From contig PBEB01000014.1 in assembly GCA_002717505.1 (NCBI GenBank), positions 1 to 64,000 of the forward strand: DNA of 64,000 bases. The letters run 5' to 3'. Source of the stretch: Leptospiraceae bacterium (GTDB taxonomy: Bacteria; Spirochaetota; Leptospiria; Leptospirales; Leptonemataceae). Position numbers and translations under genes: made by a program. The notes below the pieces were generated by a model. That model did not search any database. It worked only from the letters and a program-made list of their open reading frames with translations, and was not told where the DNA came from. Shown here piece by piece: positions 1 to 64,000 of the stretch. Every line of letters begins with the position of its first letter. Position 1 is the first letter of the stretch.

Positions 1-93
1 CTTATCTCTTATCTCTTATCTCTTATCTCTTATCTCTTATCTCTTATCTCTTATCTCTTATCTCTTATCTCTTATCTCTTATCTCTTATCTCT
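1..93. repeat. CTTATCT heptamer tandem repeat
   Basis: Thirteen perfect head-to-tail copies of the 7-base unit CTTATCT run from position 1 to 91, followed by two bases of a fourteenth. The tract starts at the window edge, so the true array may be longer. It ends about 55 bases beyond the stop codon of the symporter gene. A 7-base unit is not a multiple of three and there is no open gene through it, so it is probably a non-coding, slippage-prone microsatellite. Its function is unknown. Confidence 0.97.
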
Positions 94-148
94 GCGACGG
101 CCGATTATCAAGAGCCGGACCGAATCTCGTAAAAAAATCGAGTCCCAA

Positions 149-1963
149 TCAGAAAAAACGAAAGAAAATGAATGTGGCCAAGCCAAACAGCAAACTTGCA
201 TACAGTCGATCATCACGACATGGCACTCCGCGAGGACGGATACTCATTCGCCAGGCAAAGGGTAACAGCGCAAGTGCGGACGAGGTACAGGCAACATACA
301 ATCGGGAAAAATCCAGCACGGTCACGGCTAACGCGGACACTATGTAAACCAGGACCAGAAACAGTGCGGGGATCAGGGTACTACTTTTCAAAAAGCCCAT
401 GGATAGCCGAGATCGTAAATCCAGTTGCAGATGCCCGCGATAATGCCAGAAGATCGCTGCCAATAGGGTCGCCGAGAACAGAACAGTAGCCATTACACGA
501 TGCAGGAAGTTCAGTCGAAATCCGAGAATATCTGTAATTGTTGCAGGAAGTGCAGGCGCGACTTCATTGTACAGAAACTCCATTCCAAAGGAAAACAGGG
601 GGGCTCCTAGAATGACCGGCACAACAGAAATGCCGCGAACCATGTCTTTCTCTGCGAATAGAATGCCAGCGAAGAAGGCCACCAGGATCCCAGGAGTAAA
701 ATGGGAGCTAAGATTGGACACGATGAGAAAGAAGTTCTCTTTGCCCTCGGGATCGTAACTGTATACGGCCATCAGGATTGAAAGTACCATCAATGTGACG
801 ACAACCAGACGTCCTTGCAGAACCAGCGTGCGATCCGAGGCTTCCGGGTTCACATATTTTTTGTATAGATCTACTGTAGCAAGAGTGGATGCTGAGTTCA
901 TCATCGAATCTATAGTAGAGAGTATTGCGGCGAGCAGACCTGCCATTATTAATCCTATCAGCCCCCAGCCAGCCGGCACCACAGTGGCGAGTAGCTGCGG
1001 GAAGGCATCATCCGGAGCTATATGGCTCAATCCCCGGGATAGAAATAGCTGAGCAGCAGCTACGCCTGTAGCGATGGACATAAAAGGAATCAATAGCTTG
1101 AGGAATCCTCCTGCAAGAACCCCGATGCGAGCTTCCTGGTCGCTCTTGGCGGCCAGAGCACGTTGCACTACGTATTGATTGGTCCCCCAGTAAAAGAAAT
1201 GCAGGAACAACAGGCCGGTGAGCGCTCCGGTCCACGGCAGATCCGGGTGATCCGACGGAAGCATCATTTTCATCCGTGGGTTAGGGGCGCCGGCATCGCG
1301 AAGCATCATCTGATGCCAGCCTCCTACCTCGCTATGCGAAAATGTAAAGTAGGCCAGTATGAGACCTCCGACGATTAAGAGCACGGTCTGCAGTACATCG
1401 GTATAAATCACGGCCTTCAGCCCACCGGCTATTGTGTATAATGCGCTAAAACCAGCGATCAATACCACTCCCAGGGCATAATTCATTTCGATCCCCGCCG
1501 CTCCTAGAAGGTGAACGAAGGATCGAGAACCAATGTAAAAGGCCGCTGTAAGCTGTACCAGAATCAGGATCAGCATGATCGCTGAATATAGCACACCGGC
1601 CCCGGCGCCATATCGACGTTCCAGAAACTGGGAAAGTGTAACCAGACCCATCTTTCGGTACACAGGCAAGAAGAGATAGCAGAGAGCAAAGAGAGCCAGG
1701 ATGGCACCCAGTTCGTAATGAGCCTGGGCAAAGCCTATGGAATACCCGACGCCCAGCATACCCACCATGTGAGCTGCGCTAACATTGGTACCAAAGATGG
1801 ATCCGGCAATGGACCACCATGGTACAGAGCGGCCCGCCAGGAAATAGTCATCCGCCGCTCCTCCAGATTCCGGGCTGGACTCCTTCCAGGCGGCCCACCA
1901 ACCTACAAGCAAAACAAGGAGCAAGGCCACTCCAAAAACAATCAGGTCCAGGGTCTGGATCAC
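149..1963 (-). CDS. Sodium:solute symporter family protein
   Basis: This 604-residue polytopic inner-membrane protein belongs to the sodium:solute symporter (SSS/SLC5) family, which couples Na+ entry to uptake of sugars, amino acids, carboxylates or vitamins. The N-terminal helix is followed by DDYFLAGRSVPWW and a glycine/serine-rich segment (SIAGSIFGTNVSAAHMVG) typical of the first transmembrane repeat. More than ten hydrophobic segments follow, with an STIDSMMNSASTL stretch near residue 350 that matches the conserved Na+-site helix 8 region. The start is GTG at 1963; no good ribosome binding site is visible. It is divergent from the gene at 2063, with about 100 bases between. The substrate cannot be told from the sequence. 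Confidence 0.88.
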   Translation of the reverse strand: MIQTLDLIVFGVALLLVLLVGWWAAWKESSPESGGAADDYFLAGRSVPWWSIAGSIFGTNVSAAHMVGMLGVGYSIGFAQAHYELGAILALFALCYLFLPVYRKMGLVTLSQFLERRYGAGAGVLYSAIMLILILVQLTAAFYIGSRSFVHLLGAAGIEMNYALGVVLIAGFSALYTIAGGLKAVIYTDVLQTVLLIVGGLILAYFTFSHSEVGGWHQMMLRDAGAPNPRMKMMLPSDHPDLPWTGALTGLLFLHFFYWGTNQYVVQRALAAKSDQEARIGVLAGGFLKLLIPFMSIATGVAAAQLFLSRGLSHIAPDDAFPQLLATVVPAGWGLIGLIMAGLLAAILSTIDSMMNSASTLATVDLYKKYVNPEASDRTLVLQGRLVVVTLMVLSILMAVYSYDPEGKENFFLIVSNLSSHFTPGILVAFFAGILFAEKDMVRGISVVPVILGAPLFSFGMEFLYNEVAPALPATITDILGFRLNFLHRVMATVLFSATLLAAIFWHYRGHLQLDLRSRLSMGFLKSSTLIPALFLVLVYIVSALAVTVLDFSRLYVACTSSALALLPFAWRMSIRPRGVPCRDDRLYASLLFGLATFIFFRFF

Positions 1964-2062
1964 AGGCCGAACCCTAAAGTTGAATGAGCCCAGGTCAATC
2001 CATTCCTACGTTCACTATGGGATTTCCTTGCAGATTAGACAATTGTAACATTTACTGTCGGC

Positions 2063-2767
2063 ATGGATTCGGCGGATGGGCAAAAGAGCTACTTTCCAGT
2101 GTTTCTGGACCTGGAAGGATCCCGCGTAGCCTGCCTGGGAGAAGGGGCAGAAATAGAGAATAGAATCCAGCGATTGCTTGGATGCGGAGCTACAGTTTAT
2201 CATGCTATTCTGTCCTCGGAAGGAAGCACACGCATGGAACGTCATCATCCTGGTCCTTCCCCCGATGCTACAGGCCAGGACCCGGATTTTCGCAATCTGT
2301 ACTGGATTCGGGATATGAGGCTGGTTATTGTAGAACCCAATTACCTGGTGAACCAGCAACACTGGTCTGGAGATGAGTTGCTGGAAGCCTGTAATCGAAA
2401 CAATACCTTGCTGTGCGTTCTGGATCGAAAGAAATACTGCAACTACATTTCGCCTGCTGTGCTCGCAAAAGGACCGTTTCAGATCGCCATTTCTTCTTCA
2501 GGCGTTAGTCCTTCCCTTTCCGTTTACATGAAGGAACGAATCAAAGAAGATCTACTCACCGAAGAAATGGCACAAATGGCTTACTTCTTCAAGAAATACA
2601 GACCTGTAGTAAGCGAGAGGATTCATGCACTGGAAGATAGACGCAAGTTCTATATCTCTCTGCTACAGAGTGACCTCGCATCGTATCTTGTGGAGTCGGA
2701 AGAGAAAGCAGTGGAACGAATGAAAACTCTACTGGAAGACTACATCGTTTCCATGAAATCCCGATAG
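2063..2767 (+). CDS. Precorrin-2 dehydrogenase / sirohydrochlorin ferrochelatase-like protein
   Basis: This 234-residue protein resembles the N-terminal module of CysG and yeast Met8p, which oxidises precorrin-2 to sirohydrochlorin with NAD+ and may insert iron, for siroheme or cobalamin. It opens with YFPVFLDLEGSRVACLGEG, matching the family's hydrophobic strand and a GxG dinucleotide loop. The later block (CNYISPAVLAKGPFQIAIS, then SSGVSPSL) matches the family signature of Asp/Cys, Phe/Tyr-Ile-x-Pro-Ala and Ser-x-Gly-x-Ser-Pro. The usual ATDD segment reads VIVEPN here and a longer insert precedes it, so it is a divergent member. There is no methyltransferase domain fused to it and no tetrapyrrole gene beside it, so its pathway is inferred only from family. 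Confidence 0.72.
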   Translation: MDSADGQKSYFPVFLDLEGSRVACLGEGAEIENRIQRLLGCGATVYHAILSSEGSTRMERHHPGPSPDATGQDPDFRNLYWIRDMRLVIVEPNYLVNQQHWSGDELLEACNRNNTLLCVLDRKKYCNYISPAVLAKGPFQIAISSSGVSPSLSVYMKERIKEDLLTEEMAQMAYFFKKYRPVVSERIHALEDRRKFYISLLQSDLASYLVESEEKAVERMKTLLEDYIVSMKSR

Positions 2768-2953
2768 CCCTGGACCCGGGACGCAAAACCGTTAACAGAT
2801 TTTCGCACAGATCCACACAGACAAAAACGTCCGGCTCACATCAAATCTGTGCCTGAGAATGATCCGGCTCTGGCAGGTATTCTTGCTGCCCGTCCAGGAA
2901 AGGCAATTGTCCAGGTGTTGAGACTCGCAGGTACCGATGCTCGGATAAAAAAA

Positions 2954-4129
2954 TCAGGAAATCCAGTGTCTGATTATAAGGATCTGGTATATTCCAGATG
3001 CTGCCACGGACCAGAAGAGCAGGACCGCCCAGACTGGAGTGGTCTGTCGCTGTAGTATTCTACCATTCAAATAGAAACCGCAGATCAGGAGGAGGAAAAA
3101 GGAAACACGGAAAATCCAGTCCATGGGAAGGAAGCTCTTGAGAAAGAGCACGGAAAGCCCTAGCAAAGCTACGAATTGAAAAAAAGCCAGCCAGGTCCGG
3201 GGCTTTTCCAGAGGAAGTCTATATTCATCCCGGCGAATCTGCTCCATCCGCATACTGGCATCCACCGGATAGCTGGATGGTTTTTTCCAGAGGTGCCGAA
3301 AGCTTTGCATTCCAACACCGTTCTTTAGGTCCGTACCGATGTTACGATAGATATCGACAAAGACATGGATATTCGCAAAGAGCGGGTTATAGGATTTCAA
3401 ACGCTTCACTGTTCCGAATACCGGTTCCTCTGTCTCCTGGCGAAACGTTCCAAAGATCCGGTCCCATAGTATAAACATACCTCCATAATTCTTATCGATG
3501 TACGGATCATTGACGGCATGGTGAACTCGATGATGGGACGGAGTGACAAAAACGAAAGAAAAAGAATCCGGAATGGAATCATCAGAAATAAACTTTGTAT
3601 GTACCCAGAATTGATAGAGTCGATTCAATGCATCCACAGTTAAAAAGACAACCCAGGGAAGACCGAGCACGGCCAGAGGCAAATAGAAGAGACAGGTTAT
3701 CGCATTTCGCAAAGCAGATTGTCGCAGAGCAACGCTAAGATTGTATTCTTCACTGGAATGGTGAACTACATGCGAAGCCCACAAGATGTTGATCTCATGC
3801 GAGATCCTGTGGGACCAGTAGAACAGGAAATCCAGAATCACAAAGGCCAGAAGCCAGGACAGAGAGCTTAGTAATCCGGTCCAGGGAGCAGAGAAGTCGA
3901 GAAAATAGCCTTCGAGGCTGGCCAGGGATGTATGCTTCTGTACAAATACATAAAGAGCATAAATACCCAGCAGAACGAAAGCATCGGACAATCGACTGAT
4001 CATTCCCAGGCTCATATCTGTGATGCTATCGGACAGATAGTAATAGGATTTGCGCTGCCACCTCGAATACAGCAGCTCAATTCCGATGAGAACAATAAAT
4101 ACCGGAATCAGGGCCTCAATGATCTGCAT
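2954..4129 (-). CDS. Sterol desaturase / fatty acid hydroxylase superfamily protein (paralogue 1)
   Basis: This is a 391-residue membrane protein of the di-iron fatty-acid-hydroxylase superfamily. The histidine motifs are HRISHE (107-112), HVVHH (120-124) and HHRVHH (199-204), which together bind two irons for O2-dependent hydroxylation or desaturation of lipids. Hydrophobic segments lie at about 5-20, 45-65, 85-105 and 145-170, and more follow in the C-terminal third. The EEPVFGTV and KSYNP segments downstream of the motifs are also found in the paralogue at 35142-36497. The paralogy suggests two related oxygenases acting on different lipids. ATG at 4129 is used; no strong Shine-Dalgarno is visible. 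The substrate (sterol, fatty acid or ether lipid) is unknown. Confidence 0.88.
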   Translation of the reverse strand: MQIIEALIPVFIVLIGIELLYSRWQRKSYYYLSDSITDMSLGMISRLSDAFVLLGIYALYVFVQKHTSLASLEGYFLDFSAPWTGLLSSLSWLLAFVILDFLFYWSHRISHEINILWASHVVHHSSEEYNLSVALRQSALRNAITCLFYLPLAVLGLPWVVFLTVDALNRLYQFWVHTKFISDDSIPDSFSFVFVTPSHHRVHHAVNDPYIDKNYGGMFILWDRIFGTFRQETEEPVFGTVKRLKSYNPLFANIHVFVDIYRNIGTDLKNGVGMQSFRHLWKKPSSYPVDASMRMEQIRRDEYRLPLEKPRTWLAFFQFVALLGLSVLFLKSFLPMDWIFRVSFFLLLICGFYLNGRILQRQTTPVWAVLLFWSVAASGIYQILIIRHWIS

Positions 4130-4368
4130 GATGAAAATGCTGAAGTAGCCTAGAAAGGATGCAAGTTAAAAACTGACGCCCTGTCACACTTTCTTTCCGA
4201 GAGCCTGCAGCGAATAATTCGAGTGTTCGAGTATTCTCAGGACCGGAAGCAATGAGGAGGCTGAAAGGGGCGAAGGATACCGCTTCTGACCGCGCCCCGG
4301 CGGATGGACAGGGCCGGTGCGGAATCAATAAGCCAGGAAGACAGGAATGCAAGATGCGAGAATCGACT

Positions 4369-6636
4369 CTACTCCCGGGGGCGTCGAATCCGTTCGCGGA
4401 ATGCCTGACCGGCGATGGGAAATTCAGCGATGGGGCCCCAGAAGAGAAAACCGCTGGAACCACCGTCCAGACTTCCTTCCATTTGCTGAACCATATAGTC
4501 AAAACCGTAGCCCCAGATGTGATTCATCATCGGAAAGGCCTGTAACCATGGACGAACAGAAAACAGCCCCCGAGATAGACGAATCGGTCTTTCTGTGCCC
4601 AGTTCCAGCAAGCGATGCACACGTTCGGAACGAGGATACATATTAAGATAATGGGTGCCAAAGTGGGATGAGTAATGCATGGGCGAAACAAAGTCCACCG
4701 AGGAACCCATTTCCAGAACATCCTGGCCGATCACCGCCCCGGCGCGATAGATACCATTGTAGCCAAAGATATCTATACTGATAGGAGCGTTTAGACTGAA
4801 TCGCGCCCTTCGCAGGAAGGATTCAATTGCTTCAGTACGATAGGCGCCGGGAGGGGCATGCGAAAAGCGGCACTGATATATGGGACCATCGGATGGAAAC
4901 CGGATGTAATCGAACTGCACTTCATCGAATCCGAGATCGAGGACTTCTCTTGCAACATCCAGGTTGTAAGATTGCACCTCCTCAGAAAATGGATCCACCC
5001 ATTGCTCATCCCCTTCCACTTCCCAGGGAGCGCCGGAATATCGGTTCTTGATCGCATTGCGATGCCCTTTGTAGCGAAACATCCGCAAATCCTTGAACAC
5101 AACCTGCCTTGCAATTGTATAGATCCCGCGATCCTTTAACTTGCTGAGAAGAGCCCGGACAGGAACGATTTCCCTGGAATTATTCATTTCCCGGGCCATG
5201 TCCAGATTGCTACCGTACAGTAAGCGTCCGAAATCATCCTTCACATCGATGACCACAGCGTTAAAACCGTAACGTTCAATCAGCCCAAAGACCATTGCTT
5301 GTTTAAGACGTGCTGAAGTGGGTGAGACATAGAAAGCGCTAAGTATTTCCGGTCTCTGGACCTCCGTTTCTGGAGCTGGACGGGCAGATACAATCGGTCC
5401 GTTGTGCAGCAGGTAGGAGCCATACACGAAGGCTTCGAAAGGTTCCGCCTTCGTCTGCTGTTGCGAGGATGTGGGGCTCACCTGACCTTTTTTAGAGGGA
5501 TTTGATGGATCAGTCTTTCCTGGGCTTTTTCCGGACAGGCGAATCAATGAACCGGAGTGGAGACTAAAGTAGTAGATTCCTTCGGTACTGGATAGGGCGC
5601 ATCCTTTCGGATTGCAGTCCAGGGCCTCCGCCGTTGCATCGGTGGCAGCACCGGGAATGGAACGGTAGGAAAAGCCTGAACTCCCGGCCTCGGTGGAAGC
5701 CACAGCAATTCCAGGTTCAAACAGAGTGGCCGCAATCAAACGCTGGCTCTCCGGAAGCCAGCGAAGATCCAGGATATGCTCATAAAAAGTGACCCCTGGC
5801 TCATGCAATAAGCCGGGTAGACCAGCATTGAAGTCCCGGATCCGTACGGAGTAACTTTCCGAGTCCAGGTCTCCCTTCAGGGTCAGGCGCTTCACACCGT
5901 TGTATGCTGTACCGAGGAAAATCTCCTCGATCCTGTTCCTGGAATCGACACTTGCAGCAATCGATGCGAAGATGTTTCTGGATTTCAAACTGGAAAGGCC
6001 CCGAAATTCCAGGGCACGAAAGCTATGGCCTCCATCTGTGGAAATCAGTATGTCCTGGATATTAACTGCCAGAATCACATCTGCATTTCGCGGATGCTGC
6101 CAGATACCCACAATGTCTCTATAGAGCGGAGGATCACAGCCCGCTTCTTTTTTTCCTACAAAGCGCATGGGCTGTGACTGCGGCCTGCGATAGGTCTTGC
6201 CTCCATCATCGGAGATTAGCAATCCTGCGTTGCGAAAAGAGACGAAAAGCCTGCGAAAGGATTCACTGCTTGAGTCGGCACTTTGCGATGTTGCGGAATC
6301 GGAATCGACCTGTTTAACCGGCAAGTATCGCACAAAGACAGGGTAACTTCTGCGAGCCCAGTAATCTCTAGCATCAAAACCCTGGCAGTCCACTGGTGAT
6401 TGCTCCAACCAGGAAGTATACTCGAGAATTCTGGATCTGGCGGGAGCCAGCAGGGAGCTGGACACTCGACTCACATCAGCGCTGTTCGAATCCTCCTCCC
6501 ATTGAAGAACCAGATCCTTCTCGGGAGGGATTTCCGAATCAATTGAGGTATCCGAGTCCGGGACTCGAATAGCGCCAGTACTGCATTGCGCTAGCAGCAA
6601 GAGCGATAACCATGGAGCGTAGCTTGAGGCTTTCAT
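4369..6636 (-). CDS. Lipoprotein with beta-propeller-like N-half and DUF4015-type putative glycoside hydrolase C-half
   Basis: The 755-residue product starts with a lipoprotein signal (LLLLAQC, lipidated Cys18), so it is membrane-anchored outside the cytoplasm. Residues about 120-400 contain repeated SxDxGxxxR/F blocks (ISDDGGKTYR, ISTDGGHSF) typical of BNR/sortilin-like propeller blades. From about residue 440 the sequence matches DUF4015 putative glycosyl hydrolases: FYVSPTSAR, then NAVVIDVKDDFG, a DEVQFDYIRFP segment and a late DFVSPMHY motif, a TIM-barrel pattern with acidic residues at strand ends. A role in cleaving or binding envelope polysaccharide is inference. It lies 51 bases downstream of the XPB helicase on the same strand and may be cotranscribed with it. 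Confidence 0.75.
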   Translation of the reverse strand: MKASSYAPWLSLLLLAQCSTGAIRVPDSDTSIDSEIPPEKDLVLQWEEDSNSADVSRVSSSLLAPARSRILEYTSWLEQSPVDCQGFDARDYWARRSYPVFVRYLPVKQVDSDSATSQSADSSSESFRRLFVSFRNAGLLISDDGGKTYRRPQSQPMRFVGKKEAGCDPPLYRDIVGIWQHPRNADVILAVNIQDILISTDGGHSFRALEFRGLSSLKSRNIFASIAASVDSRNRIEEIFLGTAYNGVKRLTLKGDLDSESYSVRIRDFNAGLPGLLHEPGVTFYEHILDLRWLPESQRLIAATLFEPGIAVASTEAGSSGFSYRSIPGAATDATAEALDCNPKGCALSSTEGIYYFSLHSGSLIRLSGKSPGKTDPSNPSKKGQVSPTSSQQQTKAEPFEAFVYGSYLLHNGPIVSARPAPETEVQRPEILSAFYVSPTSARLKQAMVFGLIERYGFNAVVIDVKDDFGRLLYGSNLDMAREMNNSREIVPVRALLSKLKDRGIYTIARQVVFKDLRMFRYKGHRNAIKNRYSGAPWEVEGDEQWVDPFSEEVQSYNLDVAREVLDLGFDEVQFDYIRFPSDGPIYQCRFSHAPPGAYRTEAIESFLRRARFSLNAPISIDIFGYNGIYRAGAVIGQDVLEMGSSVDFVSPMHYSSHFGTHYLNMYPRSERVHRLLELGTERPIRLSRGLFSVRPWLQAFPMMNHIWGYGFDYMVQQMEGSLDGGSSGFLFWGPIAEFPIAGQAFRERIRRPRE

Positions 6637-6687
6637 TCAGAAAGAAGTAATCCAGACCAATCGGTTGATGTAACTCTGTTGTCCGGA

Positions 6688-8403
6688 CTATTTCTGGAGA
6701 ATCGTTTCCCGGGCTCGGCCGCTCATTTCTTTGAACTGCTCAAAGGTATAGATCTGATATTCGTAACCTTGCTCGGTGAGGAAGAGCTGTCGGTTCTGTC
6801 CGAAACGCTCTTCTGTAGTATCCCGACTGACTACGGAATAAAAGAAAGCCATATTCTGATCTTCTTTAGGTCGAAGTACTCGGCCGAGACGCTGCGCCTC
6901 TTCCTGCCGAGATCCAAAGGTTCCACTGACCTGGATAGCTACACTGGCATCGGGAAGGTCGATGGAGAAATTCGCCACTCTGGATACGATGAGGCAGGTA
7001 ATTTCACCGTTCCTGAATGCGGAGTAAAGCCTCTCCCTTTCCAGCAATGGAGTCTTTCCTGTAATAATCGGGAAATCGAAATGCTTGGATATCTCTTCTA
7101 GTTGATTCAAATATTGGCCAATGATCAGCACATTGTTTCGGCCATGTTCTTCCAGTACCCTTTCAATGACATCGAGCTTCCCTGGGTTTTCGGAGGCCAG
7201 TCTGTATTTTTCCCGGTCATCGGATAAGGAATACTTCATGCGAAGCTCTTCATCCATATCCACGCGAATCTCAATACATTTGGCATTGGCAATCCAGGAT
7301 TGCTTTTCCAGTTCTTTCCAGGGCACATCGTATTTCTTGGGCCCAATCAAGGAAAACACATCTTCTTCAAGACCATCTTCTCGAACCAATGTAGCGGTAA
7401 GACCCAGTCTTCGCTTCGCCTGAAGTTCCGATGTCATACGAAATACGGGAGCAGGAAGCAAATGCACCTCATCATATACAATCAGTCCCCAGTTGTTGGC
7501 GCTGAACAGATTGAAGTGAGTAAATTCACCACCTTTCTTTTTTCGATGCGTAATGATGTTGTAAGTAGCAATCGTAATTGGCTTAATCTCTTTCTTTTCG
7601 CCGCTGTATTCGCCAATGTCTTCTTCTGGAATTGTAGTCTTGTCCAGAATCTCATTCTTCCACTGGCGGATGGAAAGAGTGTTCGTAACCAGAATCAGCG
7701 TCTGAGCGCCTACGATTTGCATCACACCAATTCCAACGATGGTTTTACCGGCGCCGCAGGGAAGCACGATAACCCCTGAGCCACCTTCCCGGGAGCCACC
7801 AGCATGAAACACTTCTACTGACTGACGCTGATAGTCCCGCATGGTAAAATCGCGACCGGATAGAGTGGTGGGTCTGAGATTGAAGCTGTATGCAACGCCT
7901 TCATCATAGCCCGCCAGATCCTGAACCGGATAACCAATTCGAATCAATGCCTGTTTGATGTGACCACGGTAATCTTTGTTTACCAGGATCCTGCCGTCTT
8001 CCACCTCTTCGATATAAGGCTGCACATTTCTGTGATGAGCAATTTCGTTCAAGAAAGGTTTTTCATCGGATGCGATATACAGAGATCCATCATCTTCTCG
8101 CACAAGACGAACCTTGCCATATCGTGAAATTTGCTCTTTGATTTCGTTTTCGATGTTCTTCGGAACGGGATACTTCGAATACTCGCTTAGTGCTGCAATG
8201 ATTTCGTCCGCCGACATCTTGCTGGAAGCTGCATTCCATAGTGAAAGTGGAGTAATGCGGTAGGTATGAATGTGCTCGGGGCTCTTTTCCAGCTCGGCGA
8301 ATCGGCTGACCTGGCTTCTGCACTCTTCAAACTTCTCATTGTCTACCTGGAGAAGCATGGTGCGATCTGATTGTACGATTAATGGATTGGATATATCCGG
8401 CAT
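6688..8403 (-). CDS. Bacterial XPB-type DNA helicase (superfamily 2)
   Basis: This is a cytoplasmic 3'-5' DNA helicase of the XPB/Ssl2 family, a repair and transcription-linked translocase found in archaea, eukaryotes and some bacteria including mycobacteria and spirochaetes. In the 571-residue product the N-terminal 180 residues match the XPB damage-recognition region. Walker A is PCGAGKT (215-221), the DEVH box is at 311-314, and LTATLVRED (335-343) carries the XPB-specific RED motif. The second RecA domain includes IIGQYLNQLEEI and ends with QRLGRVLRP (motif VI). I chose ATG at 8403 because GAGG precedes it by six bases; the reading frame stays open upstream to a TTG at 8415. It is followed 51 bases later by the glycosidase-like lipoprotein. 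Confidence 0.93.
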   Translation of the reverse strand: MPDISNPLIVQSDRTMLLQVDNEKFEECRSQVSRFAELEKSPEHIHTYRITPLSLWNAASSKMSADEIIAALSEYSKYPVPKNIENEIKEQISRYGKVRLVREDDGSLYIASDEKPFLNEIAHHRNVQPYIEEVEDGRILVNKDYRGHIKQALIRIGYPVQDLAGYDEGVAYSFNLRPTTLSGRDFTMRDYQRQSVEVFHAGGSREGGSGVIVLPCGAGKTIVGIGVMQIVGAQTLILVTNTLSIRQWKNEILDKTTIPEEDIGEYSGEKKEIKPITIATYNIITHRKKKGGEFTHFNLFSANNWGLIVYDEVHLLPAPVFRMTSELQAKRRLGLTATLVREDGLEEDVFSLIGPKKYDVPWKELEKQSWIANAKCIEIRVDMDEELRMKYSLSDDREKYRLASENPGKLDVIERVLEEHGRNNVLIIGQYLNQLEEISKHFDFPIITGKTPLLERERLYSAFRNGEITCLIVSRVANFSIDLPDASVAIQVSGTFGSRQEEAQRLGRVLRPKEDQNMAFFYSVVSRDTTEERFGQNRQLFLTEQGYEYQIYTFEQFKEMSGRARETILQK

Positions 8404-8824
8404 AGAGGACCTCAAACCCTATGGCGCAAGGACACCCCAGATGTCAAGGGTTTCCGACCAGTATGCTGCAGTTTTCCCCGATCAGGAATTTCCTGCTGTC
8501 CCGGCGCCTGATTTCGCTCCAGTTTACGAGATTTCGCAGCGCCCGGCCATGGCCTTGAAAAACATGCGAAGTCCCACTCAAGCGTCTTACCTTAAATCTA
8601 ATGCTCAGGCTGGACCTCCGCATCCACAGTTTTTTAGCGCAGAAAAAAAATGGAAAGCGAGGATTATAGAAAAAAGGTCGACGATTTAAGTCTCAATTAT
8701 TAGGGACTCCGCCAAATAAAATGAGCCTCAGGACCCCGACGTCAAGCCTCCTCTTTCAGGATGATCCTCCCTGGAAAAATAGTGTTGAAGCTGATTGCAT
8801 CCGGGACACTCATTGCTCACTGAC
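8404..8824. other. Gene-free spacer between divergent genes
   Basis: This 421-base spacer separates the XPB start from the methyltransferase start. It must hold promoters for both directions, but I see no clear -35/-10 pair. An A-rich run lies at about 8640-8675. A plus-strand reading frame crosses part of it (8270-8689) but is antisense to XPB for a third of its length and shows no domain or ribosome binding site, so I do not call a gene. Confidence 0.6.
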
Positions 8825-9577
8825 ATGAGCGAATTCAAGGATCACTTTTCCCAACAGGCCTCAGAGTATGCGCAGTTTCGCCCCCATTACCCTCAGAAGT
8901 TGTTCGAGGAAATCGCAGCATTATGCAACAACAAGGATGCGCTGGATATTGGCACGGGCAATGGTCAATGTGCCATCAGCCTGGCGGCCTATTTTCAGAA
9001 TATAACTGCAATCGATCCCAGTGAACGACAAATTGAGCAGGCGATGATTCATCCTTCTGTAACCTACCGAGTTGCACAGGCGGAGCAAACCGGATGCGAA
9101 GATGAGTCCATGGATCTCATTACCGCGGCTCAGGCATTGCACTGGTTTGATCATCAGCGATTCTTTTCAGAGGTTTTTCGCGTTCTTCGACCTGGAGGGC
9201 TCTTCGTCGCATGGGGTTATGGTCACCATTTCGTAGATGGTTGTCAGGATATTCTGGAGCACTATTATCATGAAGTTGTTGGACCTTACTGGCCTCCGGA
9301 ACGCGAAAGCATAGAAGCGCGTTATTCCGACATTGAACAACCCGATTGGCTACAAGCTGTGGCCGAGCCAAAAGTAGAGATGGAAGCAGACTGGAATCGA
9401 AATCAATTGCTGGGGTACATTTCCACCTGGTCGGCGGCGCAGAAGTATATGGAGAAAAACGGAAAGGATCCCCTTCCCTTACTCGAATCTGCACTGAGCG
9501 ATTGCTGGGCCAGTCCAGAAGAAGTTCGCCGGGTCCGATGGCCTTTCTTTTTTGTTATTGGGAGAAAACCTGCCTGA
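8825..9577 (+). CDS. Class I SAM-dependent methyltransferase
   Basis: The 250-residue cytoplasmic methyltransferase has motif I ALDIGTGNGQC near residues 38-48, motif II acidic residue in TAIDPS, a DLITAAQALHWF segment and FRVLRPGGLFVAWG (motif post III). The N-terminal DHFSQQASEYAQFRPHYP pattern is that of the methyltransferase type-11 / trans-aconitate-like subgroup. The substrate is unknown. The frame also has a TTG start at 8795, but ATG at 8825 gives the conserved N-terminus. No tight operon partner is present; the patatin-like gene follows after 254 bases. Confidence 0.85.
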   Translation: MSEFKDHFSQQASEYAQFRPHYPQKLFEEIAALCNNKDALDIGTGNGQCAISLAAYFQNITAIDPSERQIEQAMIHPSVTYRVAQAEQTGCEDESMDLITAAQALHWFDHQRFFSEVFRVLRPGGLFVAWGYGHHFVDGCQDILEHYYHEVVGPYWPPERESIEARYSDIEQPDWLQAVAEPKVEMEADWNRNQLLGYISTWSAAQKYMEKNGKDPLPLLESALSDCWASPEEVRRVRWPFFFVIGRKPA

Positions 9578-9831
9578 GGGCTTGCAATGGTCACTGTTGC
9601 TTTTCTTCGGGTCATCGGAACATCCAGCTGGCAGATGGCTAAACACTCTTCCCGATAGCCAGGCTACGATTCTCAACGCCAGTTGATCCGTGGGCCTATT
9701 CTTTTACTAGCAGGCTTCCACTGGAGATTTCGCAGATCATCGAGCACACAGATTGGCCCCCGGAAACAGCACCAATCTCAGTAACAGATTTTTTGCAACC
9801 CTGTGGAGCTACTTCGTTCTCATCCAATAAG

Positions 9832-10800
9832 ATGAGTGAGAAAAAACTTCCAAAAGCCCGTGGAAAAAAGAGAGCCCTTCTAGTTGAAGGAGGAGGCATG
9901 AAAGGTGCCTTCTCCGGGGGAGCCCTCCATGCGTTGCATACCTTCCGTAGTTCCGAGGAATATGATCTAATACTGGCTGTGTCCTCCGGAGCCTGCTCGG
10001 CGGCTTATTATGCAACCACAGCCGCTGATGAAGGGGATCAGCTGGAGAAGAACATTCGCATCTGGAGAGAAGACCTTACCGGCTGGAAGATGATTTCGCC
10101 TCTCAATCCGCTAATCGGGCGGCCGTTTCTAGATCAGGGATACCTGGTGGACTATTTGTTTGGCCATAAGTATCCAATAGATCGTCATTGGTTGGCTGAA
10201 AAGAAAAGTACTCCCTTTTACATTGCCGTTACCAGTATGGAGCGACACCAGGTAGAATTCATTCGCGCAACACCAGATAACCTAACCGATCTACTGAAAG
10301 CAGCCACATCATTGCCAGTGGCCACCTGGGGTCAGCATCCCATGGACGGCGAACAATACTCCGACGCAGCCATTCTTAATCCTCTACCAGTAGAAGACTT
10401 GCTGCAAGCGGGATACAGAGATATCACCGTTGTGCTGAATTCGCCACTCAAGAACCTCTCGCCTCCTGTGCCAAAGTGGCTATCTGCCATGGCTTTTCCG
10501 GGTCATGCTATGGCTGATTTGATGCATCGCAACCATCACGTAGGGTACAATCGAGGCCGAGAACTGCTGGCCAATCCTCCCAGAGGAGTTACGTTTACCA
10601 TCGCCGCCCCGGAACAGGGGCTTGCGGTAGGTCTGACCGGCACTTCTCCCCGGGACCTGAATGCGGCTGTGGACCAGGGATATTTGAACGGTCTGGACAC
10701 CTTTCAGTCATTCGAAGGGAAGCCTGTTGCGCGAAAAAAGCTGCGATCTATTCGAGCCGGCCGAAGCGAAAAGAAAAGTCGAACCACCAGCCATCGTTAG
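9832..10800 (+). CDS. Patatin-like phospholipase family protein
   Basis: This 322-residue protein is a predicted serine acyl hydrolase of the patatin/YjjU-like group acting on phospholipids or acyl esters. The oxyanion-hole loop is GGGMKGAFSG (20-29), the nucleophile elbow is AVSSG (49-53, Ser51) with Ala in place of the usual first Gly, and the catalytic Asp lies in YSDAAILNPLP where DGG or DGA is usual. No signal peptide is present, so it is probably cytoplasmic. ATG at 9832 is chosen over the TTG at 9793 because the conserved part begins shortly after it. The C-terminus is Arg/Lys-rich, and the last codons and stop lie inside a 14-base tandem repeat. Confidence 0.86.
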   Translation: MSEKKLPKARGKKRALLVEGGGMKGAFSGGALHALHTFRSSEEYDLILAVSSGACSAAYYATTAADEGDQLEKNIRIWREDLTGWKMISPLNPLIGRPFLDQGYLVDYLFGHKYPIDRHWLAEKKSTPFYIAVTSMERHQVEFIRATPDNLTDLLKAATSLPVATWGQHPMDGEQYSDAAILNPLPVEDLLQAGYRDITVVLNSPLKNLSPPVPKWLSAMAFPGHAMADLMHRNHHVGYNRGRELLANPPRGVTFTIAAPEQGLAVGLTGTSPRDLNAAVDQGYLNGLDTFQSFEGKPVARKKLRSIRAGRSEKKSRTTSHR

Positions 10801-10828
10801 CCAGCCATCGTTAGCCAGTCGTCGCTAG
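10787..10828. repeat. 14-bp tandem repeat across the patatin gene stop codon
   Basis: Three head-to-tail 14-base units begin with CCAG and end with TAG: 10787-10800 and 10801-10814 are identical (CCAGCCATCGTTAG) and 10815-10828 is diverged (CCAGTCGTCGCTAG). The stop codon is the TAG of the first unit. The unit length is not a multiple of three, so copy-number change could shift where a readthrough product would end but does not move the first stop. Confidence 0.93.
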
Positions 10829-10991
10829 CGAGGGATTCTCCTGGCATCCAGTCATGTCGTAGTTTGACTTCATATACAGGGGATCCGAGCATTTTCAATG
10901 TATTGAGATTGCGCGAATCGAAGCCGAACATGCGGGGCAGTGAACAGCAGAGCAGAGCTCGGAAGGTCGAATGACCTTCCAAACCGATCCA

Positions 10992-12866
10992 TCACGGAGT
11001 GCAGGCTAGATGGGCTTCTATGGGTCCAATAGAATAAAAGCCATCCCCTCCAGGTCTTGCACCAGATAAAGCATCTGGCAGTACCGGCTGCGATATTGCT
11101 GTCGGATCTACGCCGCCTTCTGAAACCGAGCAAGGATTCGAGACGGAAAAACGAAAATCGCTAGAACCATTCACAAAAGACGGCGTAAAGGAAATATTCC
11201 CCGTAGAAGTAGCGCCGGTGTACAGAGTTCCACAGCCGGAGTTTGTACCGAAGTTGCCGGTACATATACTCGGGAAGCTCTGAACCGAAGTTCGCAATAG
11301 AGCCCCCGGACAATCCCAGAGATTATTGTTCCGGATCCCCAGAGTCGCTGGCAGACCGGCAAGATCACGAATACAATATTGATTGGTTCCTCCACCGGCC
11401 TGGATCAGATTGTTATAAACTGGTCCGGTGGGATTCGCCCCGATCTCCAATCCGATGGACTCGGTGGCCGCCGTGGACTGACTTCGTATATAGTTATGGC
11501 CAATGCGCCAATTCCCGGCAGCATTGATAGCCAGACCATGGCTGATATTGCTGGCATCCCGGGCGAAGAGAAAGCTAGAATCGATTTCTCCATCCCCTCC
11601 ATTGATTTCCATTGCAATGGAACGCTGGGTAGCAGACGAACCCTGAATTACGCTTGCATGTATTCTGACAGTACCGCCATCCACGCGTAGACCCAGTCCA
11701 TCCTGGGAAGTTCCATCCTGAGGTTGAATACGTACTGCTTCGAGCAGAACCGTGCGAGCCGGAGTAGTGTCCACGATCAGGCCGGTCCGCGATGTTGTGC
11801 CAGAACCGGGATCGAGCCGCACATTATGGAATGAGCCACCTCCCATCATATACACTGCAGTAGAGTCTGTTCCGCCGGGCCCCAGGATCTGCAGGCCATC
11901 CAGGCCCGTTTCTGCGTCCAGGGCGGGGTTGAATCTCAAAATGCATTGCTGTGCGCCGCAGCCATTGCCGGAGCCGGTAAGAACAGTACCGTTCGCCCAT
12001 GGATTTCTGGAGGAAAAATCTGCAGAGAATCCTCCCATCAGGGAAATACGGGGGGACATGTTTAAGGCATTGGCTCCCAGGTTATACGTGCCGTTAGCGA
12101 TCTGGATAGCACAACGGTTGGCTCCACCACATCCCGTAGCCTGACTGATCGCATGGGCAATTGTAGCACAGGGAGTGGTAGAAACAGAGCAATCGTTCGT
12201 TCCGGTTAAATCGTCACCAGTCATGGAAACGTATCTGGCATCCGAGGCTATGAAATATCGCATTCCTGTACTCAGATTAAAAAATCCATCAGTGTCCTGG
12301 CAGTTCAGTAGCTGTAATATGCGATTGGCTCCTGCATTCCAGTTGCCCGTCGGAGTTACAGTAAGCGTGTCATCCACCACATTTGTGGTGGACCAGGCAA
12401 TGGAATGCGAATCCGTTCCCAGACCGGTGGAACCGTCGACAGTGCAGCCAGTCATGGAGCGAGTAAAGCGAATCTCTATAGGCTGGGATGCTTGAATCAC
12501 AGACTGATCAGCCGGAGTAATCTCCGCTGCCTTCAAGCAATCCACCTGGACGTTGAGACGATCCTCGGTAATAACACCATCACCATTTCGAATACTACAG
12601 ATGTAACCGGCGGGAACGGAAGCCAAGACCACGTCATAGGCTTCCCCGGGCTCGAACCGATCATCGAACTGGAAAGAACCGGATTGACTCAGTGATTGAA
12701 AATGCGCGCCAGATTGAAGAACCAGACCGGGATCTTCCAATCCCGCGACGAATCCGCCCAGAACAACGCCAGGCCCCGGCAGAAAAAGGAATTCTCGATC
12801 TTCTGGATAATTTTTGACGCAACTACCTGCAATTGCAAGCAGCAAGAGGAAGCACCCAACCCTCAT
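10992..12866 (-). CDS. Lipoprotein with Ig-like domain and predicted parallel beta-helix (paralogue A)
   Basis: This is a 624-residue predicted surface or periplasmic lipoprotein. The signal is MRVGCFLLLLAIAGSC with lipidated Cys16. Residues about 40-110 form a small domain ending in VPAGYICSIRNGDGVI and a VQVDC strand, common in leptospiral lipoproteins. A Big_5-like Ig domain follows (TPADQSVIQASQPIEIRFT). Then a cysteine-containing DDLTGTNDCSVSTTPCATI segment leads into short repeated strands with many Asn, Gly and aliphatic residues (NNLIQAGG-type turns), as in right-handed beta-helix proteins such as DUF1565 or pectate-lyase folds. It lies 88 bases downstream of paralogue B in the same direction. 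Function (adhesion, polysaccharide binding) is unknown. Confidence 0.78.
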   Translation of the reverse strand: MRVGCFLLLLAIAGSCVKNYPEDREFLFLPGPGVVLGGFVAGLEDPGLVLQSGAHFQSLSQSGSFQFDDRFEPGEAYDVVLASVPAGYICSIRNGDGVITEDRLNVQVDCLKAAEITPADQSVIQASQPIEIRFTRSMTGCTVDGSTGLGTDSHSIAWSTTNVVDDTLTVTPTGNWNAGANRILQLLNCQDTDGFFNLSTGMRYFIASDARYVSMTGDDLTGTNDCSVSTTPCATIAHAISQATGCGGANRCAIQIANGTYNLGANALNMSPRISLMGGFSADFSSRNPWANGTVLTGSGNGCGAQQCILRFNPALDAETGLDGLQILGPGGTDSTAVYMMGGGSFHNVRLDPGSGTTSRTGLIVDTTPARTVLLEAVRIQPQDGTSQDGLGLRVDGGTVRIHASVIQGSSATQRSIAMEINGGDGEIDSSFLFARDASNISHGLAINAAGNWRIGHNYIRSQSTAATESIGLEIGANPTGPVYNNLIQAGGGTNQYCIRDLAGLPATLGIRNNNLWDCPGALLRTSVQSFPSICTGNFGTNSGCGTLYTGATSTGNISFTPSFVNGSSDFRFSVSNPCSVSEGGVDPTAISQPVLPDALSGARPGGDGFYSIGPIEAHLACTP

Positions 12867-12954
12867 ATACCCAGGGGCCTAACGCTCGGTCCTCGGCGCA
12901 AGGAAAATATAGCCCGGTATATACGAATTCTGACTAACCGCTAATCCCGAAAGC

Positions 12955-14928
12955 TTAAAAGCAACCCAGTGTGGGTTCGTATAGACCTATACTAAAGAAA
13001 CCGTCGACACCTGGTCGCGTTTGATAATCTGCGTCCGGTCGATTCGCAATGCCATAGGTTGCAGGATCCACCCCTCCCTGTGCAGAAAGGCAGGGGGAAC
13101 TGGCCGAATAGTGAAAGTCACCGGCGGCCGAATTCAGAAACATCGGATTGACGGATACATTCTGCCTGGTGCCGGCATCGCTGTACATCGCGGCGCAGGT
13201 GCCATCACCAAATGTTCCGCGATTCGCAGGTATAGAAGTCCCCTCATCGCAAATCGTATCGTACGCGATTCCGCCGCTATCTTCCATGAGACCACTGGGA
13301 CAGCCAAAGAGATTGTTGGAATCCAGATCAACTGTATTGGGAAGCCCTATAGCATCCCGCATGCAAAAAGACTGAGGACTGCCAGTATTCCCGAGGATAA
13401 TATTGTTTATGACTGCGCCTCCAGAAAGGGCAGTCATAAAATGGATTCCAGTAGAAATCCCGGTCAGTGCCTGGTCGGCAAGGATGAGATTGTTGGCAAT
13501 GTTGTATGCACTACCAGAATTTAGCAAGATTCCTGTAGTGTCGTTGGCAATACCCGAGTAGATTCCATTGGTATTGATACTTCCTGCTCCACCAAGCAGA
13601 GCGATGGCAGTGGCATTGGTCACGGCCCCATTCGTCAGAATCTGATTTAAATAGAGGTCGGCGGTACCAGAATTCAAAACTACGGCCCGTGCGATACTCG
13701 CTGTATTTCCCTGAACTTCGATTCGGTTCCCATTGATAATACTGAGTCCTGAGCCGGAAAGATTCAACGCTGTGCGACTGGTGGATCCGTTTCCACCCAT
13801 GATGTGATTGTTTGTCATTCGGACTGCGCCGTTCACCTGCACACCAAGGGAGCTCAAAGCAGAGCTTTCATCGCCTACTATTGTAAAGCCATCAATGAGA
13901 GTAGCCGCGCTGACTGTCCCAGGAACCAGGATATGACATTGGCCGGTGCCGCAGAGGCCACCGTTTCCGACAAGGATTGAATTCCTCGCCTGTGGGAACC
14001 GCGCAGAAAAGTCTGTGGTATAGCTACCCATCAAAGAGATGCGATCAGACATTGTAATCGGAGTGCCAGAAAGATTATAGGTAGCGCGAAAGTGGGGCGC
14101 CACGGCATTGGTGGGTCCTTCGGCTACCAGCACAGCACAATCAATTGTGCCATTGCATCCATTGCCCACGAGCTGCGTAATCGCATAGTTAATAGTAGCA
14201 CATGCACTGGCTACAGTTCCGCAGACTCCAGCATCGGTACCGGATGTGGCTACGTAAGCTACATTGGAGGCCACCAGATAATTTAGTGTAAGATTGATGG
14301 AAACCGACCCGTCCGCGGATTGACAATTATTCAGAATCAGAAATCTCAGACTGCCGGTGCTCCAGCCTGCAGTGGTAAACTCCAGGGTATCATTGGGGAC
14401 ATTGGTTGTAAGAAGATTTGTGCCGGTTATATCCGATGCCAGGTTCGCCGCTGCTGGAGTTGCTGCCCCGTCCACTGTGCACCCCGTCATTGAACGCGAA
14501 AAGACGATTCGGATGGGCTGGGTAGAAAGCAGAACAGAATTATTCTGGGGGCTGATGGTAGCAGCTCGAAGGCAGTTCACCTGCACATTAGTCACATTTG
14601 CATTAACGACACCAGTGCCATTCGTTAGGGTACAGGTGTATCCTGCAGGCACGGATTGAACAACTACGTTATAACTGCTACCCTCGGGATAGCGATTGGA
14701 AAAGGTAAAAGTCCCGGAAACGGCCAGGTTCAGAGTGGCACTTCCACTGGCCAACACCAGTCCCGGGTCCTGAAGCCCCGTAACGCTCACAGACAGGGTA
14801 TAACCGGCATTCAGAGCGCCCAGCCCCAGAATCGATGGATCCTGGGGATAATCCTCAACGCAGTGGGGCAGATATGCCACAGTCAGAAATAGGAGAGTAA
14901 GACTTATCTTACGAATAGGTAAGCACAT
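12955..14928 (-). CDS. Lipoprotein with Ig-like domain and predicted parallel beta-helix (paralogue B)
   Basis: The 657-residue product shares its whole architecture with the gene just downstream. It has a lipoprotein signal ending LTVAYLPHC, a domain ending VPAGYTCTLTNGTGVV, a Big_5-like Ig domain (SPQNNSVLLSTQPIRIVFS and MTGCTVDG), then a Ser/Thr/Asn/Gly-rich beta-helix region with a VCGTVASACATINYAI entry segment. The shared C-terminal pattern (GVDPxx, a PDA/PDAD segment, then RPGxDGFYSIG or RPGVDGFFSIG, ending near a final Cys) makes tandem duplication very likely. It is the first gene of a two-gene transcript. Cys near both ends and in the helix entry could form disulphides. Surface exposure is inference. 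Confidence 0.78.
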   Translation of the reverse strand: MCLPIRKISLTLLFLTVAYLPHCVEDYPQDPSILGLGALNAGYTLSVSVTGLQDPGLVLASGSATLNLAVSGTFTFSNRYPEGSSYNVVVQSVPAGYTCTLTNGTGVVNANVTNVQVNCLRAATISPQNNSVLLSTQPIRIVFSRSMTGCTVDGAATPAAANLASDITGTNLLTTNVPNDTLEFTTAGWSTGSLRFLILNNCQSADGSVSINLTLNYLVASNVAYVATSGTDAGVCGTVASACATINYAITQLVGNGCNGTIDCAVLVAEGPTNAVAPHFRATYNLSGTPITMSDRISLMGSYTTDFSARFPQARNSILVGNGGLCGTGQCHILVPGTVSAATLIDGFTIVGDESSALSSLGVQVNGAVRMTNNHIMGGNGSTSRTALNLSGSGLSIINGNRIEVQGNTASIARAVVLNSGTADLYLNQILTNGAVTNATAIALLGGAGSINTNGIYSGIANDTTGILLNSGSAYNIANNLILADQALTGISTGIHFMTALSGGAVINNIILGNTGSPQSFCMRDAIGLPNTVDLDSNNLFGCPSGLMEDSGGIAYDTICDEGTSIPANRGTFGDGTCAAMYSDAGTRQNVSVNPMFLNSAAGDFHYSASSPCLSAQGGVDPATYGIANRPDADYQTRPGVDGFFSIGLYEPTLGCF

Positions 14929-15348
14929 AAAGTTGGATCGTTAGACTTAGAGCAGGAGTGAAAGGATTGGCCGGGGCCGCATCATTTCCCTTTCCTTCTT
15001 TTGAAACAAGAGTAATGATTCATTTTTTCAATGCAAAGCATCGTTTCACGAAATTGTCACAGCCCCCTGGCAACCTGACTCTGAGCGGAAGTGCCCTCAT
15101 TTGAACTGGTCCTGAATGAAAACAAGCGAATCAGAACTTGCCCTGAGCTGCCACACCATCCATGAATACCGCGACTACCTGGATACTTTTTCAATAAATG
15201 GCTCCGGTGTACCTGAGAACCAGGTGAAAAAAGGCTCAATTCATGCTAAAAAAGGTGGCCAGAAGTAAACCGGATGTTACTCTCTGGCGTCCAATTAGGG
15301 CGATCGGGACCCCAAGGTCCTGCGTACATTACCCATGGGGAGTGAGAT
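14929..15348. other. Gene-free spacer upstream of small secreted protein
   Basis: This 420-base region lies between two divergent genes. I see a short inverted repeat at 15307-15319 (GGACC CCAA GGTCC) in the likely leader of the following gene and no convincing promoter hexamers. A 60-codon minus-strand frame at 15057-15239 has no recognisable domain or ribosome binding site and is not called. Confidence 0.5.
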
Positions 15349-15699
15349 ATGAAACTGAAACTACTGGGAGTCCTGTTTGGCCTCGCATTCCTGCCCGTTG
15401 CGGCTTTCGCGGATACTTCAATCTATTTCTGCGAAGAAACCGGCGCGTATGGCGCAAGCTGGGGACAAGCTGACAATCATGGCGTTGCTAAATCGCAATG
15501 TGAAAAATATGGCGGAACAGCTTGCGAAGAGCTGATCAGCTGTGGAACAGGATTTGCTGCCATCGCAACCAGCAACAATCAAGTAATTGGTGCTTCTTGT
15601 GGCGCTGGCAACCAGGGCGCGGCTAATAAAGCTGCTCTGGAAGCTTGCCGTGATAGCGGTGGAACCGGTTGTGCTATCAAGCACAAGTGGAGAGGCTAA
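15349..15699 (+). CDS. Small secreted DUF4189-like protein
   Basis: This 116-residue protein has a signal peptide (KLLGVLFGLAFLPVAAFA, cleavage near residue 21), so it is exported. The mature part resembles DUF4189: it begins with an aromatic strand, has GASWGQ and NHGVAKSQCEKYGG, and two halves each with an Ala-rich helix followed by GGTAC or GGTGC (KSQCEKYGGTACEE and AALEACRDSGGTGCAI), with paired cysteines likely disulphide bonded. GGGGAG about seven bases before the ATG is a good ribosome binding site. A stem-loop terminator follows, so it is monocistronic. Function unknown. Confidence 0.75.
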   Translation: MKLKLLGVLFGLAFLPVAAFADTSIYFCEETGAYGASWGQADNHGVAKSQCEKYGGTACEELISCGTGFAAIATSNNQVIGASCGAGNQGAANKAALEACRDSGGTGCAIKHKWRG

Positions 15700-15760
15700 T
15701 ATACAGAGAATCTAACTTCCCATGCGCTGCTTCTGTAGCGTAGGGAGATCTTGAAAAAGG

Positions 15761-15788
15761 GGCCGGCCTGTAAAGGTCGGCCTTTATT
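15761..15788 (+). terminator. Rho-independent terminator after the DUF4189-like gene
   Basis: A 9-bp GC-rich stem (15761-15769 pairing with 15774-15782, one G-U pair) with a GTAA tetraloop is followed by TTTATT. It lies 61 bases after the stop codon and also sits just beyond the end of the convergent thioesterase gene. Confidence 0.82.
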
Positions 15789-15808
15789 CCTTCATGGCCC
15801 TGCCCGAT

Positions 15809-16687
15809 TTAACCGGCCAGCTCAGGCTTGTTCTCAAGATACTTTTCAATCATGTGAATGTACTCCGGCCCCGCTCTTCGTGGCCTTCTTCTGGACAGGC
15901 TGACAATCAACTGCTCTTCGATATTGCTCATGATTAGATTTCCCTGCTGATCCAGAACATCGCTTCTCAGATAGCATCGAATCTTCTCCAGCCGATCCAC
16001 CCAGGTGTACACATTCAGAAGCTCGCCAGGTAGAGGCTGGCGGTAGATTCCAAAAGTCCCCGACGTAAAGAAAGTCACTGTGTCCATTTCCAGAATCCGC
16101 TTCTGATCCAGGCCAATAGCATAGGAGAATCCCCAGCGGCCTTCCTCGACCATTCTCCAGTATGCAGCGGCCGGATAGCTAAAGAACGGAGTTCGCTCCG
16201 AATAAAGGGCCGTTACCGGTGTGGCCACAGCATCGCAATTCTTTCGCTCAGCAAAACTGGTGGGTAATTTCCCAATGTAATCCATCGGGCTCTCTTCAGA
16301 GTGAGCCACTCCCGACTCATCTGTTGCCATAGTCAGAGTCGTTCCAGCCGTAAGCAGACGGGTCACCGTGGCAATCCGGCAGGCTAAAACTCCGTCCTCC
16401 TGCTTCACTTCCTGAAGCCAGAGTTGCCTCTCTCCGTCTAGCTCCAGATGGGTCTCTACCTTGAGGGCATTACCCGGTAACTGCTCTCGAGAAAAGGAAC
16501 AATGGGTCAGCTCAGGTTGGAGGCTTTGGCCTGCCTCCAGCATCGAATCCAGGGAGTATCCAAGGGAGGCCATCATCCGGATGCGACCTTCCCAGCAGAA
16601 TGCTTCGTAGGTTCGGCTGGTCACATGCCTCTGGGTATCGAGGTCAAACATTCGTGGTGTTGCATTGAATTCTAAGAAGTAGCTCAT
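15809..16687 (-). CDS. Acyl-ACP/acyl-CoA thioesterase-like (double hotdog) protein
   Basis: This 292-residue cytoplasmic protein is best read as a tandem hotdog thioesterase. The N-terminal half has FDLDTQRHVTSRTYEAFCWEGR, like the Asp-x-Asn/Gln-x-His-Val start of 4HBT acyl-thioesterases. The second half begins near YPAAAYWRMVEEGRWGF and repeats the pattern with a lone acidic/His set less clear. AGGGGGA ahead of ATG 16687 is a strong ribosome binding site. It is divergently transcribed from a TetR regulator with a 14-bp inverted repeat between them, so it is the likely regulated target. The exact acyl substrate is unknown. Confidence 0.65.
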   Translation of the reverse strand: MSYFLEFNATPRMFDLDTQRHVTSRTYEAFCWEGRIRMMASLGYSLDSMLEAGQSLQPELTHCSFSREQLPGNALKVETHLELDGERQLWLQEVKQEDGVLACRIATVTRLLTAGTTLTMATDESGVAHSEESPMDYIGKLPTSFAERKNCDAVATPVTALYSERTPFFSYPAAAYWRMVEEGRWGFSYAIGLDQKRILEMDTVTFFTSGTFGIYRQPLPGELLNVYTWVDRLEKIRCYLRSDVLDQQGNLIMSNIEEQLIVSLSRRRPRRAGPEYIHMIEKYLENKPELAG

Positions 16688-16736
16688 GTATTCCCCCTGG
16701 ATCTGCGCGTAGAACGGACAAATATTTCACCACCCT

Positions 16737-16780
16737 AACGATCGTTCGTTCGCAGAGCAAACAAAAAACGAACGATCGTT
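16737..16780. promoter_or_regulatory. Inverted-repeat operator between thioesterase and TetR genes
   Basis: AACGATCGTTCGTT at 16737-16750 is repeated as its exact reverse complement at 16767-16780, with 16 bases between. Each arm itself contains the palindrome AACGATCGTT. A TTGACT hexamer at 16781-16786 abuts the right arm. Position in a divergent promoter next to a TetR gene makes this the probable binding site of that regulator, controlling both directions. Confidence 0.85.
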
Positions 16781-16820
16781 TTGACTGGACAGATCGCCCG
16801 AGAATCCGTATCTGAAACCA

Positions 16821-17408
16821 GTGGCAAAATCAAAGAAAGACGTAAGAGAACGGGTCATGACCGAAGTGATGAAACAGTTCTACCGGGGCGGCTATTATAA
16901 AACCGGAATCAGGGACATTGCAGCCGGCGCCCAGGTAGCCCTTTCCAGCGTCTATGATCACTTCTCCAGCAAGGAGGAGCTGGCACAGAATTACCTGGTA
17001 GCAGAGGAGCAGCAAATGCTTTCCAATCTGCGAAAGCTCATGGAGCATTTTCCAGATATCCACGATTTTGCCCGGGCCTGGACTCTGGCCAAGCGAAGGG
17101 ACCTCAAAGCCGGACGGTTTCTGGGCTGTCCGTTTGCAGGTTTTGCCTATCAATCGGTGGATCTGCAACCGGAGCATATTGCACGGCTTCGGGAAATCTC
17201 AGGCCAATGGGTGAAGACCCTGAAGGAATACATTGTCTATAATCAGAAATCTGGCAAGATTCGAAAGTCCGTGGATCCGGATTACCTTGCCCGCCGAATC
17301 ATGGTTCTGACTCAAGGAGCCATGACAATGTGGAGGATTTCCCGAGACTCAAAATTCATAGAAGTGCTGGATGAATACTGGCAGGATGAGATGGCGCGAA
17401 TCGATTAG
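16821..17408 (+). CDS. TetR/AcrR family transcriptional regulator
   Basis: This 195-residue repressor has an N-terminal helix-turn-helix (residues about 10-55) reading TGIRDIAAGAQVALSSVYDHF then SSKEEL, the TetR signature. The C-terminal helical part (CPFAGFAYQS and later) would bind the inducer, possibly an acyl-CoA given its neighbour. The start is GTG at 16821; ATG at 16857 would cut into helix 1. It is divergent from the thioesterase and probably autoregulated through the inverted repeat at 16737-16780. Confidence 0.9.
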   Translation: MAKSKKDVRERVMTEVMKQFYRGGYYKTGIRDIAAGAQVALSSVYDHFSSKEELAQNYLVAEEQQMLSNLRKLMEHFPDIHDFARAWTLAKRRDLKAGRFLGCPFAGFAYQSVDLQPEHIARLREISGQWVKTLKEYIVYNQKSGKIRKSVDPDYLARRIMVLTQGAMTMWRISRDSKFIEVLDEYWQDEMARID

Positions 17409-17419
17409 AATGCTCTTCG

Positions 17420-17977
17420 CTACTTCCACTTCCATGCCGGTTTCTCGAGAACCGATATGTCCGCCAGGTCTGTTAGCTTTTTCATCAGCGTTTCCAGATC
17501 CTTTCCCAGCTGGTTCTCAGGCAGAGTAATGCCCTGCCCGGTTCGCAGCATCAATAGTACATATCCCGGAATTCGAACAATGCTTTCAATGTGATCTAGT
17601 TTAATCTGAGTTCTTGCAGATTCATCCTCCAGTACAAGGATCGTCTCTGCATTGGCTTCATCCGAGTCCAGGCTGATTGCAACGTTTCGATTTATCATTC
17701 CTCGAAGCGCATCATCGATGTGTCGCTCATAATGACCACGAAAGCGCCAGCGAGAATAGTAGGGATAGAAGAACAGCCACAGGACACCCAGGGATGCGAA
17801 GAGCACAGCAGCGAAAAAGGACTCCACAAGCGCATACAGGGGGGCAAGAACCAGAAACAATCCCGAAATCAAGAATCGGGCAATGCGGCGTTGCCTAGTT
17901 ATTCGACTGGATTGGGAAGCGAAATAGAGCTGATAGGTCAGCAATGATTCCTTCTCAATGATATATTCAAGTTTCAT
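17420..17977 (-). CDS. YcxB-like membrane protein
   Basis: This 185-residue protein has two close transmembrane segments (about 32-70, IARFLISGLFLVLAPLY and AAVLFASLGVLWLFFY) and a soluble C-terminal domain with ARTQIKLDHIESIVRIPGY and a VLLMLRTGQGITLP strand, the pattern of YcxB-like C-terminal domains. I start at ATG 17977: the open frame continues to 18037 but that stretch overlaps the terminator hairpin of the upstream gene. It is convergent with the TetR gene, whose stop is 11 bases away. Function unknown. Confidence 0.7.
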   Translation of the reverse strand: MKLEYIIEKESLLTYQLYFASQSSRITRQRRIARFLISGLFLVLAPLYALVESFFAAVLFASLGVLWLFFYPYYSRWRFRGHYERHIDDALRGMINRNVAISLDSDEANAETILVLEDESARTQIKLDHIESIVRIPGYVLLMLRTGQGITLPENQLGKDLETLMKKLTDLADISVLEKPAWKWK

Positions 17978-18009
17978 TGAAGGTGGCTGAAGGAAGTCTC
18001 CAGAGTTTC

Positions 18010-18050
18010 GCAAGGAAAACCTATCCGGGATGCGCAAACATCCCGGATAG
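18010..18050 (-). terminator. Terminator of the BASS-family transporter gene
   Basis: A perfect 12-bp stem (CTATCCGGGATG at 18021-18032 with CATCCCGGATAG at 18039-18050, 6-base loop) lies 35 bases after the stop codon. On the minus strand it is followed by GTTTTCCTT. Confidence 0.78.
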
Positions 18051-18085
18051 AAATCAAGTAAATACTGTCGATTGCTCGAAGAAAT

Positions 18086-19087
18086 CTAACCTTTGAGTGG
18101 AACCCAATGATCGCCAAACAATCGCTTCTGGACTTCTCCATTTTCGTAGATTTCAAAATCCAGCTTACCGATCCTGCGATAGAACATTGTTACAAAAGAT
18201 GAGGTGATAACAATGAAGAAGGAGTAGAGGATTGGAAGCCAGAGCATCCCCGCGAGCAATTGAGCCGAATCCGCAAAGCTGAAAGTAACAATGCCTACAG
18301 CCAGAGGTCCGTTCTGAATGCCTGTCTCCAGGGATACCGTTCTTCGATGTCGCTTATCCAGTCTAAGGACACTGGACAGCAAATATCCGAAGAGCATCCC
18401 ACCCATGCCTACTCCAATGGCAGCGATGTATGTCTGCCAGCTGGTTTCTGCCATCAGGCATCGCTTGTAACCATCGCCCAGAAAGGTGCCCACAAGAAAT
18501 AGAATCACAATGATTCCCATAAAACTTGCCGTATCTTCTGCGGCCTTGGCCCAGCCTGGAGAATACTTTCGCAGTACCATGCCCAGAACGACGGGAAGAA
18601 GAACCGCAACCAGACTTACAATGATCTTCGCTGTGGGGATGGCGAACTCACCATCTCCGGGAAGGTTAATCTGACTGGCGAACCTGGCACCGTAGTTATC
18701 CAGAATCAACGGAGTCATGGCAACAGCCGCGATCGTAGAAAAGGTGGTCATAGTAATCGATAGTGCAACATCGCCTCTAGAAAAATAGGCGAACATGTTG
18801 GATGTCGTTCCTGCCGGCAACGAACCCACCAGAATTAAGGCAATGGCCAACATTGGATCCAGATCCAGCCAGATTGCCAACCCAAGGGCTACCAGCGGCA
18901 TTACGCCAAACTGAGAAGCAAAACCGATCAAGACTCCCTTGGGATCTTTGGTGAAGTACTTGAAGTTTTGGAAGGTAAGGCCGGAGCCCATACCAAACAT
19001 AATTACCAGAATCATTATACCCAGCAGAGCTTCCTGCAGCGGATTGATCATCTGGTAATCCGCAGGTATATTGCATGCTTCCATCAT
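18086..19087 (-). CDS. Bile acid:sodium symporter (BASS) family transporter
   Basis: This 333-residue inner-membrane protein of the BASS/SLC10 superfamily has eight to ten helices. Signature segments are MFGMGSGLTFQNFKYF near residue 40, VGSLPAGTTSNMFAYFSRGDVALS (about 87-110) and the second inverted-repeat GIQNGPLAVGIVTFSF near 260, the crossing helices that hold Na+ and substrate. AGGAG precedes tandem ATG codons at 19087/19084. It follows the acyl-CoA synthetase gene on the same strand by 103 bases with stem-loops between. The substrate may be an organic anion; bile acid itself is not implied. Confidence 0.87.
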   Translation of the reverse strand: MMEACNIPADYQMINPLQEALLGIMILVIMFGMGSGLTFQNFKYFTKDPKGVLIGFASQFGVMPLVALGLAIWLDLDPMLAIALILVGSLPAGTTSNMFAYFSRGDVALSITMTTFSTIAAVAMTPLILDNYGARFASQINLPGDGEFAIPTAKIIVSLVAVLLPVVLGMVLRKYSPGWAKAAEDTASFMGIIVILFLVGTFLGDGYKRCLMAETSWQTYIAAIGVGMGGMLFGYLLSSVLRLDKRHRRTVSLETGIQNGPLAVGIVTFSFADSAQLLAGMLWLPILYSFFIVITSSFVTMFYRRIGKLDFEIYENGEVQKRLFGDHWVPLKG

Positions 19088-19125
19088 GGACTTATTCTCC
19101 TTTCGCAGAACATTACTTTTTATAT

Positions 19126-19184
19126 GGTCCCATTCCCCTGAAAGGGACCTGCTCCAGGATTCTTCTTATTCGGAAGAATCCTGG
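19126..19184 (-). other. Two stem-loops between acyl-CoA synthetase and transporter genes
   Basis: One perfect 12-bp inverted repeat (CCAGGATTCTTC 19154-19165 / GAAGAATCCTGG 19173-19184, 7-base loop) and one 6-bp repeat (GGTCCC 19126-19131 / GGGACC 19144-19149) fill the gap. On the minus strand neither has a clear U-run, so they may stabilise or attenuate a shared transcript rather than terminate it. Confidence 0.6.
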
Positions 19185-19190
19185 ATCGTA

Positions 19191-21128
19191 TTATTTAGTG
19201 GCCTTGCTCTTCTCCGAGGGCGTTCGGCCGTACATTTCATCGATTAGATGTTGATATTTGTCGGTAATCACATGGCGCCTGAGCGACAATTTTGCCGTCA
19301 ATTCGTCCGCGGCCTCAAAGGGCTTGGGCAAGAGCTTGAATGTGTTCACTCTTTCGAAGCTCTTAAAGCCATTTTCCGCAGAGATCTCTTGCTTGATAGC
19401 CTGAGAAATCTTCGACTCCACTTCCGGATGATCCGCCAGTTCGGAAACGCTCATAGAGTCATATCCGATGGACTGGAAACCTTCCACCGAAGGAACAATC
19501 AATGCCCCCAGGCTTTTTTCATCCTGCCCCACAACCATTACATGGTCTACAAGCGGAGACTGCAGAAGTCGGTTCTCTATTGGAACCGGCTCTACGTTTT
19601 CGCCGCTGGCCAACACAATGGTGTCTTTGGAACGGCCCAGGATTTTCAGACAATCATTGAAAGTCATCATACCGATGTCGCCGGTATTCATCCAGCCATC
19701 CTTCATGACTTTATCTGTGGCTTCCTGGTTCTTGTAATAGCCGCGCATTACAATAGGCCCGCGCACATGGATTTCTCCACGCAGTCCCCTTCCGTTATGG
19801 GGGTTTTTGGAATTGGGATACAGCACATCCCCGTGGTTTAGATCCACTATGCGAATCTCCACACCCTCAAGCACTGGACCAACCGTTTCGATAATCAGCT
19901 TGTTTACCGTACGGGCCGTAATGGGTCCTGCAGTTTCTGTCATCCCGTAGCCTTCCAGTACCGGAATTCCTACGTAGTTGAAAAACTGATCCACGTGTCG
20001 AGGAAGGGCCCCTCCACCGGAAATACTGGCCTTGAGACTGGCTCCTGCCGCCTGACGAATTCGTTCCAGGACAGCAACGTTGAAGAATCCGTAAAGAGGC
20101 GTTACCAGAAGCCAGCGAACTAGATGCAACAACCATCCCAGAGAAAACAAAATGGGGTTCGGTTTATGCAAATGCACCCTTCGATTCTTCAGATAGAACA
20201 GCGAATTCTTATAGATCTCTGCCAGACCATATCCGGTATGAAACAGAAATCGTCTTACCGGATGAGCGGCCTGAGCATTATCCAGGATTCGCATATAGAG
20301 CACTTCCCAGAGACGTGGGGCCGATCCCATAAAGGTAGGCTGCACATTCTTCAGGTCGTCTCCAAGCATGCGAATGCTCGAGTAATAAGTAGAGCACCCT
20401 CGGGCTACGGAGAACATTTCCAGAGCGCGCTCAAAGATATGCCATACCGGCAAAATGCTCAATGCGCGATCATGCGGACCAAGATCCACTGGAATACAAT
20501 CAATCATATACATGATGTTACTGTGTTGTAACATCACTCCTTTGGGAGCTCCTGTAGTTCCGGATGTATAGATGATAGTGGACAGATCCTCTGGCTGTAC
20601 CTGACCCGCCCGTTCTTCGGCTCGACGATCTCCCTCTTTGCGTAGAGCTCGCCCTTTTTCGATGAGATCCTTGAGATGCAGAACACCTTCAGGAGCTTCT
20701 TGCTCCAGGTTCATCAAAATATAAGTTTCCACGGCCGGCAGTTCTGACTTCAGAGCTGAGACCCTTTTCCAGATCTCTACATTCTCTATGAAGCAGATGC
20801 GAACATCAGCATGCGGGAGAATGTAAGTAATGTCGGAATCTGTAAGATCTGTTCCCCGGGGCACATCAGCGGCCCCGGCCAGCTGAATACCACAGTTACT
20901 AATGATCCATTCGATTCTGTTATCGGCGATGAGACCGACGTGCTCCCCTCGTTCCAGACCCATGTCGATTAAGGAGGTGGCCAGACAGGCACCTTCTTCG
21001 TAGAGTTCCCCGAACGTTGTGGGCTTCCAGAGTCTGGACTTCAGTCGCGTGCCAAAAGCTACTCTCTTTTCGTGAACCTGGGCCGCTTTTAAAAACAGCT
21101 CCGCCGCTGTACCGGCTTTAACTTCCAT
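19191..21128 (-). CDS. Long-chain fatty acyl-CoA synthetase (AMP-forming), paralogue 1
   Basis: This 645-residue enzyme activates fatty acids to acyl-CoA through an acyl-adenylate. The ATP-binding P-loop is YTSGTTGAPKGVMLQ (about 176-190), followed by SILPVWHIFERA, the adenylate motif GYGMTETAG, and MNTGDIG with the conserved Asp. The C-terminal domain has GRSKDTIVLASGENVEP. Length and the internal bulky linker fit FadD15-type long-chain synthetases. I start at ATG 21128 because AGGAGGAG precedes it; the open frame reaches 21173. It lies downstream of a paralogue in the same direction. Confidence 0.93.
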   Translation of the reverse strand: MEVKAGTAAELFLKAAQVHEKRVAFGTRLKSRLWKPTTFGELYEEGACLATSLIDMGLERGEHVGLIADNRIEWIISNCGIQLAGAADVPRGTDLTDSDITYILPHADVRICFIENVEIWKRVSALKSELPAVETYILMNLEQEAPEGVLHLKDLIEKGRALRKEGDRRAEERAGQVQPEDLSTIIYTSGTTGAPKGVMLQHSNIMYMIDCIPVDLGPHDRALSILPVWHIFERALEMFSVARGCSTYYSSIRMLGDDLKNVQPTFMGSAPRLWEVLYMRILDNAQAAHPVRRFLFHTGYGLAEIYKNSLFYLKNRRVHLHKPNPILFSLGWLLHLVRWLLVTPLYGFFNVAVLERIRQAAGASLKASISGGGALPRHVDQFFNYVGIPVLEGYGMTETAGPITARTVNKLIIETVGPVLEGVEIRIVDLNHGDVLYPNSKNPHNGRGLRGEIHVRGPIVMRGYYKNQEATDKVMKDGWMNTGDIGMMTFNDCLKILGRSKDTIVLASGENVEPVPIENRLLQSPLVDHVMVVGQDEKSLGALIVPSVEGFQSIGYDSMSVSELADHPEVESKISQAIKQEISAENGFKSFERVNTFKLLPKPFEAADELTAKLSLRRHVITDKYQHLIDEMYGRTPSEKSKATK

Positions 21129-21209
21129 TGAACTTCTCCTCCTGATACCCTTTCTTCTTCGAAAGGGACACACCGGACTTTCGTCCTGCGAATTCCTATT
21201 TATTGCTAC

Positions 21210-21233
21210 CTGCTACCCGTTACAAAGTAGCAG
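21210..21233 (-). other. Stem-loop between the two acyl-CoA synthetase genes
   Basis: CTGCTAC (21210-21216) pairs with GTAGCAG (21227-21233) around a 10-base loop. No U-run follows on the minus strand; it may be an mRNA processing or stability element. Confidence 0.4.
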
Positions 21234-21288
21234 ATATTTCAATTAATCGTCTATGCCACAAGCTCCGGGCACCAATTACCCCGGCGCC

Positions 21289-21315
21289 TTTATACCTGAA
21301 TCCATCAGGTATAAA
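21289..21315 (-). other. Perfect 11-bp hairpin overlapping the stop codon of synthetase 2
   Basis: TTTATACCTGA (21289-21299) pairs with TCAGGTATAAA (21305-21315) around a 5-base loop. The final sense codons and the TGA stop (21305-21307 on the minus strand) form the 5' arm of the hairpin. No poly-U follows, so a classic terminator is unlikely. Confidence 0.7.
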
Positions 21316-23212
21316 GCTCATCGATTTGTTGCCTGAAGTTCTCCTTTATGACAGGCCTCTTCATCTTCAGGGTACGCGTCATTTCTGTATCCTGATCAAA
21401 AGCTCTAGGAGATACATAGAAACAATTACCGGGAATCACTTCAAACGATTTGAAACCTGTCTCTTTGCTTATAAGCCGGGTAATCTCCTTTCGATAGAGA
21501 TCCCGCACCGGCTTACTTGCATCCCAGAGGCCTGTATTCTCCGGGGCTTCCTGTCCCAGGGTTCCGCGAACATTTTCATAGGCCGGAACTATAATGGCAC
21601 CCAGAGTCTTCTTATCATCACCGACTACCATCACCTGGTCTATATACTCGGACTGCAGCAACTTATCTTCAATGGGTACGGGCTCTATGTTTTCCCCCCC
21701 ACCCAGGGCGATGGTATCTTTGGCCCGGCCGGCAAACATCAATTCTCCTCGCCAGTTCAGAGTCATGAGATCCCCGGTATCAAAGAAGCCTTCCTTATCG
21801 AATACTACCTCATTTAACTGCGGTCTCTTATAGTAGCCCATAAGAATTTGTTCGCTCTTCACCCACAGAGAGCCTTTCGCCCCGGGAATGGACGTTACTT
21901 CCTTGCCAGTATCATCTTTCAGTTTGATCTGATAGCCGGCCAGGGGCACTCCAACAGTTCCGGGAGTGGGCTTCTGTAATGTGCGAGAGGAAATAACGGC
22001 GCTGGTCTCGGTCATTCCATAACCTTCCAGCACCAGAATACCAATAGCGGACAGAAATCGATCCACGACGCCGGGCAGGGCGGAACCGCCGGATACAGAA
22101 ACTCTCAGTCTCCCACCCAGGGCGCTGCGAATGGGCGCAAAGATTTTCATAGAAAGCAGTTTGAGGGGTGCAAGCAACACCAGTATAATAAATGCGTAGA
22201 TTCTATAGAAGAAACTTAGAATAAAATTCCGTTTTTGAACCTGATGGTCGAAACCCATCAAGATGGAACGATACTTAAACCAGGTTGCACCCACCGACAG
22301 AAAGAAGTTAAAGATCTTCTGCTTTCCCGCAGATTCCTTCTTTATCTTTCCAATGATTCCGTTATAGATCGATTCCCAGATTCGCGGAACTGATGGAAAA
22401 ATGGTGGGACGAATCTCTTTCAGATCTTCGCGCAGGACATTGATGTCGCTGACGGTAAACTCCATTCCTTTGTAAGCCAACGCATATTCGGCAGCTCTTT
22501 CGAAGGCATGCCAGGGAGGTAACAGGCTTACGGCCACATCGTCGCTACGAAACCCGGTTCTTTTTAGAGTTGTAAGGATGGCATAAATCCAGCCGGACTG
22601 AGAAAGCATTACTCCCTTGGGCTCCCCGGTGGTTCCGCTGGTGTAGATCAGGGTGGCCAGGGCCTTCGGATCCACCGACTGCACGGATCTGGATACAATA
22701 GCAGAATCTCTGGACAATGCAGTACGTCCCTTTTCCGCCAGAGCGCCCAGTGAATGAGGCCCATCCGCCAGCTCCAGATGGTCGTCTTCCATGAAATAGA
22801 TGGTCTTCACGGTAGGGATTTTGCCTGCCATGGATTTCAACCGATCCATGTCCTTCTTCTTCTGAACTATGGCAAAACTGGACTCCGAATGGTTCGCGAT
22901 ATAGGATATATCTTCATCGGTAACATCGGTGCCACGAGGCACACTGACGGCTCCGGCACCAGTTATAGCAGCATCGGTTACCAGCCAGTTGCTTGAGGTG
23001 TCGCACAGATATAATACTCGATCTCCAGGCTTCAGACCGGACTCCAGTAACCCGGCCAGGAGCTGATCACAGAGCTCCTTCAGCTGCCGATAGGTACGGC
23101 CTCGAATCTTTCCATCCGGCATTCTTCGCTTGAAGGTCTCTTTGTCTGGATGCTGATTGGCAGCAAGTTCCAGAATTCCGTAGAAAGTATTTGGGGCGCC
23201 ATCGGAATTCAT
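21305..23212 (-). CDS. Long-chain fatty acyl-CoA synthetase (AMP-forming), paralogue 2
   Basis: The 635-residue enzyme has the same fold and motifs as the neighbour: IYTSGTTGEPKGVMLSQ near residue 190, SLLPPWHAFERA, GYGMTETSA, FDTGDLM and GRAKDTIALGGGENIEP. It therefore catalyses ATP-dependent fatty-acid activation. The acyl-pocket region differs between the two genes (for example SVGATWFKYRSIL here), which suggests different chain preference. ATG 23212 is preceded by an 8-bp inverted repeat rather than a clear Shine-Dalgarno. It is the first gene of a minus-strand run continuing into synthetase 1 and the BASS transporter. Confidence 0.93.
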   Translation of the reverse strand: MNSDGAPNTFYGILELAANQHPDKETFKRRMPDGKIRGRTYRQLKELCDQLLAGLLESGLKPGDRVLYLCDTSSNWLVTDAAITGAGAVSVPRGTDVTDEDISYIANHSESSFAIVQKKKDMDRLKSMAGKIPTVKTIYFMEDDHLELADGPHSLGALAEKGRTALSRDSAIVSRSVQSVDPKALATLIYTSGTTGEPKGVMLSQSGWIYAILTTLKRTGFRSDDVAVSLLPPWHAFERAAEYALAYKGMEFTVSDINVLREDLKEIRPTIFPSVPRIWESIYNGIIGKIKKESAGKQKIFNFFLSVGATWFKYRSILMGFDHQVQKRNFILSFFYRIYAFIILVLLAPLKLLSMKIFAPIRSALGGRLRVSVSGGSALPGVVDRFLSAIGILVLEGYGMTETSAVISSRTLQKPTPGTVGVPLAGYQIKLKDDTGKEVTSIPGAKGSLWVKSEQILMGYYKRPQLNEVVFDKEGFFDTGDLMTLNWRGELMFAGRAKDTIALGGGENIEPVPIEDKLLQSEYIDQVMVVGDDKKTLGAIIVPAYENVRGTLGQEAPENTGLWDASKPVRDLYRKEITRLISKETGFKSFEVIPGNCFYVSPRAFDQDTEMTRTLKMKRPVIKENFRQQIDELYT

Positions 23213-23213
23213 T

Positions 23214-23236
23214 CAGTGCATTTTAGGTATGCACTG
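23214..23236. promoter_or_regulatory. Inverted repeat just upstream of synthetase 2
   Basis: CAGTGCAT (23214-23221) and ATGCACTG (23229-23236) form an 8-bp inverted repeat with a 7-base spacer, immediately before the start codon of synthetase 2. It could be a repressor site or a leader hairpin that masks initiation. Confidence 0.5.
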
Positions 23237-23342
23237 GGTCGGGCAAGCAGATTTTCCCTTTCACCTCTCCTGGACTGGATTTCCTGAAAGATTACTTGCC
23301 GGTTTAGAAGAACGAAATGCTCATTAATATAAGAGGAAAGCC

Positions 23343-23657
23343 ATGGAAAAAACATTACCTCCCTCCTTCGACGAACTGCTAAAGAGTCATGATCGACCGG
23401 TGCTGGTGGATTTCTGGGCCCCCTGGTGCGGACCGTGTAAGACCGTAGCGCCGGTTCTGCAGGAACTGGCCCGAGAATGGAAAGGTCGGGTGACGGTGAT
23501 CAAAATCAACACAGACGAAAAGCCAGACATCGCTTCTCGTTTTCAGATTACCGGAATACCCACTCTGATTCTATTCAAGAATGGTCAACCGGTACATCGC
23601 ATTTCAGGAGCACTGCCCCTGGATCAATTAAAGGCTCAATTTCAGGGCTTTCTTTAG
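23343..23657 (+). CDS. trxA: Thioredoxin
   Basis: This 104-residue cytoplasmic thiol-disulphide reductant has the whole thioredoxin fold. [20 protein letters not shown] holds the redox pair WCGPC (28-32), followed by [18 protein letters not shown], the cis-proline segment [11 protein letters not shown] and the closing GAL helix. AGAGGAAAG before the ATG is a good ribosome binding site. Divergent from synthetase 2 and convergent with the TauE-type gene, so it is probably transcribed alone. Confidence 0.95.
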
Positions 23658-23707
23658 GAGATAGCCGAGAACTTAGAACATAGAGCGCCCTGCGAAGCCT
23701 GGACAAA

Positions 23708-24496
23708 TCAAGAAGTCTGGCCCAGGACTCCAAGAATCATAGAAAGCCCAAGTAGAACCAGTAACGATGCTACGGTGATTTGAATTGTCCGGATGGTTAC
23801 CTTTTTCAGGAACTTTTTTCCCAGCATCGCTCCCATAAACGCTGCCAGCACTGCCACCAGCAGCACTGTCAGGTTTGCTTCGGCCAGGCGATCCCCCATT
23901 TCCAGGCTGTATACCGTGATGCGACCAAGATCCACGGCGCAAGCAATGGCGATGCCCGAAGCGATGAATGCTTCCCGAGAAAGCCCCTGGCGTAGCAAGA
24001 AGACGCTCCGCAAGGCACCTTGATGTCCGGAAAGACCGCCAAAGAAACCGCTTATGGCGCCTCCCAGAAATAAATGTGATTTCCCTTCGGACTTTTTAGG
24101 AACTACCAGTTCGAAGAATGCAAAGAAAATCAGCAGGCAACCCATAATCGCACCGAGATAGCTTACAGTAAAATCATGGTCCTCAAGGCTCCAGGAATAA
24201 AGGGGCTCTTGAAGAGCGCCCAGTAGCGTCAAAAAATGGGCTCCAAGAATAGCCATCAGTATTGCGGGCAATCCAAAGGCCATAACCACTTTCCAGTTCA
24301 TATGCTTTCGCATTAGAGCAAACTTAAATAGATTGTTGGAAAGATGAACGATGGCAGTGAGGGCGACGGATAAATCCAGAGGGAAAAAGAAAGCAAAGGC
24401 GGGCAATAGGATAGTGCCCAGTCCAAAACCGGAAAAGAACGTTAGCAGCGATGCGAAGACAGCCACCAGAGCTACTACAATGTACACAGGTTCCAT
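23708..24496 (-). CDS. TauE/SafE family membrane exporter
   Basis: This 262-residue integral membrane protein has about eight helices in two repeats. The N-terminal repeat has FFSGFGLGTILLPAFAFFFP and the second has GGAISGFFGGLSGHQGALRS, both family signatures of TauE/SafE (DUF81) carriers. Members export sulphite, sulphoacetate or related organic anions, but the substrate cannot be told here. No sulphur gene is adjacent. Confidence 0.88.
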   Translation of the reverse strand: MEPVYIVVALVAVFASLLTFFSGFGLGTILLPAFAFFFPLDLSVALTAIVHLSNNLFKFALMRKHMNWKVVMAFGLPAILMAILGAHFLTLLGALQEPLYSWSLEDHDFTVSYLGAIMGCLLIFFAFFELVVPKKSEGKSHLFLGGAISGFFGGLSGHQGALRSVFLLRQGLSREAFIASGIAIACAVDLGRITVYSLEMGDRLAEANLTVLLVAVLAAFMGAMLGKKFLKKVTIRTIQITVASLLVLLGLSMILGVLGQTS

Positions 24497-24571
24497 AGTT
24501 CAGTCCCGAAATCAGTTTACTCCAAGCAGGCTTCCTCCGGACGAGTAAGGGAGGGCCATCCACTCAGAAGC

Positions 24572-25420
24572 TCAGGCCTTCTGAAACAGAAGAACCATGT
24601 ATGCCTTGTATTGCGAGAAGATGTCAGACCCTTGATTGGAATACTTTACATGCAGCTTCTTGATCTTTTTTCCAAACATCCATCCCAGAATTTTATAGAT
24701 GATAGGATATCTTCGCTGCACGATTTCAAAAATACCTTCGAACACAGGAAAAATCTTCTCGGTAATAGTTTCCTGATACAGATCCATGGTGGGCGCCACG
24801 AATTTAGTGATATCTACTTTCTTTTTCAGCTTGAAACCATGATTGGCGGCTTCCTGAAGGAAATAATCCAGCGGATGCCCTGACTTGCTCAGACCCGGCC
24901 GGTCCAGCTCTTTGATGCGAAAGAAGTCTGCCACAAGAACATAGCCTTTAGGCTTCAGAAAAGCCCCGCTCTGTTTCCACCCTTCTTCCACTTTGATATA
25001 CTGACAGGATTCGCTCATCAGTACCATGTCAAAAGGGGCCAGCCCGGCCGTCGCTGGGTCCAGGTTTTCGTATAGATCAGTGATGGTAGCTACCTTACCA
25101 TTCGTGTTTTCCAGAGTCTTTTCGATTAAATAAGGATCTGGAGCCAGACAGGTAACGTCATATCTCTTCTTTACCAGCTGCGTGGCTACTCCACCGGTTC
25201 CGCAACCGACATCGAATACTCGCCTGGTCCCAGCCGGAATATACTTTAGAAGATTGCGAACATAGGCATCCTGTGCAGAAGGCAGAGTCTGCAACGTAGG
25301 TTTTTTTCCTTTTTCAAAGTAGCCGTAATGCAAATGCTCCACGCCAAACAACTTGTGTCCCAGACGGAGGGCTATATCATTGTAATAAGATTTCTTGTGA
25401 GAATGTTTCTTTGCAGCCAT
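24572..25420 (-). CDS. SAM-dependent methyltransferase (sterol/tocopherol-type)
   Basis: This 282-residue class I methyltransferase has motif I RVFDVGCGTGGVATQL (about 67-82), DVTCLAPDP as motif II, DMVLMSESCQYI and a FLKPKGYVLVADFFR post-motif strand. The order and the LHYGYFEKGKK segment before the SAM site resemble small-molecule C- or O-methyltransferases such as the tocopherol, sterol or cyclopropane-type groups. The Lys-rich C-terminus and YQETITEKIFPVFEGIFEI region are unassigned. Divergent from rppH. Substrate unknown. Confidence 0.8.
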   Translation of the reverse strand: MAAKKHSHKKSYYNDIALRLGHKLFGVEHLHYGYFEKGKKPTLQTLPSAQDAYVRNLLKYIPAGTRRVFDVGCGTGGVATQLVKKRYDVTCLAPDPYLIEKTLENTNGKVATITDLYENLDPATAGLAPFDMVLMSESCQYIKVEEGWKQSGAFLKPKGYVLVADFFRIKELDRPGLSKSGHPLDYFLQEAANHGFKLKKKVDITKFVAPTMDLYQETITEKIFPVFEGIFEIVQRRYPIIYKILGWMFGKKIKKLHVKYSNQGSDIFSQYKAYMVLLFQKA

Positions 25421-25543
25421 GAGTTACTACCCTGGATTATACTGGATTGAACCGGCAGTTTTCTCTCGAACCCTGAAGGCTCAACATAAATTCTGCCCAA
25501 AAATGGCGCGAAGATTCGCTCAAATGCCCCTCAAAGACATTCT

Positions 25544-26011
25544 ATGAGTAAACCCTATAGATTAAATGCCGGAATGATTGTGTTTAACGCCAGTGGCCTG
25601 GTTCTGGCAGGCGACCGAATTCAGTATCCGGGACATTTTCAATTTCCCCAGGGCGGGATCGATGATGGCGAGGAACCCGGGGAGGCAGCCATCCGGGAGC
25701 TCTATGAAGAGCTGGGACTACAACTTAAAGCCCCGGAAGGGGAAATACCGGGATGGCTGACCTATGAATTTCCGGAGGACATCCCTCCCCATCTGAAAAA
25801 GTACCGAGGCCAGAAACAGAAATGGTTCTATTTTCGATGGGATGGAGACCCTGACAGCCTGGATCTGGAAATCCATGAACGGGAATTCAATTCAGTACGC
25901 TGGATGGAGCTTTCCGAACTTGTGAGAAACATCATTCCATTTAAGAAGGATGTCTACAGAGAAATCGAGAAACATGCCCGACGGTTCATCTCGGAACACT
26001 TGCAAAGCTAA
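25544..26011 (+). CDS. rppH: RNA pyrophosphohydrolase
   Basis: This 155-residue Nudix enzyme matches RppH, which removes pyrophosphate from the 5' end of mRNA and starts decay. It begins YRLNAGMIVFNASG, as in RppH orthologues, and has the Nudix box GX5EX7REUXEEXGU at residues 37-59, preceded by PGHFQFPQ. QKQKWFYFRWDGD matches the QxQ/W region of RppH. A diadenosine polyphosphate hydrolase reading is possible but less likely. The start ATG lacks a strong ribosome binding site. Confidence 0.9.
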   Translation: MSKPYRLNAGMIVFNASGLVLAGDRIQYPGHFQFPQGGIDDGEEPGEAAIRELYEELGLQLKAPEGEIPGWLTYEFPEDIPPHLKKYRGQKQKWFYFRWDGDPDSLDLEIHEREFNSVRWMELSELVRNIIPFKKDVYREIEKHARRFISEHLQS

Positions 26012-26153
26012 TTTCAGTTTTCTGTTTCTGGTCCTGACGTGAGAATGATCTGGAGTCCAGGGTTTCCGTACCATCCGATACAGATTAGAACCGATGTCGG
26101 AAAATTTCTTTACAGGGTGCGAAAGAACTGTAATCAAATAGTTTCGCACAAAT

Positions 26154-27437
26154 ATGGAGCCATTTATTCCTCCCGGATTTTCTCTGCCCCTGGCCTGGGG
26201 TATCGACTTCAGTTTGCCCCTGCTGCTGCGCATGGTGCAGAATCTGGAAGGTGTTGAGATTCGGCCGGAGGACCAGAAGATGCTCCGGGATCTCCGAAAA
26301 GAAAGAATACTCTATTGTAGCAATCATCCTACTACAGCGGAGCCGCCAGTGGCCTATGCAGTGGCCAAAACCATGGGCGCTCGATTTCATTACATGGCCT
26401 CTCGACAGGTGTTCGACTGGGGCAACGGGGTTGTAGGACGCCTTATTCAAGGAATTGGTGCTTACTCTGTGCTCGCAGGCACTGCGGATCGCGAAAGCAT
26501 CAAGATGTCCCGATCCATACTTTCGCATCCGGGCGGAAAGCTGGTGGTTTATCCGGAAGGAGAACCTACCAGCGGGGAAAATGACAGCCTTCTTCCTTTG
26601 CAGCCTGGCATTGCACAGATCGGTTTCTGGGGACTTGAGGATGCTCGGAAGATAGATGCCACCGCAGATATCATGGTTTTGCCGGCCTTTGTAAAGTATG
26701 TCTATTCGGGAACAGAAGCCGCCATCAAAGGTGATCTGCATTCATCGCTTAAAAAACTGGAACGAAAGTTAGGAATTGATCCCGAGAACAGAAATCTGCT
26801 TCGAAGATTTTTAACCATCGGACGAGTGCTGCTGGAAAAAGAAGAAGAGATTTATAGCATTTCGCCTGCCTCGCTTACCGATTGGGATTATCGAGTGGGA
26901 CGTGTTCGCCATGCAGTGCTGGACCAGGTGGCTGACCGAATCCAGGTAAAGGGATACAATCGCAATGCAGATGCCATTGAGAAGCTTCGATTTTTGCTCA
27001 GCATTCTGGAAATGATTGCCGTGGAGTACCCCGACCCAAGGCTACCTCAAGTGGACGAGAAAACCATGGAATGGGCCAGAAACGAGTGCGAAAAAGCCTA
27101 CTTGTTTATTGTGACTCGTCCTGAATACCTCATCGCCCATCCATCTACAGAACGGTTCTATGAATGGCTGGGCCGATACGAAACCTATGTTCTGGGAAAA
27201 ACTACGGCGCGAAACCGTAAAGCTCATGTTCGCTTTACCGAGCCTTTATCGCTGGCTCAGTATTACGCGGAGTATAAGAAGAACAGAAAGCAGGGCATTG
27301 AGACTATGCTCACAGATTTGAAGGATTCCCTGGAGCGACTATTGGTAGAATGCCTTCAGCTTTCTCCACCGATTGTTCGCCCCTTCGACGTGGGCGACGA
27401 TCCCATGGGAACTTCTGATCCCGCCAAATCTCCTTAA
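26154..27437 (+). CDS. PlsC-like acyltransferase
   Basis: This 427-residue protein resembles glycerophospholipid acyltransferases. SNHPTTAEPPVAYAVA corresponds to the NHxxxxD/E motif I (with Glu instead of Asp), ASRQVFDW to motif II, and VVYPEGEPTSGEN to motif III FPEGTRS. It is longer than the typical PlsC (about 240 residues), with an extra C-terminal helical region after residue 220. There is no strong transmembrane helix beyond the N-terminal hydrophobic stretch. It may transfer acyl groups to lysophosphatidate or a related lipid; the acceptor is unknown. Confidence 0.75.
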   Translation: MEPFIPPGFSLPLAWGIDFSLPLLLRMVQNLEGVEIRPEDQKMLRDLRKERILYCSNHPTTAEPPVAYAVAKTMGARFHYMASRQVFDWGNGVVGRLIQGIGAYSVLAGTADRESIKMSRSILSHPGGKLVVYPEGEPTSGENDSLLPLQPGIAQIGFWGLEDARKIDATADIMVLPAFVKYVYSGTEAAIKGDLHSSLKKLERKLGIDPENRNLLRRFLTIGRVLLEKEEEIYSISPASLTDWDYRVGRVRHAVLDQVADRIQVKGYNRNADAIEKLRFLLSILEMIAVEYPDPRLPQVDEKTMEWARNECEKAYLFIVTRPEYLIAHPSTERFYEWLGRYETYVLGKTTARNRKAHVRFTEPLSLAQYYAEYKKNRKQGIETMLTDLKDSLERLLVECLQLSPPIVRPFDVGDDPMGTSDPAKSP

Positions 27438-27894
27438 GCTATCCAGTCTTCTTCCCCACTGGCAAGAGATCGGATTCCAACCTCGATGGCGGACAGTCCA
27501 GAACTTTCGCCTATCTTCGAGGAGAAGCGGGGCCCCGAGCTTTCGCCTGTCTTCGAGGAGATGCGGGGCCCCGAGCTACCGCCGGTTTCTTCGATCAAGC
27601 CTGGCGGATTTCACATCGCTTCCCGGCAAAGGCAATCCCCCGGGATGACGTGGGATTCCTTCACCAGCACGCTTCGCATACCTTCCCGTAAGAGCCCCGC
27701 CCACTGTGCTCTTCGATCCTGCAGCCCCGGTCCCTCGTCCTGAGGTCCTGGGACCCTTTCCCCGGGGAGCCGACATATACCGGCCCCCGGACTGTTCGGT
27801 TCGATATCGCTTCAGGAAGTCAGCCGAGCAGAAGCCCGGGTCTTTTTTTCCATTTTTGCTTGCCAGAAAACAGAATACTATACATACGCTTGCC
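27438..27894. other. GC-rich gene-free spacer with tandem repeat
   Basis: This 457-base gap lies between the acyltransferase and the radical SAM gene. It holds a 36-bp repeat (27504-27575), many CCCGG/CCGGG words and a GCCCGGGT followed by seven T (27835-27848) that could be a weak terminator. A small frame at 27486-27743 reads through the repeat but shows no ribosome binding site or domain. Confidence 0.6.
27504..27575. repeat. 36-bp tandem repeat, two copies plus partial third
   Basis: Copies at 27504-27539 and 27540-27575 differ at two positions. Each starts CTTTCGCC and ends GCGGGGCCCCGAG, with a perfect GGGGCCCC palindrome in each. A partial third copy begins at 27576 (CTACCGCCGG). The unit is a multiple of three, so it stays open in more than one frame; in the 27486 frame it would give a PELSPxFEExRG repeat. 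Coding status is doubtful. Confidence 0.9.
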
Positions 27895-28956
27895 ATGCAA
27901 AACATGAGCAGGGCAGACTATGGTCGAGGAGCGTTGTCTTCGCCTGAAGGCCGATTTGAACAGATTCACCGAGAGCGAGAGCAGCCTCAAGATCCCCCGG
28001 CCCACACAATCTATATTGGAGAGGTAGCTAAATCCATCCTTACGAGAAACGATTCACCGGACGTACCCTTTGACATCAGCCTGAATGCCTATCGCGGATG
28101 CGAACATGGCTGCATTTATTGCTATGCTCGGCCGTCTCATGCCTATCTGGACCTCTCCCCTGGCCGAGATTTTGAAAGCCAGATATTCGTAAAACGAAAC
28201 GCAGTGGATCTATTAAGAAAGGCGTTTCAGAAACCTTCTTATAAAGTGAGCCCCATCGTGCTCGGAGCCAATACGGATCCGTATCAGCCTGCGGAACGGA
28301 CGGAACGATTGACCCGGGGCATTCTGGAACTATGCGAAGAATATAGACATCCAGTAGCCATAACCACAAAGAGCCATCTGATAGTCCGGGACCTTGACAT
28401 TCTCGCTGCACTGGCCAAGCAGAGCCTGGTCTCAGTTAATCTATCCATAACCAGTCTACAGCCAGATCTACTGATGAAACTGGAACCTCGAGCTGGTTCC
28501 AGTGCCCGAAGGCTTGCTGCTTTGAGAAAACTACGGGAAAACGGAGTGCCTGCCGGAGTCCTCATGGCGCCGGTTATTCCAGGACTGAATGATACGGAAA
28601 TCGAGCACATCGTTCGCATCACCGCAGACCAGGGCGCCCTCTGGCTCTATCATATTCTCTTGCGATTACCCTACGAGGTAAAGGACCTATTTGCGGAATG
28701 GCTGGAGCGCTACTTTCCTGAAAAAAAAGACAGAATCCTGCACCTCGTACAATCCACGCGATCCGGAAAAATGAACGATGCTCGTTTCGGCCATAGAATG
28801 ACCGGAAGCGGCAATTATGCCCAATTAATTCAGATGAGAGTCAGGGCCGCGGTGCAGCGAAGCGGAATACCGGGAAAAGAGGTTAGACTGCGAAGAGACT
28901 TATTTAGCCGAGCACCAGGTGGACAACCGTACCTTTTTACATCGGATCGCCCATGA
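27895..28956 (+). CDS. PA0069-family radical SAM protein (SplB-like)
   Basis: The 353-residue protein has the radical SAM cluster motif CxxxCxYC (CEHGCIYC) in the context NAYRGCEHGCIYCYARP, which matches the PA0069 / spore photoproduct lyase-related family. It also has GANTDPYQP, an ITTKSHLIVRDLDIL segment and SITSLQPDL with PVIPGLND. These proteins are cytoplasmic [4Fe-4S] enzymes of unknown substrate. I start at ATG 27895 (MQNMSRADYGRG), where family conservation begins; the frame is open further upstream to 27706 but that part is repeat-like spacer. It appears monocistronic. Confidence 0.88.
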   Translation: MQNMSRADYGRGALSSPEGRFEQIHREREQPQDPPAHTIYIGEVAKSILTRNDSPDVPFDISLNAYRGCEHGCIYCYARPSHAYLDLSPGRDFESQIFVKRNAVDLLRKAFQKPSYKVSPIVLGANTDPYQPAERTERLTRGILELCEEYRHPVAITTKSHLIVRDLDILAALAKQSLVSVNLSITSLQPDLLMKLEPRAGSSARRLAALRKLRENGVPAGVLMAPVIPGLNDTEIEHIVRITADQGALWLYHILLRLPYEVKDLFAEWLERYFPEKKDRILHLVQSTRSGKMNDARFGHRMTGSGNYAQLIQMRVRAAVQRSGIPGKEVRLRRDLFSRAPGGQPYLFTSDRP

Positions 28957-29121
28957 TTGTCCATGCACCGGCGCCCTTAGTTCGAGGGGCCTCAGTCTGA
29001 GTCTTTAGCGCGAATGGCCTCACCCTGGGTTCTGAGAGAAAGGGAGCGAAAACAACATTCGTTCAGCCCTTTCGAATCACTTTTCCTTTACATGAACCTA
29101 TGATATTATCTAGCATGGTAT

Positions 29122-30240
29122 ATGTTTGCATCTATGAGCGGCAAAAGGAAGATCCTGGTTTCCCTGGTAGGGCTTATCCTATTACTTCTGGTGTATCTTT
29201 TCACCTGGCCTACTCCCATCGACCCGGAAGCCTATCAACCTCCGGAACCGCCCTCGCTGGATGGCCCTACAAAGCCCAATGAAGTATTGAAAAAGGCGGA
29301 TCTTGCGCTCCTGGGGCAGATTCAGGGACCCGAGGATGTTGCCATCGGACCGGATGGAATGATCTATGCCGGTTTACTGGATGGCCGAATCATTAGATTT
29401 GCTTATGACGGCGAAGGCAGCAGTCCGGAGGATTTCGCCAATACAGAAGGCCGACCTCTGGGACTTGCCTTTGGACCGGAAGGAGCACTGTACGTAGCGG
29501 ATGGAATCAAAGGGCTTTTAAAGATTGCCAACGGTAACACGGAAGTCCTGAGCACAGGGGCCAATGGTGTACCCTTCAAATTCACGGATCATCTAGATGT
29601 AGCCAGCGACGGATCTGTGTACTTTTCTGATGCAAGCGATCAGTATGGCGTGGGAGAGTACCTGTATGATCTTCTTGAAGCGAAGCCCCATGGTCGGTTG
29701 CTCAAGTATGATCCGGTCCAGGAGAAAACCATAGTGCTACAGGATGACCTGTACTTCGCGAACGGAGTTGCCTTATCCGATGATGAATCCTACCTGCTTA
29801 TCAATGAAACCTATCGATACCGGGTCAGCAAATACTGGCTGAAAGGTCCACGAGCCAACACTATGGAGGTACTGATCGAGAACTTACCGGGATTTCCCGA
29901 TAACATCGCTCGCTCCAGCAAAGGCACGTTCTGGCTCTGTTTATTCACTGTGCGAAATCCCGTTATGGATTCCCTGCATCCTTCTCCCTTTATGAAGAAC
30001 ATCGTAGCAAGATTGCCGAAATTTCTATGGCCCAAGCCCAAACCCTACGGTTTTGTATTGGAGATCGATGGCGATGGACAGATTCTTCGCAGCCTTCAGG
30101 ACTCCACCGGCGAACACCTGAAGGAAATCACGGGAGCAAAAGACAACGGGAAGCATCTGTTCATGGGTTCTCTGCATAATGACAGAATTGGAGTTTTCGA
30201 CCTCGGCAATTTGGAAGGAAGCCACTGGGCAGAAGATTGA
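29122..30240 (+). CDS. Membrane-anchored strictosidine synthase-like beta-propeller protein
   Basis: This 372-residue protein has an N-terminal membrane anchor (ILVSLVGLILLLLVYLF, about 11-27) and a six-bladed propeller of the strictosidine synthase/SMP-30/APMAP type. Blades are visible in GPEDVAIGPDGMIYAG, LGLAFGPEGALYVADG and the metal-binding type DNIARSSKGTFWLCL. The FANGVALSDDESYLLINET block is the classic family signature. Members include lactonases and esterases; catalytic activity cannot be confirmed. ATG 29122 or 29134 could be the start. It stands alone between two spacers. Confidence 0.83.
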   Translation: MFASMSGKRKILVSLVGLILLLLVYLFTWPTPIDPEAYQPPEPPSLDGPTKPNEVLKKADLALLGQIQGPEDVAIGPDGMIYAGLLDGRIIRFAYDGEGSSPEDFANTEGRPLGLAFGPEGALYVADGIKGLLKIANGNTEVLSTGANGVPFKFTDHLDVASDGSVYFSDASDQYGVGEYLYDLLEAKPHGRLLKYDPVQEKTIVLQDDLYFANGVALSDDESYLLINETYRYRVSKYWLKGPRANTMEVLIENLPGFPDNIARSSKGTFWLCLFTVRNPVMDSLHPSPFMKNIVARLPKFLWPKPKPYGFVLEIDGDGQILRSLQDSTGEHLKEITGAKDNGKHLFMGSLHNDRIGVFDLGNLEGSHWAED

Positions 30241-30316
30241 GCTATTCAGAGATTTATTCCATGACATGCCAGGCGATTATCTCTGCCTTAAGGCCGTGCC
30301 AACGTTTCCCCTCTGC

Positions 30317-30534
30317 CTATGCGAATTCGGAATAGCGGCACCGCAGAATCAGGGCATCATGCAGGGTTCCAGGAAGGCGAGAATTGCAGGCTTCCCCGGC
30401 AAAAAAGATATGATCATCATCTTTTTCTGCCAGCGCTTCGAAATCCTCAATGGAAATTCCGGTAGCGTTCATCGGATAAGACCCGCCATTCCAGCGCCAA
30501 CAATCAGTATTTTCTTTTCGGGCTCCTCTTTCTA
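30317..30534 (-). pseudogene. Internally deleted flavin amine oxidase remnant
   Basis: Two ends of one flavoprotein gene lie within about 220 bases but in different frames. Reading minus-strand 30513-30478 gives KILIVGAGMAGL, the N-terminal FAD-binding motif of amine oxidases. In another frame, from about 30492 to 30317, GGSYPMNATG, FEALAEKDDDHIFFAGEACN and RLPGTLHDAL match the C-terminal FAD-binding end of the same family (typically LAEPVGDRLFFAGEATN, YPATVHGAL). The roughly 350 central residues are missing. The N-terminal frame has no ATG and ends in TGA soon after the motif, so no full enzyme can be made. Confidence 0.75.
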
Positions 30535-30542
30535 GCACGACT

Positions 30543-30569
30543 GCACGGGCGGAATCAGTCCACCCGTGC
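30543..30569. other. Stem-loop upstream of the ACAD operon
   Basis: GCACGGGCGG (30543-30552) pairs with CCACCCGTGC (30560-30569) with one mismatch and a 7-base loop. It sits between the amine oxidase remnant and the acyl-CoA dehydrogenase. The plus-strand tail CAGACGCAGCTTTTGTTTCTTT is U-rich only after a gap, so terminator status is uncertain. Confidence 0.4.
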
Positions 30570-30617
30570 CAGACGCAGCTTTTGTTTCTTTACAGCTAGC
30601 AGGGCCAGTATCTCAAT

Positions 30618-31799
30618 ATGGCCATGCAAATTACTCTTTCGAAAAGGGCAGAGGAACTACAGAAAGACATTCGTGCTTTCATAAATGAAATCGTTATCCC
30701 GGCCGAGAAGCATTTCGATTACTCCGAGGGGCGGATGCCAGACAAGGTCGTCCAGGAGACTCGGTCCCAGGTTAAGAATGCCGGCTTCTGGACGCCTCAC
30801 CTCCCGGAGTCGGAAGGCGGGTTGGGATTGAACATGATGGAGACAGCCATTATTTTCAGCGAACTGGGGCGTAGCCCCATCGGAGCCTATATGTTCAACT
30901 GCGATGCACCGGATGAAGGAAACATGCATCTGCTCAGTCTGGCAGCGAGCGAAAAGCAGAAAAAACTGTTTCTGGAGCCATTAATCGAAGGAAAGATTCG
31001 ATCCGGATTTGCCATGACGGAGCCCCCACCAGGGGCCGGTTCCGATCCCAGCACACTTACAGCCAATGCAGTTAAAGAAGGTGATAAATTCGTACTGAAT
31101 GCACATAAATGGTACTGTACCGGGGCTTATGGAGCTGCATTTTTGATTGTCATGGCTCGTGTAGGAGGCAGCTTTCGAAAGACTACCATGTTTCTGGTAC
31201 CCACCGATGCGAAAGGCTACACGATGGTCCGGGAAATCGACACCATGGGATCTCATGGTCCAGGAGGCCACTGCGAATTGAAGTTTGAAAACGTAGAGGT
31301 ACCGGAGGATATGGTGCTGGGAAAGGTAGCCCACGGATTTCGTCTCAGCCAGGAACGGTTGGGACCGGCCAGACTAACGCATTGTATGAGGTGGATTGGA
31401 CTGGCTCGCAGGTCTATGGAGATCGCTCGCACTTATGCTAAAGACAGACAGTTGTTTGGTGCCCATCTCTCAGACCATCAGGGAATTCAATGGATGTTTG
31501 CAGATTCGGCAACTGAGATTGAAGCTTCTCGTATGCTCACCCTCAAGGCTGCCAGCGAACTCGTAGAAGGTAAAGATGCGCGACACAGTCTATCCATGGC
31601 AAAGCTATGCACCAGCGAAATGTTGACTCGAGTGATTGACCGGGCCATTCAAATCTGTGGAAGCCATGGCTATAGCCGCGATCTACCTCTGGAATGGTTC
31701 TATAGAGATGCTCGCGCAGCCAGACTGGCCGATGGACCTTCAGAAGTTCATCGCATGGTTTTGGGGCGAGGTTTGATGAGCGGAAAGGAGGATTTTTGA
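30618..31799 (+). CDS. Acyl-CoA dehydrogenase of the ACAD10/11 (LvaC-like) type
   Basis: This is a 393-residue FAD flavoenzyme. The N-terminal helical domain, [17 protein letters not shown] (FAD and substrate contact), the Q-rich [13 protein letters not shown] helix and [21 protein letters not shown] are all conserved. At the catalytic-base position, where MCAD has YEG, the sequence is [10 protein letters not shown] with Asp372. ADGPxEVH is the form seen in ACAD10/ACAD11 and related bacterial enzymes that work on 4-phosphooxyacyl-CoA made by an APH-like kinase. Such a kinase is encoded at 40603-41619. Its stop overlaps the start of the next gene (TGATG), so it heads a coupled operon. Confidence 0.88.
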
Positions 31800-32323
31800 T
31801 GGATCTAAAGAACCCCGCCGGGCCCTACCAGGCACCGGAGAAGTTTGATGCGAAACTCGTAAAAGAGCAAACGGCCTCAATCGAAGAGTTCCCGACGAAA
31901 CTGAAACAATGCATTTCCGGCTTCAGTCAGGAGCAGCTAGGTACGCGTACCCTTCCTGGAAACTGGACCGTGGCGCAGGTGATCCATCATCTTGCAGACA
32001 GCCATATGAATGCACTGCTTCGTTTGAAGCTGGCGCTCACGGAAGATAATCCCGGTATTAAACCCTATCCAGAATGGCTCTGGGCGGAACTTGTAGACGG
32101 CAAAGACCTGGATATCGCTCCCTCAATGGAAATCCTTGGAGGAATCCATCGCCGATTCTCCCAGGTCCTGTATAATGTGGATGAAAGCGCGGCTCACCGT
32201 ACGTATTTTCATTCAGAGATGGAGCGCAAGGTACTGGTGTATGAAATTCCAGCGCTTTATAGCTGGCATGGTTTACATCATCTGGCTCACATCGAATTGT
32301 TGAAAAAGGACCGTGGCTGGTAG
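31799..32323 (+). CDS. DinB-like (YfiT/BstA-type) putative metal-dependent protein
   Basis: This 174-residue protein matches the DinB/YfiT four-helix fold. The His residues that hold the metal are visible as WTVAQVIHHLADSH (first His pair) and WHGLHHLAHIELL (C-terminal His triad HxxxH). YfiT-type members are thiol-transferase or hydrolase-like enzymes, often bacillithiol linked. The start ATG overlaps the ACAD stop codon and is preceded by AAAGGAGG, so translation is coupled. The longer frame from TTG 31796 is not used. Confidence 0.8.
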   Translation: MDLKNPAGPYQAPEKFDAKLVKEQTASIEEFPTKLKQCISGFSQEQLGTRTLPGNWTVAQVIHHLADSHMNALLRLKLALTEDNPGIKPYPEWLWAELVDGKDLDIAPSMEILGGIHRRFSQVLYNVDESAAHRTYFHSEMERKVLVYEIPALYSWHGLHHLAHIELLKKDRGW

Positions 32324-32801
32324 AAGTAAAACAGGCATCTTTTCCTGGATGGAAAGCAGCGCCGATTCTGCGGTTCGGCAGTACGGGGCGTTTATTCAGA
32401 GGCTGACGGAGAAGTTTGATCTGGATGAGCCTCAGGTAATCGCCGAGTATTCGCTGGGAGATGCAGTATGGCCTCTGGTTTCCGTGACAGTGAAATCGGC
32501 TCATATCATCCTGCGATACGAACCGGGAAGATGGCCCGCTTCATTCCTGGTTACTGTAGAATCCTCGGCCCCTGTTCCTTCGCTGTTTGGGCTTTTCGAT
32601 CCAACCCTGGATCTTTCGGGCGAATCGCTTCCAGACATGAAGCCGGAATGGCTGCACGGCCCCTATCGCTCCAACCAGAGCCAATTCAGCTGTGAACTGG
32701 AGGATGAGTGGGACCTCGCCATGCTGGTTCGCATCCTTCGCAGCGTTGGACTACTGGACTGGGCCGCAATTCCCGGACGAAAGAGTGACGAATCACAATG
32801 A
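32313..32801 (+). CDS. Conserved hypothetical protein in the ACAD operon
   Basis: I do not recognise this 162-residue soluble protein. It is mixed alpha/beta by composition, Trp-rich (five Trp in the central and C-terminal part), and has no signal peptide or transmembrane segment. Its GTG start at 32313 overlaps the end of the DinB-like gene by 11 bases; ATG 32349 is an alternative. Its stop overlaps the next start as ATGA, so the three genes are coupled. That supports a real gene even without a domain. Confidence 0.7.
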   Translation: MAGRSKTGIFSWMESSADSAVRQYGAFIQRLTEKFDLDEPQVIAEYSLGDAVWPLVSVTVKSAHIILRYEPGRWPASFLVTVESSAPVPSLFGLFDPTLDLSGESLPDMKPEWLHGPYRSNQSQFSCELEDEWDLAMLVRILRSVGLLDWAAIPGRKSDESQ

Positions 32802-33550
32802 ATCCGTTCAGCAATACAAACTTGAAGAAGCCGGAGCTTGTGGTCATCGATCTGATGAATACAATCATGTTTCAACATGATCGGTTTGGGCCTCAGGAGC
32901 CCTACCTGATGACTTACAATGCTCTTGGCGGTCAGAAACTGGATAGCCAGGATTTACATCAGATCATCGCTCGTGGCCTGGAGCAAATTGAAATTGAATA
33001 CGAATCTGCCACGGATTCCCGGGAGCCATCCCCCACTATTCTGGATGCACATTTTCATTTGCGCGAAGAAGCCAGAAGACTGAAGCTGGAACTCGGACTG
33101 AAGGATCGCATTGCATTGAATCTAACTTTCGCCTTTCATGAATGTGGCTGGATTGACCGACTGCATGTAGACTCGCTTTCCCGATTATCCAGCAATTACC
33201 CGGTTGTTGTATTGAGCAATCTCTGGGGTATGCCATTCTTTTGCAACCTGGTAATGGAACGCAGTGGTGCGAAGAAGAGTCTGGACGGAATCTACTATTC
33301 CTCGGAGATCCGAAGACTGAAACCTTGCAGGGATGCCTTTCATCATGTTTGCAGCGCCCATGACGTAAGTCCGGAAAACTCTTTGATGATAGGCGATAAC
33401 ATTGACCTGGACATCATTGCAGCCAGCGAAGCAGGATTGCAGGGGATGTGGTTATCTTATGGAAGAGACCTCGGTTCCCGACAGGACAAAGTCGATGCCA
33501 TGGCACTGGACTTTCCAGACGCTGTAAATATGATTCTGTCCCATACTTGA
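32798..33550 (+). CDS. HAD-superfamily protein with altered motif I
   Basis: This 250-residue protein has the HAD Rossmann-like core and a helical cap. Motif I reads VVIDLMNT: Asp18 is kept but the usual second Asp (position 20) is Met. Motif II is PVVVLSNLW, motif III is the Lys in RRLKPCRDAF and motif IV is GDNIDLD, so the metal and nucleophile set is otherwise complete. Loss of the +2 Asp is known in non-phosphatase HAD types such as haloacid dehalogenases and phosphonatases, so its reaction may differ from a plain phosphatase. It is coupled to the preceding gene (ATGA) and precedes the DUF2252 gene by 31 bases. Confidence 0.82.
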   Translation: MNPFSNTNLKKPELVVIDLMNTIMFQHDRFGPQEPYLMTYNALGGQKLDSQDLHQIIARGLEQIEIEYESATDSREPSPTILDAHFHLREEARRLKLELGLKDRIALNLTFAFHECGWIDRLHVDSLSRLSSNYPVVVLSNLWGMPFFCNLVMERSGAKKSLDGIYYSSEIRRLKPCRDAFHHVCSAHDVSPENSLMIGDNIDLDIIAASEAGLQGMWLSYGRDLGSRQDKVDAMALDFPDAVNMILSHT

Positions 33551-33581
33551 CGTCCCCGGTCTGGCCCGCCATGCTCCCCGG

Positions 33582-34892
33582 ATGAAGACCTTCACTTCGC
33601 ACAACCGCCCGCGAGAAGTTCTCGATTCCATTCTCCAAAACGATGCCACACTAAGCAAGGAACAACGGGCAGCGAAGTACGCGAAGATGTCTGTTTCTCC
33701 TTATCGCTTCTTTCGGGGCACCAATCATCTTTTCTGGCAGGACTTTTTTCGGGACTGGCACTTTGCATTGTTTGGAGGTGTTCCGGAATGCCAGACCTGG
33801 ATCCAGGGGGATGCTCATGTCTATAACTTTGGAGCCTTCGGGAACGAAAATGGAGAAATCATTTATGGGATGGATGACTTTGACGATAGCATCATAGCGG
33901 ACTATCAGTACGATCTCTGGCGGCTTGCCATCAGTACCTGTCTGGATTGCAGAGAAAACGGATTCTTCAGCACCGGAAAGATCCAGAAAGCAATTCGCAG
34001 TCTGGCGAAAGGATATCTAAAGGAAGCGACGGCTCCGAATCATGGACAAACTCAGGCAAAGCCACTGAAGCGTTTCTTGAAGATAGTCAAGAGGAAGGCC
34101 CACCGCCATGAGCTCCTGGAAAAGTGGACCGATTCTGCGAATGGGAAGCGAACCTTTCGAATCGAAAAGGAAAAGCTTGCGGCGATGCCTTCAGATGAGC
34201 AGGAAAAACTGGCACAAGCTCTAGAGAAACATCTGGTGAATTTTCAACATCCGGAGTCCCCTTCCCGATTCCATTTTAGAATCAAGGATGCGGCCTATCG
34301 ACTTGAGGCAGGCACCGGCTCGCTAGGTGTTCTACGCATTTATGCATTGATTGAGGGTTCCGGTCATCGCGCAAACGATGATGTAATTCTGGACATAAAG
34401 GAACAGACTCCTCCCCAGGTTTGCAGAGAAATGAGTTGGTCCGAGCTACAAGAGTACCAAGAATGTTTTCCAGACGAGGGACAGCGACATGCTCGGGCCT
34501 TTCGTGCCATCTCTCGCAGACCCGACCGCTACCTTGGTTGGATGAGCTGGGAAGGTAAACAGTTCTCCATCCGAGAAAGATCTGTATATAAAGAGGATTT
34601 TCCTACAGATGAAACCCGTAAGTTCAAGCATTACCGGGCAATGGCCAGGCAGTGGGGCCGCCTTCTAGCTCGCGGGCACGTCCGAGGTGCGGCTGACCTC
34701 GGCCCGGAGCAGCGCCAGGCTTTCACCTTACACATTAAGGGAATCCGCAAGAAACGAAAACGAGAGTTTCTGAGCTTCCTGCAGGCGCTGGCTGGCAGCT
34801 ACGCTGACTGCGTAGAGCAGGATTTTGGAACGTTTCTCTCTGAAATCAACCTGCTGGTAGAGGGCAGGCCCCATTCTATCAATCACCAATAG
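33582..34892 (+). CDS. DUF2252 family protein
   Basis: This 436-residue cytoplasmic protein matches DUF2252, a family with a protein-kinase-like fold. Recognisable parts are KMSVSPYRFFRGTNHLF, the GDAHVYNFGAF loop (like the catalytic GDxHxxN of APH-type kinases) and GMDDFDDSIIADYQYDLWRL (like the metal-binding DFD). It lies at the end of the ACAD operon. A phosphotransfer function is inferred from fold only. Confidence 0.85.
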   Translation: MKTFTSHNRPREVLDSILQNDATLSKEQRAAKYAKMSVSPYRFFRGTNHLFWQDFFRDWHFALFGGVPECQTWIQGDAHVYNFGAFGNENGEIIYGMDDFDDSIIADYQYDLWRLAISTCLDCRENGFFSTGKIQKAIRSLAKGYLKEATAPNHGQTQAKPLKRFLKIVKRKAHRHELLEKWTDSANGKRTFRIEKEKLAAMPSDEQEKLAQALEKHLVNFQHPESPSRFHFRIKDAAYRLEAGTGSLGVLRIYALIEGSGHRANDDVILDIKEQTPPQVCREMSWSELQEYQECFPDEGQRHARAFRAISRRPDRYLGWMSWEGKQFSIRERSVYKEDFPTDETRKFKHYRAMARQWGRLLARGHVRGAADLGPEQRQAFTLHIKGIRKKRKREFLSFLQALAGSYADCVEQDFGTFLSEINLLVEGRPHSINHQ

Positions 34893-34996
34893 AAAAGGAA
34901 ACGCTGAGAATTAAGAGGATGAATGGTCCAAAGCTTTCTGGACCCCAGTCTGTCGCGAAGTCAACCCAATAGGATGGCTGCAGCCATTGCAGGGGC

Positions 34997-35023
34997 CGTC
35001 TGTCATATGTGAAATGACAGACG
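34997..35023. other. Perfect 10-bp hairpin downstream of the DUF2252 gene
   Basis: CGTCTGTCAT (34997-35006) pairs with ATGACAGACG (35014-35023) around a 7-base loop. No U-run follows on the plus strand, so it may be a transcript-end stabiliser. Confidence 0.5.
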
Positions 35024-35093
35024 AACGATGACCGGCAGATATCCTGGGATATAGAATTTACGAAACCCTCAAGGGAGCCCGAGGTATGTCTGT

Positions 35094-35130
35094 GCTGGCA
35101 AGGAAAACGCCCGGGATTGGCCCGGGCGTT
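35094..35130 (-). terminator. Rho-independent terminator of sterol desaturase paralogue 2
   Basis: A perfect 10-bp stem AACGCCCGGG (35106-35115) / CCCGGGCGTT (35121-35130) with a 5-base loop lies 11 bases after the stop. On the minus strand the stem is followed by TTCCTTGCC, giving TTTTCC with the last stem bases. Confidence 0.85.
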
Positions 35131-35141
35131 ACGACTGAGAA

Positions 35142-36497
35142 TCAGGCTACGCGAGAAGCCATGGCTGGCTCCCGGAGGTCCGAGCTCTTGCCCGGATAGA
35201 GGTGCATTTCTTCTGATTCATAGTCATCCACGGTCAGCGTAAACGTCGTTCGATACTTTAGAACAATCAGCAAGCCAATGACGCACACGGCTACTACTCC
35301 GTAGGCTACATTCAGACTGGGCGAAAGATGCAGAAGCCACTGCGGATTATCTACGGCGAGAACTGCGAACACTGCAATGCCGATCAGTCGAAGTGGTTCC
35401 ATGAACCTGGCCCATCGCTTGCCTTCGAGAACGCCGCCAAGGCAAATCAAGGATATGGTGGTGGCCGCGGAAACCCCACCGATTTGCCACATATTGAATG
35501 CATCCACTTTGAGCAATACGGCAAAAGTAAGAGCCGTCATGGAGGCAAACCAGATCAAACTGTAGACGGAGAGAATACGAGGTACAGTAACATCGAACTT
35601 CTGATACTTATCCGCTTCCAGTTCAGGGGCAACCTTGGGACCGCCCATATCGTCCGGCATCCAGCCAGGATGCTTGAACCAGACCAGAACCTTATCTTTC
35701 CATCGGGGAGCGGCCACCGCAATGTCCCACATTTCTTTCCAGTACTGCAGGTTCGCCCAGAACGGATTGAAACTCTTAAAGGGTTTTACGGTTCCATACA
35801 CAGGCTCCTCTTCTTCGACCTGGAACGTGCCAAACATTTTGTCCCAGATGATAAAAGTTCCTGCATGGTTTTTATCCAGATACTTGGGGTTTTTCCCATG
35901 GTGAACACGGTGATGCGATGGAGTGTTCATGAAGCTTTCCAGAAAACCCATGCGTCCGATGACTCGCGTATGAATCCAGAATTGGTAGATCAAGCTCAGG
36001 GCTCCGTTGGCCAGCATTACTGCAGGATGAAAGCCGAGGAAAGCCAGGGGAATGTAAAATGGCCAGGTCACCAATCCTCCAAAAGCGGATTGTCTTAGTG
36101 CAACAGTAAGGTTGTATTCCTCACTCTGATGATGCACTACATGAGTAGCCCAGAGAAAATTGATTTCATGGCTCATGCGATGAGCCCAGTAATAGGCAAG
36201 ATCATACAGTACGAAGCATGCGCTAAACGTCAGCACCATTCCGATTTCCCAGCTGGGCTGCGCCGGGAGGTCAAAAAAGCGAAGGTGATCGTACACCAGC
36301 CAGTAAACGTATACAGACGCTGCAGCACTGAGCAGCCCAAAAAGCCGGTTCAGCACACCCGTTCCCAGGTCGGCAACGGAATCATTCAGGCGATATAATT
36401 TCGCCCCCTTGATCTTACTGTAGAGCAATTCCAGCCCAATGAGCAAAAAGAAAAACGGTATAGCATAGGTCACAAATTCAGGAAATTTCGGATCCAT
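35142..36497 (-). CDS. Sterol desaturase / fatty acid hydroxylase superfamily protein (paralogue 2)
   Basis: This 451-residue di-iron membrane oxygenase has HRMSHE, HVVHHQSEEYN and HHRVHH motifs in the same order as the gene at 2954. The shared surrounding text (SEEYNLTVALRQSA, PSHHRVHH, LDKNHAGTFIIWDKMFGTF and EEPVYGTV) shows close paralogy. A longer C-terminal helical region distinguishes it. I start at ATG 36497 with a GGGGGA upstream; the open frame to 36686 extends across the promoter. The promoter contains an operator-like palindrome, and a strong terminator follows, so it is monocistronic. Confidence 0.88.
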   Translation of the reverse strand: MDPKFPEFVTYAIPFFFLLIGLELLYSKIKGAKLYRLNDSVADLGTGVLNRLFGLLSAAASVYVYWLVYDHLRFFDLPAQPSWEIGMVLTFSACFVLYDLAYYWAHRMSHEINFLWATHVVHHQSEEYNLTVALRQSAFGGLVTWPFYIPLAFLGFHPAVMLANGALSLIYQFWIHTRVIGRMGFLESFMNTPSHHRVHHGKNPKYLDKNHAGTFIIWDKMFGTFQVEEEEPVYGTVKPFKSFNPFWANLQYWKEMWDIAVAAPRWKDKVLVWFKHPGWMPDDMGGPKVAPELEADKYQKFDVTVPRILSVYSLIWFASMTALTFAVLLKVDAFNMWQIGGVSAATTISLICLGGVLEGKRWARFMEPLRLIGIAVFAVLAVDNPQWLLHLSPSLNVAYGVVAVCVIGLLIVLKYRTTFTLTVDDYESEEMHLYPGKSSDLREPAMASRVA

Positions 36498-36516
36498 AAC
36501 ATCATCCCCCATCCAC

Positions 36517-36544
36517 AATGTAGAGAAAACTGACACGGTGTCAA
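36517..36544 (-). promoter_or_regulatory. Sigma-70-type promoter with embedded palindromic operator
   Basis: On the minus strand, TTGACA (36544-36539, perfect -35) and TACATT (36522-36517, -10) are 16 bases apart and about 20 bases before the ATG at 36497. The -35 box lies within TGACACGGTGTCA (36531-36543), a 6+6 palindrome with one central base. A dimeric repressor bound there would block RNA polymerase. Confidence 0.65.
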
Positions 36545-37006
36545 CTTTTTTCCAGGTTTCTCTACAGGACCGTCGATGGGGAAACCTGGCGAGGCCCGCA
36601 ATTCGAAACCGGGGATGCTGTTTCCAACAATGGAGGCCCTGAGGCCAGGCCAATGTGGGAAGACCCGATACTCGATCTGTGCCCACCGAACGCTACAAAT
36701 TAGACGGAGAAATCACCCATTGAATTCTGGGTTTTCTCAAGGCCTCTACGAATAGGATTCAACTCCGAGTAAAGCCAGCCTTCCCAAAGCCCGGGGAATT
36801 TCCCGAAAGAATTTGGGGCCCTCGCCTCAAGGAAAGGAATTCAATTGCAAGTAGGGCCAGCCTTCGCAGAGCCCGGGAAGCTACCCAGGCCTGCCTTGCA
36901 GACCTGCCAGGCGATTGATACGATTTGCTTCTAGAACGCTCGCTTGCCTATCTTGCAGACCAGCCAGGCGGCTGATTCCATTTACATCAAGAGCGCGACC
37001 CGGTAA
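36545..37006. repeat. Gene-free spacer with imperfect direct repeats
   Basis: Two diverged repeats are visible. One is about 44 bases (36754-36798 and 36836-36879, sharing GCCAGCCTTC and AGCCCGGG). The other is about 32 bases (36895-36926 and 36952-36983, sharing CTTGCAGACC and GCCAGGCG). The block lies beyond the end of the TPR-like gene and upstream of sterol desaturase 2. I see no gene in it. Confidence 0.7.
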
Positions 37007-39415
37007 TTATTGCCGATACATCATGTAGTAAGTGCAAGATCGGATCACCTCTCTATAGAAATCGGTATCTTCCATCTTCGCCAGATGCTGAAACTGAACC
37101 TTTTGCTCACTGGCAAGCGAAACGGTATCGGATGTGAAATAGCCCGATTCATCAGAATCCAGATACGCAATGGTAGCAATCATGAATCGACTGGCAGCGA
37201 TCAGCTCACGGTCTTTTGCGCTGGCTACGGCCTTTTCGAAGTAACTTCGAGCAAGCTTCAGTTGCGGATCCCCCGGCTTTTCCGAGTATTCATAGTAGAT
37301 GCTCCAATCAGTATCCACAGCGGACCACCAGTTTCCGAAGTGACTCATGTTAAACTGTGCCAGGCCCATCTGATAATAAGCTCGGGCCGCCCGTTCGCCG
37401 GAGCTGCTGGTTGCCTCTTTATGAAGCTCCTTCATACGAACCGCAATCGTATATGAGTTATAGTCCTTGGCACTCTTGCCCGGTGCGAATCGCTCCGAGA
37501 ATGGATTGTTAAAAGGGCCGGCCTGAATTCGATCAGAATAGTACATACCACCCCGCTCCGAAGCAGAAAGCTTTTCCAGGGCCTCCACGGCCTCTTTGTA
37601 ATCCCCGTGCTTCATGCGACGAGCTCCCAGGCGAGAGAGAACAGTTGAGCGCTTTACATTGGATATCTCTACAAGCTTTTTCTCGTAAACCCCGGCTGGT
37701 TTGTGTATCACTTCCTGAGCCTTCTCAAGGGCAGAGAAAGCATATGTGTTCATGGATGTTCCGCTATAAATCTGAGAAACATCCGGCTCCCAGAGCAGAG
37801 CCTCCCCTTCTTCTCCGGCCTGCATATGTAGCGAAACCATATTTCGATGCAGCAATAGCCGGGCTGCATGGTCGGCCCATCGGCATCCATACCCGATGGG
37901 ATCCCCTGTGGCACCAATCGCAGAATAATCTTGAAGAATGAGTTTTTTCAGTTCTTCGTCTGGCTTTCGCTTCTCTGCCGACGTATTGAGAAGGTTAATT
38001 CGTCTCTGCTGAAGTCGCACAAATGGGGATTCAGCCGGATTAACCAGAGAATGATTCAAGGATTTTTTAGCTTCGGAATGTTTGCCCAGTAGCATCTGTA
38101 AGTAGGCCTGAGCCAGCTTCCATGCACCGGGTGATCGGGACTTCTTTCCTTCTGCTACCTGACCAAAGAATGCAATGAGCTGATTCATATACTGCTGCTC
38201 TTCAGGCGGAATGTCCGCTATTGGGCTGGCTTCCAGGGGAGGCACAATCCAGTGCCAGATTTTCAGAAAGAATGCAGAGAAGGAGAACCCGGAATCTTGA
38301 TTGTCTTTTTCTGCGATTCCATCCTTTCCCTGATGAGTTCTGGGAAAGCTCTTCGCATCATAATATAGAGGTTCCTCCAGACGAGCCTCCAGGCGATCCA
38401 CCTCGCGAATTAGCATATAGTCGAGGGCAGCATCGCCGGGATACAGATCGGACATTTGCTTTAACAGAGCCAGGTTAGGCTCGGGACTGGAAAAGAATCT
38501 GAGGATAATGAGAGCTTTTCTTTCATCTGATGATGCCGCCTGAAAAGCTGCATCATAAGCCCCTTCCTTATGCCAATAGCGATCGAAGTCCAGGAATATG
38601 TGACTCATCTGCGAAGGGCTGGCTGCCGCCATCTTTGCAAGCATTCCGAGACCCTGGGAAGTCTTTCCGCTTTTCAAATGGGCCCCGGCCTGCAGATGTC
38701 GTATACGGAAATATAGAGGATCTGAAGAATTGAGATCTCCGGCCTGGCCAAGAATAGTAATCGCTCGATCATGCTGACCGGAATAGTGAGCCAATCGCAT
38801 GGCCTGATAGATGTAGCGAACCTTCAGATTTCGAAGCTTTTGGAGACTGGCCTGCTTCAGGCCCTTTTGTATGAAAGGCTCCACCTTGTTCCCGGATGGA
38901 GGTTCCGGCCGATCCCAGTAGCTTTCGGGTGGCAAAACCAGGGGCTCCAGCTCTTTCGCAAAAAGTATGTAGTTCAGAATTTCAATCTGGCCAGATGCCT
39001 CAATACTTCCGGGCAAGGATTTCGAGTTCTTCCTGGCCTTTTGAATTTGGTCCGCCGGCATCTTGTAGATAAGATTTTGCAAAGCCTCCTGGTCCGCATT
39101 AATTCCGGCGGAAGATTTGAGCAATCCGGCCCAGTTCTCCAGGTTTGCATCGGACCGGGCTGCACCTTCCGGTACATCACAGGTACCTGCCAGTCGATCC
39201 AGGACTGACAGGTATGCATCTTTCTGGCCGTCAGGAAATAGCGCTTCTGTAATTTGAAGCGGTCGAAATATGCGAAGCGGATCTGGTTCTCCCGGGCCGC
39301 AAGGCCACAACGCGGACGGCGCTGAAATGAGAAGTATGGCGCAGGTCAGACCAGCAATGCGAAGAGAGAGGCCGGCGATTCGTAACCCAGGAAGACTAAT
39401 CAGAGCAGGATGCAT
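37007..39415 (-). CDS. Large exported protein with TPR-like helical repeats
   Basis: This 802-residue protein begins with a hydrophobic export signal (AGLTCAILLISAPSALWPC). The rest is mostly amphipathic helices. Several stretches look like tetratricopeptide pairs (YIYQAMRLAHYSGQHDRAITILGQAG; AGAHLKSGKTSQGLGMLAKMA; RLGARRMKHGDYKEAVEALEKL), but no catalytic motif is visible. The ATG at 39415 overlaps the end of the upstream lipoprotein gene by 20 bases; a TTG at 39451 is the other start. The overlap indicates translational coupling and a shared task in the envelope, perhaps as a scaffold for the lipoprotein. Confidence 0.7.
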   Translation of the reverse strand: MHPALISLPGLRIAGLSLRIAGLTCAILLISAPSALWPCGPGEPDPLRIFRPLQITEALFPDGQKDAYLSVLDRLAGTCDVPEGAARSDANLENWAGLLKSSAGINADQEALQNLIYKMPADQIQKARKNSKSLPGSIEASGQIEILNYILFAKELEPLVLPPESYWDRPEPPSGNKVEPFIQKGLKQASLQKLRNLKVRYIYQAMRLAHYSGQHDRAITILGQAGDLNSSDPLYFRIRHLQAGAHLKSGKTSQGLGMLAKMAAASPSQMSHIFLDFDRYWHKEGAYDAAFQAASSDERKALIILRFFSSPEPNLALLKQMSDLYPGDAALDYMLIREVDRLEARLEEPLYYDAKSFPRTHQGKDGIAEKDNQDSGFSFSAFFLKIWHWIVPPLEASPIADIPPEEQQYMNQLIAFFGQVAEGKKSRSPGAWKLAQAYLQMLLGKHSEAKKSLNHSLVNPAESPFVRLQQRRINLLNTSAEKRKPDEELKKLILQDYSAIGATGDPIGYGCRWADHAARLLLHRNMVSLHMQAGEEGEALLWEPDVSQIYSGTSMNTYAFSALEKAQEVIHKPAGVYEKKLVEISNVKRSTVLSRLGARRMKHGDYKEAVEALEKLSASERGGMYYSDRIQAGPFNNPFSERFAPGKSAKDYNSYTIAVRMKELHKEATSSSGERAARAYYQMGLAQFNMSHFGNWWSAVDTDWSIYYEYSEKPGDPQLKLARSYFEKAVASAKDRELIAASRFMIATIAYLDSDESGYFTSDTVSLASEQKVQFQHLAKMEDTDFYREVIRSCTYYMMYRQ

Positions 39416-40484
39416 GGCTACAACTAGCCCCGGATATGCGAAATAGGTCAATCAGGTCTTTTTTTTCCGTATCGCTCTGGTATTGAAAGTCAAAGACGAT
39501 GAGCCTTCGCTCCTGATGCGTACCCAGCCGAGCTGCCAGAACCTCCAGAACCTGGAGACGCTGGCAGGGGTCCGCCCTTTCCAGCCGCATTTCGGTGCCC
39601 CGGGGCAACCGACGACCATCCATTACCACAGATTCCTGGAATAGATAATTATCCTTCTGACGAGTTACAGGTAAACCCTTCAGATTCTCAGAATCGATGT
39701 CATGGATCAATGCATGGAATGAGCCATGAACAAAGGTCACTGCCCAATGAAAGTCAGGAAGAGCGAGATCCAGTGGCAGAGGATATTCGCCAGTCCAGTC
39801 ACCGTCCAGATATCTCAGGGCCAGATCAGCCCGGAAGATAGAATTGCTTTCTGCGGGATCGGCAAGATCGCCCATATTATAGATCATCAAAGCACCCCGG
39901 TCCACTGGGGGAACACCGGTGCTGCGAAAATACTTCAACTGATGTAGTCGAATGGTGGAGCTTATAGATAGTTCAGGCTGCCCGTTTTTGATGGCCAATC
40001 GCTTGATGGATTCAAGCAAGGAAAAATAAGCCAGTCTGGTAGTGGGGGTCCAATCGCAGTCCAGCTGAATCTCTGACTCCGGAGGCCCCAGCTTCTGGAC
40101 CAGAGACCAGATATTACTGGCCAATGCATCAATCCCGGCGCGATCCAGATCCTTGAGAGAGGCCACTGTAACATAAACCACTGGAATTACGTGCGCATCT
40201 GTATCCACGGATTTTCGAATTCCCACCGGCCGTGGTCCATCTGGTCCGTCCACAACATCAAAATATCGCACGTAAAGTCGCTTCACTCCGTAAGGTTTCA
40301 GGTCTGAGCCTTGTGGAAGTTCTCCCTGGACCTTCCAGAAATAGAAAGCGCCTTCAGAAGCCAAGGTGTACTGCCTGGCAGAAAGCCCGGAACAGTGATT
40401 CGTCTCCCGGGTTCCGGGGTCGGAATTGCCTCGGCAAAATGAAAGAAGGCAGAGCAATAACAATAAGAGGATTCGCCGGATCAT
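39396..40484 (-). CDS. DUF3142-like lipoprotein (putative TIM-barrel)
   Basis: This 362-residue lipoprotein starts with RRILLLLLLCLLSFC (lipidation at Cys18 if the ATG at 40484 is used). The body contains LYVRYFDVVDG, IPVVYVTVASL, EIQLDCDWTPTTRLAYFSLLE and ELSISSTIRLHQL. The DCDWT..TR..Y block and the following LSIS strand resemble DUF3142, a predicted glycoside-hydrolase-like TIM barrel. I am unsure of the exact family. It is translationally coupled to the TPR-like gene and divergent from the kinase gene at 40603. Confidence 0.6.
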   Translation of the reverse strand: MIRRILLLLLLCLLSFCRGNSDPGTRETNHCSGLSARQYTLASEGAFYFWKVQGELPQGSDLKPYGVKRLYVRYFDVVDGPDGPRPVGIRKSVDTDAHVIPVVYVTVASLKDLDRAGIDALASNIWSLVQKLGPPESEIQLDCDWTPTTRLAYFSLLESIKRLAIKNGQPELSISSTIRLHQLKYFRSTGVPPVDRGALMIYNMGDLADPAESNSIFRADLALRYLDGDWTGEYPLPLDLALPDFHWAVTFVHGSFHALIHDIDSENLKGLPVTRQKDNYLFQESVVMDGRRLPRGTEMRLERADPCQRLQVLEVLAARLGTHQERRLIVFDFQYQSDTEKKDLIDLFRISGASCSHASCSD

Positions 40485-40533
40485 GCAGAGCCATGGAATC
40501 CAGCGCATGGCAAAGCACAAGCGAAAGGATCAC

Positions 40534-40590
40534 TTGACACTCTGGAGATCGATGAGCAGCATTCGAAGGCGCAGGCTTGGAATCCTGCGC
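40534..40590 (+). promoter_or_regulatory. Candidate promoter and leader hairpin of the kinase operon
   Basis: TTGACA at 40534-40539 is a perfect -35, with CAGCAT 17 bases later as a weak -10. A 7-bp hairpin (GCGCAGG 40569-40575 / CCTGCGC 40584-40590) follows, ending just before the AGGGAAG ribosome binding site of ATG 40603. The hairpin could affect initiation. It lies in the 118-base gap between divergent genes. Confidence 0.35.
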
Positions 40591-40602
40591 AGGGAAGATA
40601 CA

Positions 40603-41619
40603 ATGACCGTAGAAGAACTGAAGAGTACTCTGGAACCCTGGCTAAAAGGACACTTCCAATCATCTGTAAAGATCTTTGATGTGATTCCGCTGAGCGGAGG
40701 AGCCTGTCAGGAAAACAGCCTGCTGGAGCTGGAAGTGGAAGATGGCCCCAGGAAAGGCAGTCATCGCCTGGTGCTTCGTTCGGATCGCGGTAGCTCCCTG
40801 TTTTCCAGCCTAAACCGAAAACAGGAATTCGAAGTGGCACGAGCTGCCTTCGAAGCTGGCACCAGAACCCCCGAACCCTTCTTCTACGAAATGGATGAAA
40901 AGGTGCTCGGAAAACCATTCTCTCTGATGGAATGGATTCCAGGTAAAGCCACCGGCCGCTATATAGTGAAGGACAATTCGTTAAAAGAAGTTAGGAAAAC
41001 GCTTCCCGATAGCCTGGCCGAACACCTGGCCCATATTCATTCCATCAAATCGGGGCAAACCGGGCTCGACTTCCTCAATCTTCCGGATGCCAGTCCGGCA
41101 ATGGAAGGTTGCAAAGAAATGCGAATCGAGATGAACAAGCTCCTGGAAGCGCATCCAGCTATGGAGCTGGCCTTGAACTGGTTGGAGCAAAACGCATACG
41201 GGACAGATGAACTGGTACTTGTTCATGGGGATTTTCGCACAGGCAACTTTATGGTCAGCCCGGAAGGATTACATGGAATCCTGGACTGGGAATTCGCCCA
41301 TTTTGGAGACCGGCATGAAGACATTAGCTGGCTATGCATGCGAGACTGGCGCTTCGGCAAACTAAACCTGGAAGCCGGGGGTATTTCTCGACGAGAAGAG
41401 TTCTATGAAGCCTACGAAAAGCACTCCGGTGTCAAAGTTGATCCGGAGAAAGTACGCTACTGGGAAGTGATGGGCAACCTGAGATGGGCCGGTGGGGCAG
41501 CCGCACAGGCAGAAAGACATTTGAGCGGAAAAACAAAGGGCATCGAGCTAGCATCCATAGGACGTCGAGTGGCGGAAATGGAATACGAGATGCTACGATT
41601 AATAGAGAACGCGGCCTGA
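40603..41619 (+). CDS. APH-family kinase, LvaA/ACAD10-11 kinase-domain type
   Basis: This 338-residue aminoglycoside-phosphotransferase-fold kinase has an SGGACQEN nucleotide loop (31-38), the catalytic HGDFRTGN (208-215) and the metal-binding DWEFAHFGD (228-236). It matches the bacterial proteins and mammalian ACAD10/ACAD11 domains that phosphorylate 4-hydroxyacyl-CoA. In Pseudomonas putida LvaA does this with the help of LvaB. The following gene is a DUF6285 protein, the likely LvaB counterpart, and an ACAD of the matching type lies at 30618. ATG 40603 is chosen because AGGGAAG precedes it; the frame is open upstream to 40426 but that overlaps the divergent gene. Confidence 0.87.
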   Translation: MTVEELKSTLEPWLKGHFQSSVKIFDVIPLSGGACQENSLLELEVEDGPRKGSHRLVLRSDRGSSLFSSLNRKQEFEVARAAFEAGTRTPEPFFYEMDEKVLGKPFSLMEWIPGKATGRYIVKDNSLKEVRKTLPDSLAEHLAHIHSIKSGQTGLDFLNLPDASPAMEGCKEMRIEMNKLLEAHPAMELALNWLEQNAYGTDELVLVHGDFRTGNFMVSPEGLHGILDWEFAHFGDRHEDISWLCMRDWRFGKLNLEAGGISRREEFYEAYEKHSGVKVDPEKVRYWEVMGNLRWAGGAAAQAERHLSGKTKGIELASIGRRVAEMEYEMLRLIENAA

Positions 41620-41668
41620 AAGACCTTAAGTAGCAAACTTTCAGTGTAACGGATAAAGAGGAGAAATC

Positions 41669-42067
41669 ATGCAATATAGACCAGAAGCAGCCGATCTTTG
41701 TGATGCCATCGCAGACTATCTATTGAAGGAAGTAATGCCAGCGGTAAAAGAATCCGATGAACTGGCTTACAAAGCACTGGTTAGCTGGAACATGCTGGGA
41801 GTCGTATCCCGGGAGCTGCGCGAAGAGGAAGATCTACTTCGAAACGAAGTGGGGAGATTACACCAGATCCTGGACGAGCCCGGTCTAGAAGACCTGGAAA
41901 CTCTGGCAGATGTTAAGAAGCGAATCTCTGAGCTGAATGACAAGCTGGCCACCAGGATCAAAACTGAAAAGATATCTGATCCCTCCAGTCAAATATGGGC
42001 CCATGTTCGACAAACACTGGTGGAAAATCTAAGCATCTCAAATCCAAGGTTTCAGACCGAGAGCTAA
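41669..42067 (+). CDS. DUF6285 family protein (LvaB-like kinase partner)
   Basis: This 132-residue helical protein matches small DUF6285-type proteins, which are commonly encoded next to APH-like kinases. It starts YRPEAADLCDAIADYLLKEV, has a KALVSWNMLGVVSREL segment and a Glu/Leu-rich coiled central part. The P. putida LvaB protein has the same size and position and is needed for LvaA activity; equating them is inference. AGAGGAG before the ATG is a strong ribosome binding site. It lies 49 bases after the kinase. Confidence 0.8.
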   Translation: MQYRPEAADLCDAIADYLLKEVMPAVKESDELAYKALVSWNMLGVVSRELREEEDLLRNEVGRLHQILDEPGLEDLETLADVKKRISELNDKLATRIKTEKISDPSSQIWAHVRQTLVENLSISNPRFQTES

Positions 42068-42104
42068 TAGGCGCGCTCCCATTCTGAATTGTTTTTTTGA
42101 GAGT

Positions 42105-42815
42105 ATGCAAATTCACTTAATACGACACGGTCAGGCGAATGCCTCAGGACTGAATTACCACAAGCTTACAGAAAAGGGTGTCCTGCAGGCGAAGAATCTG
42201 GGAAAGCGCCTGGCAGAAAATGGTTTCCATTTCTCTATATACGGCCGAGGGTCACTGGTGCGACATAGAGAAACCCTGGAAGGGATCCTGGACGGCATGG
42301 CCGGCACATCTTCTTCCAGTTGCATCCACTCAATGGACTCGGCTCAGCTACTGGAACAGCCCGGATTGAATGAAGTGGATCCGGAGACCTGGAAAGCCCT
42401 GGCGCAGGAAATCGCCGCAGGGGATGCATCCTTCGCCGGAATGCTAGAGCAGCTGAAAGACAGCGAAGGATCCAGGCGACGACGTCGACTGGCCGCGGTG
42501 ACCGGTCGCGTGCTGGATTTCTGGATTCGAGGACAAAGCGATGAATTCCAGGAGTTCCGGAGAGGTGTTCTGGATTCACTGCAAAACATTGCTTCGCATC
42601 GCGGTTCTGGTCCTGCCCTGGTCGTAAGCTCCGGGACCCCCATCGCAATCGCTATCGCCGAAGCCATGGGCCAGAGCGCTCCGGAATTCATATTCCACTG
42701 GCTAAGACATCTTTCCAATACATCCTATTCCATCCTGGACATTTCCTCTGGCTGGAAAGCTCTGCAGGTCAATAGCCTGGACCACCTGAAGGTCTCCGAT
42801 CGATCCCTGATGTAA
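42105..42815 (+). CDS. Histidine-phosphatase-fold protein lacking the second catalytic His
   Basis: This 236-residue protein starts with the histidine phosphatase (phosphoglycerate mutase-like) motif IHLIRHGQA (RHG 7-9). The conserved acidic segment GLNEVD is present. At the second catalytic site, where active enzymes have VVSHG or VTHGG, it reads VVSSGTPI (Ser176). It is the third gene of the kinase operon. The missing His suggests low or different activity, perhaps binding of a phosphorylated acyl-CoA. Confidence 0.82.
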   Translation: MQIHLIRHGQANASGLNYHKLTEKGVLQAKNLGKRLAENGFHFSIYGRGSLVRHRETLEGILDGMAGTSSSSCIHSMDSAQLLEQPGLNEVDPETWKALAQEIAAGDASFAGMLEQLKDSEGSRRRRRLAAVTGRVLDFWIRGQSDEFQEFRRGVLDSLQNIASHRGSGPALVVSSGTPIAIAIAEAMGQSAPEFIFHWLRHLSNTSYSILDISSGWKALQVNSLDHLKVSDRSLM

Positions 42816-42898
42816 AGACCTGAGCGAAAAGGGCCAGGTATGGATTAGAAGATGCTGAATTAGACGGGCATGCGAAGACAGAAAGGAAAGTGGATTGA

Positions 42899-44119
42899 CT
42901 AAAGATTCCTACGGAGTGCCAGATACAATCCTACATCAGGAGTCGTTGAATAGGTAAGGAAGTTTTCAATGAGTGCGAATTCCACCCGATATGCTCCGGC
43001 GGATGTGCTGAAACCTATTCCCAGCTGGTGACCATCGGCCGACAGCCGGCCAAAATCTTTCACAGGCTGGCTAAAGAAAACATATTCCAGAAAGAACTCG
43101 GTATCCTCCATCTGATATCCCAGACGGGGCCTGAAGGTCCATTGCTGAGCCGGTAATTCCAGAAGGCGAAATTCTCTGTCTTCGAAGGCAGAATAGGAAA
43201 ATCCCATAAGCCAGTAATAGGAATGTGGCTTCCGTTCCGATCTCAGTAAGAAAGAAAGCGAAGCTGTGCGACCGGTGTCCCCGGCAATCAAACTGGAAGA
43301 ACCTTCCAGAGAAGCCTGCAAAGACGCTACTACACTGCGGACAGAAAAGAAGCCATCGCCCACGGTCAGGGGAAACTGATAATCGATGTAGAAACGAACG
43401 TCTCCGGGCCCTGATCGGTTACTTGAAGACAGGGAATCCTCCGGGATCCATTGAGGTTTGATTCCCGACAAATACAACGTTTCCGGAGTGACTTCTAGAT
43501 CCAGAGGAGGATCAAATGGGCTCCTGGGATATTTTCGCGGAAGATAGCGATCCTCAATCATCCTCTCCAATCGCATCAGTAACGGATAATACGCGCCCAG
43601 TGGTTCAAAGCTAACATTCAAACGATTCCGGGGGAACTGATCTCTCTGACCCTGGGTTACTCCGATGCTGGAATGAAACCGCTCGATGGAACTGTCCAGA
43701 ACGCCTCCACCCTGAACAATGTAGGGTGCCACCAGGCCTATGCGAATTCGATCGCTCAGTCCGTAAGCCAGGCCTGCATTCAAAGAAATCTCCTCTCCAT
43801 CTAGAATGAAACGGTCAGACTGAATGGACCATACATTCATCCAGTTCGCAGCCAGCACCATCTGCCAGTCCCCACGAACCCAGGGTTCATCGCCGCGAGG
43901 CAGATGAGGCATTCGAATGGATTGAAATGTGGCGCCGTAAGGAGATTCGATGTAGGCCCGGGCTGTAGCCGGCAGCAACAGGGCGATAGCAAGTATCGAG
44001 AAAAGTAAGAACCTCAAGAATCCGGGAATAGAAGAGTGGCGCAAATGGCGTTTGATGCAGCATTTGAAACCAAGGTGAGTAACCGTTTTCTTCCGATGCA
44101 GTCCTTTGGCATGGGGCAT
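42899..44119 (-). CDS. DUF3187-family outer-membrane protein
   Basis: The mature protein after a signal peptide (FLRFLLFSILAIALLLPATARA) is rich in alternating beta strands ending in an aromatic-containing C-terminus (VGLYLALRRNL). The block FILDGEEISLNAGLAYGLS, then VAPYIVQGGGVLDSSIERFH and a QGQRDQFPRN stretch, is the DUF3187 signature. It is probably an outer-membrane beta-barrel. The start is uncertain: ATG 44119 gives a long basic leader; the frame is open to 44317. It follows the glycosyltransferase on the same strand. Confidence 0.72.
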   Translation of the reverse strand: MPHAKGLHRKKTVTHLGFKCCIKRHLRHSSIPGFLRFLLFSILAIALLLPATARAYIESPYGATFQSIRMPHLPRGDEPWVRGDWQMVLAANWMNVWSIQSDRFILDGEEISLNAGLAYGLSDRIRIGLVAPYIVQGGGVLDSSIERFHSSIGVTQGQRDQFPRNRLNVSFEPLGAYYPLLMRLERMIEDRYLPRKYPRSPFDPPLDLEVTPETLYLSGIKPQWIPEDSLSSSNRSGPGDVRFYIDYQFPLTVGDGFFSVRSVVASLQASLEGSSSLIAGDTGRTASLSFLLRSERKPHSYYWLMGFSYSAFEDREFRLLELPAQQWTFRPRLGYQMEDTEFFLEYVFFSQPVKDFGRLSADGHQLGIGFSTSAGAYRVEFALIENFLTYSTTPDVGLYLALRRNL

Positions 44120-44319
44120 TGAAGGAGCTATTATCTGGCTTTGACCGCAACCCGGAAAACAAGTAATCCAGAAAGTTGGATGGTTGAAGCAGGGGCGGAC
44201 GGGAGATCTGTTTAAAAAGGTCCGGACGTGTTTGTGTATCCGGTCCGGTGAGGGACTCCGGAACAGGAAGCGCTGAGCGACCGAGGCCCCGGGGCTAACT
44301 CCTCCTCTCCTATCCATTG

Positions 44320-45366
44320 TTAGATTTTCATACGGTTTAGTTCATATTCCACAACTTTTTTTCGGGCTGAAAACAGCCCCAGAATGCCCCACCAGACGCC
44401 CAGTCCGTAGAAGAAATGGACGCAAAAGAACAGGAATGGCAATCGAAGGACCGATACGGTAGCCCGGGGTTGCCGCATAGATGCAAAGGTCTGAGCACCG
44501 GCAAAGAGGATCAGAGATAGATAGGGAGGAAGTGCAAGAAGGTAGCTGATGGCCCATACGCTCCAGGGCCATCGGATCAAATCCGCCAGAGAAGAAATGT
44601 CCGCCAGGTGGCTGGCTTCTCCAGACAAGCACAGGCCCAGCAAACATACAGGAAGAGCCAGCAGGTAAAGACTGAAGATGGCTGGCAGAAAGAACACCAG
44701 GTTGGAAGCGCGAAAGTCCACCGTCATCTGCTTGAAGCGGCCTCGGCCATAACCCATCAGCATTTTCAAGAAGGCCTTCAGATTAGGCCGAGGGCTTCGA
44801 TGAACCCGAATTTCCGGATCATACATCAGACGGTAGCCTGCGCTCTGAATCCGGTTCATAAATTCATTTTCTTCATTGGGATAAAGATCTTCGCGAAAGT
44901 AACCCAGGCTGTCCAGTATGGACTTACGAATAAACAGGTTACAGAGGATTAGCTCTCGGTCCGTGGCTTCTCGAACAGAACCAGTAGAGCGATATCGATT
45001 GGCCACAGGCCCTACGGCCAATGGCGATGCGAGGATAGCGGAAAACTCTCTCTGCAATCCTTCCTGACCTTCCCTGGGTAAATTGGGACCACCTACCACA
45101 GCGACTTTCTCGTCGTCGAAGAGTTGCAGCGCCCTTTGAAGATTTTGTGGCTCCGGTTCGGAATCGTTATCCAGGAAATAGATGAAACGTCCCTGGCTTT
45201 CTTTGATGCAGGCATTGCGCTGCACGGAAGGTTGATTGCCAGATACGGTGAAGAGCTCCAGGTCAATGCCGGTGCGGTCCATCTGCTTTAGATAGTGCAC
45301 GGCCTCTTCCAGAGACTCTTCTTTGCGATGAGGGATGATGACAGAAAGGCCCGATGCCTGAGACAT
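44320..45366 (-). CDS. Family 2 glycosyltransferase with C-terminal membrane helices
   Basis: This 348-residue protein has a GT-A domain beginning LSVIIPHRKEESLEEAV, with YFLDNDSEPEP as the DxD metal site and PNEENEFMNRIQ as the ED-type acceptor motif. Four or five helices follow (from about residue 220), so it is membrane bound. AGGAA precedes ATG 45366, and the gene begins 26 bases after the radical SAM gene, indicating one transcript. It probably adds a sugar to a lipid or protein carrier; the acceptor is unknown. Confidence 0.87.
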   Translation of the reverse strand: MSQASGLSVIIPHRKEESLEEAVHYLKQMDRTGIDLELFTVSGNQPSVQRNACIKESQGRFIYFLDNDSEPEPQNLQRALQLFDDEKVAVVGGPNLPREGQEGLQREFSAILASPLAVGPVANRYRSTGSVREATDRELILCNLFIRKSILDSLGYFREDLYPNEENEFMNRIQSAGYRLMYDPEIRVHRSPRPNLKAFLKMLMGYGRGRFKQMTVDFRASNLVFFLPAIFSLYLLALPVCLLGLCLSGEASHLADISSLADLIRWPWSVWAISYLLALPPYLSLILFAGAQTFASMRQPRATVSVLRLPFLFFCVHFFYGLGVWWGILGLFSARKKVVEYELNRMKI

Positions 45367-45392
45367 GGGCCATTCCTGCGGATCGGAAAGCC

Positions 45393-46487
45393 TCAGGCGA
45401 GGATTTTTTTGGCCACCAGACCTGCGGCCCGGGTACCGGCTTTGGTAAACTCCCCTGCGTTGAAGCTAATGTTACAGCTAGCGTTGCATTCATGGGTACA
45501 GAAGCATTTCGTATCTACAACCCAATCAGCAATTTCTTTGTTGCGTTTGCTGAACCAGAGTTTTCGAAAATCCATATCGAAGTCCCGGATGTTTCCGATG
45601 AGCTTTTCCGGCCCAAACATCTCGCAAGGATATACATCTCCATTGGGATAGAGGACTCCAAAGATTCGGGATGCATAGCAGAGAGTCTGAAATTTCTTTT
45701 CTTCGTACGTCTTCAGAATCAGATCGTACCGACGCGTAGACATTGCAGCCAGGAACGGATCGAATCCCGGCAACTTGGCATCCATCAGGTCATTTTTGAT
45801 TCGCTGAGTCACGTTTCGAAACTTGGAGATATCGATATTCTTTACTGCTGGATCTTTAGGGGTTCCACGAATCAAGTTAATAGTAACGTTGTCCGGACCC
45901 TGCCCTTTCAGATAGTCATAGACATCTTCTATCTGATCCTGGTTCGTAGCTGTGAATGTAGTAATAAATCCCATTCGCAGATTCTTATATTCCTTCTTAA
46001 GAGGCTTCAAGGCATCGAAGGTTTTCATGGTCGTGCGAAATAAGCCCGAGCCGCCTTTACCGCCGGAACGAATACGATTGTGCTCTTCTTCCAATCCATC
46101 CACAGAGAAGTTCAGGGTGACAAGCATATCTGGACATTTCTCCAGCATGCGAGGAAGGATTTCCTGAGTTTTCTTCAGATACGTTCCGTTTGTAGGAATG
46201 GTCAGATAGTTGGTCTGATTGTGTTTGTAAAATGCATGGGTTACATCGTCCAGATCGTCACGCAGGAAGGGCTCACCGCCACTGTAATTTAAGACAGGGA
46301 ACGGGTCCATGGTAGAAGCCATCTTATCGATTTCATCTACTGTCATTTCCTGGGTAGGCAGGTTGAGCTCCGCCGAATAGAAACAGTGCTCGCATTTCAA
46401 GTTACAGCGGTTGGTAACAAAGAATGTCAGATACAGAGGTGTGCGGCCGCCTTTGTAGAACAGTCGCGGAATATAACGTGCTAGCAT
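45393..46487 (-). CDS. Radical SAM protein with SPASM-like C-terminus
   Basis: This 364-residue [4Fe-4S] enzyme has CNLKCEHC (CxxxCxxC), SGGEPFLRDDLDDV and a LTIPTNGTYL strand of the radical SAM core. The C-terminal region has Cys residues arranged CYAS, VYPCEMFG and CFCTHECNASC, matching the SPASM auxiliary cluster. SPASM enzymes modify ribosomal peptides or cofactors. GGAGG lies just before ATG 46487. The next gene is a glycosyltransferase. I found no precursor peptide in the 443-base gap upstream. Confidence 0.9.
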   Translation of the reverse strand: MLARYIPRLFYKGGRTPLYLTFFVTNRCNLKCEHCFYSAELNLPTQEMTVDEIDKMASTMDPFPVLNYSGGEPFLRDDLDDVTHAFYKHNQTNYLTIPTNGTYLKKTQEILPRMLEKCPDMLVTLNFSVDGLEEEHNRIRSGGKGGSGLFRTTMKTFDALKPLKKEYKNLRMGFITTFTATNQDQIEDVYDYLKGQGPDNVTINLIRGTPKDPAVKNIDISKFRNVTQRIKNDLMDAKLPGFDPFLAAMSTRRYDLILKTYEEKKFQTLCYASRIFGVLYPNGDVYPCEMFGPEKLIGNIRDFDMDFRKLWFSKRNKEIADWVVDTKCFCTHECNASCNISFNAGEFTKAGTRAAGLVAKKILA

Positions 46488-46842
46488 GAAGTCCTCCAGA
46501 GCTTGCAATCTTTATAGATGCAGGTTCGGATTCTATTAAAATCTTCCAGATCTATGAAATTATAAGGCTACATTGTCGCATTTTTGTAGCCTTGCGTCAG
46601 TTAAAGGTACCTCCGGCCACACAGGCAACCCTTTTTTGCACTGCACCAAACTCCTGATACTACCTGAAATCCAAGGAAGCACGACTCCGTAGCCTGATTG
46701 CGTTACAGCGCACTTCGGTTGTAGGCATTACACTGACAGTCTGGGCCAGGCCACAAAATGACCGATCTCCGGTGGAAAACCGTGGCTAAAGAAATCCAGG
46801 CCGGAAGCAGCTGCAGATCTCCTGCCATGGGCAACAAGGCCT
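46488..46842. other. Spacer upstream of the radical SAM operon
   Basis: The gap includes a TATAAT hexamer on the minus strand (46563-46558) and a 7-bp hairpin (GGCTACA 46566-46572 / TGTAGCC 46585-46591, 12-base loop) overlapping its -35 region. That would be the promoter of the radical SAM operon; the -35 match is poor. No small gene is evident on either strand. Confidence 0.45.
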
Positions 46843-46881
46843 TTCCAAACAAAAGAAGCAGCGCCGGGGACGCTGCTTCTT
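46843..46881 (-). terminator. Terminator of the flaA operon
   Basis: A perfect 11-bp stem AAGAAGCAGCG (46853-46863) / CGCTGCTTCTT (46871-46881) with a 7-base loop is followed on the minus strand by TTGTTTGG, giving TTCTTTTGTTT with the last stem bases. A second hairpin, CTTCAGGG/CCCTGAAG at 46901-46920, lies between it and the flaA1 stop codon. Confidence 0.85.
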
Positions 46882-46930
46882 GCTAGTCAAAATCTTAGGA
46901 CTTCAGGGACGGCCCTGAAGCGTTCAGTCT

Positions 46931-47959
46931 TTAGTTTGGCTCATCGACCAGCGGTTTGGCCGGACCGGGAGCCTGGCTACAATCCTTCAGCTCAATAGTG
47001 TCTGGATTACGAGCATGTTTGCGAATCATCTTAAGAAGTTTGTTCTTTCTTTCGCAATCTGCCTGATCGAAATCCATTCCAGCACCGTCGAAGTGCACCT
47101 CGAAAACATTCGTGAGCACCCGCAGCTCATCAAAGAAGATGTAAACGGTTTCCAGGGAAGTCTCTGGAGTCGCTCGCAGCTTGAATTGACGGAACACAAG
47201 GTTCTTGGTCTGAGGATAGGAACTTACGTCCTGGGGAACCTGACGAGGAATCTCTACACTGAGAGGTCTCCATCCCACGAAATCTACGGAACCGAAGTCA
47301 TAAATGTGCGTATCACCTTTCCAGTCTTCGATCCAGCCTTCCAGCTTGTATTCGTTGCCACGACCAAGTACCCATACGGACACTTGCTTTACCTGTCCCG
47401 GCAATTCAACGCCGGTTACACAATCTACCATCTGGGCCCGCTGGGTATCAGCGCCGGAAGAGAGTGCAGGGTTATCATAGCAGCTTCGTTTTTCATAGCC
47501 TTCAGCCAGAGCCAGCTCATTCAGATAAGGACGCGGCCTTTCTGTAGTATACTGATCCGCAGAAGGTGGTCGAATAGTGACTGTGTTATATCCGGGAAAA
47601 GTGAATGCAAACTTCACTCCAAGGACTCGCGCCTTATCGTAGTTTTCATTCTCCTTGATATCTCGAGGAGTTCCCTTGATAAGCTTCACTTCCCTTTCGG
47701 ATTGCAGGTTAGAAGCCTTGGGCTGGTACGGACCCTGAGTCTTTACATCTTTATCTGTAAGGACTTCCCATCCGTATCCGCCTCCGGAATAATCCTGGTC
47801 CCAGCTTTCCACAGTAATGGCACGCAACTCGGCAGAGCTAACATCACTTCCTACTGCAGTTTCCACTCCGGCCTGGCCGGTAATGGCGAAGCCTCCCAGG
47901 AGGGCAGCCACAGAAATTGCGCCTGCCACAGAAGTATAAGTTTTCCAGTTTGCTTTCAT
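46931..47959 (-). CDS. flaA1: Flagellar filament outer-layer (sheath) protein FlaA1
   Basis: This 342-residue exported protein is of the spirochaetal FlaA family, which coats or caps the periplasmic flagellar filament and affects its curvature. It has a signal peptide ending near [11 protein letters not shown], then [32 protein letters not shown] and the FlaA signature [22 protein letters not shown] with [14 protein letters not shown]. It has a longer insert and a Cys-containing tail compared with FlaA2. It begins 27 bases after flaA2, as in Leptospira where the two are adjacent. The operon ends in a strong terminator. Confidence 0.9.
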
Positions 47960-47986
47960 AGATCTATCCCCAATTCGATCCCAATC

Positions 47987-48694
47987 TTACCAGTTGTCCT
48001 TGATCTCGGATCCCGGGTATTGCTGTTCGCTTTGATCCACCAGAACCTTGAGTCCATCTACATAGAAGTAAAAGGTTCCAGGAACTTCGTGCACATCATG
48101 AGTTACAAAGAGACTCACAAAATGTAGATTCTTATCCAGTAGTGAATAACGTGTGCTTTGCGGAAGCCAGCCAGGTACGGTTACAGTTAGCTTTCTCCAT
48201 CCGAAGAAATCCAATCGCCCCATTTCCAGCTTATGAATCTTTCCGCGGTAATCGCGCACCTTAAGGCTCAGAGTATGGCGAAAGTTGCGCCCCAGAACCC
48301 ATACGGAGAACTGGCGAGCTTTCCCTTTGATCACATACTCATGAGGTGGTTTGATTTCCACACGGTCAAATCCGCGATCATCGAAGAATGTTTTAACACC
48401 CAGGATGTGGTTGGGATTTTCTGGATCCTGCTGAAGGCTCAGTGCCTCTCCAGCCGGTGGTCTGGCATTCTCATCGTCCGTTGCACGGATCTCTCCGCGC
48501 TGAACGATTTTTAATGTTTTCGTCTCACCCAGCGGAGATGTAGAATCCGCAATCCAGTCCTCTGCTTCTTCGAAGGTTTCCAGATCCAGAAGCAGTAGCG
48601 GACTCTGATTCGAGGGCTGCTGCGCCGGATCCTCTGCGAAGATCGCATGGCTGGCAAGATAAATGGTGAGGAGTAAAAACATCCGTGTTTTCAT
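47987..48694 (-). CDS. flaA2: Flagellar filament outer-layer protein FlaA2
   Basis: This is a 235-residue periplasmic flagellar sheath protein. It has a signal peptide (MFLLLTIYLASHAIFA), the GVKTFFDDRGFDRVEIKPP block and the family core KARQFSVWVLGRNFRHTLSL followed by DFFGWRKLTVTVPGWLP and FYFYVDGLKVLVDQ. Size agrees with leptospiral FlaA2. I start at ATG 48694, preceded by AGGAGC; the frame is open far upstream (to 49198) but that part is antisense to the thiolase gene. A sigma-28-like promoter lies about 30 bases ahead. Confidence 0.92.
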   Translation of the reverse strand: MKTRMFLLLTIYLASHAIFAEDPAQQPSNQSPLLLLDLETFEEAEDWIADSTSPLGETKTLKIVQRGEIRATDDENARPPAGEALSLQQDPENPNHILGVKTFFDDRGFDRVEIKPPHEYVIKGKARQFSVWVLGRNFRHTLSLKVRDYRGKIHKLEMGRLDFFGWRKLTVTVPGWLPQSTRYSLLDKNLHFVSLFVTHDVHEVPGTFYFYVDGLKVLVDQSEQQYPGSEIKDNW

Positions 48695-48723
48695 ATAAGT
48701 GCTCCTAATACTGGTCCTTAACC

Positions 48724-48751
48724 TTATCGGTGGAATTGAAAGCAAACCTGG
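48724..48751 (-). promoter_or_regulatory. Sigma-28 (FliA)-like promoter of flaA2-flaA1
   Basis: On the minus strand ACCGATAA (48731-48724) matches seven of eight bases of the flagellar sigma -10 GCCGATAA. CCAGGTTT (48751-48744) matches five of eight of TAAAGTTT, with a 12-base spacer (11 is usual). It would start transcription about 22 bases before the flaA2 ATG, leaving room for the AGGAGC ribosome binding site. Confidence 0.55.
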
Positions 48752-48826
48752 CATATGCCTGGGATTTTTCGGGTCAAAAAAGAAAAAAGCAATCGTTTTC
48801 TGCCACCGGGTTTTCATACACAGTTC

Positions 48827-50005
48827 ATGACATCGGCAGTTATCATAGACGGAATGAGATCCCCTTTCGGGAATTTTGGCGGCTTTTTGAGGGACATAAG
48901 TCCTGCTGACCTTGCGGCCCACGTAGTTCAGGGGGCCATCCAGAGGTCTGGACTGCCTCCTAAAGAAATTAAAGAAATCATAATGGGAAATGTGCTCCAG
49001 ACCAACGGTCAAAGCGCCTACCTGGCCCGACATGCTGGCCTGAAAGCCGGGATGGATATGCGAGTACCTGCCCTTACCGTTAACCGACTCTGTGGTTCTG
49101 GCCTGGAAGCGGTGAGCATCGCTGCCGCGAACATTCTTCTCGGGCATACAAAGACAGCTGTGGCTGGCGGCGTAGAAGTTATGAGCCAGGTTCCGCATGC
49201 CACTCAGGCGATTCGTCGGGGCGTAAAGATGGGCAACCTTGAACTGGAAGATATGCTTACCAACGGATTATTCGATGGCATGGCTGGTGTGGCAATGGGC
49301 GGTACGGCAGAAAACCTGGCGCTGGATTACCAGATTAGCCGCGAAAAGCAGGATGAATGGGCGCTCATTTCTCAAACCCGAGCCGAGCAGGCTAGAGAAG
49401 CCGGTTACTTCGCCGAGGAAATCGCTCCTCTGGAAGTGTCCGATGGACGAGAGATGGTAGATTTCACCGACGATGAGTTTATCAAAGGAGCCGCCGTTAA
49501 AGACAAACTTCCACGGTTAAAGCCGGCTTTTCAAAAGGAAGGAACGGTTACCCCTGGAAACTCCTCCGGGATCAACGATGGCGCATCGGCCATGGTGGTT
49601 ACCTCGGAAGAGTATGCGAAAGAGAATAGCCTGAAGCCCCTGGCTCGAATTAAATCCTGGGCCACAGCCGGATGCAGACCGGATCGAATGGGACTTGGGC
49701 CGGCCTTCGCCATACCAGCGGCTCTGGAAAGAGCCGGTGTGGCCGCCGAAGACATAGATCTATATGAAATCAATGAAGCTTTTGCGGCGCAATTTCTTGC
49801 TGTTAAAGAGGAACTGGATCTGGATCCAGAACGCACAAATGTAAACGGTGGGGCCATCGCACTGGGTCATCCTCTGGGGGCCTCGGGAAATCGTGTGCTG
49901 CTGACATTGATTCGAGAGCTGCAAAGAAGAAAGAAATCCCTGGGGGTGGCCTCGCTTTGCATTGGCGGTGGACAGGGAATTGCCATGGTCGTAGAGACCA
50001 TGTAG
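48827..50005 (+). CDS. Acetyl-CoA acetyltransferase / 3-ketoacyl-CoA thiolase
   Basis: This 392-residue cytoplasmic thiolase makes or breaks acetoacetyl-CoA or longer 3-ketoacyl-CoAs. The nucleophile is Cys89 in NRLCGSGLEAVS, and the other active-site parts are NEAFAAQF, GGAIALGHPLGASG and CIGGGQGIA with the second catalytic Cys. Length fits the biosynthetic or degradative thiolase II family. I start at ATG 48827, where the conserved N-terminus begins; 24 further codons are open upstream and there is no clear ribosome binding site. A TetR gene follows 85 bases later. Confidence 0.92.
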   Translation: MTSAVIIDGMRSPFGNFGGFLRDISPADLAAHVVQGAIQRSGLPPKEIKEIIMGNVLQTNGQSAYLARHAGLKAGMDMRVPALTVNRLCGSGLEAVSIAAANILLGHTKTAVAGGVEVMSQVPHATQAIRRGVKMGNLELEDMLTNGLFDGMAGVAMGGTAENLALDYQISREKQDEWALISQTRAEQAREAGYFAEEIAPLEVSDGREMVDFTDDEFIKGAAVKDKLPRLKPAFQKEGTVTPGNSSGINDGASAMVVTSEEYAKENSLKPLARIKSWATAGCRPDRMGLGPAFAIPAALERAGVAAEDIDLYEINEAFAAQFLAVKEELDLDPERTNVNGGAIALGHPLGASGNRVLLTLIRELQRRKKSLGVASLCIGGGQGIAMVVETM

Positions 50006-50090
50006 TTCGTCCGTTTCAAAGCTGTTCTTAAATTTCTGTTTTGTAGACAGTTTCGCTTGCGAATTCCAGAACGGGGGACAGACTGACTAC

Positions 50091-50714
50091 ATGCCCTCCC
50101 CTCGCGGAAAGAAAAGGCGAGCCGAGATAATCGAAGCAGCCCTGCATATTTTCGCAGAGAAGGGTTACCATGCAGCGGGAATAGCGGACATTGCCGGCCA
50201 TCTGAGCATTGGTCATGGCACCGTATACCTCTACTTCAAGAACAAAGAGGATATCCTGGACACAGCCGTTCGCAGAGTCATTCGAGATATGACATCTATT
50301 GTATTGCTGGAGCGACCAGATAAGGCTCGTAGCCTGAAAGAGTTTGAAGGACAGATACTTCGCATTGGATCCGCATTCTTCGAGCTATTCCGCAAAGATT
50401 TAAGAGGAGCCAGAATTATTCTGGAAGAAGCTCCAGCTGTGGCCGATCGAATTCGCAAAAGGCTGGCCCGGGCTTCGGATCATACCGCTCATCTGGCGGA
50501 GCGATTCCTGATTCACGGCAAAAACCAGGGCTATCTGGATAAGGACCTGGATACAGCCATCGCTTCGCGAGCCGTCAACGCAATGATGTACGAAGCGATT
50601 CGACAGGGCATTCGAACCAATCCCGACGATCTGGAATCGCTCTTCCTTCGATGGAACCGAACCGTCTGCGATATAATGCTTTCAGGTATGCGCACAGACT
50701 TAGATCCATCTTAA
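50091..50714 (+). CDS. TetR/AcrR family transcriptional regulator
   Basis: This 207-residue repressor has the TetR DNA-binding domain: a basic start PRGKKRRAEIIEAAL, then AGIADIAGHLSIGHGTVYLYF with KNKEDIL. The C-terminal helices bear no clear ligand clue. It directly follows the thiolase on the same strand and faces the enoyl-CoA hydratase, so fatty-acid metabolism genes are likely targets. No operator was identified. Confidence 0.88.
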   Translation: MPSPRGKKRRAEIIEAALHIFAEKGYHAAGIADIAGHLSIGHGTVYLYFKNKEDILDTAVRRVIRDMTSIVLLERPDKARSLKEFEGQILRIGSAFFELFRKDLRGARIILEEAPAVADRIRKRLARASDHTAHLAERFLIHGKNQGYLDKDLDTAIASRAVNAMMYEAIRQGIRTNPDDLESLFLRWNRTVCDIMLSGMRTDLDPS

Positions 50715-50813
50715 AAGCTTCGACTTATGAATCCGAAGTCGCAAAAAGCCGAAAAAGCGAAAGTAGCAAGCTCTGGCTTCCGGGTTGTCCGGAAACCGAA
50801 ACCAGGATACTGC

Positions 50814-51584
50814 CTAAAATTTTGGCCTTCTTCCTTCCTGAGCTGCCGCAAGGCCCTCCTGGGCATCCGGATGATCCAGGGACTTCAGATTTTCCTCCAG
50901 GTCTCGCTTCAACAGCTTACGAAATGCATGGGCCTCCATGCGGCTGGCTTCACGAATACCGGCCAGACCTGCTGATGATGATTTCTTGAATTTGCCGGCG
51001 ATAGCCAGAGCCTTGCTCTGAATCTCTTGCTCCGGATGTAGAGAGTCGGCAAATCCGCAGTTCAGGGCCTCCTGAGACTTCAGAGCAAGGCCTTCCAGCA
51101 CCTGCCGATTCGCTTCGGTGTAGCCTACAACCTTCTGTAGTTCATAAATCACAATGGAAGGTATGCGAATACCCATCTTGACTTCGGGCAAACCTACGCG
51201 AACGCCCGCATCCGACATTAGCCGGTAATCCCCCATCAAGGCTAGCATACAGCCGTAACCAAGAGCATGCCCGCGAATGCCTGAAATAACAGGCACAGGC
51301 ATTGTGTACAATTCTTCCAGATTATTATAGAAGAAACCAAGGACCTGCCCCAGATCGCTGGCACTTCCCAGGGCCACCAGATCCAATCCGGCAGAGAAGT
51401 ACCCGGATCGCTCACTCAGAAGCAGCAGGCTTTTGATCTCACCTTTTTGAGCTGCTTCCCGAGCTTCTTTTAGAGCCTGTCCCAGTAACTCCAGAGCTTC
51501 CACGGTAAATGCATTGCTTTCGCTTATATCCAGGGAGATGATGCCCGCGTTTTGCTCCCCTTTTTTGAATTGAATACTTCCCAT
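50814..51584 (-). CDS. Enoyl-CoA hydratase/isomerase family protein
   Basis: This 256-residue crotonase-fold protein has the CoA-binding and oxyanion segments LLLLSERSGYFSAGLDL and PVPVISGIRGHALGYGCMLAL, with GVRVGLPEVKMGI following. It fits enoyl-CoA hydratase, isomerase or a related acyl-CoA enzyme. The Glu residues that define hydratase activity (Glu144/Glu164 of rat enzyme) are not both obvious. AGGAGGG before ATG 51584 decides the start; the frame is open to 51623. It is divergent from the MarR gene with 55 bases between. Confidence 0.86.
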   Translation of the reverse strand: MGSIQFKKGEQNAGIISLDISESNAFTVEALELLGQALKEAREAAQKGEIKSLLLLSERSGYFSAGLDLVALGSASDLGQVLGFFYNNLEELYTMPVPVISGIRGHALGYGCMLALMGDYRLMSDAGVRVGLPEVKMGIRIPSIVIYELQKVVGYTEANRQVLEGLALKSQEALNCGFADSLHPEQEIQSKALAIAGKFKKSSSAGLAGIREASRMEAHAFRKLLKRDLEENLKSLDHPDAQEGLAAAQEGRRPKF

Positions 51585-51639
51585 TGCTGTCCCTCCTGAA
51601 ACGCTTGACCTCAGATCTGTCATATCTCAGAGGAATATA

Positions 51640-52095
51640 GTGGGACGTCCAACTAAAAAAAAGGAGTACACATTGAAATACGCAATGCGCATTTCTGAAT
51701 GGATAGAAAGCTATATTCGCAGAGAGTTGATTTCTCTGAATTACCCGGAGCTGGTGTTATCTCACTGTGAATTGCTAACTTTTATAAAGCGCCGGGGGCC
51801 TCAGACGCAGGGAGAGCTGGCAAGAGCCATCCATAGAGACAAATCCACTATTACGACGCTGGTTCGCAAACTAACCATGTTGAAACTCATTGAAGTGGAC
51901 AAGAACCCTTCTGATGGTCGATCCCGAATTGTAAGCCTGACTCAATCAGGAAGGCATCTGGCGCGTAAGTTAGCTTTGCGCTATGCGGCATTGCAGAGGG
52001 AAGTAGGTCGCGTCTTAGATATTCAGCAGCAATCCGAATTCTACGAAATTACGGAACGATTGTTTACAGAGGCTATCGAGGACCGCATCGGTTAA
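51640..52095 (+). CDS. MarR family transcriptional regulator
   Basis: This 151-residue winged-helix regulator has TQGELARAIHRDKSTITTLVRKLTMLKLIEVD as helix-turn-helix, then the wing NPSDGRSRIVSLTQSG. The start is GTG at 51640 with AGAGGA ahead of it. It shares a 55-base divergent promoter with the enoyl-CoA hydratase and probably controls it. No clean palindrome is visible beyond CAGATCTG at 51612-51619. Confidence 0.88.
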   Translation: MGRPTKKKEYTLKYAMRISEWIESYIRRELISLNYPELVLSHCELLTFIKRRGPQTQGELARAIHRDKSTITTLVRKLTMLKLIEVDKNPSDGRSRIVSLTQSGRHLARKLALRYAALQREVGRVLDIQQQSEFYEITERLFTEAIEDRIG

Positions 52096-52302
52096 TCCCT
52101 CTGACTGAGACGAAGGGAGTCATTTGTCCCCACGGTGCCGGCAAAGCAATACAGCATCAAATGGCTCACAGCCGGAGGTGAGGTAAAACCGCGTCCAATG
52201 GTGCCACGGCTGGATTCATTTGGCTCCGGGTTTGCAGAGCCCCCAAAATCACATAAAAAGAACCGCGTAGTGGAATTCTCTCTTAAGTCGAAGCTCAAAC
52301 CG

Positions 52303-52333
52303 CAAGGAAACGCCGGGAAAACTCCATTCCCGG
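52303..52333 (-). terminator. Probable terminator of the lipoprotein-esterase operon
   Basis: CCGGGAA (52313-52319) pairs with TTCCCGG (52327-52333) around a 7-base loop. It lies just beyond the esterase stop codon on the minus strand, with CGTTTCCTT after the stem. Confidence 0.6.
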
Positions 52334-52335
52334 AA

Positions 52336-53259
52336 TCAATCCGCCTCCACTAACTTCCAGAAGTCGTTCCAGTTCGCTTCGGAAAGATTATGACCTTCTC
52401 CGGGATAAACTTTGTATACGGGCTCCACTTTTGCATACATTCGAAAGAAATCCGCGGCCTGGGGAGCTTGCTGCTTCACCCGGGGCACATCATTTTCGCC
52501 CACGGCAAAGAATAGAGTTTTCTCTCGAACAAGCATGTTCCACCTCTCCTGGTATTCCTCGACGAAGGGATTCATATCCACATAGCCCTCGTAATAGTTT
52601 CCCTTAAAACTGGCAAAGCCTGCATAATCATAGAGATTCATTTCCAGCCCGCCTACCTGGCTATAGTAGTGCGCAACCACATCGTCTTCATCTATTTCAA
52701 ATTCATAGGAGTACAGGGAAATGGACTGGTCTTCGAACTGGTTGAGGCTATTCAGGAAGGCCAGAACGGCAACATAGCCTCCTGCAGAAAATCCGATGGG
52801 ATAAGCTTTTTCTGGATCGAACAGATCCTCATCTTTGAGCTGGTTAAGAATCAGATTCACAGCTCTTCGAGAATCGTTGGCACCTCTTACATCTCCATTT
52901 CCCAGAGACCACCAGTTCTGAACGCTAATCAGTGTGAACTTATACTTGTCTGCCCGCGCTGTCATGTAAGCAACAGAATCTCGATAATATTTTCGATCTC
53001 GAGTATTTCCATGAAAGAACACGATTACAGGCCGATCTTCGCCTACCACGCCTTCCGGCACATACACCATTGCTTTCACAGCTCCAGGCGCCTGATCGTA
53101 GCCAGAGTAGCGAACGGTGAGATCATAAGTTCCAGGTCTTGCATCCTTCAGTCCTGATGGAATGGATACGGTTTGAGCCAGCGTTGTGCTGGTTATCACC
53201 GATGAGAATAGAAACAGAAGTGCGGCACAAATAGATGGCCGGCAGAAAGTCTTTCGCAT
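52336..53259 (-). CDS. Secreted alpha/beta-hydrolase (esterase/depolymerase-like)
   Basis: This 307-residue exported enzyme has a signal peptide (ICAALLFLFSSVITSTTLAQ). It has PVIVFFHGNTRDRKYYRDS as the oxyanion His-Gly and the nucleophile elbow YPIGFSAGGYVAVLAFLN, with a late GEGHNLSEANW carrying the catalytic His. The pattern is that of PHB-depolymerase or feruloyl-esterase-like hydrolases. It lies 79 bases downstream of a lipoprotein gene on the same strand. Substrate unknown. Confidence 0.83.
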   Translation of the reverse strand: MRKTFCRPSICAALLFLFSSVITSTTLAQTVSIPSGLKDARPGTYDLTVRYSGYDQAPGAVKAMVYVPEGVVGEDRPVIVFFHGNTRDRKYYRDSVAYMTARADKYKFTLISVQNWWSLGNGDVRGANDSRRAVNLILNQLKDEDLFDPEKAYPIGFSAGGYVAVLAFLNSLNQFEDQSISLYSYEFEIDEDDVVAHYYSQVGGLEMNLYDYAGFASFKGNYYEGYVDMNPFVEEYQERWNMLVREKTLFFAVGENDVPRVKQQAPQAADFFRMYAKVEPVYKVYPGEGHNLSEANWNDFWKLVEAD

Positions 53260-53338
53260 AGTTGCCCCCCAACATAAGACGCAAAAAAGGGACTTTCTCT
53301 ACAAAAACAAAGGGATTGATTGGATCGCCGGAAGAGTC

Positions 53339-54520
53339 TCACTGCTCGGTCTGAGCCGGCTCTTCCTGTGGAATGGCAGATTCAGGAGTCATTCGCTTAA
53401 CCAGGTCGTTCACCATGTTAGCTGTCAGAAATCTGAGCTGCCGGCCGGCTGTGGATTCCTTGATCTGCAGGGAGTTTTCGCTGCGCCATACAATCAAGTC
53501 CATGTTGTTCACGGATTCCAGCCGATCCAGGGATTGCTGATCCGCGTAAACTACGGATCCAGTGTAAGGATCCACCAGGCGCAGGTTTACGGAGGCGCTC
53601 ACTCGGAGCTCCAGGTCTTCCGTTCCGAGCCCGAGATCCCAGAATTTGGAGTCTGAAGGAAGATAGATAGCCAACCGAAGCAGAGTATGCAGAATGAAGG
53701 CCCGCATATCATCGTCCTTTACCACGAATGCAGCGATGAGCAAGAGAGCCCATAGCGGAACCTTCCAGTATTGGACATCCTGCTTCACTTCGAAATCGGT
53801 GATTTCAGCGAATAGAAGATAATCTACTCCCTTCTCTTTTAGCTCTTCTTTCTGGGGAACTCCGGCCTGACCTGTGGTGCTGAATGCAGCCGGGCTCAAA
53901 ATTTCAAAGCGGTTGGTCTGCACCATATTTGAGATAAGCACCTCTTTTAGAATTTCGCCGCCATCCATAGTCGGCACGGCTTCACTATCAATAACGGTAA
54001 CCTGACTGGGAGTATCCTGAACCTCGCCGCCAGACTCTCCTGGAATGAGCAGTCCGGAGGCAAATTTCTTTTCTGCCTCGAAGCGACTAGTAGGGAGTTC
54101 GCTATCAATAAAATTGGAAAGGTATTTCTTTCCCTCGGTGGTAAGATTCGCTTTTTGGGCTTTTGCCCGCACATCGCTCTTTTCTTCTGATTCGCTGGTA
54201 TCTCCGGAATACAGATCGAAGCTGGATTCGGAGGAAGTCTCAGGTTTCTCATTCTTCGCAAATGGATCTGAGTCTTTCTTGCGGGTTGCTTGAATGATTC
54301 CAGTGTGCTGTTCGTCTGAAATAAAGTTCAGACGTTGCATGTTGGCCGAGTTCTTAAATGTTACTGGCAGGATCCGGATCTTACGAGTATCCCGGGGAAG
54401 TTTGTTTATCTCCGGCCCCTGAAGCTGCTCAAAGGATTGGAAAGTACTGCAGCTTACAAGACTACCGATGAGAAGTAGCGCCACAGACTGGCGCAGTAGC
54501 TTACTTCCTATACTTACCAT
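53339..54520 (-). CDS. Lipoprotein with CsgG-like features
   Basis: This 393-residue lipoprotein starts RQSVALLLIGSLVSC (lipidated Cys24 from ATG 54520). A long polar linker (about 60-135, rich in Ser/Glu/Asp/Lys) separates the N-terminus from a domain with EVLISNMVQTNRFEILSP and EKGVDYLLFAEITDFEV. That text resembles the gene just upstream, so the two may share a CsgG-like fold. A hydrophobic VPLWALLLIAAFVV follows. Its start overlaps the upstream gene by 20 bases, indicating translational coupling. Confidence 0.7.
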   Translation of the reverse strand: MVSIGSKLLRQSVALLLIGSLVSCSTFQSFEQLQGPEINKLPRDTRKIRILPVTFKNSANMQRLNFISDEQHTGIIQATRKKDSDPFAKNEKPETSSESSFDLYSGDTSESEEKSDVRAKAQKANLTTEGKKYLSNFIDSELPTSRFEAEKKFASGLLIPGESGGEVQDTPSQVTVIDSEAVPTMDGGEILKEVLISNMVQTNRFEILSPAAFSTTGQAGVPQKEELKEKGVDYLLFAEITDFEVKQDVQYWKVPLWALLLIAAFVVKDDDMRAFILHTLLRLAIYLPSDSKFWDLGLGTEDLELRVSASVNLRLVDPYTGSVVYADQQSLDRLESVNNMDLIVWRSENSLQIKESTAGRQLRFLTANMVNDLVKRMTPESAIPQEEPAQTEQ

Positions 54521-55175
54521 TCTGGACAATTCTCAGGATGAGATCCGCCATCGCATATCGAAGAAGTTTTCCTCCGCTGGATTGCAGGATGTCAGTGCTG
54601 GCTCCACTGTAAGAGAAAAGCACCCCCGCCGCTTTGGAGGTGTCTGTGCGACGATTCTCCACCGCGCCTGCATCCAGAATGGAAGCTGTGTCAATATCGG
54701 TGACTCTATAGTCAATACCGGTCTCTACAATGTATTCCTCTTTCTGATAGGAACCCAGAAGTCCGAAAAGCAAACAGAAACCAGATTCATTCTTACGAAC
54801 CTCGAAATTCGTAAGCGTACCCGTTAGAACGATATCAGCACCGAACTTCTCCTTGAGCTTTTCAAGGTTCTCCGGGCTCAAGTCCTTCTGACTACCCACA
54901 ATGTTTTCCACAAAGCCAGGTTCGATCACTTCGAAATACCCGGTCTGGATCAACATTGTTGTAAGTTGAGCCGTGGCCGGTTTTACCAGAAAGGATTTAC
55001 CGGTGGCATCTCGAAAAGGCACAAGGGCAACTTTTACCTTTTCCGTGCCTATGGGGGCCCGCGGTAGCTCGATTTTCTCAGTGGTGTTTTCGTACTGAGT
55101 GGGCTGGGGGGACATACACTGGGCAAAGGCCAGTGCAAGAATGGATATCAGTATACCAAATCGAATTCGTATCAT
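54501..55175 (-). CDS. CsgG-family-like lipoprotein
   Basis: This 224-residue lipoprotein has the signal FGILISILALAFAQC (Cys20) and a body resembling CsgG/curli-assembly or related outer-membrane lipoproteins: KVKVALVPFRDATGKSF, LTTMLIQTGYFEVIEP, EKFGADIVLTGTLTNFEV and a VTDIDTASILDAGAVENR strand. CsgG makes an outer-membrane secretion pore; here export of a partner is only inferred. I start at ATG 55175; the open frame extends to 55544 antisense to the next gene. It is the first gene of a three-gene group with the lipoprotein and the esterase. Confidence 0.72.
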   Translation of the reverse strand: MIRIRFGILISILALAFAQCMSPQPTQYENTTEKIELPRAPIGTEKVKVALVPFRDATGKSFLVKPATAQLTTMLIQTGYFEVIEPGFVENIVGSQKDLSPENLEKLKEKFGADIVLTGTLTNFEVRKNESGFCLLFGLLGSYQKEEYIVETGIDYRVTDIDTASILDAGAVENRRTDTSKAAGVLFSYSGASTDILQSSGGKLLRYAMADLILRIVQNGKYRK

Positions 55176-55264
55176 GGCATACAATAGATGCCTGCCAGAA
55201 AGACTCTGTTCAAGCTTTTTTAAAAGAAATTGATGAATTCCGGAGCGCTGATTCCCTGTAGTTT

Positions 55265-56050
55265 GTGAAGGTCCGAATAACTCATATAGATACTGCCTGT
55301 TGCTTAATCGAAGCCGGGGGATTACGGATTCTGACGGATCCGGTGTTCGATGCTCCGGGCAAAATCTATCATCATGGCTGGGGCGCCTTTTCCCGAAAGA
55401 CTTCCAGCCCGGCTCTACCGCCAGACCAGGTAGGTGCTGTGGATCTTGTGCTCTTGAGCCATCATCAACACAAAGACAACCTGGACAGCGCCGGTAAAGA
55501 GGTGATGACACGGGCCGGCAAGGTATTCTCCACGCAGGCAGCAAGCAAGACTCTGCCCAATTGTCAGGGGCTTGCCCCCTTTGAGCGCGCAGAGTTTCCC
55601 GGTCCTGAGGGCAAACTGGAGATCATCGGAACGCCATGCCGGCACCATCCGGCCTTACTTCCTGGCTTCCTTTCCGGGCCGGTCACCGGCTTTCTACTGA
55701 AGTGGCCGGCCTCCCAGAAGTACCTCTACATCTCGGGAGATACTGTGCTCTACCCTCCCTTGAAAAAAGTGGCCGCCGAATTCGATGTAGGTCTTGCATT
55801 GATTCATGTGGGCCGAGCTTCGTTTCCTTACCTCACTGGCTGGGGAAAATACACCATGGATAGCTCGGACTACATCCGCTGTGTCAAACTCTTCCGTCCG
55901 GACATTGCCATTCCCATTCATAATGGCGGATGGACGCATTTCAAGGAGAACAACCTGGGGCTTTCCAGGGCCATTGATCACCATCCGGATGTCAAGACTG
56001 TGACGGCTATACCAGGAGCGGGTGTGCCCAGAGAATTCGAATTGGAGTAG
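55265..56050 (+). CDS. Metallo-beta-lactamase-fold hydrolase (UlaG-like)
   Basis: This 261-residue protein has the MBL fold. LLSHHQHKDNLD is the metal motif (HxHxDH in most members; the last His is Asn here), with GTPCRHHP, YISGDTVLY and the final IPIHNGGWTHF supplying the other ligands. It lacks a signal peptide. UlaG-type and RNase Z-like members cleave phosphoesters or lactones. The start is GTG at 55265 with no clear ribosome binding site. Substrate unknown. Confidence 0.83.
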   Translation: MKVRITHIDTACCLIEAGGLRILTDPVFDAPGKIYHHGWGAFSRKTSSPALPPDQVGAVDLVLLSHHQHKDNLDSAGKEVMTRAGKVFSTQAASKTLPNCQGLAPFERAEFPGPEGKLEIIGTPCRHHPALLPGFLSGPVTGFLLKWPASQKYLYISGDTVLYPPLKKVAAEFDVGLALIHVGRASFPYLTGWGKYTMDSSDYIRCVKLFRPDIAIPIHNGGWTHFKENNLGLSRAIDHHPDVKTVTAIPGAGVPREFELE

Positions 56051-56350
56051 AGACCGGGCATTCCTCTGTTTCGTCTGCACCATCAACCAAACTCGCTTTC
56101 TTAGCATTGGCAGCATCCCTTGCTAGTGGCATTGTTTGCGTTGAGCATTGTGTATTCCGGGGCAACCTCGCACCTCTTCCAGGCGTTGGCCCTTCCTTTC
56201 TGCCACCGCTCCAGGCAATTGCGAAGATCGAAAAGTCGAGAAGGTGCAGTACCGGGATGCCAGACGCAGGAGCACTCCCTGCGCCGGTGGGTACGCTTTT
56301 CGTTGAATTAGTCTGGCCAACGTATGGGTCCAATTCTTACTCTGCTAGAT
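56051..56350. other. Gene-free spacer
   Basis: About 300 bases between the MBL-fold gene and the reductase. A minus-strand frame (56007-56333) and two plus-strand frames cross it; one begins with a hydrophobic stretch, but none has a ribosome binding site or domain. I see no promoter that stands out. Confidence 0.45.
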
Positions 56351-57388
56351 ATGGGAAAAACGGTACTGGTTACGGGAGGATCCGGATACATTGCATCCTG
56401 GATCGTAAAATATCTTCTGGAGGAAGGCCACAACGTACATGCCACGGTTCGTAGCCTGCAATCGGAGGAGAAAGTGGCTCATCTGAAGGGCCTGGAGAAC
56501 CTGCCCGGCAAGTTAAGCCTTTTCGAAGCAGATCTACTGAAAGATGGTTCCTTTGACGAAGCGATGAAAGGGTGCGAAATCGTTATTCATACTGCATCGC
56601 CTTTTTTCATCAAGGGACTGAAGGATGCGCAGAAGCAGCTTATCGACCCGGCGCTTCAAGGCACTCGTAACGTACTGAATACAGCGAATCGATGCTCGGA
56701 TGTCAAACGAGTGGTACTGACGTCCAGCGTTGCGGCCATTATGGGAGACAACGTGGATGCTCTGCAAAAGAGCAACCAGACTATGGATGAAAGCGATTGG
56801 AATAGATCCAGCAGTCTGAAGCATCAGCCTTACTCATATTCCAAAACTGTGGCCGAAGAAGAAGCCTGGAAGATAGCGAAAGCACAAAACCGATGGCAAC
56901 TTGTGGTCATTAATCCGGCCTTTGTTATGGGCCCTTCCCTTTCCCGTCGCATGGATGGAACCAGCGTACAGTTCATGCACGATCTCGTTGGAGGGCCTCT
57001 TAAATCGGGAGTTCCAGACCTTACCTTCGGTATTGTGGATGTGCGAGATGTAGCCCGGGCTCATGTCCTTGCCGCCTTCAAGGCCGACGCTTCTGGAAGA
57101 CATTTGCTGTGCGCAGACACCAAAACCTTTGTAGAGCTAGCGAACATTCTGAAAGAGCGCTATGGAAAGACGTTACCTCTACCCCGGGGGCAATTGCCCA
57201 CGTTCATGGTATACCTCATCGGACCTCTCTTTGGTTTATCGTGGGACTTCTTGAAAAAGAACCTGGGCGTACGGTACAAACTGGACAACTCTCGAAGCAT
57301 ACAGGACCTGGGAATCGTGTATCATCCCATCGCAGATACACTATGCGATCATGTGGAGCAGATGAAAGAAGCTGGAATTATTGGCTGA
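56351..57388 (+). CDS. NAD(P)-dependent epimerase/dihydroflavonol reductase-like protein
   Basis: This 345-residue extended short-chain reductase begins VLVTGGSGYIASWIVKYLLEEG (GxxGxxA nucleotide loop). It has the catalytic YSYSK (Tyr-x-x-x-Lys), upstream LTSSVAA and NPAFVMGPSL, matching the dihydroflavonol-4-reductase / aldehyde reductase subgroup. It probably reduces a carbonyl compound with NADPH. I take ATG 56351 rather than 56324 because the Rossmann strand begins there. It is convergent with the DUF1353 gene. Confidence 0.9.
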   Translation: MGKTVLVTGGSGYIASWIVKYLLEEGHNVHATVRSLQSEEKVAHLKGLENLPGKLSLFEADLLKDGSFDEAMKGCEIVIHTASPFFIKGLKDAQKQLIDPALQGTRNVLNTANRCSDVKRVVLTSSVAAIMGDNVDALQKSNQTMDESDWNRSSSLKHQPYSYSKTVAEEEAWKIAKAQNRWQLVVINPAFVMGPSLSRRMDGTSVQFMHDLVGGPLKSGVPDLTFGIVDVRDVARAHVLAAFKADASGRHLLCADTKTFVELANILKERYGKTLPLPRGQLPTFMVYLIGPLFGLSWDFLKKNLGVRYKLDNSRSIQDLGIVYHPIADTLCDHVEQMKEAGIIG

Positions 57389-57433
57389 TAGGCCGGGTTC
57401 CGGCATTGCAAGTGGTATTGACAACCGTAACCA

Positions 57434-57456
57434 CCGGGCTTTGGAAATAAGCCCGG
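57434..57456 (+). other. Stem-loop between convergent genes
   Basis: CCGGGCTT (57434-57441) pairs with AAGCCCGG (57449-57456), 7-base loop, 46 bases after the reductase stop. No U-run follows. Confidence 0.45.
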
Positions 57457-57601
57457 GAGCGGAATGAAGGCTGGCAGGGTCCACCCCCTAAGCGAAGATC
57501 AGTCCCGGGAATGAAGCATAAGGCTCACCTGTCAATGCCCGGGCGTGGAGCGGAGTTAGTTTTTACACTCCCTGCGCTGTGAAACTATCTAATTTGAGTC
57601 T

Positions 57602-58192
57602 CTACCAGCTAAGGCCACCGAGCAAGCGTACCGCCAGATAGGCCATTTTCCGCTTGATAGATGGAACACCGGCTTCACGCATCATGCGACCGAACAACCG
57701 ATCGCAGTCTTTTCGCCTCCACCGCCCGATGGCATCTTGCCAGGGAAATTCGTCTATGCGAAAGGCATGGCTACCCCGGGGCAGTTGGCCCTTCCATTGG
57801 TAGATCCAGTCATGAACGGCGGCTGCAGCCCTTAACAGACCATCCGGGCGAATGCCTGTTATGGACCAGGCAATTCGAGGTACGCTTGCACCGTCATATG
57901 TAAAGCCGGATGGGACGGCAATTCGATTGTAAAGACAGGAGGTTTCAGTGTAGGAATAACCTTTCGATTTACCTCCTGGGGCACCTTTCATCGCTTCTTT
58001 GCCATCGACGTTTTTTAGTTCTTTCTTTGCCTTCGCAACGGATGGCGGATACAGAACACTGTCCAGTTCAGCCTTTTTCTCTGGATCGATTTCACGAGCC
58101 CAGGTGTAGCGGTATTCGGACACAAGCCTGTACAGGTTTTCGTCTACCGGTACATTCAATGGTTGCTCAAGATCCACAACGTTACAGTCCAT
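57602..58192 (-). CDS. DUF1353 family protein
   Basis: This 196-residue protein has the DUF1353 core: IAVPSGFTYDGASVPRIAW, then an AAAVHDWIYQ His-Asp segment and a DCDRLFGRMMREAGV helix. The family is found in phages and bacteria, with unknown function. A charged Lys-rich linker (about 55-80) precedes the core. No membrane segment or signal peptide is visible. No phage gene is adjacent. Confidence 0.8.
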   Translation of the reverse strand: MDCNVVDLEQPLNVPVDENLYRLVSEYRYTWAREIDPEKKAELDSVLYPPSVAKAKKELKNVDGKEAMKGAPGGKSKGYSYTETSCLYNRIAVPSGFTYDGASVPRIAWSITGIRPDGLLRAAAAVHDWIYQWKGQLPRGSHAFRIDEFPWQDAIGRWRRKDCDRLFGRMMREAGVPSIKRKMAYLAVRLLGGLSW

Positions 58193-58375
58193 ATCCCGGG
58201 CTACTCAGTTTGCTTTGTTTTCTCAAGTAGTTTTCTTTTCCTCGGTATAGCCTCGGATCAAATGCTAACGCATCTCATTCTCATAGTTTTTCCACAAAAG
58301 ATTCCGGATACCCCTATAGGGTTCCGTCCAATAGGGCAGTAGCGAGCAGTGGCTTCGCAAACCAGGAGAATGAAA

Positions 58376-58777
58376 ATGAAAAAATCCAGATTAATATTAA
58401 TAATTGCTGTGCTGGCAATCCCTGCAGCTCTGCTCGCAAGAGATGTCAAGGTATTGCTGGGTACCAACCAGGGGAATCTGTGTGCATCCAGCACCGGGCC
58501 AGCCTATCTGGAAAACATCAACATCCCCATGGATGCTTATTTCCAGGGAATGGCCGATGGAAATTGGGTGCGCAATGGACGCTGGAAAGCTGTGGCAGTC
58601 ATCCATCAGGCGGGCCGAGTGATTAGCTCCCGTGTAGTCTGGGAAGGCTATCCGACTGCTTTCAAGCAAAATGGTCGCATCTCTCTGGGCACAATCAAAG
58701 GAAATGAATGCCTGGTGATCCATAGTCTTTCCCCGGCCAGCAACATGGCCTGGTTTTACAAAGTTCACCTTCCTTGA
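58376..58777 (+). CDS. Small exported protein
   Basis: I do not recognise this 133-residue protein. It has a clear signal peptide (LILIIAVLAIPAALLA, cleavage near residue 21) and two cysteines (in GNLCASSTG and GNECLVIHSL) that could form a disulphide. The C-terminal part is beta-rich. ATG 58376 is preceded by AGGAG at the right distance, which decides the start over two upstream ATG/GTG-like codons. A hairpin terminator follows, so it is transcribed alone. Confidence 0.75.
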   Translation: MKKSRLILIIAVLAIPAALLARDVKVLLGTNQGNLCASSTGPAYLENINIPMDAYFQGMADGNWVRNGRWKAVAVIHQAGRVISSRVVWEGYPTAFKQNGRISLGTIKGNECLVIHSLSPASNMAWFYKVHLP

Positions 58778-58787
58778 TTACTGAGAG

Positions 58788-58833
58788 GCCCGGAGTTCTG
58801 GCACAAAACTAAGAGCTCCGGACCTTTGCCATC
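58788..58833 (+). terminator. Probable terminator after the small exported protein
   Basis: GGCCCGGAGTTCT pairs with AGAGCTCCGGACC (13 positions, one mismatch and one G-U) around a 12- to 13-base loop, then TTTGCC. It lies about 10 bases after the stop codon. Confidence 0.6.
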
Positions 58834-59020
58834 TCGCAGGCCTGCGCTCTACCCATTAGAATCCCGGACCACAAAGTTGTGCTGTTGCAATCCAGGAGCG
58901 ATTGGAACCATGTAAACCATCCGGGCCGGGCAATCCGAAAATCATGCCGCACCGTAAGCCTATGCTAAAGTTTCTTTTACTTGCGCCTATGACGGAATCA
59001 TGATCTAAGGGGTGAGTCCC

Positions 59021-60037
59021 ATGTTTAACCTTCTGAGCAAGTTATTTGAATCCAGGGCAATAGCCACAACTCTCTGCATGGCGCTCATTGTGAGCCCTGC
59101 ATATGCGAACGATGAGGTGGGCCCCAATGATCTTCGGATAGGTCTGGGGCTGGGTCCGGCCTTTCTTCAGAGTCAGTTCGAACCCAGATTGCAGAGTGAA
59201 TATCAATTTGGCGGCGCTTTCTTTGGCGGCTTTGGCCAGATGCCGGACTGGAGTTATAGCTCACAGTCCGGGCAGAACCTGAGGATCGCCTACCTCAGGA
59301 ATGAATGGTTATTCGAGCTCGACCAGAAATCGGAATATGCCAGTGTTGAATTCTCCTCCTATTTACAGGGGACCTTTAGTAACACAAGTGTCACTCGCAG
59401 TAGTAACCATACCGGCGAGTACAGTCAGAATCGAACGGGACTCATACTTGGCTGGGATGCCTTGCATGAGTCCAGCCCGCACAGTCTTTACTTTCTGATT
59501 GGATTTCGTTCTATTCGAGAAGAGTTTTTGAATGAAAAAACCTCGATAACCGGTCTGAACGTTTCCGGCACCGAGTTTATAGTGGGAGGCGCCTCTCCGG
59601 AGAATCAATCCCTGGTGCAGGCCAATACCGCTTACCTTGGCATGGATTTTACCTATCAATTCGAAGGTCCTTTTGCTCTTCAGTTAAGACTGGGGTTCGA
59701 ATCAGGCTCCGGGGATTGGGATGAAACGGATCTACTTTTTGGATTGAACGATTCATTTGAGTACAGAAAGGAAATCGGCGCCGTGGAAATTACAGGACTG
59801 GAGTTGGACCTGACGTTCAAACATGAAATCAATCTGGACTGGACCTTCTTTACCAGTCTGCAGACCTATCAGACTTCGGTTCGCACGAAAGAAGTGATTC
59901 CGCTACTGGCCAATAGCACACCTCCCACTGCAGCCCAGGTTCTGCAGGATGTTGCCCTGACTTATGGCGGCGCAGAGCATCGCGGCCGATCATCGGCGCT
60001 CCTATTTGGCTTCACATATAGTTACAGATTCTGGTAA
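59021..60037 (+). CDS. Predicted outer-membrane beta-barrel protein
   Basis: This 338-residue protein has a signal peptide (ATTLCMALIVSPAYA) and a mature part of alternating polar and aromatic strands ending in TYSYRFW, a C-terminal aromatic as in outer-membrane barrels. Strands such as QLRLGFESGSGDWDE and LLFGFTYSYRFW suggest a small-channel or OmpA-like barrel. It has no recognisable enzyme motif. ATG 59021 is preceded by AAGGGG; a GTG at 59012 is possible. No operon partner is visible. Confidence 0.65.
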   Translation: MFNLLSKLFESRAIATTLCMALIVSPAYANDEVGPNDLRIGLGLGPAFLQSQFEPRLQSEYQFGGAFFGGFGQMPDWSYSSQSGQNLRIAYLRNEWLFELDQKSEYASVEFSSYLQGTFSNTSVTRSSNHTGEYSQNRTGLILGWDALHESSPHSLYFLIGFRSIREEFLNEKTSITGLNVSGTEFIVGGASPENQSLVQANTAYLGMDFTYQFEGPFALQLRLGFESGSGDWDETDLLFGLNDSFEYRKEIGAVEITGLELDLTFKHEINLDWTFFTSLQTYQTSVRTKEVIPLLANSTPPTAAQVLQDVALTYGGAEHRGRSSALLFGFTYSYRFW

Positions 60038-60169
60038 GGTAGCGGACATTGGAGCTGATGTCTCTGACCGCGCGCCGATACAAAGCATAACTATGGGCGC
60101 CGTTTCCGCTGCTCCGATGTGAAATTAGGGCTTGAATTCTTTCTGCAGGGGCTGTGCACTGGAAAGCGT

Positions 60170-60574
60170 ATGGAAAAGTGGGGCAAGCCTTTCATCGCTG
60201 GACTTATTAGTGCCAATGCATGCGCCGTTATCATGATCATAGCCCTGTTCGCCACCATGGGAGGTGAGTGGATTGTTCTTGTGGTGGCCGTTCCTGTTCT
60301 GCTGGTTTTGCCTCAGCTTGCTTTAACTCTTTACTGCCGGTGGACCAATGTCCCGCCTCCGCCCTGGTGGCACGGACTGGTCTATCTTGGCCTGGGCACT
60401 CTATTCTCATTTCCCCTCTTCTTTTTGATGGCTTACATCGTTGAAGCTGCTTTCGATAATCAAATATCGCCTCTGCTATTCTGGACCATATACGCTTTCG
60501 ACATCGCTTTGATCGGAATGATTCTCTTGATTGCGTATCGTATTTTGTTTAGCAGACGCAAACCCCTGGACTGA
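60170..60574 (+). CDS. Small four-helix membrane protein
   Basis: This 134-residue protein has four hydrophobic segments (about 8-30, 34-54, 68-90 and 102-126). I do not recognise the family. NVPPPPWWHG forms a Pro/Trp turn between helices two and three. A GTG start at 60119 would add 17 residues; ATG 60170 is taken because the first helix follows directly. It is convergent with the transporter gene. Confidence 0.65.
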   Translation: MEKWGKPFIAGLISANACAVIMIIALFATMGGEWIVLVVAVPVLLVLPQLALTLYCRWTNVPPPPWWHGLVYLGLGTLFSFPLFFLMAYIVEAAFDNQISPLLFWTIYAFDIALIGMILLIAYRILFSRRKPLD

Positions 60575-60657
60575 TTTCGGAGAACGGAATGCAGCTTTCG
60601 ACCGGTTAACATCTAGCCGAATCGAACTCCTGCTGAATGTCCAGAGAGCGAAAACAC

Positions 60658-62298
60658 TCAATCCAGAACTTCCATGGCCTCCGAAATTCCATGATAAGAT
60701 TGTACCAGACCTTTCATACTGAGTGTTAGCATTCTCAGCGATTGGGTAAACAGTCGATTGACCATCAACAAGCGGGTGACTTCCTCTTCGGAAAGGCCTT
60801 CGCTTCGCACTGCCCGGGATAGAGAAGCGATAAACACTCGGTCCGATTGCTCAACCTCTGCAAAGAAATCATCTAAATCTATCATTGCGGCTTTGTCCGG
60901 ATGTTGAAATACGGAAGTCGTGATCGACTTGAGTCGTCCCAATCTGCCTTTAAAATCCTGAACTGCATGCATCGCGAATCCGGTCTCTTCAGCTTGCATT
61001 TCAAGTACATCATTCAGAAGTTCGCGCAAATTTCGGGTGGAGTTCATAATACTTCGACTGGCCCGCAAAACACTATCCAGCTGCAGCGAATCGCCCTCGG
61101 ATCGCTCCACGGGAATGCCCGAATAGAAGCGAAAGATCTCCGCATGTAATTCGCCCAGTCCACCGTAAGTCACGAGATGGGCAGGATAGTCTTGCTCCAG
61201 ATCAGTGTCCCCGGGCTCTATGGAGTATTTGTGGCAGACATAGTATACAGAGAGAAATAGCTGATTCAACACCTCATTGCGAAATGCTACTATCGCTGCT
61301 TCCACGACGTCCGGCGCTGTAATGTTGACGAATCGACTCAGGGCCGTCCTGGACTCCGGGTAAATGCGCTTTAGAAATCCGGTAAAACTCTGGAGGAATG
61401 GCAGGAAAATCCCGGCACCCAGGCAGTTGAACATTGTATGAAACAATGCAATTCCCAGGACACCGTTCGTGCTAAAGTCCGCGACGTCCAGAATAACCCA
61501 TATTAACACGGGGAACAGTAGAAGTGCAAGAACTGCGCTAATAGCATTAAAGGCCACATGACTGAAGGCGGCCTGCTTCTTCGGAGTGGAACCTCCGATG
61601 GCACCCAACAGTATAGTGATGGTGGTGCCGATGTTAGCCCCGATCACCATGGCAGCTCCATCGTCGAATCCAATCATTCCGGAATGCAATCCGGCAAGCA
61701 CAAGAGCGATTGTAGCGGCACTGGCCTGCATGGCCGCAGTCAGCAGAATGCCCAGCAGTAAATAGAACCACAGACCAGTAAAAGGCAGACCACTTAAGTC
61801 TACATTGGAGGACAGCCCGGCCACACTGGATTTCATCATTTCCAGACCATGGAACAGTAGGCCCAGAGCCACAAGTAAGCGACTGAGGTTGTAGTATCGA
61901 ACAAACCGGGCCAGAAAGATCATCCCCAATCCGCCCACACCGATCAATGGCAATGCGAAAGCATCGATTTTGATTTTGAATCCGAATACAGCAACGATCC
62001 AGACAGTGAGAGTCGTTCCAATATTGGAACCCACCATGACAGCGATGGCATTGCCCAGTGACATCAGGCCGGCGCCCACGAAGGCCAGAACCATCAGAGA
62101 CACAGCGGAACTACTCTGCAGCACCGCTGTACTCACTACCCCTGTAAGTAAGCCTTTAGTTCGGCTACCAGTGTATCGACGAATAAGATGCTTGAAGGAA
62201 GGACCTGCCAGGAGCTTGATGCTATCCTCCATAGTATACATTCCGAAAAGGAAAATACCCAGGCCTGCCAGGAGAGTCCAGAATTCGAAGTCTTCCAC
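60658..62298 (-). CDS. Na/Pi-cotransporter II family protein with PhoU-like tail
   Basis: This 546-residue protein has two inverted transport repeats with the family QSSSA motif (LQSSSAVSLMVLAFVGAGL) and a second QASAATIALVLAGLH, plus GSNIGTTLTVW and GANIGTTITIL. These form the Na+ and phosphate sites of NptA/Npt2-type carriers. After residue about 335 the protein is soluble and helical, like PhoU domains fused to some bacterial members. The start is GTG 62298 without an obvious ribosome binding site. It may import phosphate or a related anion. Confidence 0.9.
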   Translation of the reverse strand: MEDFEFWTLLAGLGIFLFGMYTMEDSIKLLAGPSFKHLIRRYTGSRTKGLLTGVVSTAVLQSSSAVSLMVLAFVGAGLMSLGNAIAVMVGSNIGTTLTVWIVAVFGFKIKIDAFALPLIGVGGLGMIFLARFVRYYNLSRLLVALGLLFHGLEMMKSSVAGLSSNVDLSGLPFTGLWFYLLLGILLTAAMQASAATIALVLAGLHSGMIGFDDGAAMVIGANIGTTITILLGAIGGSTPKKQAAFSHVAFNAISAVLALLLFPVLIWVILDVADFSTNGVLGIALFHTMFNCLGAGIFLPFLQSFTGFLKRIYPESRTALSRFVNITAPDVVEAAIVAFRNEVLNQLFLSVYYVCHKYSIEPGDTDLEQDYPAHLVTYGGLGELHAEIFRFYSGIPVERSEGDSLQLDSVLRASRSIMNSTRNLRELLNDVLEMQAEETGFAMHAVQDFKGRLGRLKSITTSVFQHPDKAAMIDLDDFFAEVEQSDRVFIASLSRAVRSEGLSEEEVTRLLMVNRLFTQSLRMLTLSMKGLVQSYHGISEAMEVLD

Positions 62299-62433
62299 AA
62301 TCAGGTAATCTGATCTCAGGGGCCTTCCCTGCCAATTAATATCCTGGATCGGTAGCCACGGGCTCCTGACCTGGTATGCAGATTTTTACTATTTCTTCTT
62401 TACTAATCCGCTGGTCTCTCTGAAGTCTTCTTT

Positions 62434-63063
62434 ATGTTTTTTAAGACCCACATTCTCTGTATCGCTCTGGCCGTGGTCTGCAGCAGTTGTAGCGTAGATG
62501 TTCGTCAGGTACCTCTGGCCAATGACTCCAAATCAGGGCCCAACCTCTGCGAAATACCCGTGCTGATCGGAGATGTGCGAGTGATTTCTTATGATGCCCG
62601 TCATGACTCCATTGCCTGGAGAACCTACTTTCTTTCTGCTTTAAGAGACAGGAGAATCTTCAAGGATACCCTTAATCTAGAGCGAGCTGGAACAATGAAA
62701 GGTTCCTTTATGATAATGGATATAGTTTTTCGCCCGACCTATACCAATGATTATAACTGGTGGTGGACCTGGCCTGCTGTGTATCCCCTGGTGGGATACT
62801 GGCCAGTTCAATTGAGAGAAGGAACGTATACGGCCAGCGTGGAATACCGACTTCTGGACCGTTCTCAGAGAATTCTAGCAGAAGACAAAGTAGAAATTCG
62901 AGAACAGGAATCAGTGACCATGTATGGCTTTTTTCGAACAAAGCCGGTGGAACAAATGATTTACCAGGTGAATCAGGAAATCGTATTAAAATGGGTAGAG
63001 TCCGTAGAGAGGAGCATTCGCAACCAGGACTTATGCCTATCGCAAGAAAAGGACGAAGAATAG
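62434..63063 (+). CDS. Lipoprotein of unknown function
   Basis: This 209-residue lipoprotein has the signal ILCIALAVVCSSC (lipidated Cys19). The mature part holds a Trp-rich NDYNWWWTWPAVYPLVGYW block and a following beta strand pair (YTASVEYRLLDRSQRILAE). I do not recognise the family. Its stop is only six bases from the convergent DgcZ-like gene stop. Confidence 0.72.
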   Translation: MFFKTHILCIALAVVCSSCSVDVRQVPLANDSKSGPNLCEIPVLIGDVRVISYDARHDSIAWRTYFLSALRDRRIFKDTLNLERAGTMKGSFMIMDIVFRPTYTNDYNWWWTWPAVYPLVGYWPVQLREGTYTASVEYRLLDRSQRILAEDKVEIREQESVTMYGFFRTKPVEQMIYQVNQEIVLKWVESVERSIRNQDLCLSQEKDEE

Positions 63064-63069
63064 ACTCGA

Positions 63070-63993
63070 TTAATGTGGCTCCGCCACTTCCGCGGGCAAT
63101 GCCGCTGGCGGCTCCGCTACAACGCAACGATTCCGCCCGGTGCGCTTACCCCTGTACATCGCAGAATCCGCTCGCTCCATGGCTTCCCGGAGTACTTCGG
63201 CGGATCCCACATGGGCCAGTCCAATAGTTAATGTGAGATCAATCTCTCCAGAATGAGTGGCCAGCGGCGTTACCCGAAGCAGATTCATGGCCCTATGCAG
63301 CGCTGCCAATGCCTGGGATTCATTCTCGACTTCGAGAAAATGAAGGAATTCTTCGCCTCCGAGGCGGTAAAGGGGTTCATTCTCTCGAAAGGCTTTCAAT
63401 AGTAAGCCCGCAAGATGCGCCAGTGCATCATCGCCGGTCACGTGGCCAAACTGATCATTGACGGCCTTAAAATGATCCACATCAATCAAAGCGATGTAGA
63501 ATAAGGTCTTGTTTCGCCGGGTTCTTCGCTGGAATTCAAGGAATGAATTCTCCAGGAAATGCCTTAATGGAAGCCCGGTGAGAGGGTCATAATGACTGCG
63601 ACTCTCCTCCAGTCGATTCCGAAAATGCGAAAGCATATCTATCAAGGCAGTCTGGTGAACTTCAAAGGCATCCATCAACTGGCGCTTCTCGTCTATGCTT
63701 CGCTCCTGAATCAAAAGCTTTCGGATGGCATTGTGCAGGTCTTCGTGCGCAGTACAGAGTCGGTGCTCCTTGTCTGGATCGTACTGCTGTAGCATAACCT
63801 GGTTTTCCTGCAACCAATGACCAAAGTGGCAGATCGAATGTCCATCTGGATCGATCATATCCGGCCCGGGAGGTTCTCCAAGCAAGCAAAGCCGCAGAAG
63901 ATGCCGGGTCCAGTCCATATGCGATTTCACCGCATCATCAATTTCCTCAATAGCCATTTCGATGGCCGAATCGTCTCGCTGCCTTTTCTGCAT
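63070..63993 (-). CDS. dgcZ: CZB-domain diguanylate cyclase, DgcZ-like
   Basis: This 307-residue protein makes cyclic di-GMP. The N-terminal CZB zinc-binding domain has the four ligands in the E. coli DgcZ positions: His25, Cys55, His83 and His87. The GGDEF domain has DPLTGLPLR, DVDHFKAVND, the active-site GGEEF (212-216) and TIGLAHV. At the inhibitory-site position it has RENE (203-206), i.e. RxxE rather than RxxD, as in E. coli DgcZ. The C-terminal GRNRC also matches. In E. coli zinc shuts off DgcZ; the same control is expected here. The start ATG is at the window edge. Confidence 0.9.
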   Translation of the reverse strand: MQKRQRDDSAIEMAIEEIDDAVKSHMDWTRHLLRLCLLGEPPGPDMIDPDGHSICHFGHWLQENQVMLQQYDPDKEHRLCTAHEDLHNAIRKLLIQERSIDEKRQLMDAFEVHQTALIDMLSHFRNRLEESRSHYDPLTGLPLRHFLENSFLEFQRRTRRNKTLFYIALIDVDHFKAVNDQFGHVTGDDALAHLAGLLLKAFRENEPLYRLGGEEFLHFLEVENESQALAALHRAMNLLRVTPLATHSGEIDLTLTIGLAHVGSAEVLREAMERADSAMYRGKRTGRNRCVVAEPPAALPAEVAEPH

Positions 63994-64000
63994 TCTGCAG

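Follow-up and report, generated by a model that had tools for sequence, protein, structure and literature searches.

A widespread gene pair of a radical SAM enzyme and a membrane glycosyltransferase as a candidate system for tailoring surface sugars

On what does a radical SAM (rSAM) enzyme act whose gene stands directly beside that of a family 2 glycosyltransferase (GT2)? The question is raised by the window (the whole stretch of 64,000 nucleotides analysed here, from a Leptospiraceae bacterium), in which the two genes are followed by a third, for a DUF3187 protein. The earlier note on this DNA had described three genes on one strand, with gaps of 26 bases between the first two and of 443 bases upstream of the rSAM gene. 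Our analysis agrees with it on this: all three genes are real and lie on the minus strand where it had placed them (Table 1), and both gaps are exact, while GT2 and DUF3187 are separated by 2 bases. In congeners the upstream gap holds no coding sequence. Its best-kept stretch among five congeners is the promoter-like block, which reads on the minus strand GTGCAGTGCAAAAAA, then TTGCCT, 17 nt and TTTAAC. A search of the window against Rfam returned zero matches.

Table 1. Features of the rSAM-GT2 locus in the window.
Feature	Position	Strand	Remarks
rSAM	45393-46487	-	364 aa; ATG at 46487, GGAGGA ahead
GT2	44320-45366	-	348 aa; PF13632 and PF00535 above cut-off
DUF3187 protein	42899-44317	-	PF11383, 5e-28
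Promoter-like block	46590-46650	-	conserved in congeners, upstream of rSAM gene
Intrinsic-terminator-like hairpin	46853-46881	-	13 pairs, after flaA1
flaA1, flagellar sheath gene (context)	46931-47959	-	gene order same across genus

What is conserved is the pair of rSAM and GT2, without the third gene. A scan of about 85,000 species genomes with two patterns, one of them the peptide KCFCTHE, fetched 61 loci, and in 55 of the 60 usable loci a GT2 gene lies on the same strand within 300 bp of the rSAM relative. The invariance of KCFCTHE in the scanned loci is partly ascertainment, the peptide being itself a search pattern; C[FY]CTHE variants do occur in a sample of loci chosen without any sequence pattern, and there, too, a GT2 gene is within 300 bp of rSAM on the same strand in 28 of 30 loci. 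The pair is found in a dozen or so phyla, bacterial and archaeal, and its loci span Spirochaetota, Nitrospirota, Pelagibacteraceae, Betaproteobacteria, Opitutae, Melainabacteria, Omnitrophota, Planctomycetota and DPANN archaea. Gene order varies by lineage (GT first in 34 of 50 loci, rSAM first in 16), but adjacency is kept. The trees of the two proteins are correlated: over 50 pairs r=0.73, against a maximum of 0.22 in 2000 shuffles, and after de-duplication to 25 pairs r=0.67, against a maximum of 0.50 in 5000 shuffles. Both genes occur in the same 8 of 48 class-level genomes, being co-present even where they are unlinked (G008). Within the phylum of a Nitrospirae genome (G061), rSAM was found in 56 of the 246 genomes sampled. 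In collections of phages and plasmids, a single remote copy turned up in a 735-kb phage (two records of equal length) and another in a Parabacteroides plasmid. Other spirochaetes possess the GT without the rSAM, so that the rSAM would seem to be an addition to a GT2/GT-C route; in two of these GT-only spirochaetes the GT adjoins a long membrane protein, which in one (G049) is TMEM260-like by Pfam. No description of such a pair came up in the literature searches, which is weak evidence of novelty as subscription papers and preprints were mostly outside their coverage. The adjacency of the two genes shows coupling, not chemistry.

Membership of the enzyme in the radical SAM superfamily is evident from its CxxxCxxC motif, its match to Pfam Radical_SAM (PF04055, 1.6e-16) and its modelled fold: C28, C32 and C35 are invariant in 51 sequences, and the AlphaFold model (mean pLDDT 91.9) fits rSAM folds. 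Beyond this motif the same 51 sequences share five invariant auxiliary cysteines, C270-x17-C288-x39-C328-x-C330-x3-C334. The label "SPASM", which the earlier note had given to the enzyme, therefore holds as a Pfam match (PF13186, 6.5e-05; 23.6 bits vs a cut-off of 21.5) but not by the cysteines, since the seven-cysteine motif that defines SPASM domains with two auxiliary clusters (PMC6231123) is absent. Judged by its sequence, the auxiliary domain would be twitch-like, with a one-cluster pattern. BtrN was considered as the nearest auxiliary domain and rejected, as the isolated domain profile matched anSME only, and weakly. No curated rSAM family was found above its cut-off, and the enzyme does not group with a family of defined substrate; such a grouping would have been fatal to the proposal of the earlier note, by the note's own terms. 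The solved folds near the model include the sugar enzymes BlsE (TM 0.60/0.66) and DesII. However, the peptide maturases CteB, anSME and SkfB outrank both in fold and sequence searches, so that the fold alone leaves the substrate class unsettled.

The partner is a GT2 by its profile, its acidic metal-binding motif (DND, D66/D68) and its conserved catalytic acid (E165), and D66, D68 and E165 are invariant in 42 paired GTs. Hydrophobic helices at the C-terminus (about residues 196-330; mean pLDDT of the AlphaFold model 91.4) form a predicted membrane anchor. The paired GTs are very diverse, the window GT being only 12-30% identical to those of other phyla. A 99% branch nevertheless parts the paired GTs from most of the unpaired DPM/AglJ-like GTs of the same loci: the window GT and nearly all other paired GTs are not on the DPM/AglJ-like side, the exceptions being the adjacent GTs of two loci (L049 and L074). 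This diversity, together with the two DPM-like cases, indicates that different lineages may make different products. In NCBIfam the window GT matches MftF best (3.5e-22), and MftF matches all 42 paired GTs; for the unpaired DPM-like GT2s of the same loci, MftF is not the best match.

Among the 112 operon neighbours of the pair are radical SAM (18), B12-binding (11), GT2 (9) and PMT_2 (8) proteins, epimerases (6) and ArnT C-domains (3). PMT/ArnT/TMEM260-like GT-Cs, B12-rSAMs, epimerases and GT2s of DPM-like type are thus found near it, but glycan genes are missing from the surroundings of many Nitrospirota pairs. Three genomes (G008, G010 and G027) have an additional GT-C-like paralogue next to the pair genes. 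In the window's genus no dedicated GT-C adjoins the pair, and the GT-C gene is unlinked. A GT-C as a strict third component was dismissed for this genus, given that the family occurs in most of the order and an extra copy is near the pair genes only in those three other genomes.

The recurrence of the pair in so many phyla suggests that it probably builds and chemically tailors a surface sugar. We consider it likely that rSAM and the membrane-anchored GT2 constitute a two-gene module whose product is a sugar altered by radical chemistry and carried on a glycan or glycolipid of the cell surface. On the inner side of the cytoplasmic membrane GT2, by its predicted anchor, would attach a sugar to an acceptor that is carried on a lipid or belongs to the envelope. 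The rSAM enzyme may then abstract a hydrogen from the transferred sugar, or else from the donor or acceptor next to it. By analogy with BtrN and other twitch enzymes, it could oxidise, epimerise or deoxygenate the sugar, its single auxiliary cluster serving as a putative electron relay. In several lineages, as the neighbouring genes indicate, a GT-C might pass the finished unit to the final acceptor outside. By its modelled fold and its gene context, the rSAM enzyme is a candidate for a sugar-modifying enzyme in the manner of BtrN, BlsE and DesII. The suggestion of the earlier note that a glycolipid might be modified is supported in kind, as the pair is deeply conserved and often located among lipid-linked-sugar genes.

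Three other explanations have to be weighed. On the one hand, the pair could belong to a mycofactocin-like system of RiPP or glycopeptide-cofactor type, in which rSAM and GT2 would take the parts of MftC and MftF, the former maturing a peptide whose gene lies elsewhere and the latter glycosylating the matured peptide. The matches to MftF given above, matches of MftC to 50 of the 51 rSAMs and the leading position of SkfB, anSME and CteB in the searches speak for it, yet the likeness is far under the curated NCBIfam cut-offs (63 bits vs 265 for the window rSAM and MftC, 79 vs 280 for the window GT2 and MftF), which are not reached across all members either (best E-values 1e-20 for MftC and 3.4e-39 for MftF), and the rSAM has better matches than MftC. 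MftF-likeness was set aside as evidence of mycofactocin, consisting of sub-threshold matches across a broad paired class. Within 1.5 kb of 60 pairs there is no conserved short ORF, only antisense shadows of conserved genes; a PqqD-like RRE (PF05402) has no match in the window genome or in four others (G002, G004, G008 and G010) and a single one, unlinked to the pair, in G027; the 364-aa enzyme itself contains no RRE domain; and the neighbours are lipid-linked-sugar genes, not peptidases. Peptide modification is hence unlikely, and the doubt voiced earlier, that no precursor was visible, is borne out.

Alternatively, rSAM might modify the lipid part, a polyprenol carrier or membrane lipid headgroup, and GT2 glycosylate that lipid, as in the HpnH/HpnI hopanoid or tetraether pathways. 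The predicted membrane anchor of GT2 would suit such a role, HpnI and HpnB are among the sub-threshold matches of the paired GTs, the tetraether synthases Tes/GDGT-MAS are among the rSAM matches, and a Rieske-type protein adjoins the pair in two SAR11 loci. However, no match reaches a curated cut-off and the recurrent neighbours are without hopanoid or isoprenoid genes, so that we regard this explanation, too, as improbable.

The DUF3187 protein is probably an exported outer-membrane barrel. The first approximately 95 residues of its ORF are missing from congeners, and by sequence comparison the true start probably lies downstream of the annotated one, just before a signal-peptide-like stretch. 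Of the gene group seen in the earlier note, the pair has stood and DUF3187 has not: it comes directly after the pair in the window's genus alone and was therefore rejected as a conserved partner; it may be a co-transcribed passenger or a genus-specific addition. That the trio acts jointly, with rSAM and GT2 modifying or glycosylating the barrel, as the earlier note had considered, or the neighbouring FlaA proteins, is very improbable in spite of the tight spacing, the flaA synteny across the whole genus and a flaA2-flaA1 pair about 3.7 kb from the rSAM gene in G008, because in G010 and G027 DUF3187 is not linked to the pair and in G008 it was not found, pairs occur in archaeal, SAR11 and Nitrospirota loci that lack DUF3187 or flaA, and the terminator-like hairpin splits flaA1 from the rSAM gene.

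Returning to the tailoring of a surface sugar, we give about even chances to the wider claim that rSAM and membrane GT2 form an undescribed system, shared by DPANN archaea and many phyla of bacteria and often located in glycan loci, which modifies glycans or glycolipids of the envelope by radical chemistry. If true, this would be a new class of carbohydrate radical tailoring beyond antibiotic pathways. A radical SAM enzyme that has auxiliary clusters is often assumed on sight to be a peptide maturase; one tied to a GT, with neither peptide nor RRE, points to surface-sugar radical chemistry in organisms as different as SAR11, Nitrospirota, relatives of leptospira and tiny archaea. Through the pair, envelope glycans and many rSAM genes that are still uncharacterised become open to testing.

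Among known systems, mycofactocin resembles the pair in combining an rSAM/SPASM enzyme (MftC) and a GT2 (MftF) in one pathway, but the pair has no precursor and no PqqD-like RRE, other neighbours and a five-cysteine auxiliary domain. SkfB, a twitch-domain sactisynthase, is the best solved-structure sequence match of the 51-member rSAM profile. It has a one-cluster domain, as is predicted for the window enzyme, and likewise uses a CxC motif; the match spans the rSAM core only, and the N-terminal RRE and the precursor peptide of SkfB have no counterpart with the window enzyme. BtrN, BlsE and DesII act on carbohydrate-like small molecules in aminocyclitol and sugar biosynthesis, and BtrN has a one-cluster twitch domain such as that proposed here. 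In contrast to the pair, these enzymes belong to antibiotic pathways, are soluble and have no dedicated membrane GT2 as partner, their sequence similarity to the window rSAM is remote, and the latter has an extra cysteine (CxCx3C). In hopanoid synthesis (HpnI as GT2, HpnH and HpnJ as rSAMs) and arsenosugar synthesis (ArsS with a TIGR04283 GT), an rSAM/GT2 pathway likewise tailors a glycolipid or glyco-metabolite, but the GT matches to these routes are below cut-off and their accompanying pathway genes were not seen at the pair. The ArnC/ArnT and DPM synthase/PMT routes share the GT2 plus GT-C logic of the pair's loci in several lineages, where an ArnT-, PMT- or TMEM260-like GT-C adjoins the GT or the pair; unlike in these routes, the paired GT is not of the DPM/ArnC class in the tree, and the radical SAM partner is additional.

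The order flaA2-flaA1-rSAM-GT2-DUF3187, with a radical SAM (rSAM) gene and a glycosyltransferase gene of class GT2, is kept throughout the window's genus. The window's source is a draft genome of 4.4 Mb, and the relatives that share these genes are MAGs bearing the title Leptospiraceae or Spirochaetaceae. The earlier note had read rSAM, GT2 and DUF3187 as one group; the first two are indeed kept together widely, whereas DUF3187 adjoins them in the window's genus and drops away outside it, being unlinked in G010 and G027 and not found in G008 (all three genomes of other genera). The conserved unit is the rSAM-GT2 pair, not the trio.

Features of the locus in the window
Feature	Position	Strand	Remark
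rSAM gene	45393-46487	minus	first gene of the trio
GT2 gene	44320-45366	minus	26 bases from rSAM gene
DUF3187 gene	42899-44317	minus	2 bases from GT2 gene
flaA1	46931-47959		bounds the 443-base gap upstream of rSAM gene; flaA2 lies beyond
Conserved block	46590-46650		promoter-like TTGCCT-17-TTTAAC; sole block kept in the gap across five congeners
Hairpin	46881-46853		13 pairs, then T's; closes flaA1

Both flaA genes match NCBIfam Leptospira FlaA models, with scores under those models' cut-offs. Because the gap holds a promoter-like block and a hairpin closes flaA1, rSAM-GT2-DUF3187 looks like a transcription unit of its own, separate from the flagellar one. The N-terminus of the DUF3187 reading frame exceeds that of its congeners by about 95 residues, and the annotated start is therefore probably wrong. 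Elsewhere in the window (10992-14928), two large, visibly related putative lipoproteins of 624 and 657 aa lie in tandem and have SMTGCTVDG-like motifs in common.

Searching about 85,000 species genomes with an rSAM alignment, and with the peptide KCFCTHE as one pattern, gave 61 loci; in the tree of their rSAMs more than 12 phylum-level groups are represented, among them DPANN archaea, SAR11, Nitrospirota and Melainabacteria. With the truncated locus L096 left out, a GT2 gene lies within 300 bp of rSAM on the same strand in 55 of 60 loci. This arrangement is missing from L040, L042, L043 (opposite strand), L051 and L061, and at L061 a paired-class GT sits at a distance of 4 kb. Since KCFCTHE had served as a pattern, adjacency was examined again in a sample picked by taxonomy alone, 246 genomes from the phylum to which G061 belongs (titled Nitrospirae, source of locus L068). 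There, rSAM occurs at E < 1e-40 in 56 genomes; 30 loci were inspected, and 28 of them have a GT2 directly next to rSAM on the same strand (27 upstream, 1 downstream).

The two genes are coupled. Their order differs between loci (GT first in 34 of 50 pairs, rSAM first in 16), so that adjacency has been maintained despite rearrangement. For the tree distances of rSAM and GT, the correlation is 0.73 with 50 pairs, against a null maximum of 0.22, and 0.67 with 25 pairs after de-duplication, against a null maximum of 0.50. In a tree of 71 GT2s, a 99% branch separates the paired GTs from most unpaired DPM/AglJ-like GT2s found at these loci; of the adjacent GTs, those of L049 and L074 depart from this pattern. 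In the window's class, 48 genomes were compared: the 8 that have rSAM (E < 1e-160), from 4 genera, are precisely the 8 that have its specific GT (E of 4e-101 or better). For seven of these GTs the score is inflated, since their genera went into the GT model; G008, which was outside the model, carries both genes, 300 kb apart. Four more distant spirochaetes possess the GT without rSAM; in two of the four, G049 and G058, the next gene encodes a long membrane protein with a start typical of TMEM260-like GT-C, an identity backed by Pfam for G049. By this distribution, rSAM behaves as an accessory to a GT2 route, not vice versa.

The gene context is of glycan type in many lineages. Pfam matches among 112 co-directional neighbours include radical SAM (18), B12-binding (11), GT2 (9), PMT_2 (8), NAD-epimerase (6) and the ArnT C-domain (3), and in Betaproteobacteria and Opitutae a PMT/ArnT-like GT-C adjoins the pair. 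G008, G010 and G027 each have, next to GT or rSAM, a further copy of a multi-helix membrane family of about 600 aa (e.g. L031:4808-6595, L121:8050-9903) that most genomes in the window's order possess (26 among the 61 relatives examined); the family has no Pfam name, and we call it 'GT-C-like' by inference from length, hydrophobic helices and position. G008 also has flaA2-flaA1 about 3.7 kb from rSAM (L032:12823-14614), perhaps a remnant of synteny; this was not seen in G010 or G027.

Two SAR11 (Pelagibacteraceae) loci, L044:3069-8851 and L048:4032-9850, encode rSAM, its GT2 and a further GT2, a Rieske-type protein of 102 aa, a protein of 206 aa that could complete a Rieske oxygenase, and a weakly matching PMT-like membrane protein; they are possibly a six-gene version of the module. 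On a Parabacteroides plasmid (L164, NZ_OY725749.1:6932-9409), a remote rSAM relative (29% identity) is directly followed by a different glycosyltransferase that bears a lipid glycosylation annotation; this may be an independent rSAM-glycosyltransferase pairing. Another remote relative, in a 735-kb uncultured phage record (L165, LR756501.1:4923-5975), sits among genes that by eye resemble sugar- or methyltransferase-related ones; no paired GT2 was detected beside it.

The fold classes of both enzymes are clear. In rSAM, CxxxCxxC and five further cysteines (C270-x17-C288-x39-C328-x-C330-x3-C334) are invariant. SPASM domains have by definition seven cysteines and two clusters, twitch domains one cluster (PMC6231123). 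As the auxiliary cysteines number five, and as the twitch enzyme SkfB likewise uses CxC (PMC6231123), twitch-like is, judged by the cysteines, the most fitting term for the auxiliary domain. Of the NCBIfam rSAM models among the matches listed, none comes near its own cut-off. The predicted model (mean pLDDT 91.9) matches CteB, anSME, SkfB, DesII, MoaA and BlsE in fold, a mixture of peptide, sugar and nucleotide substrates, and the fold therefore does not decide the substrate class. For a peptide substrate, no conserved reading frame was found in the 443-base gap across five congeners, where the earlier note had seen no precursor, nor a conserved short ORF beside the pair, nor a PqqD-like RRE in the window's family. 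In GT2, D66/D68 and E165 are invariant, and the hydrophobic C-terminal helices predict anchoring in the membrane. Its nearest profile is the mycofactocin glycosyltransferase MftF, yet the score is far under the cut-off.

Radical SAM enzymes acting on sugars and rSAM-GT partnerships are kinds already known; this rSAM-GT2 family, its spread and its being without a RiPP component appear undescribed in the literature searched, mostly without subscription papers and preprints. We infer that GT2 would add a sugar onto a lipid-carried or envelope acceptor, and that rSAM would abstract a hydrogen from this sugar and then oxidise, epimerise or deoxygenate it. The auxiliary cluster would serve as an electron relay, on the model of the role proposed for that of BtrN (PMC9012708).
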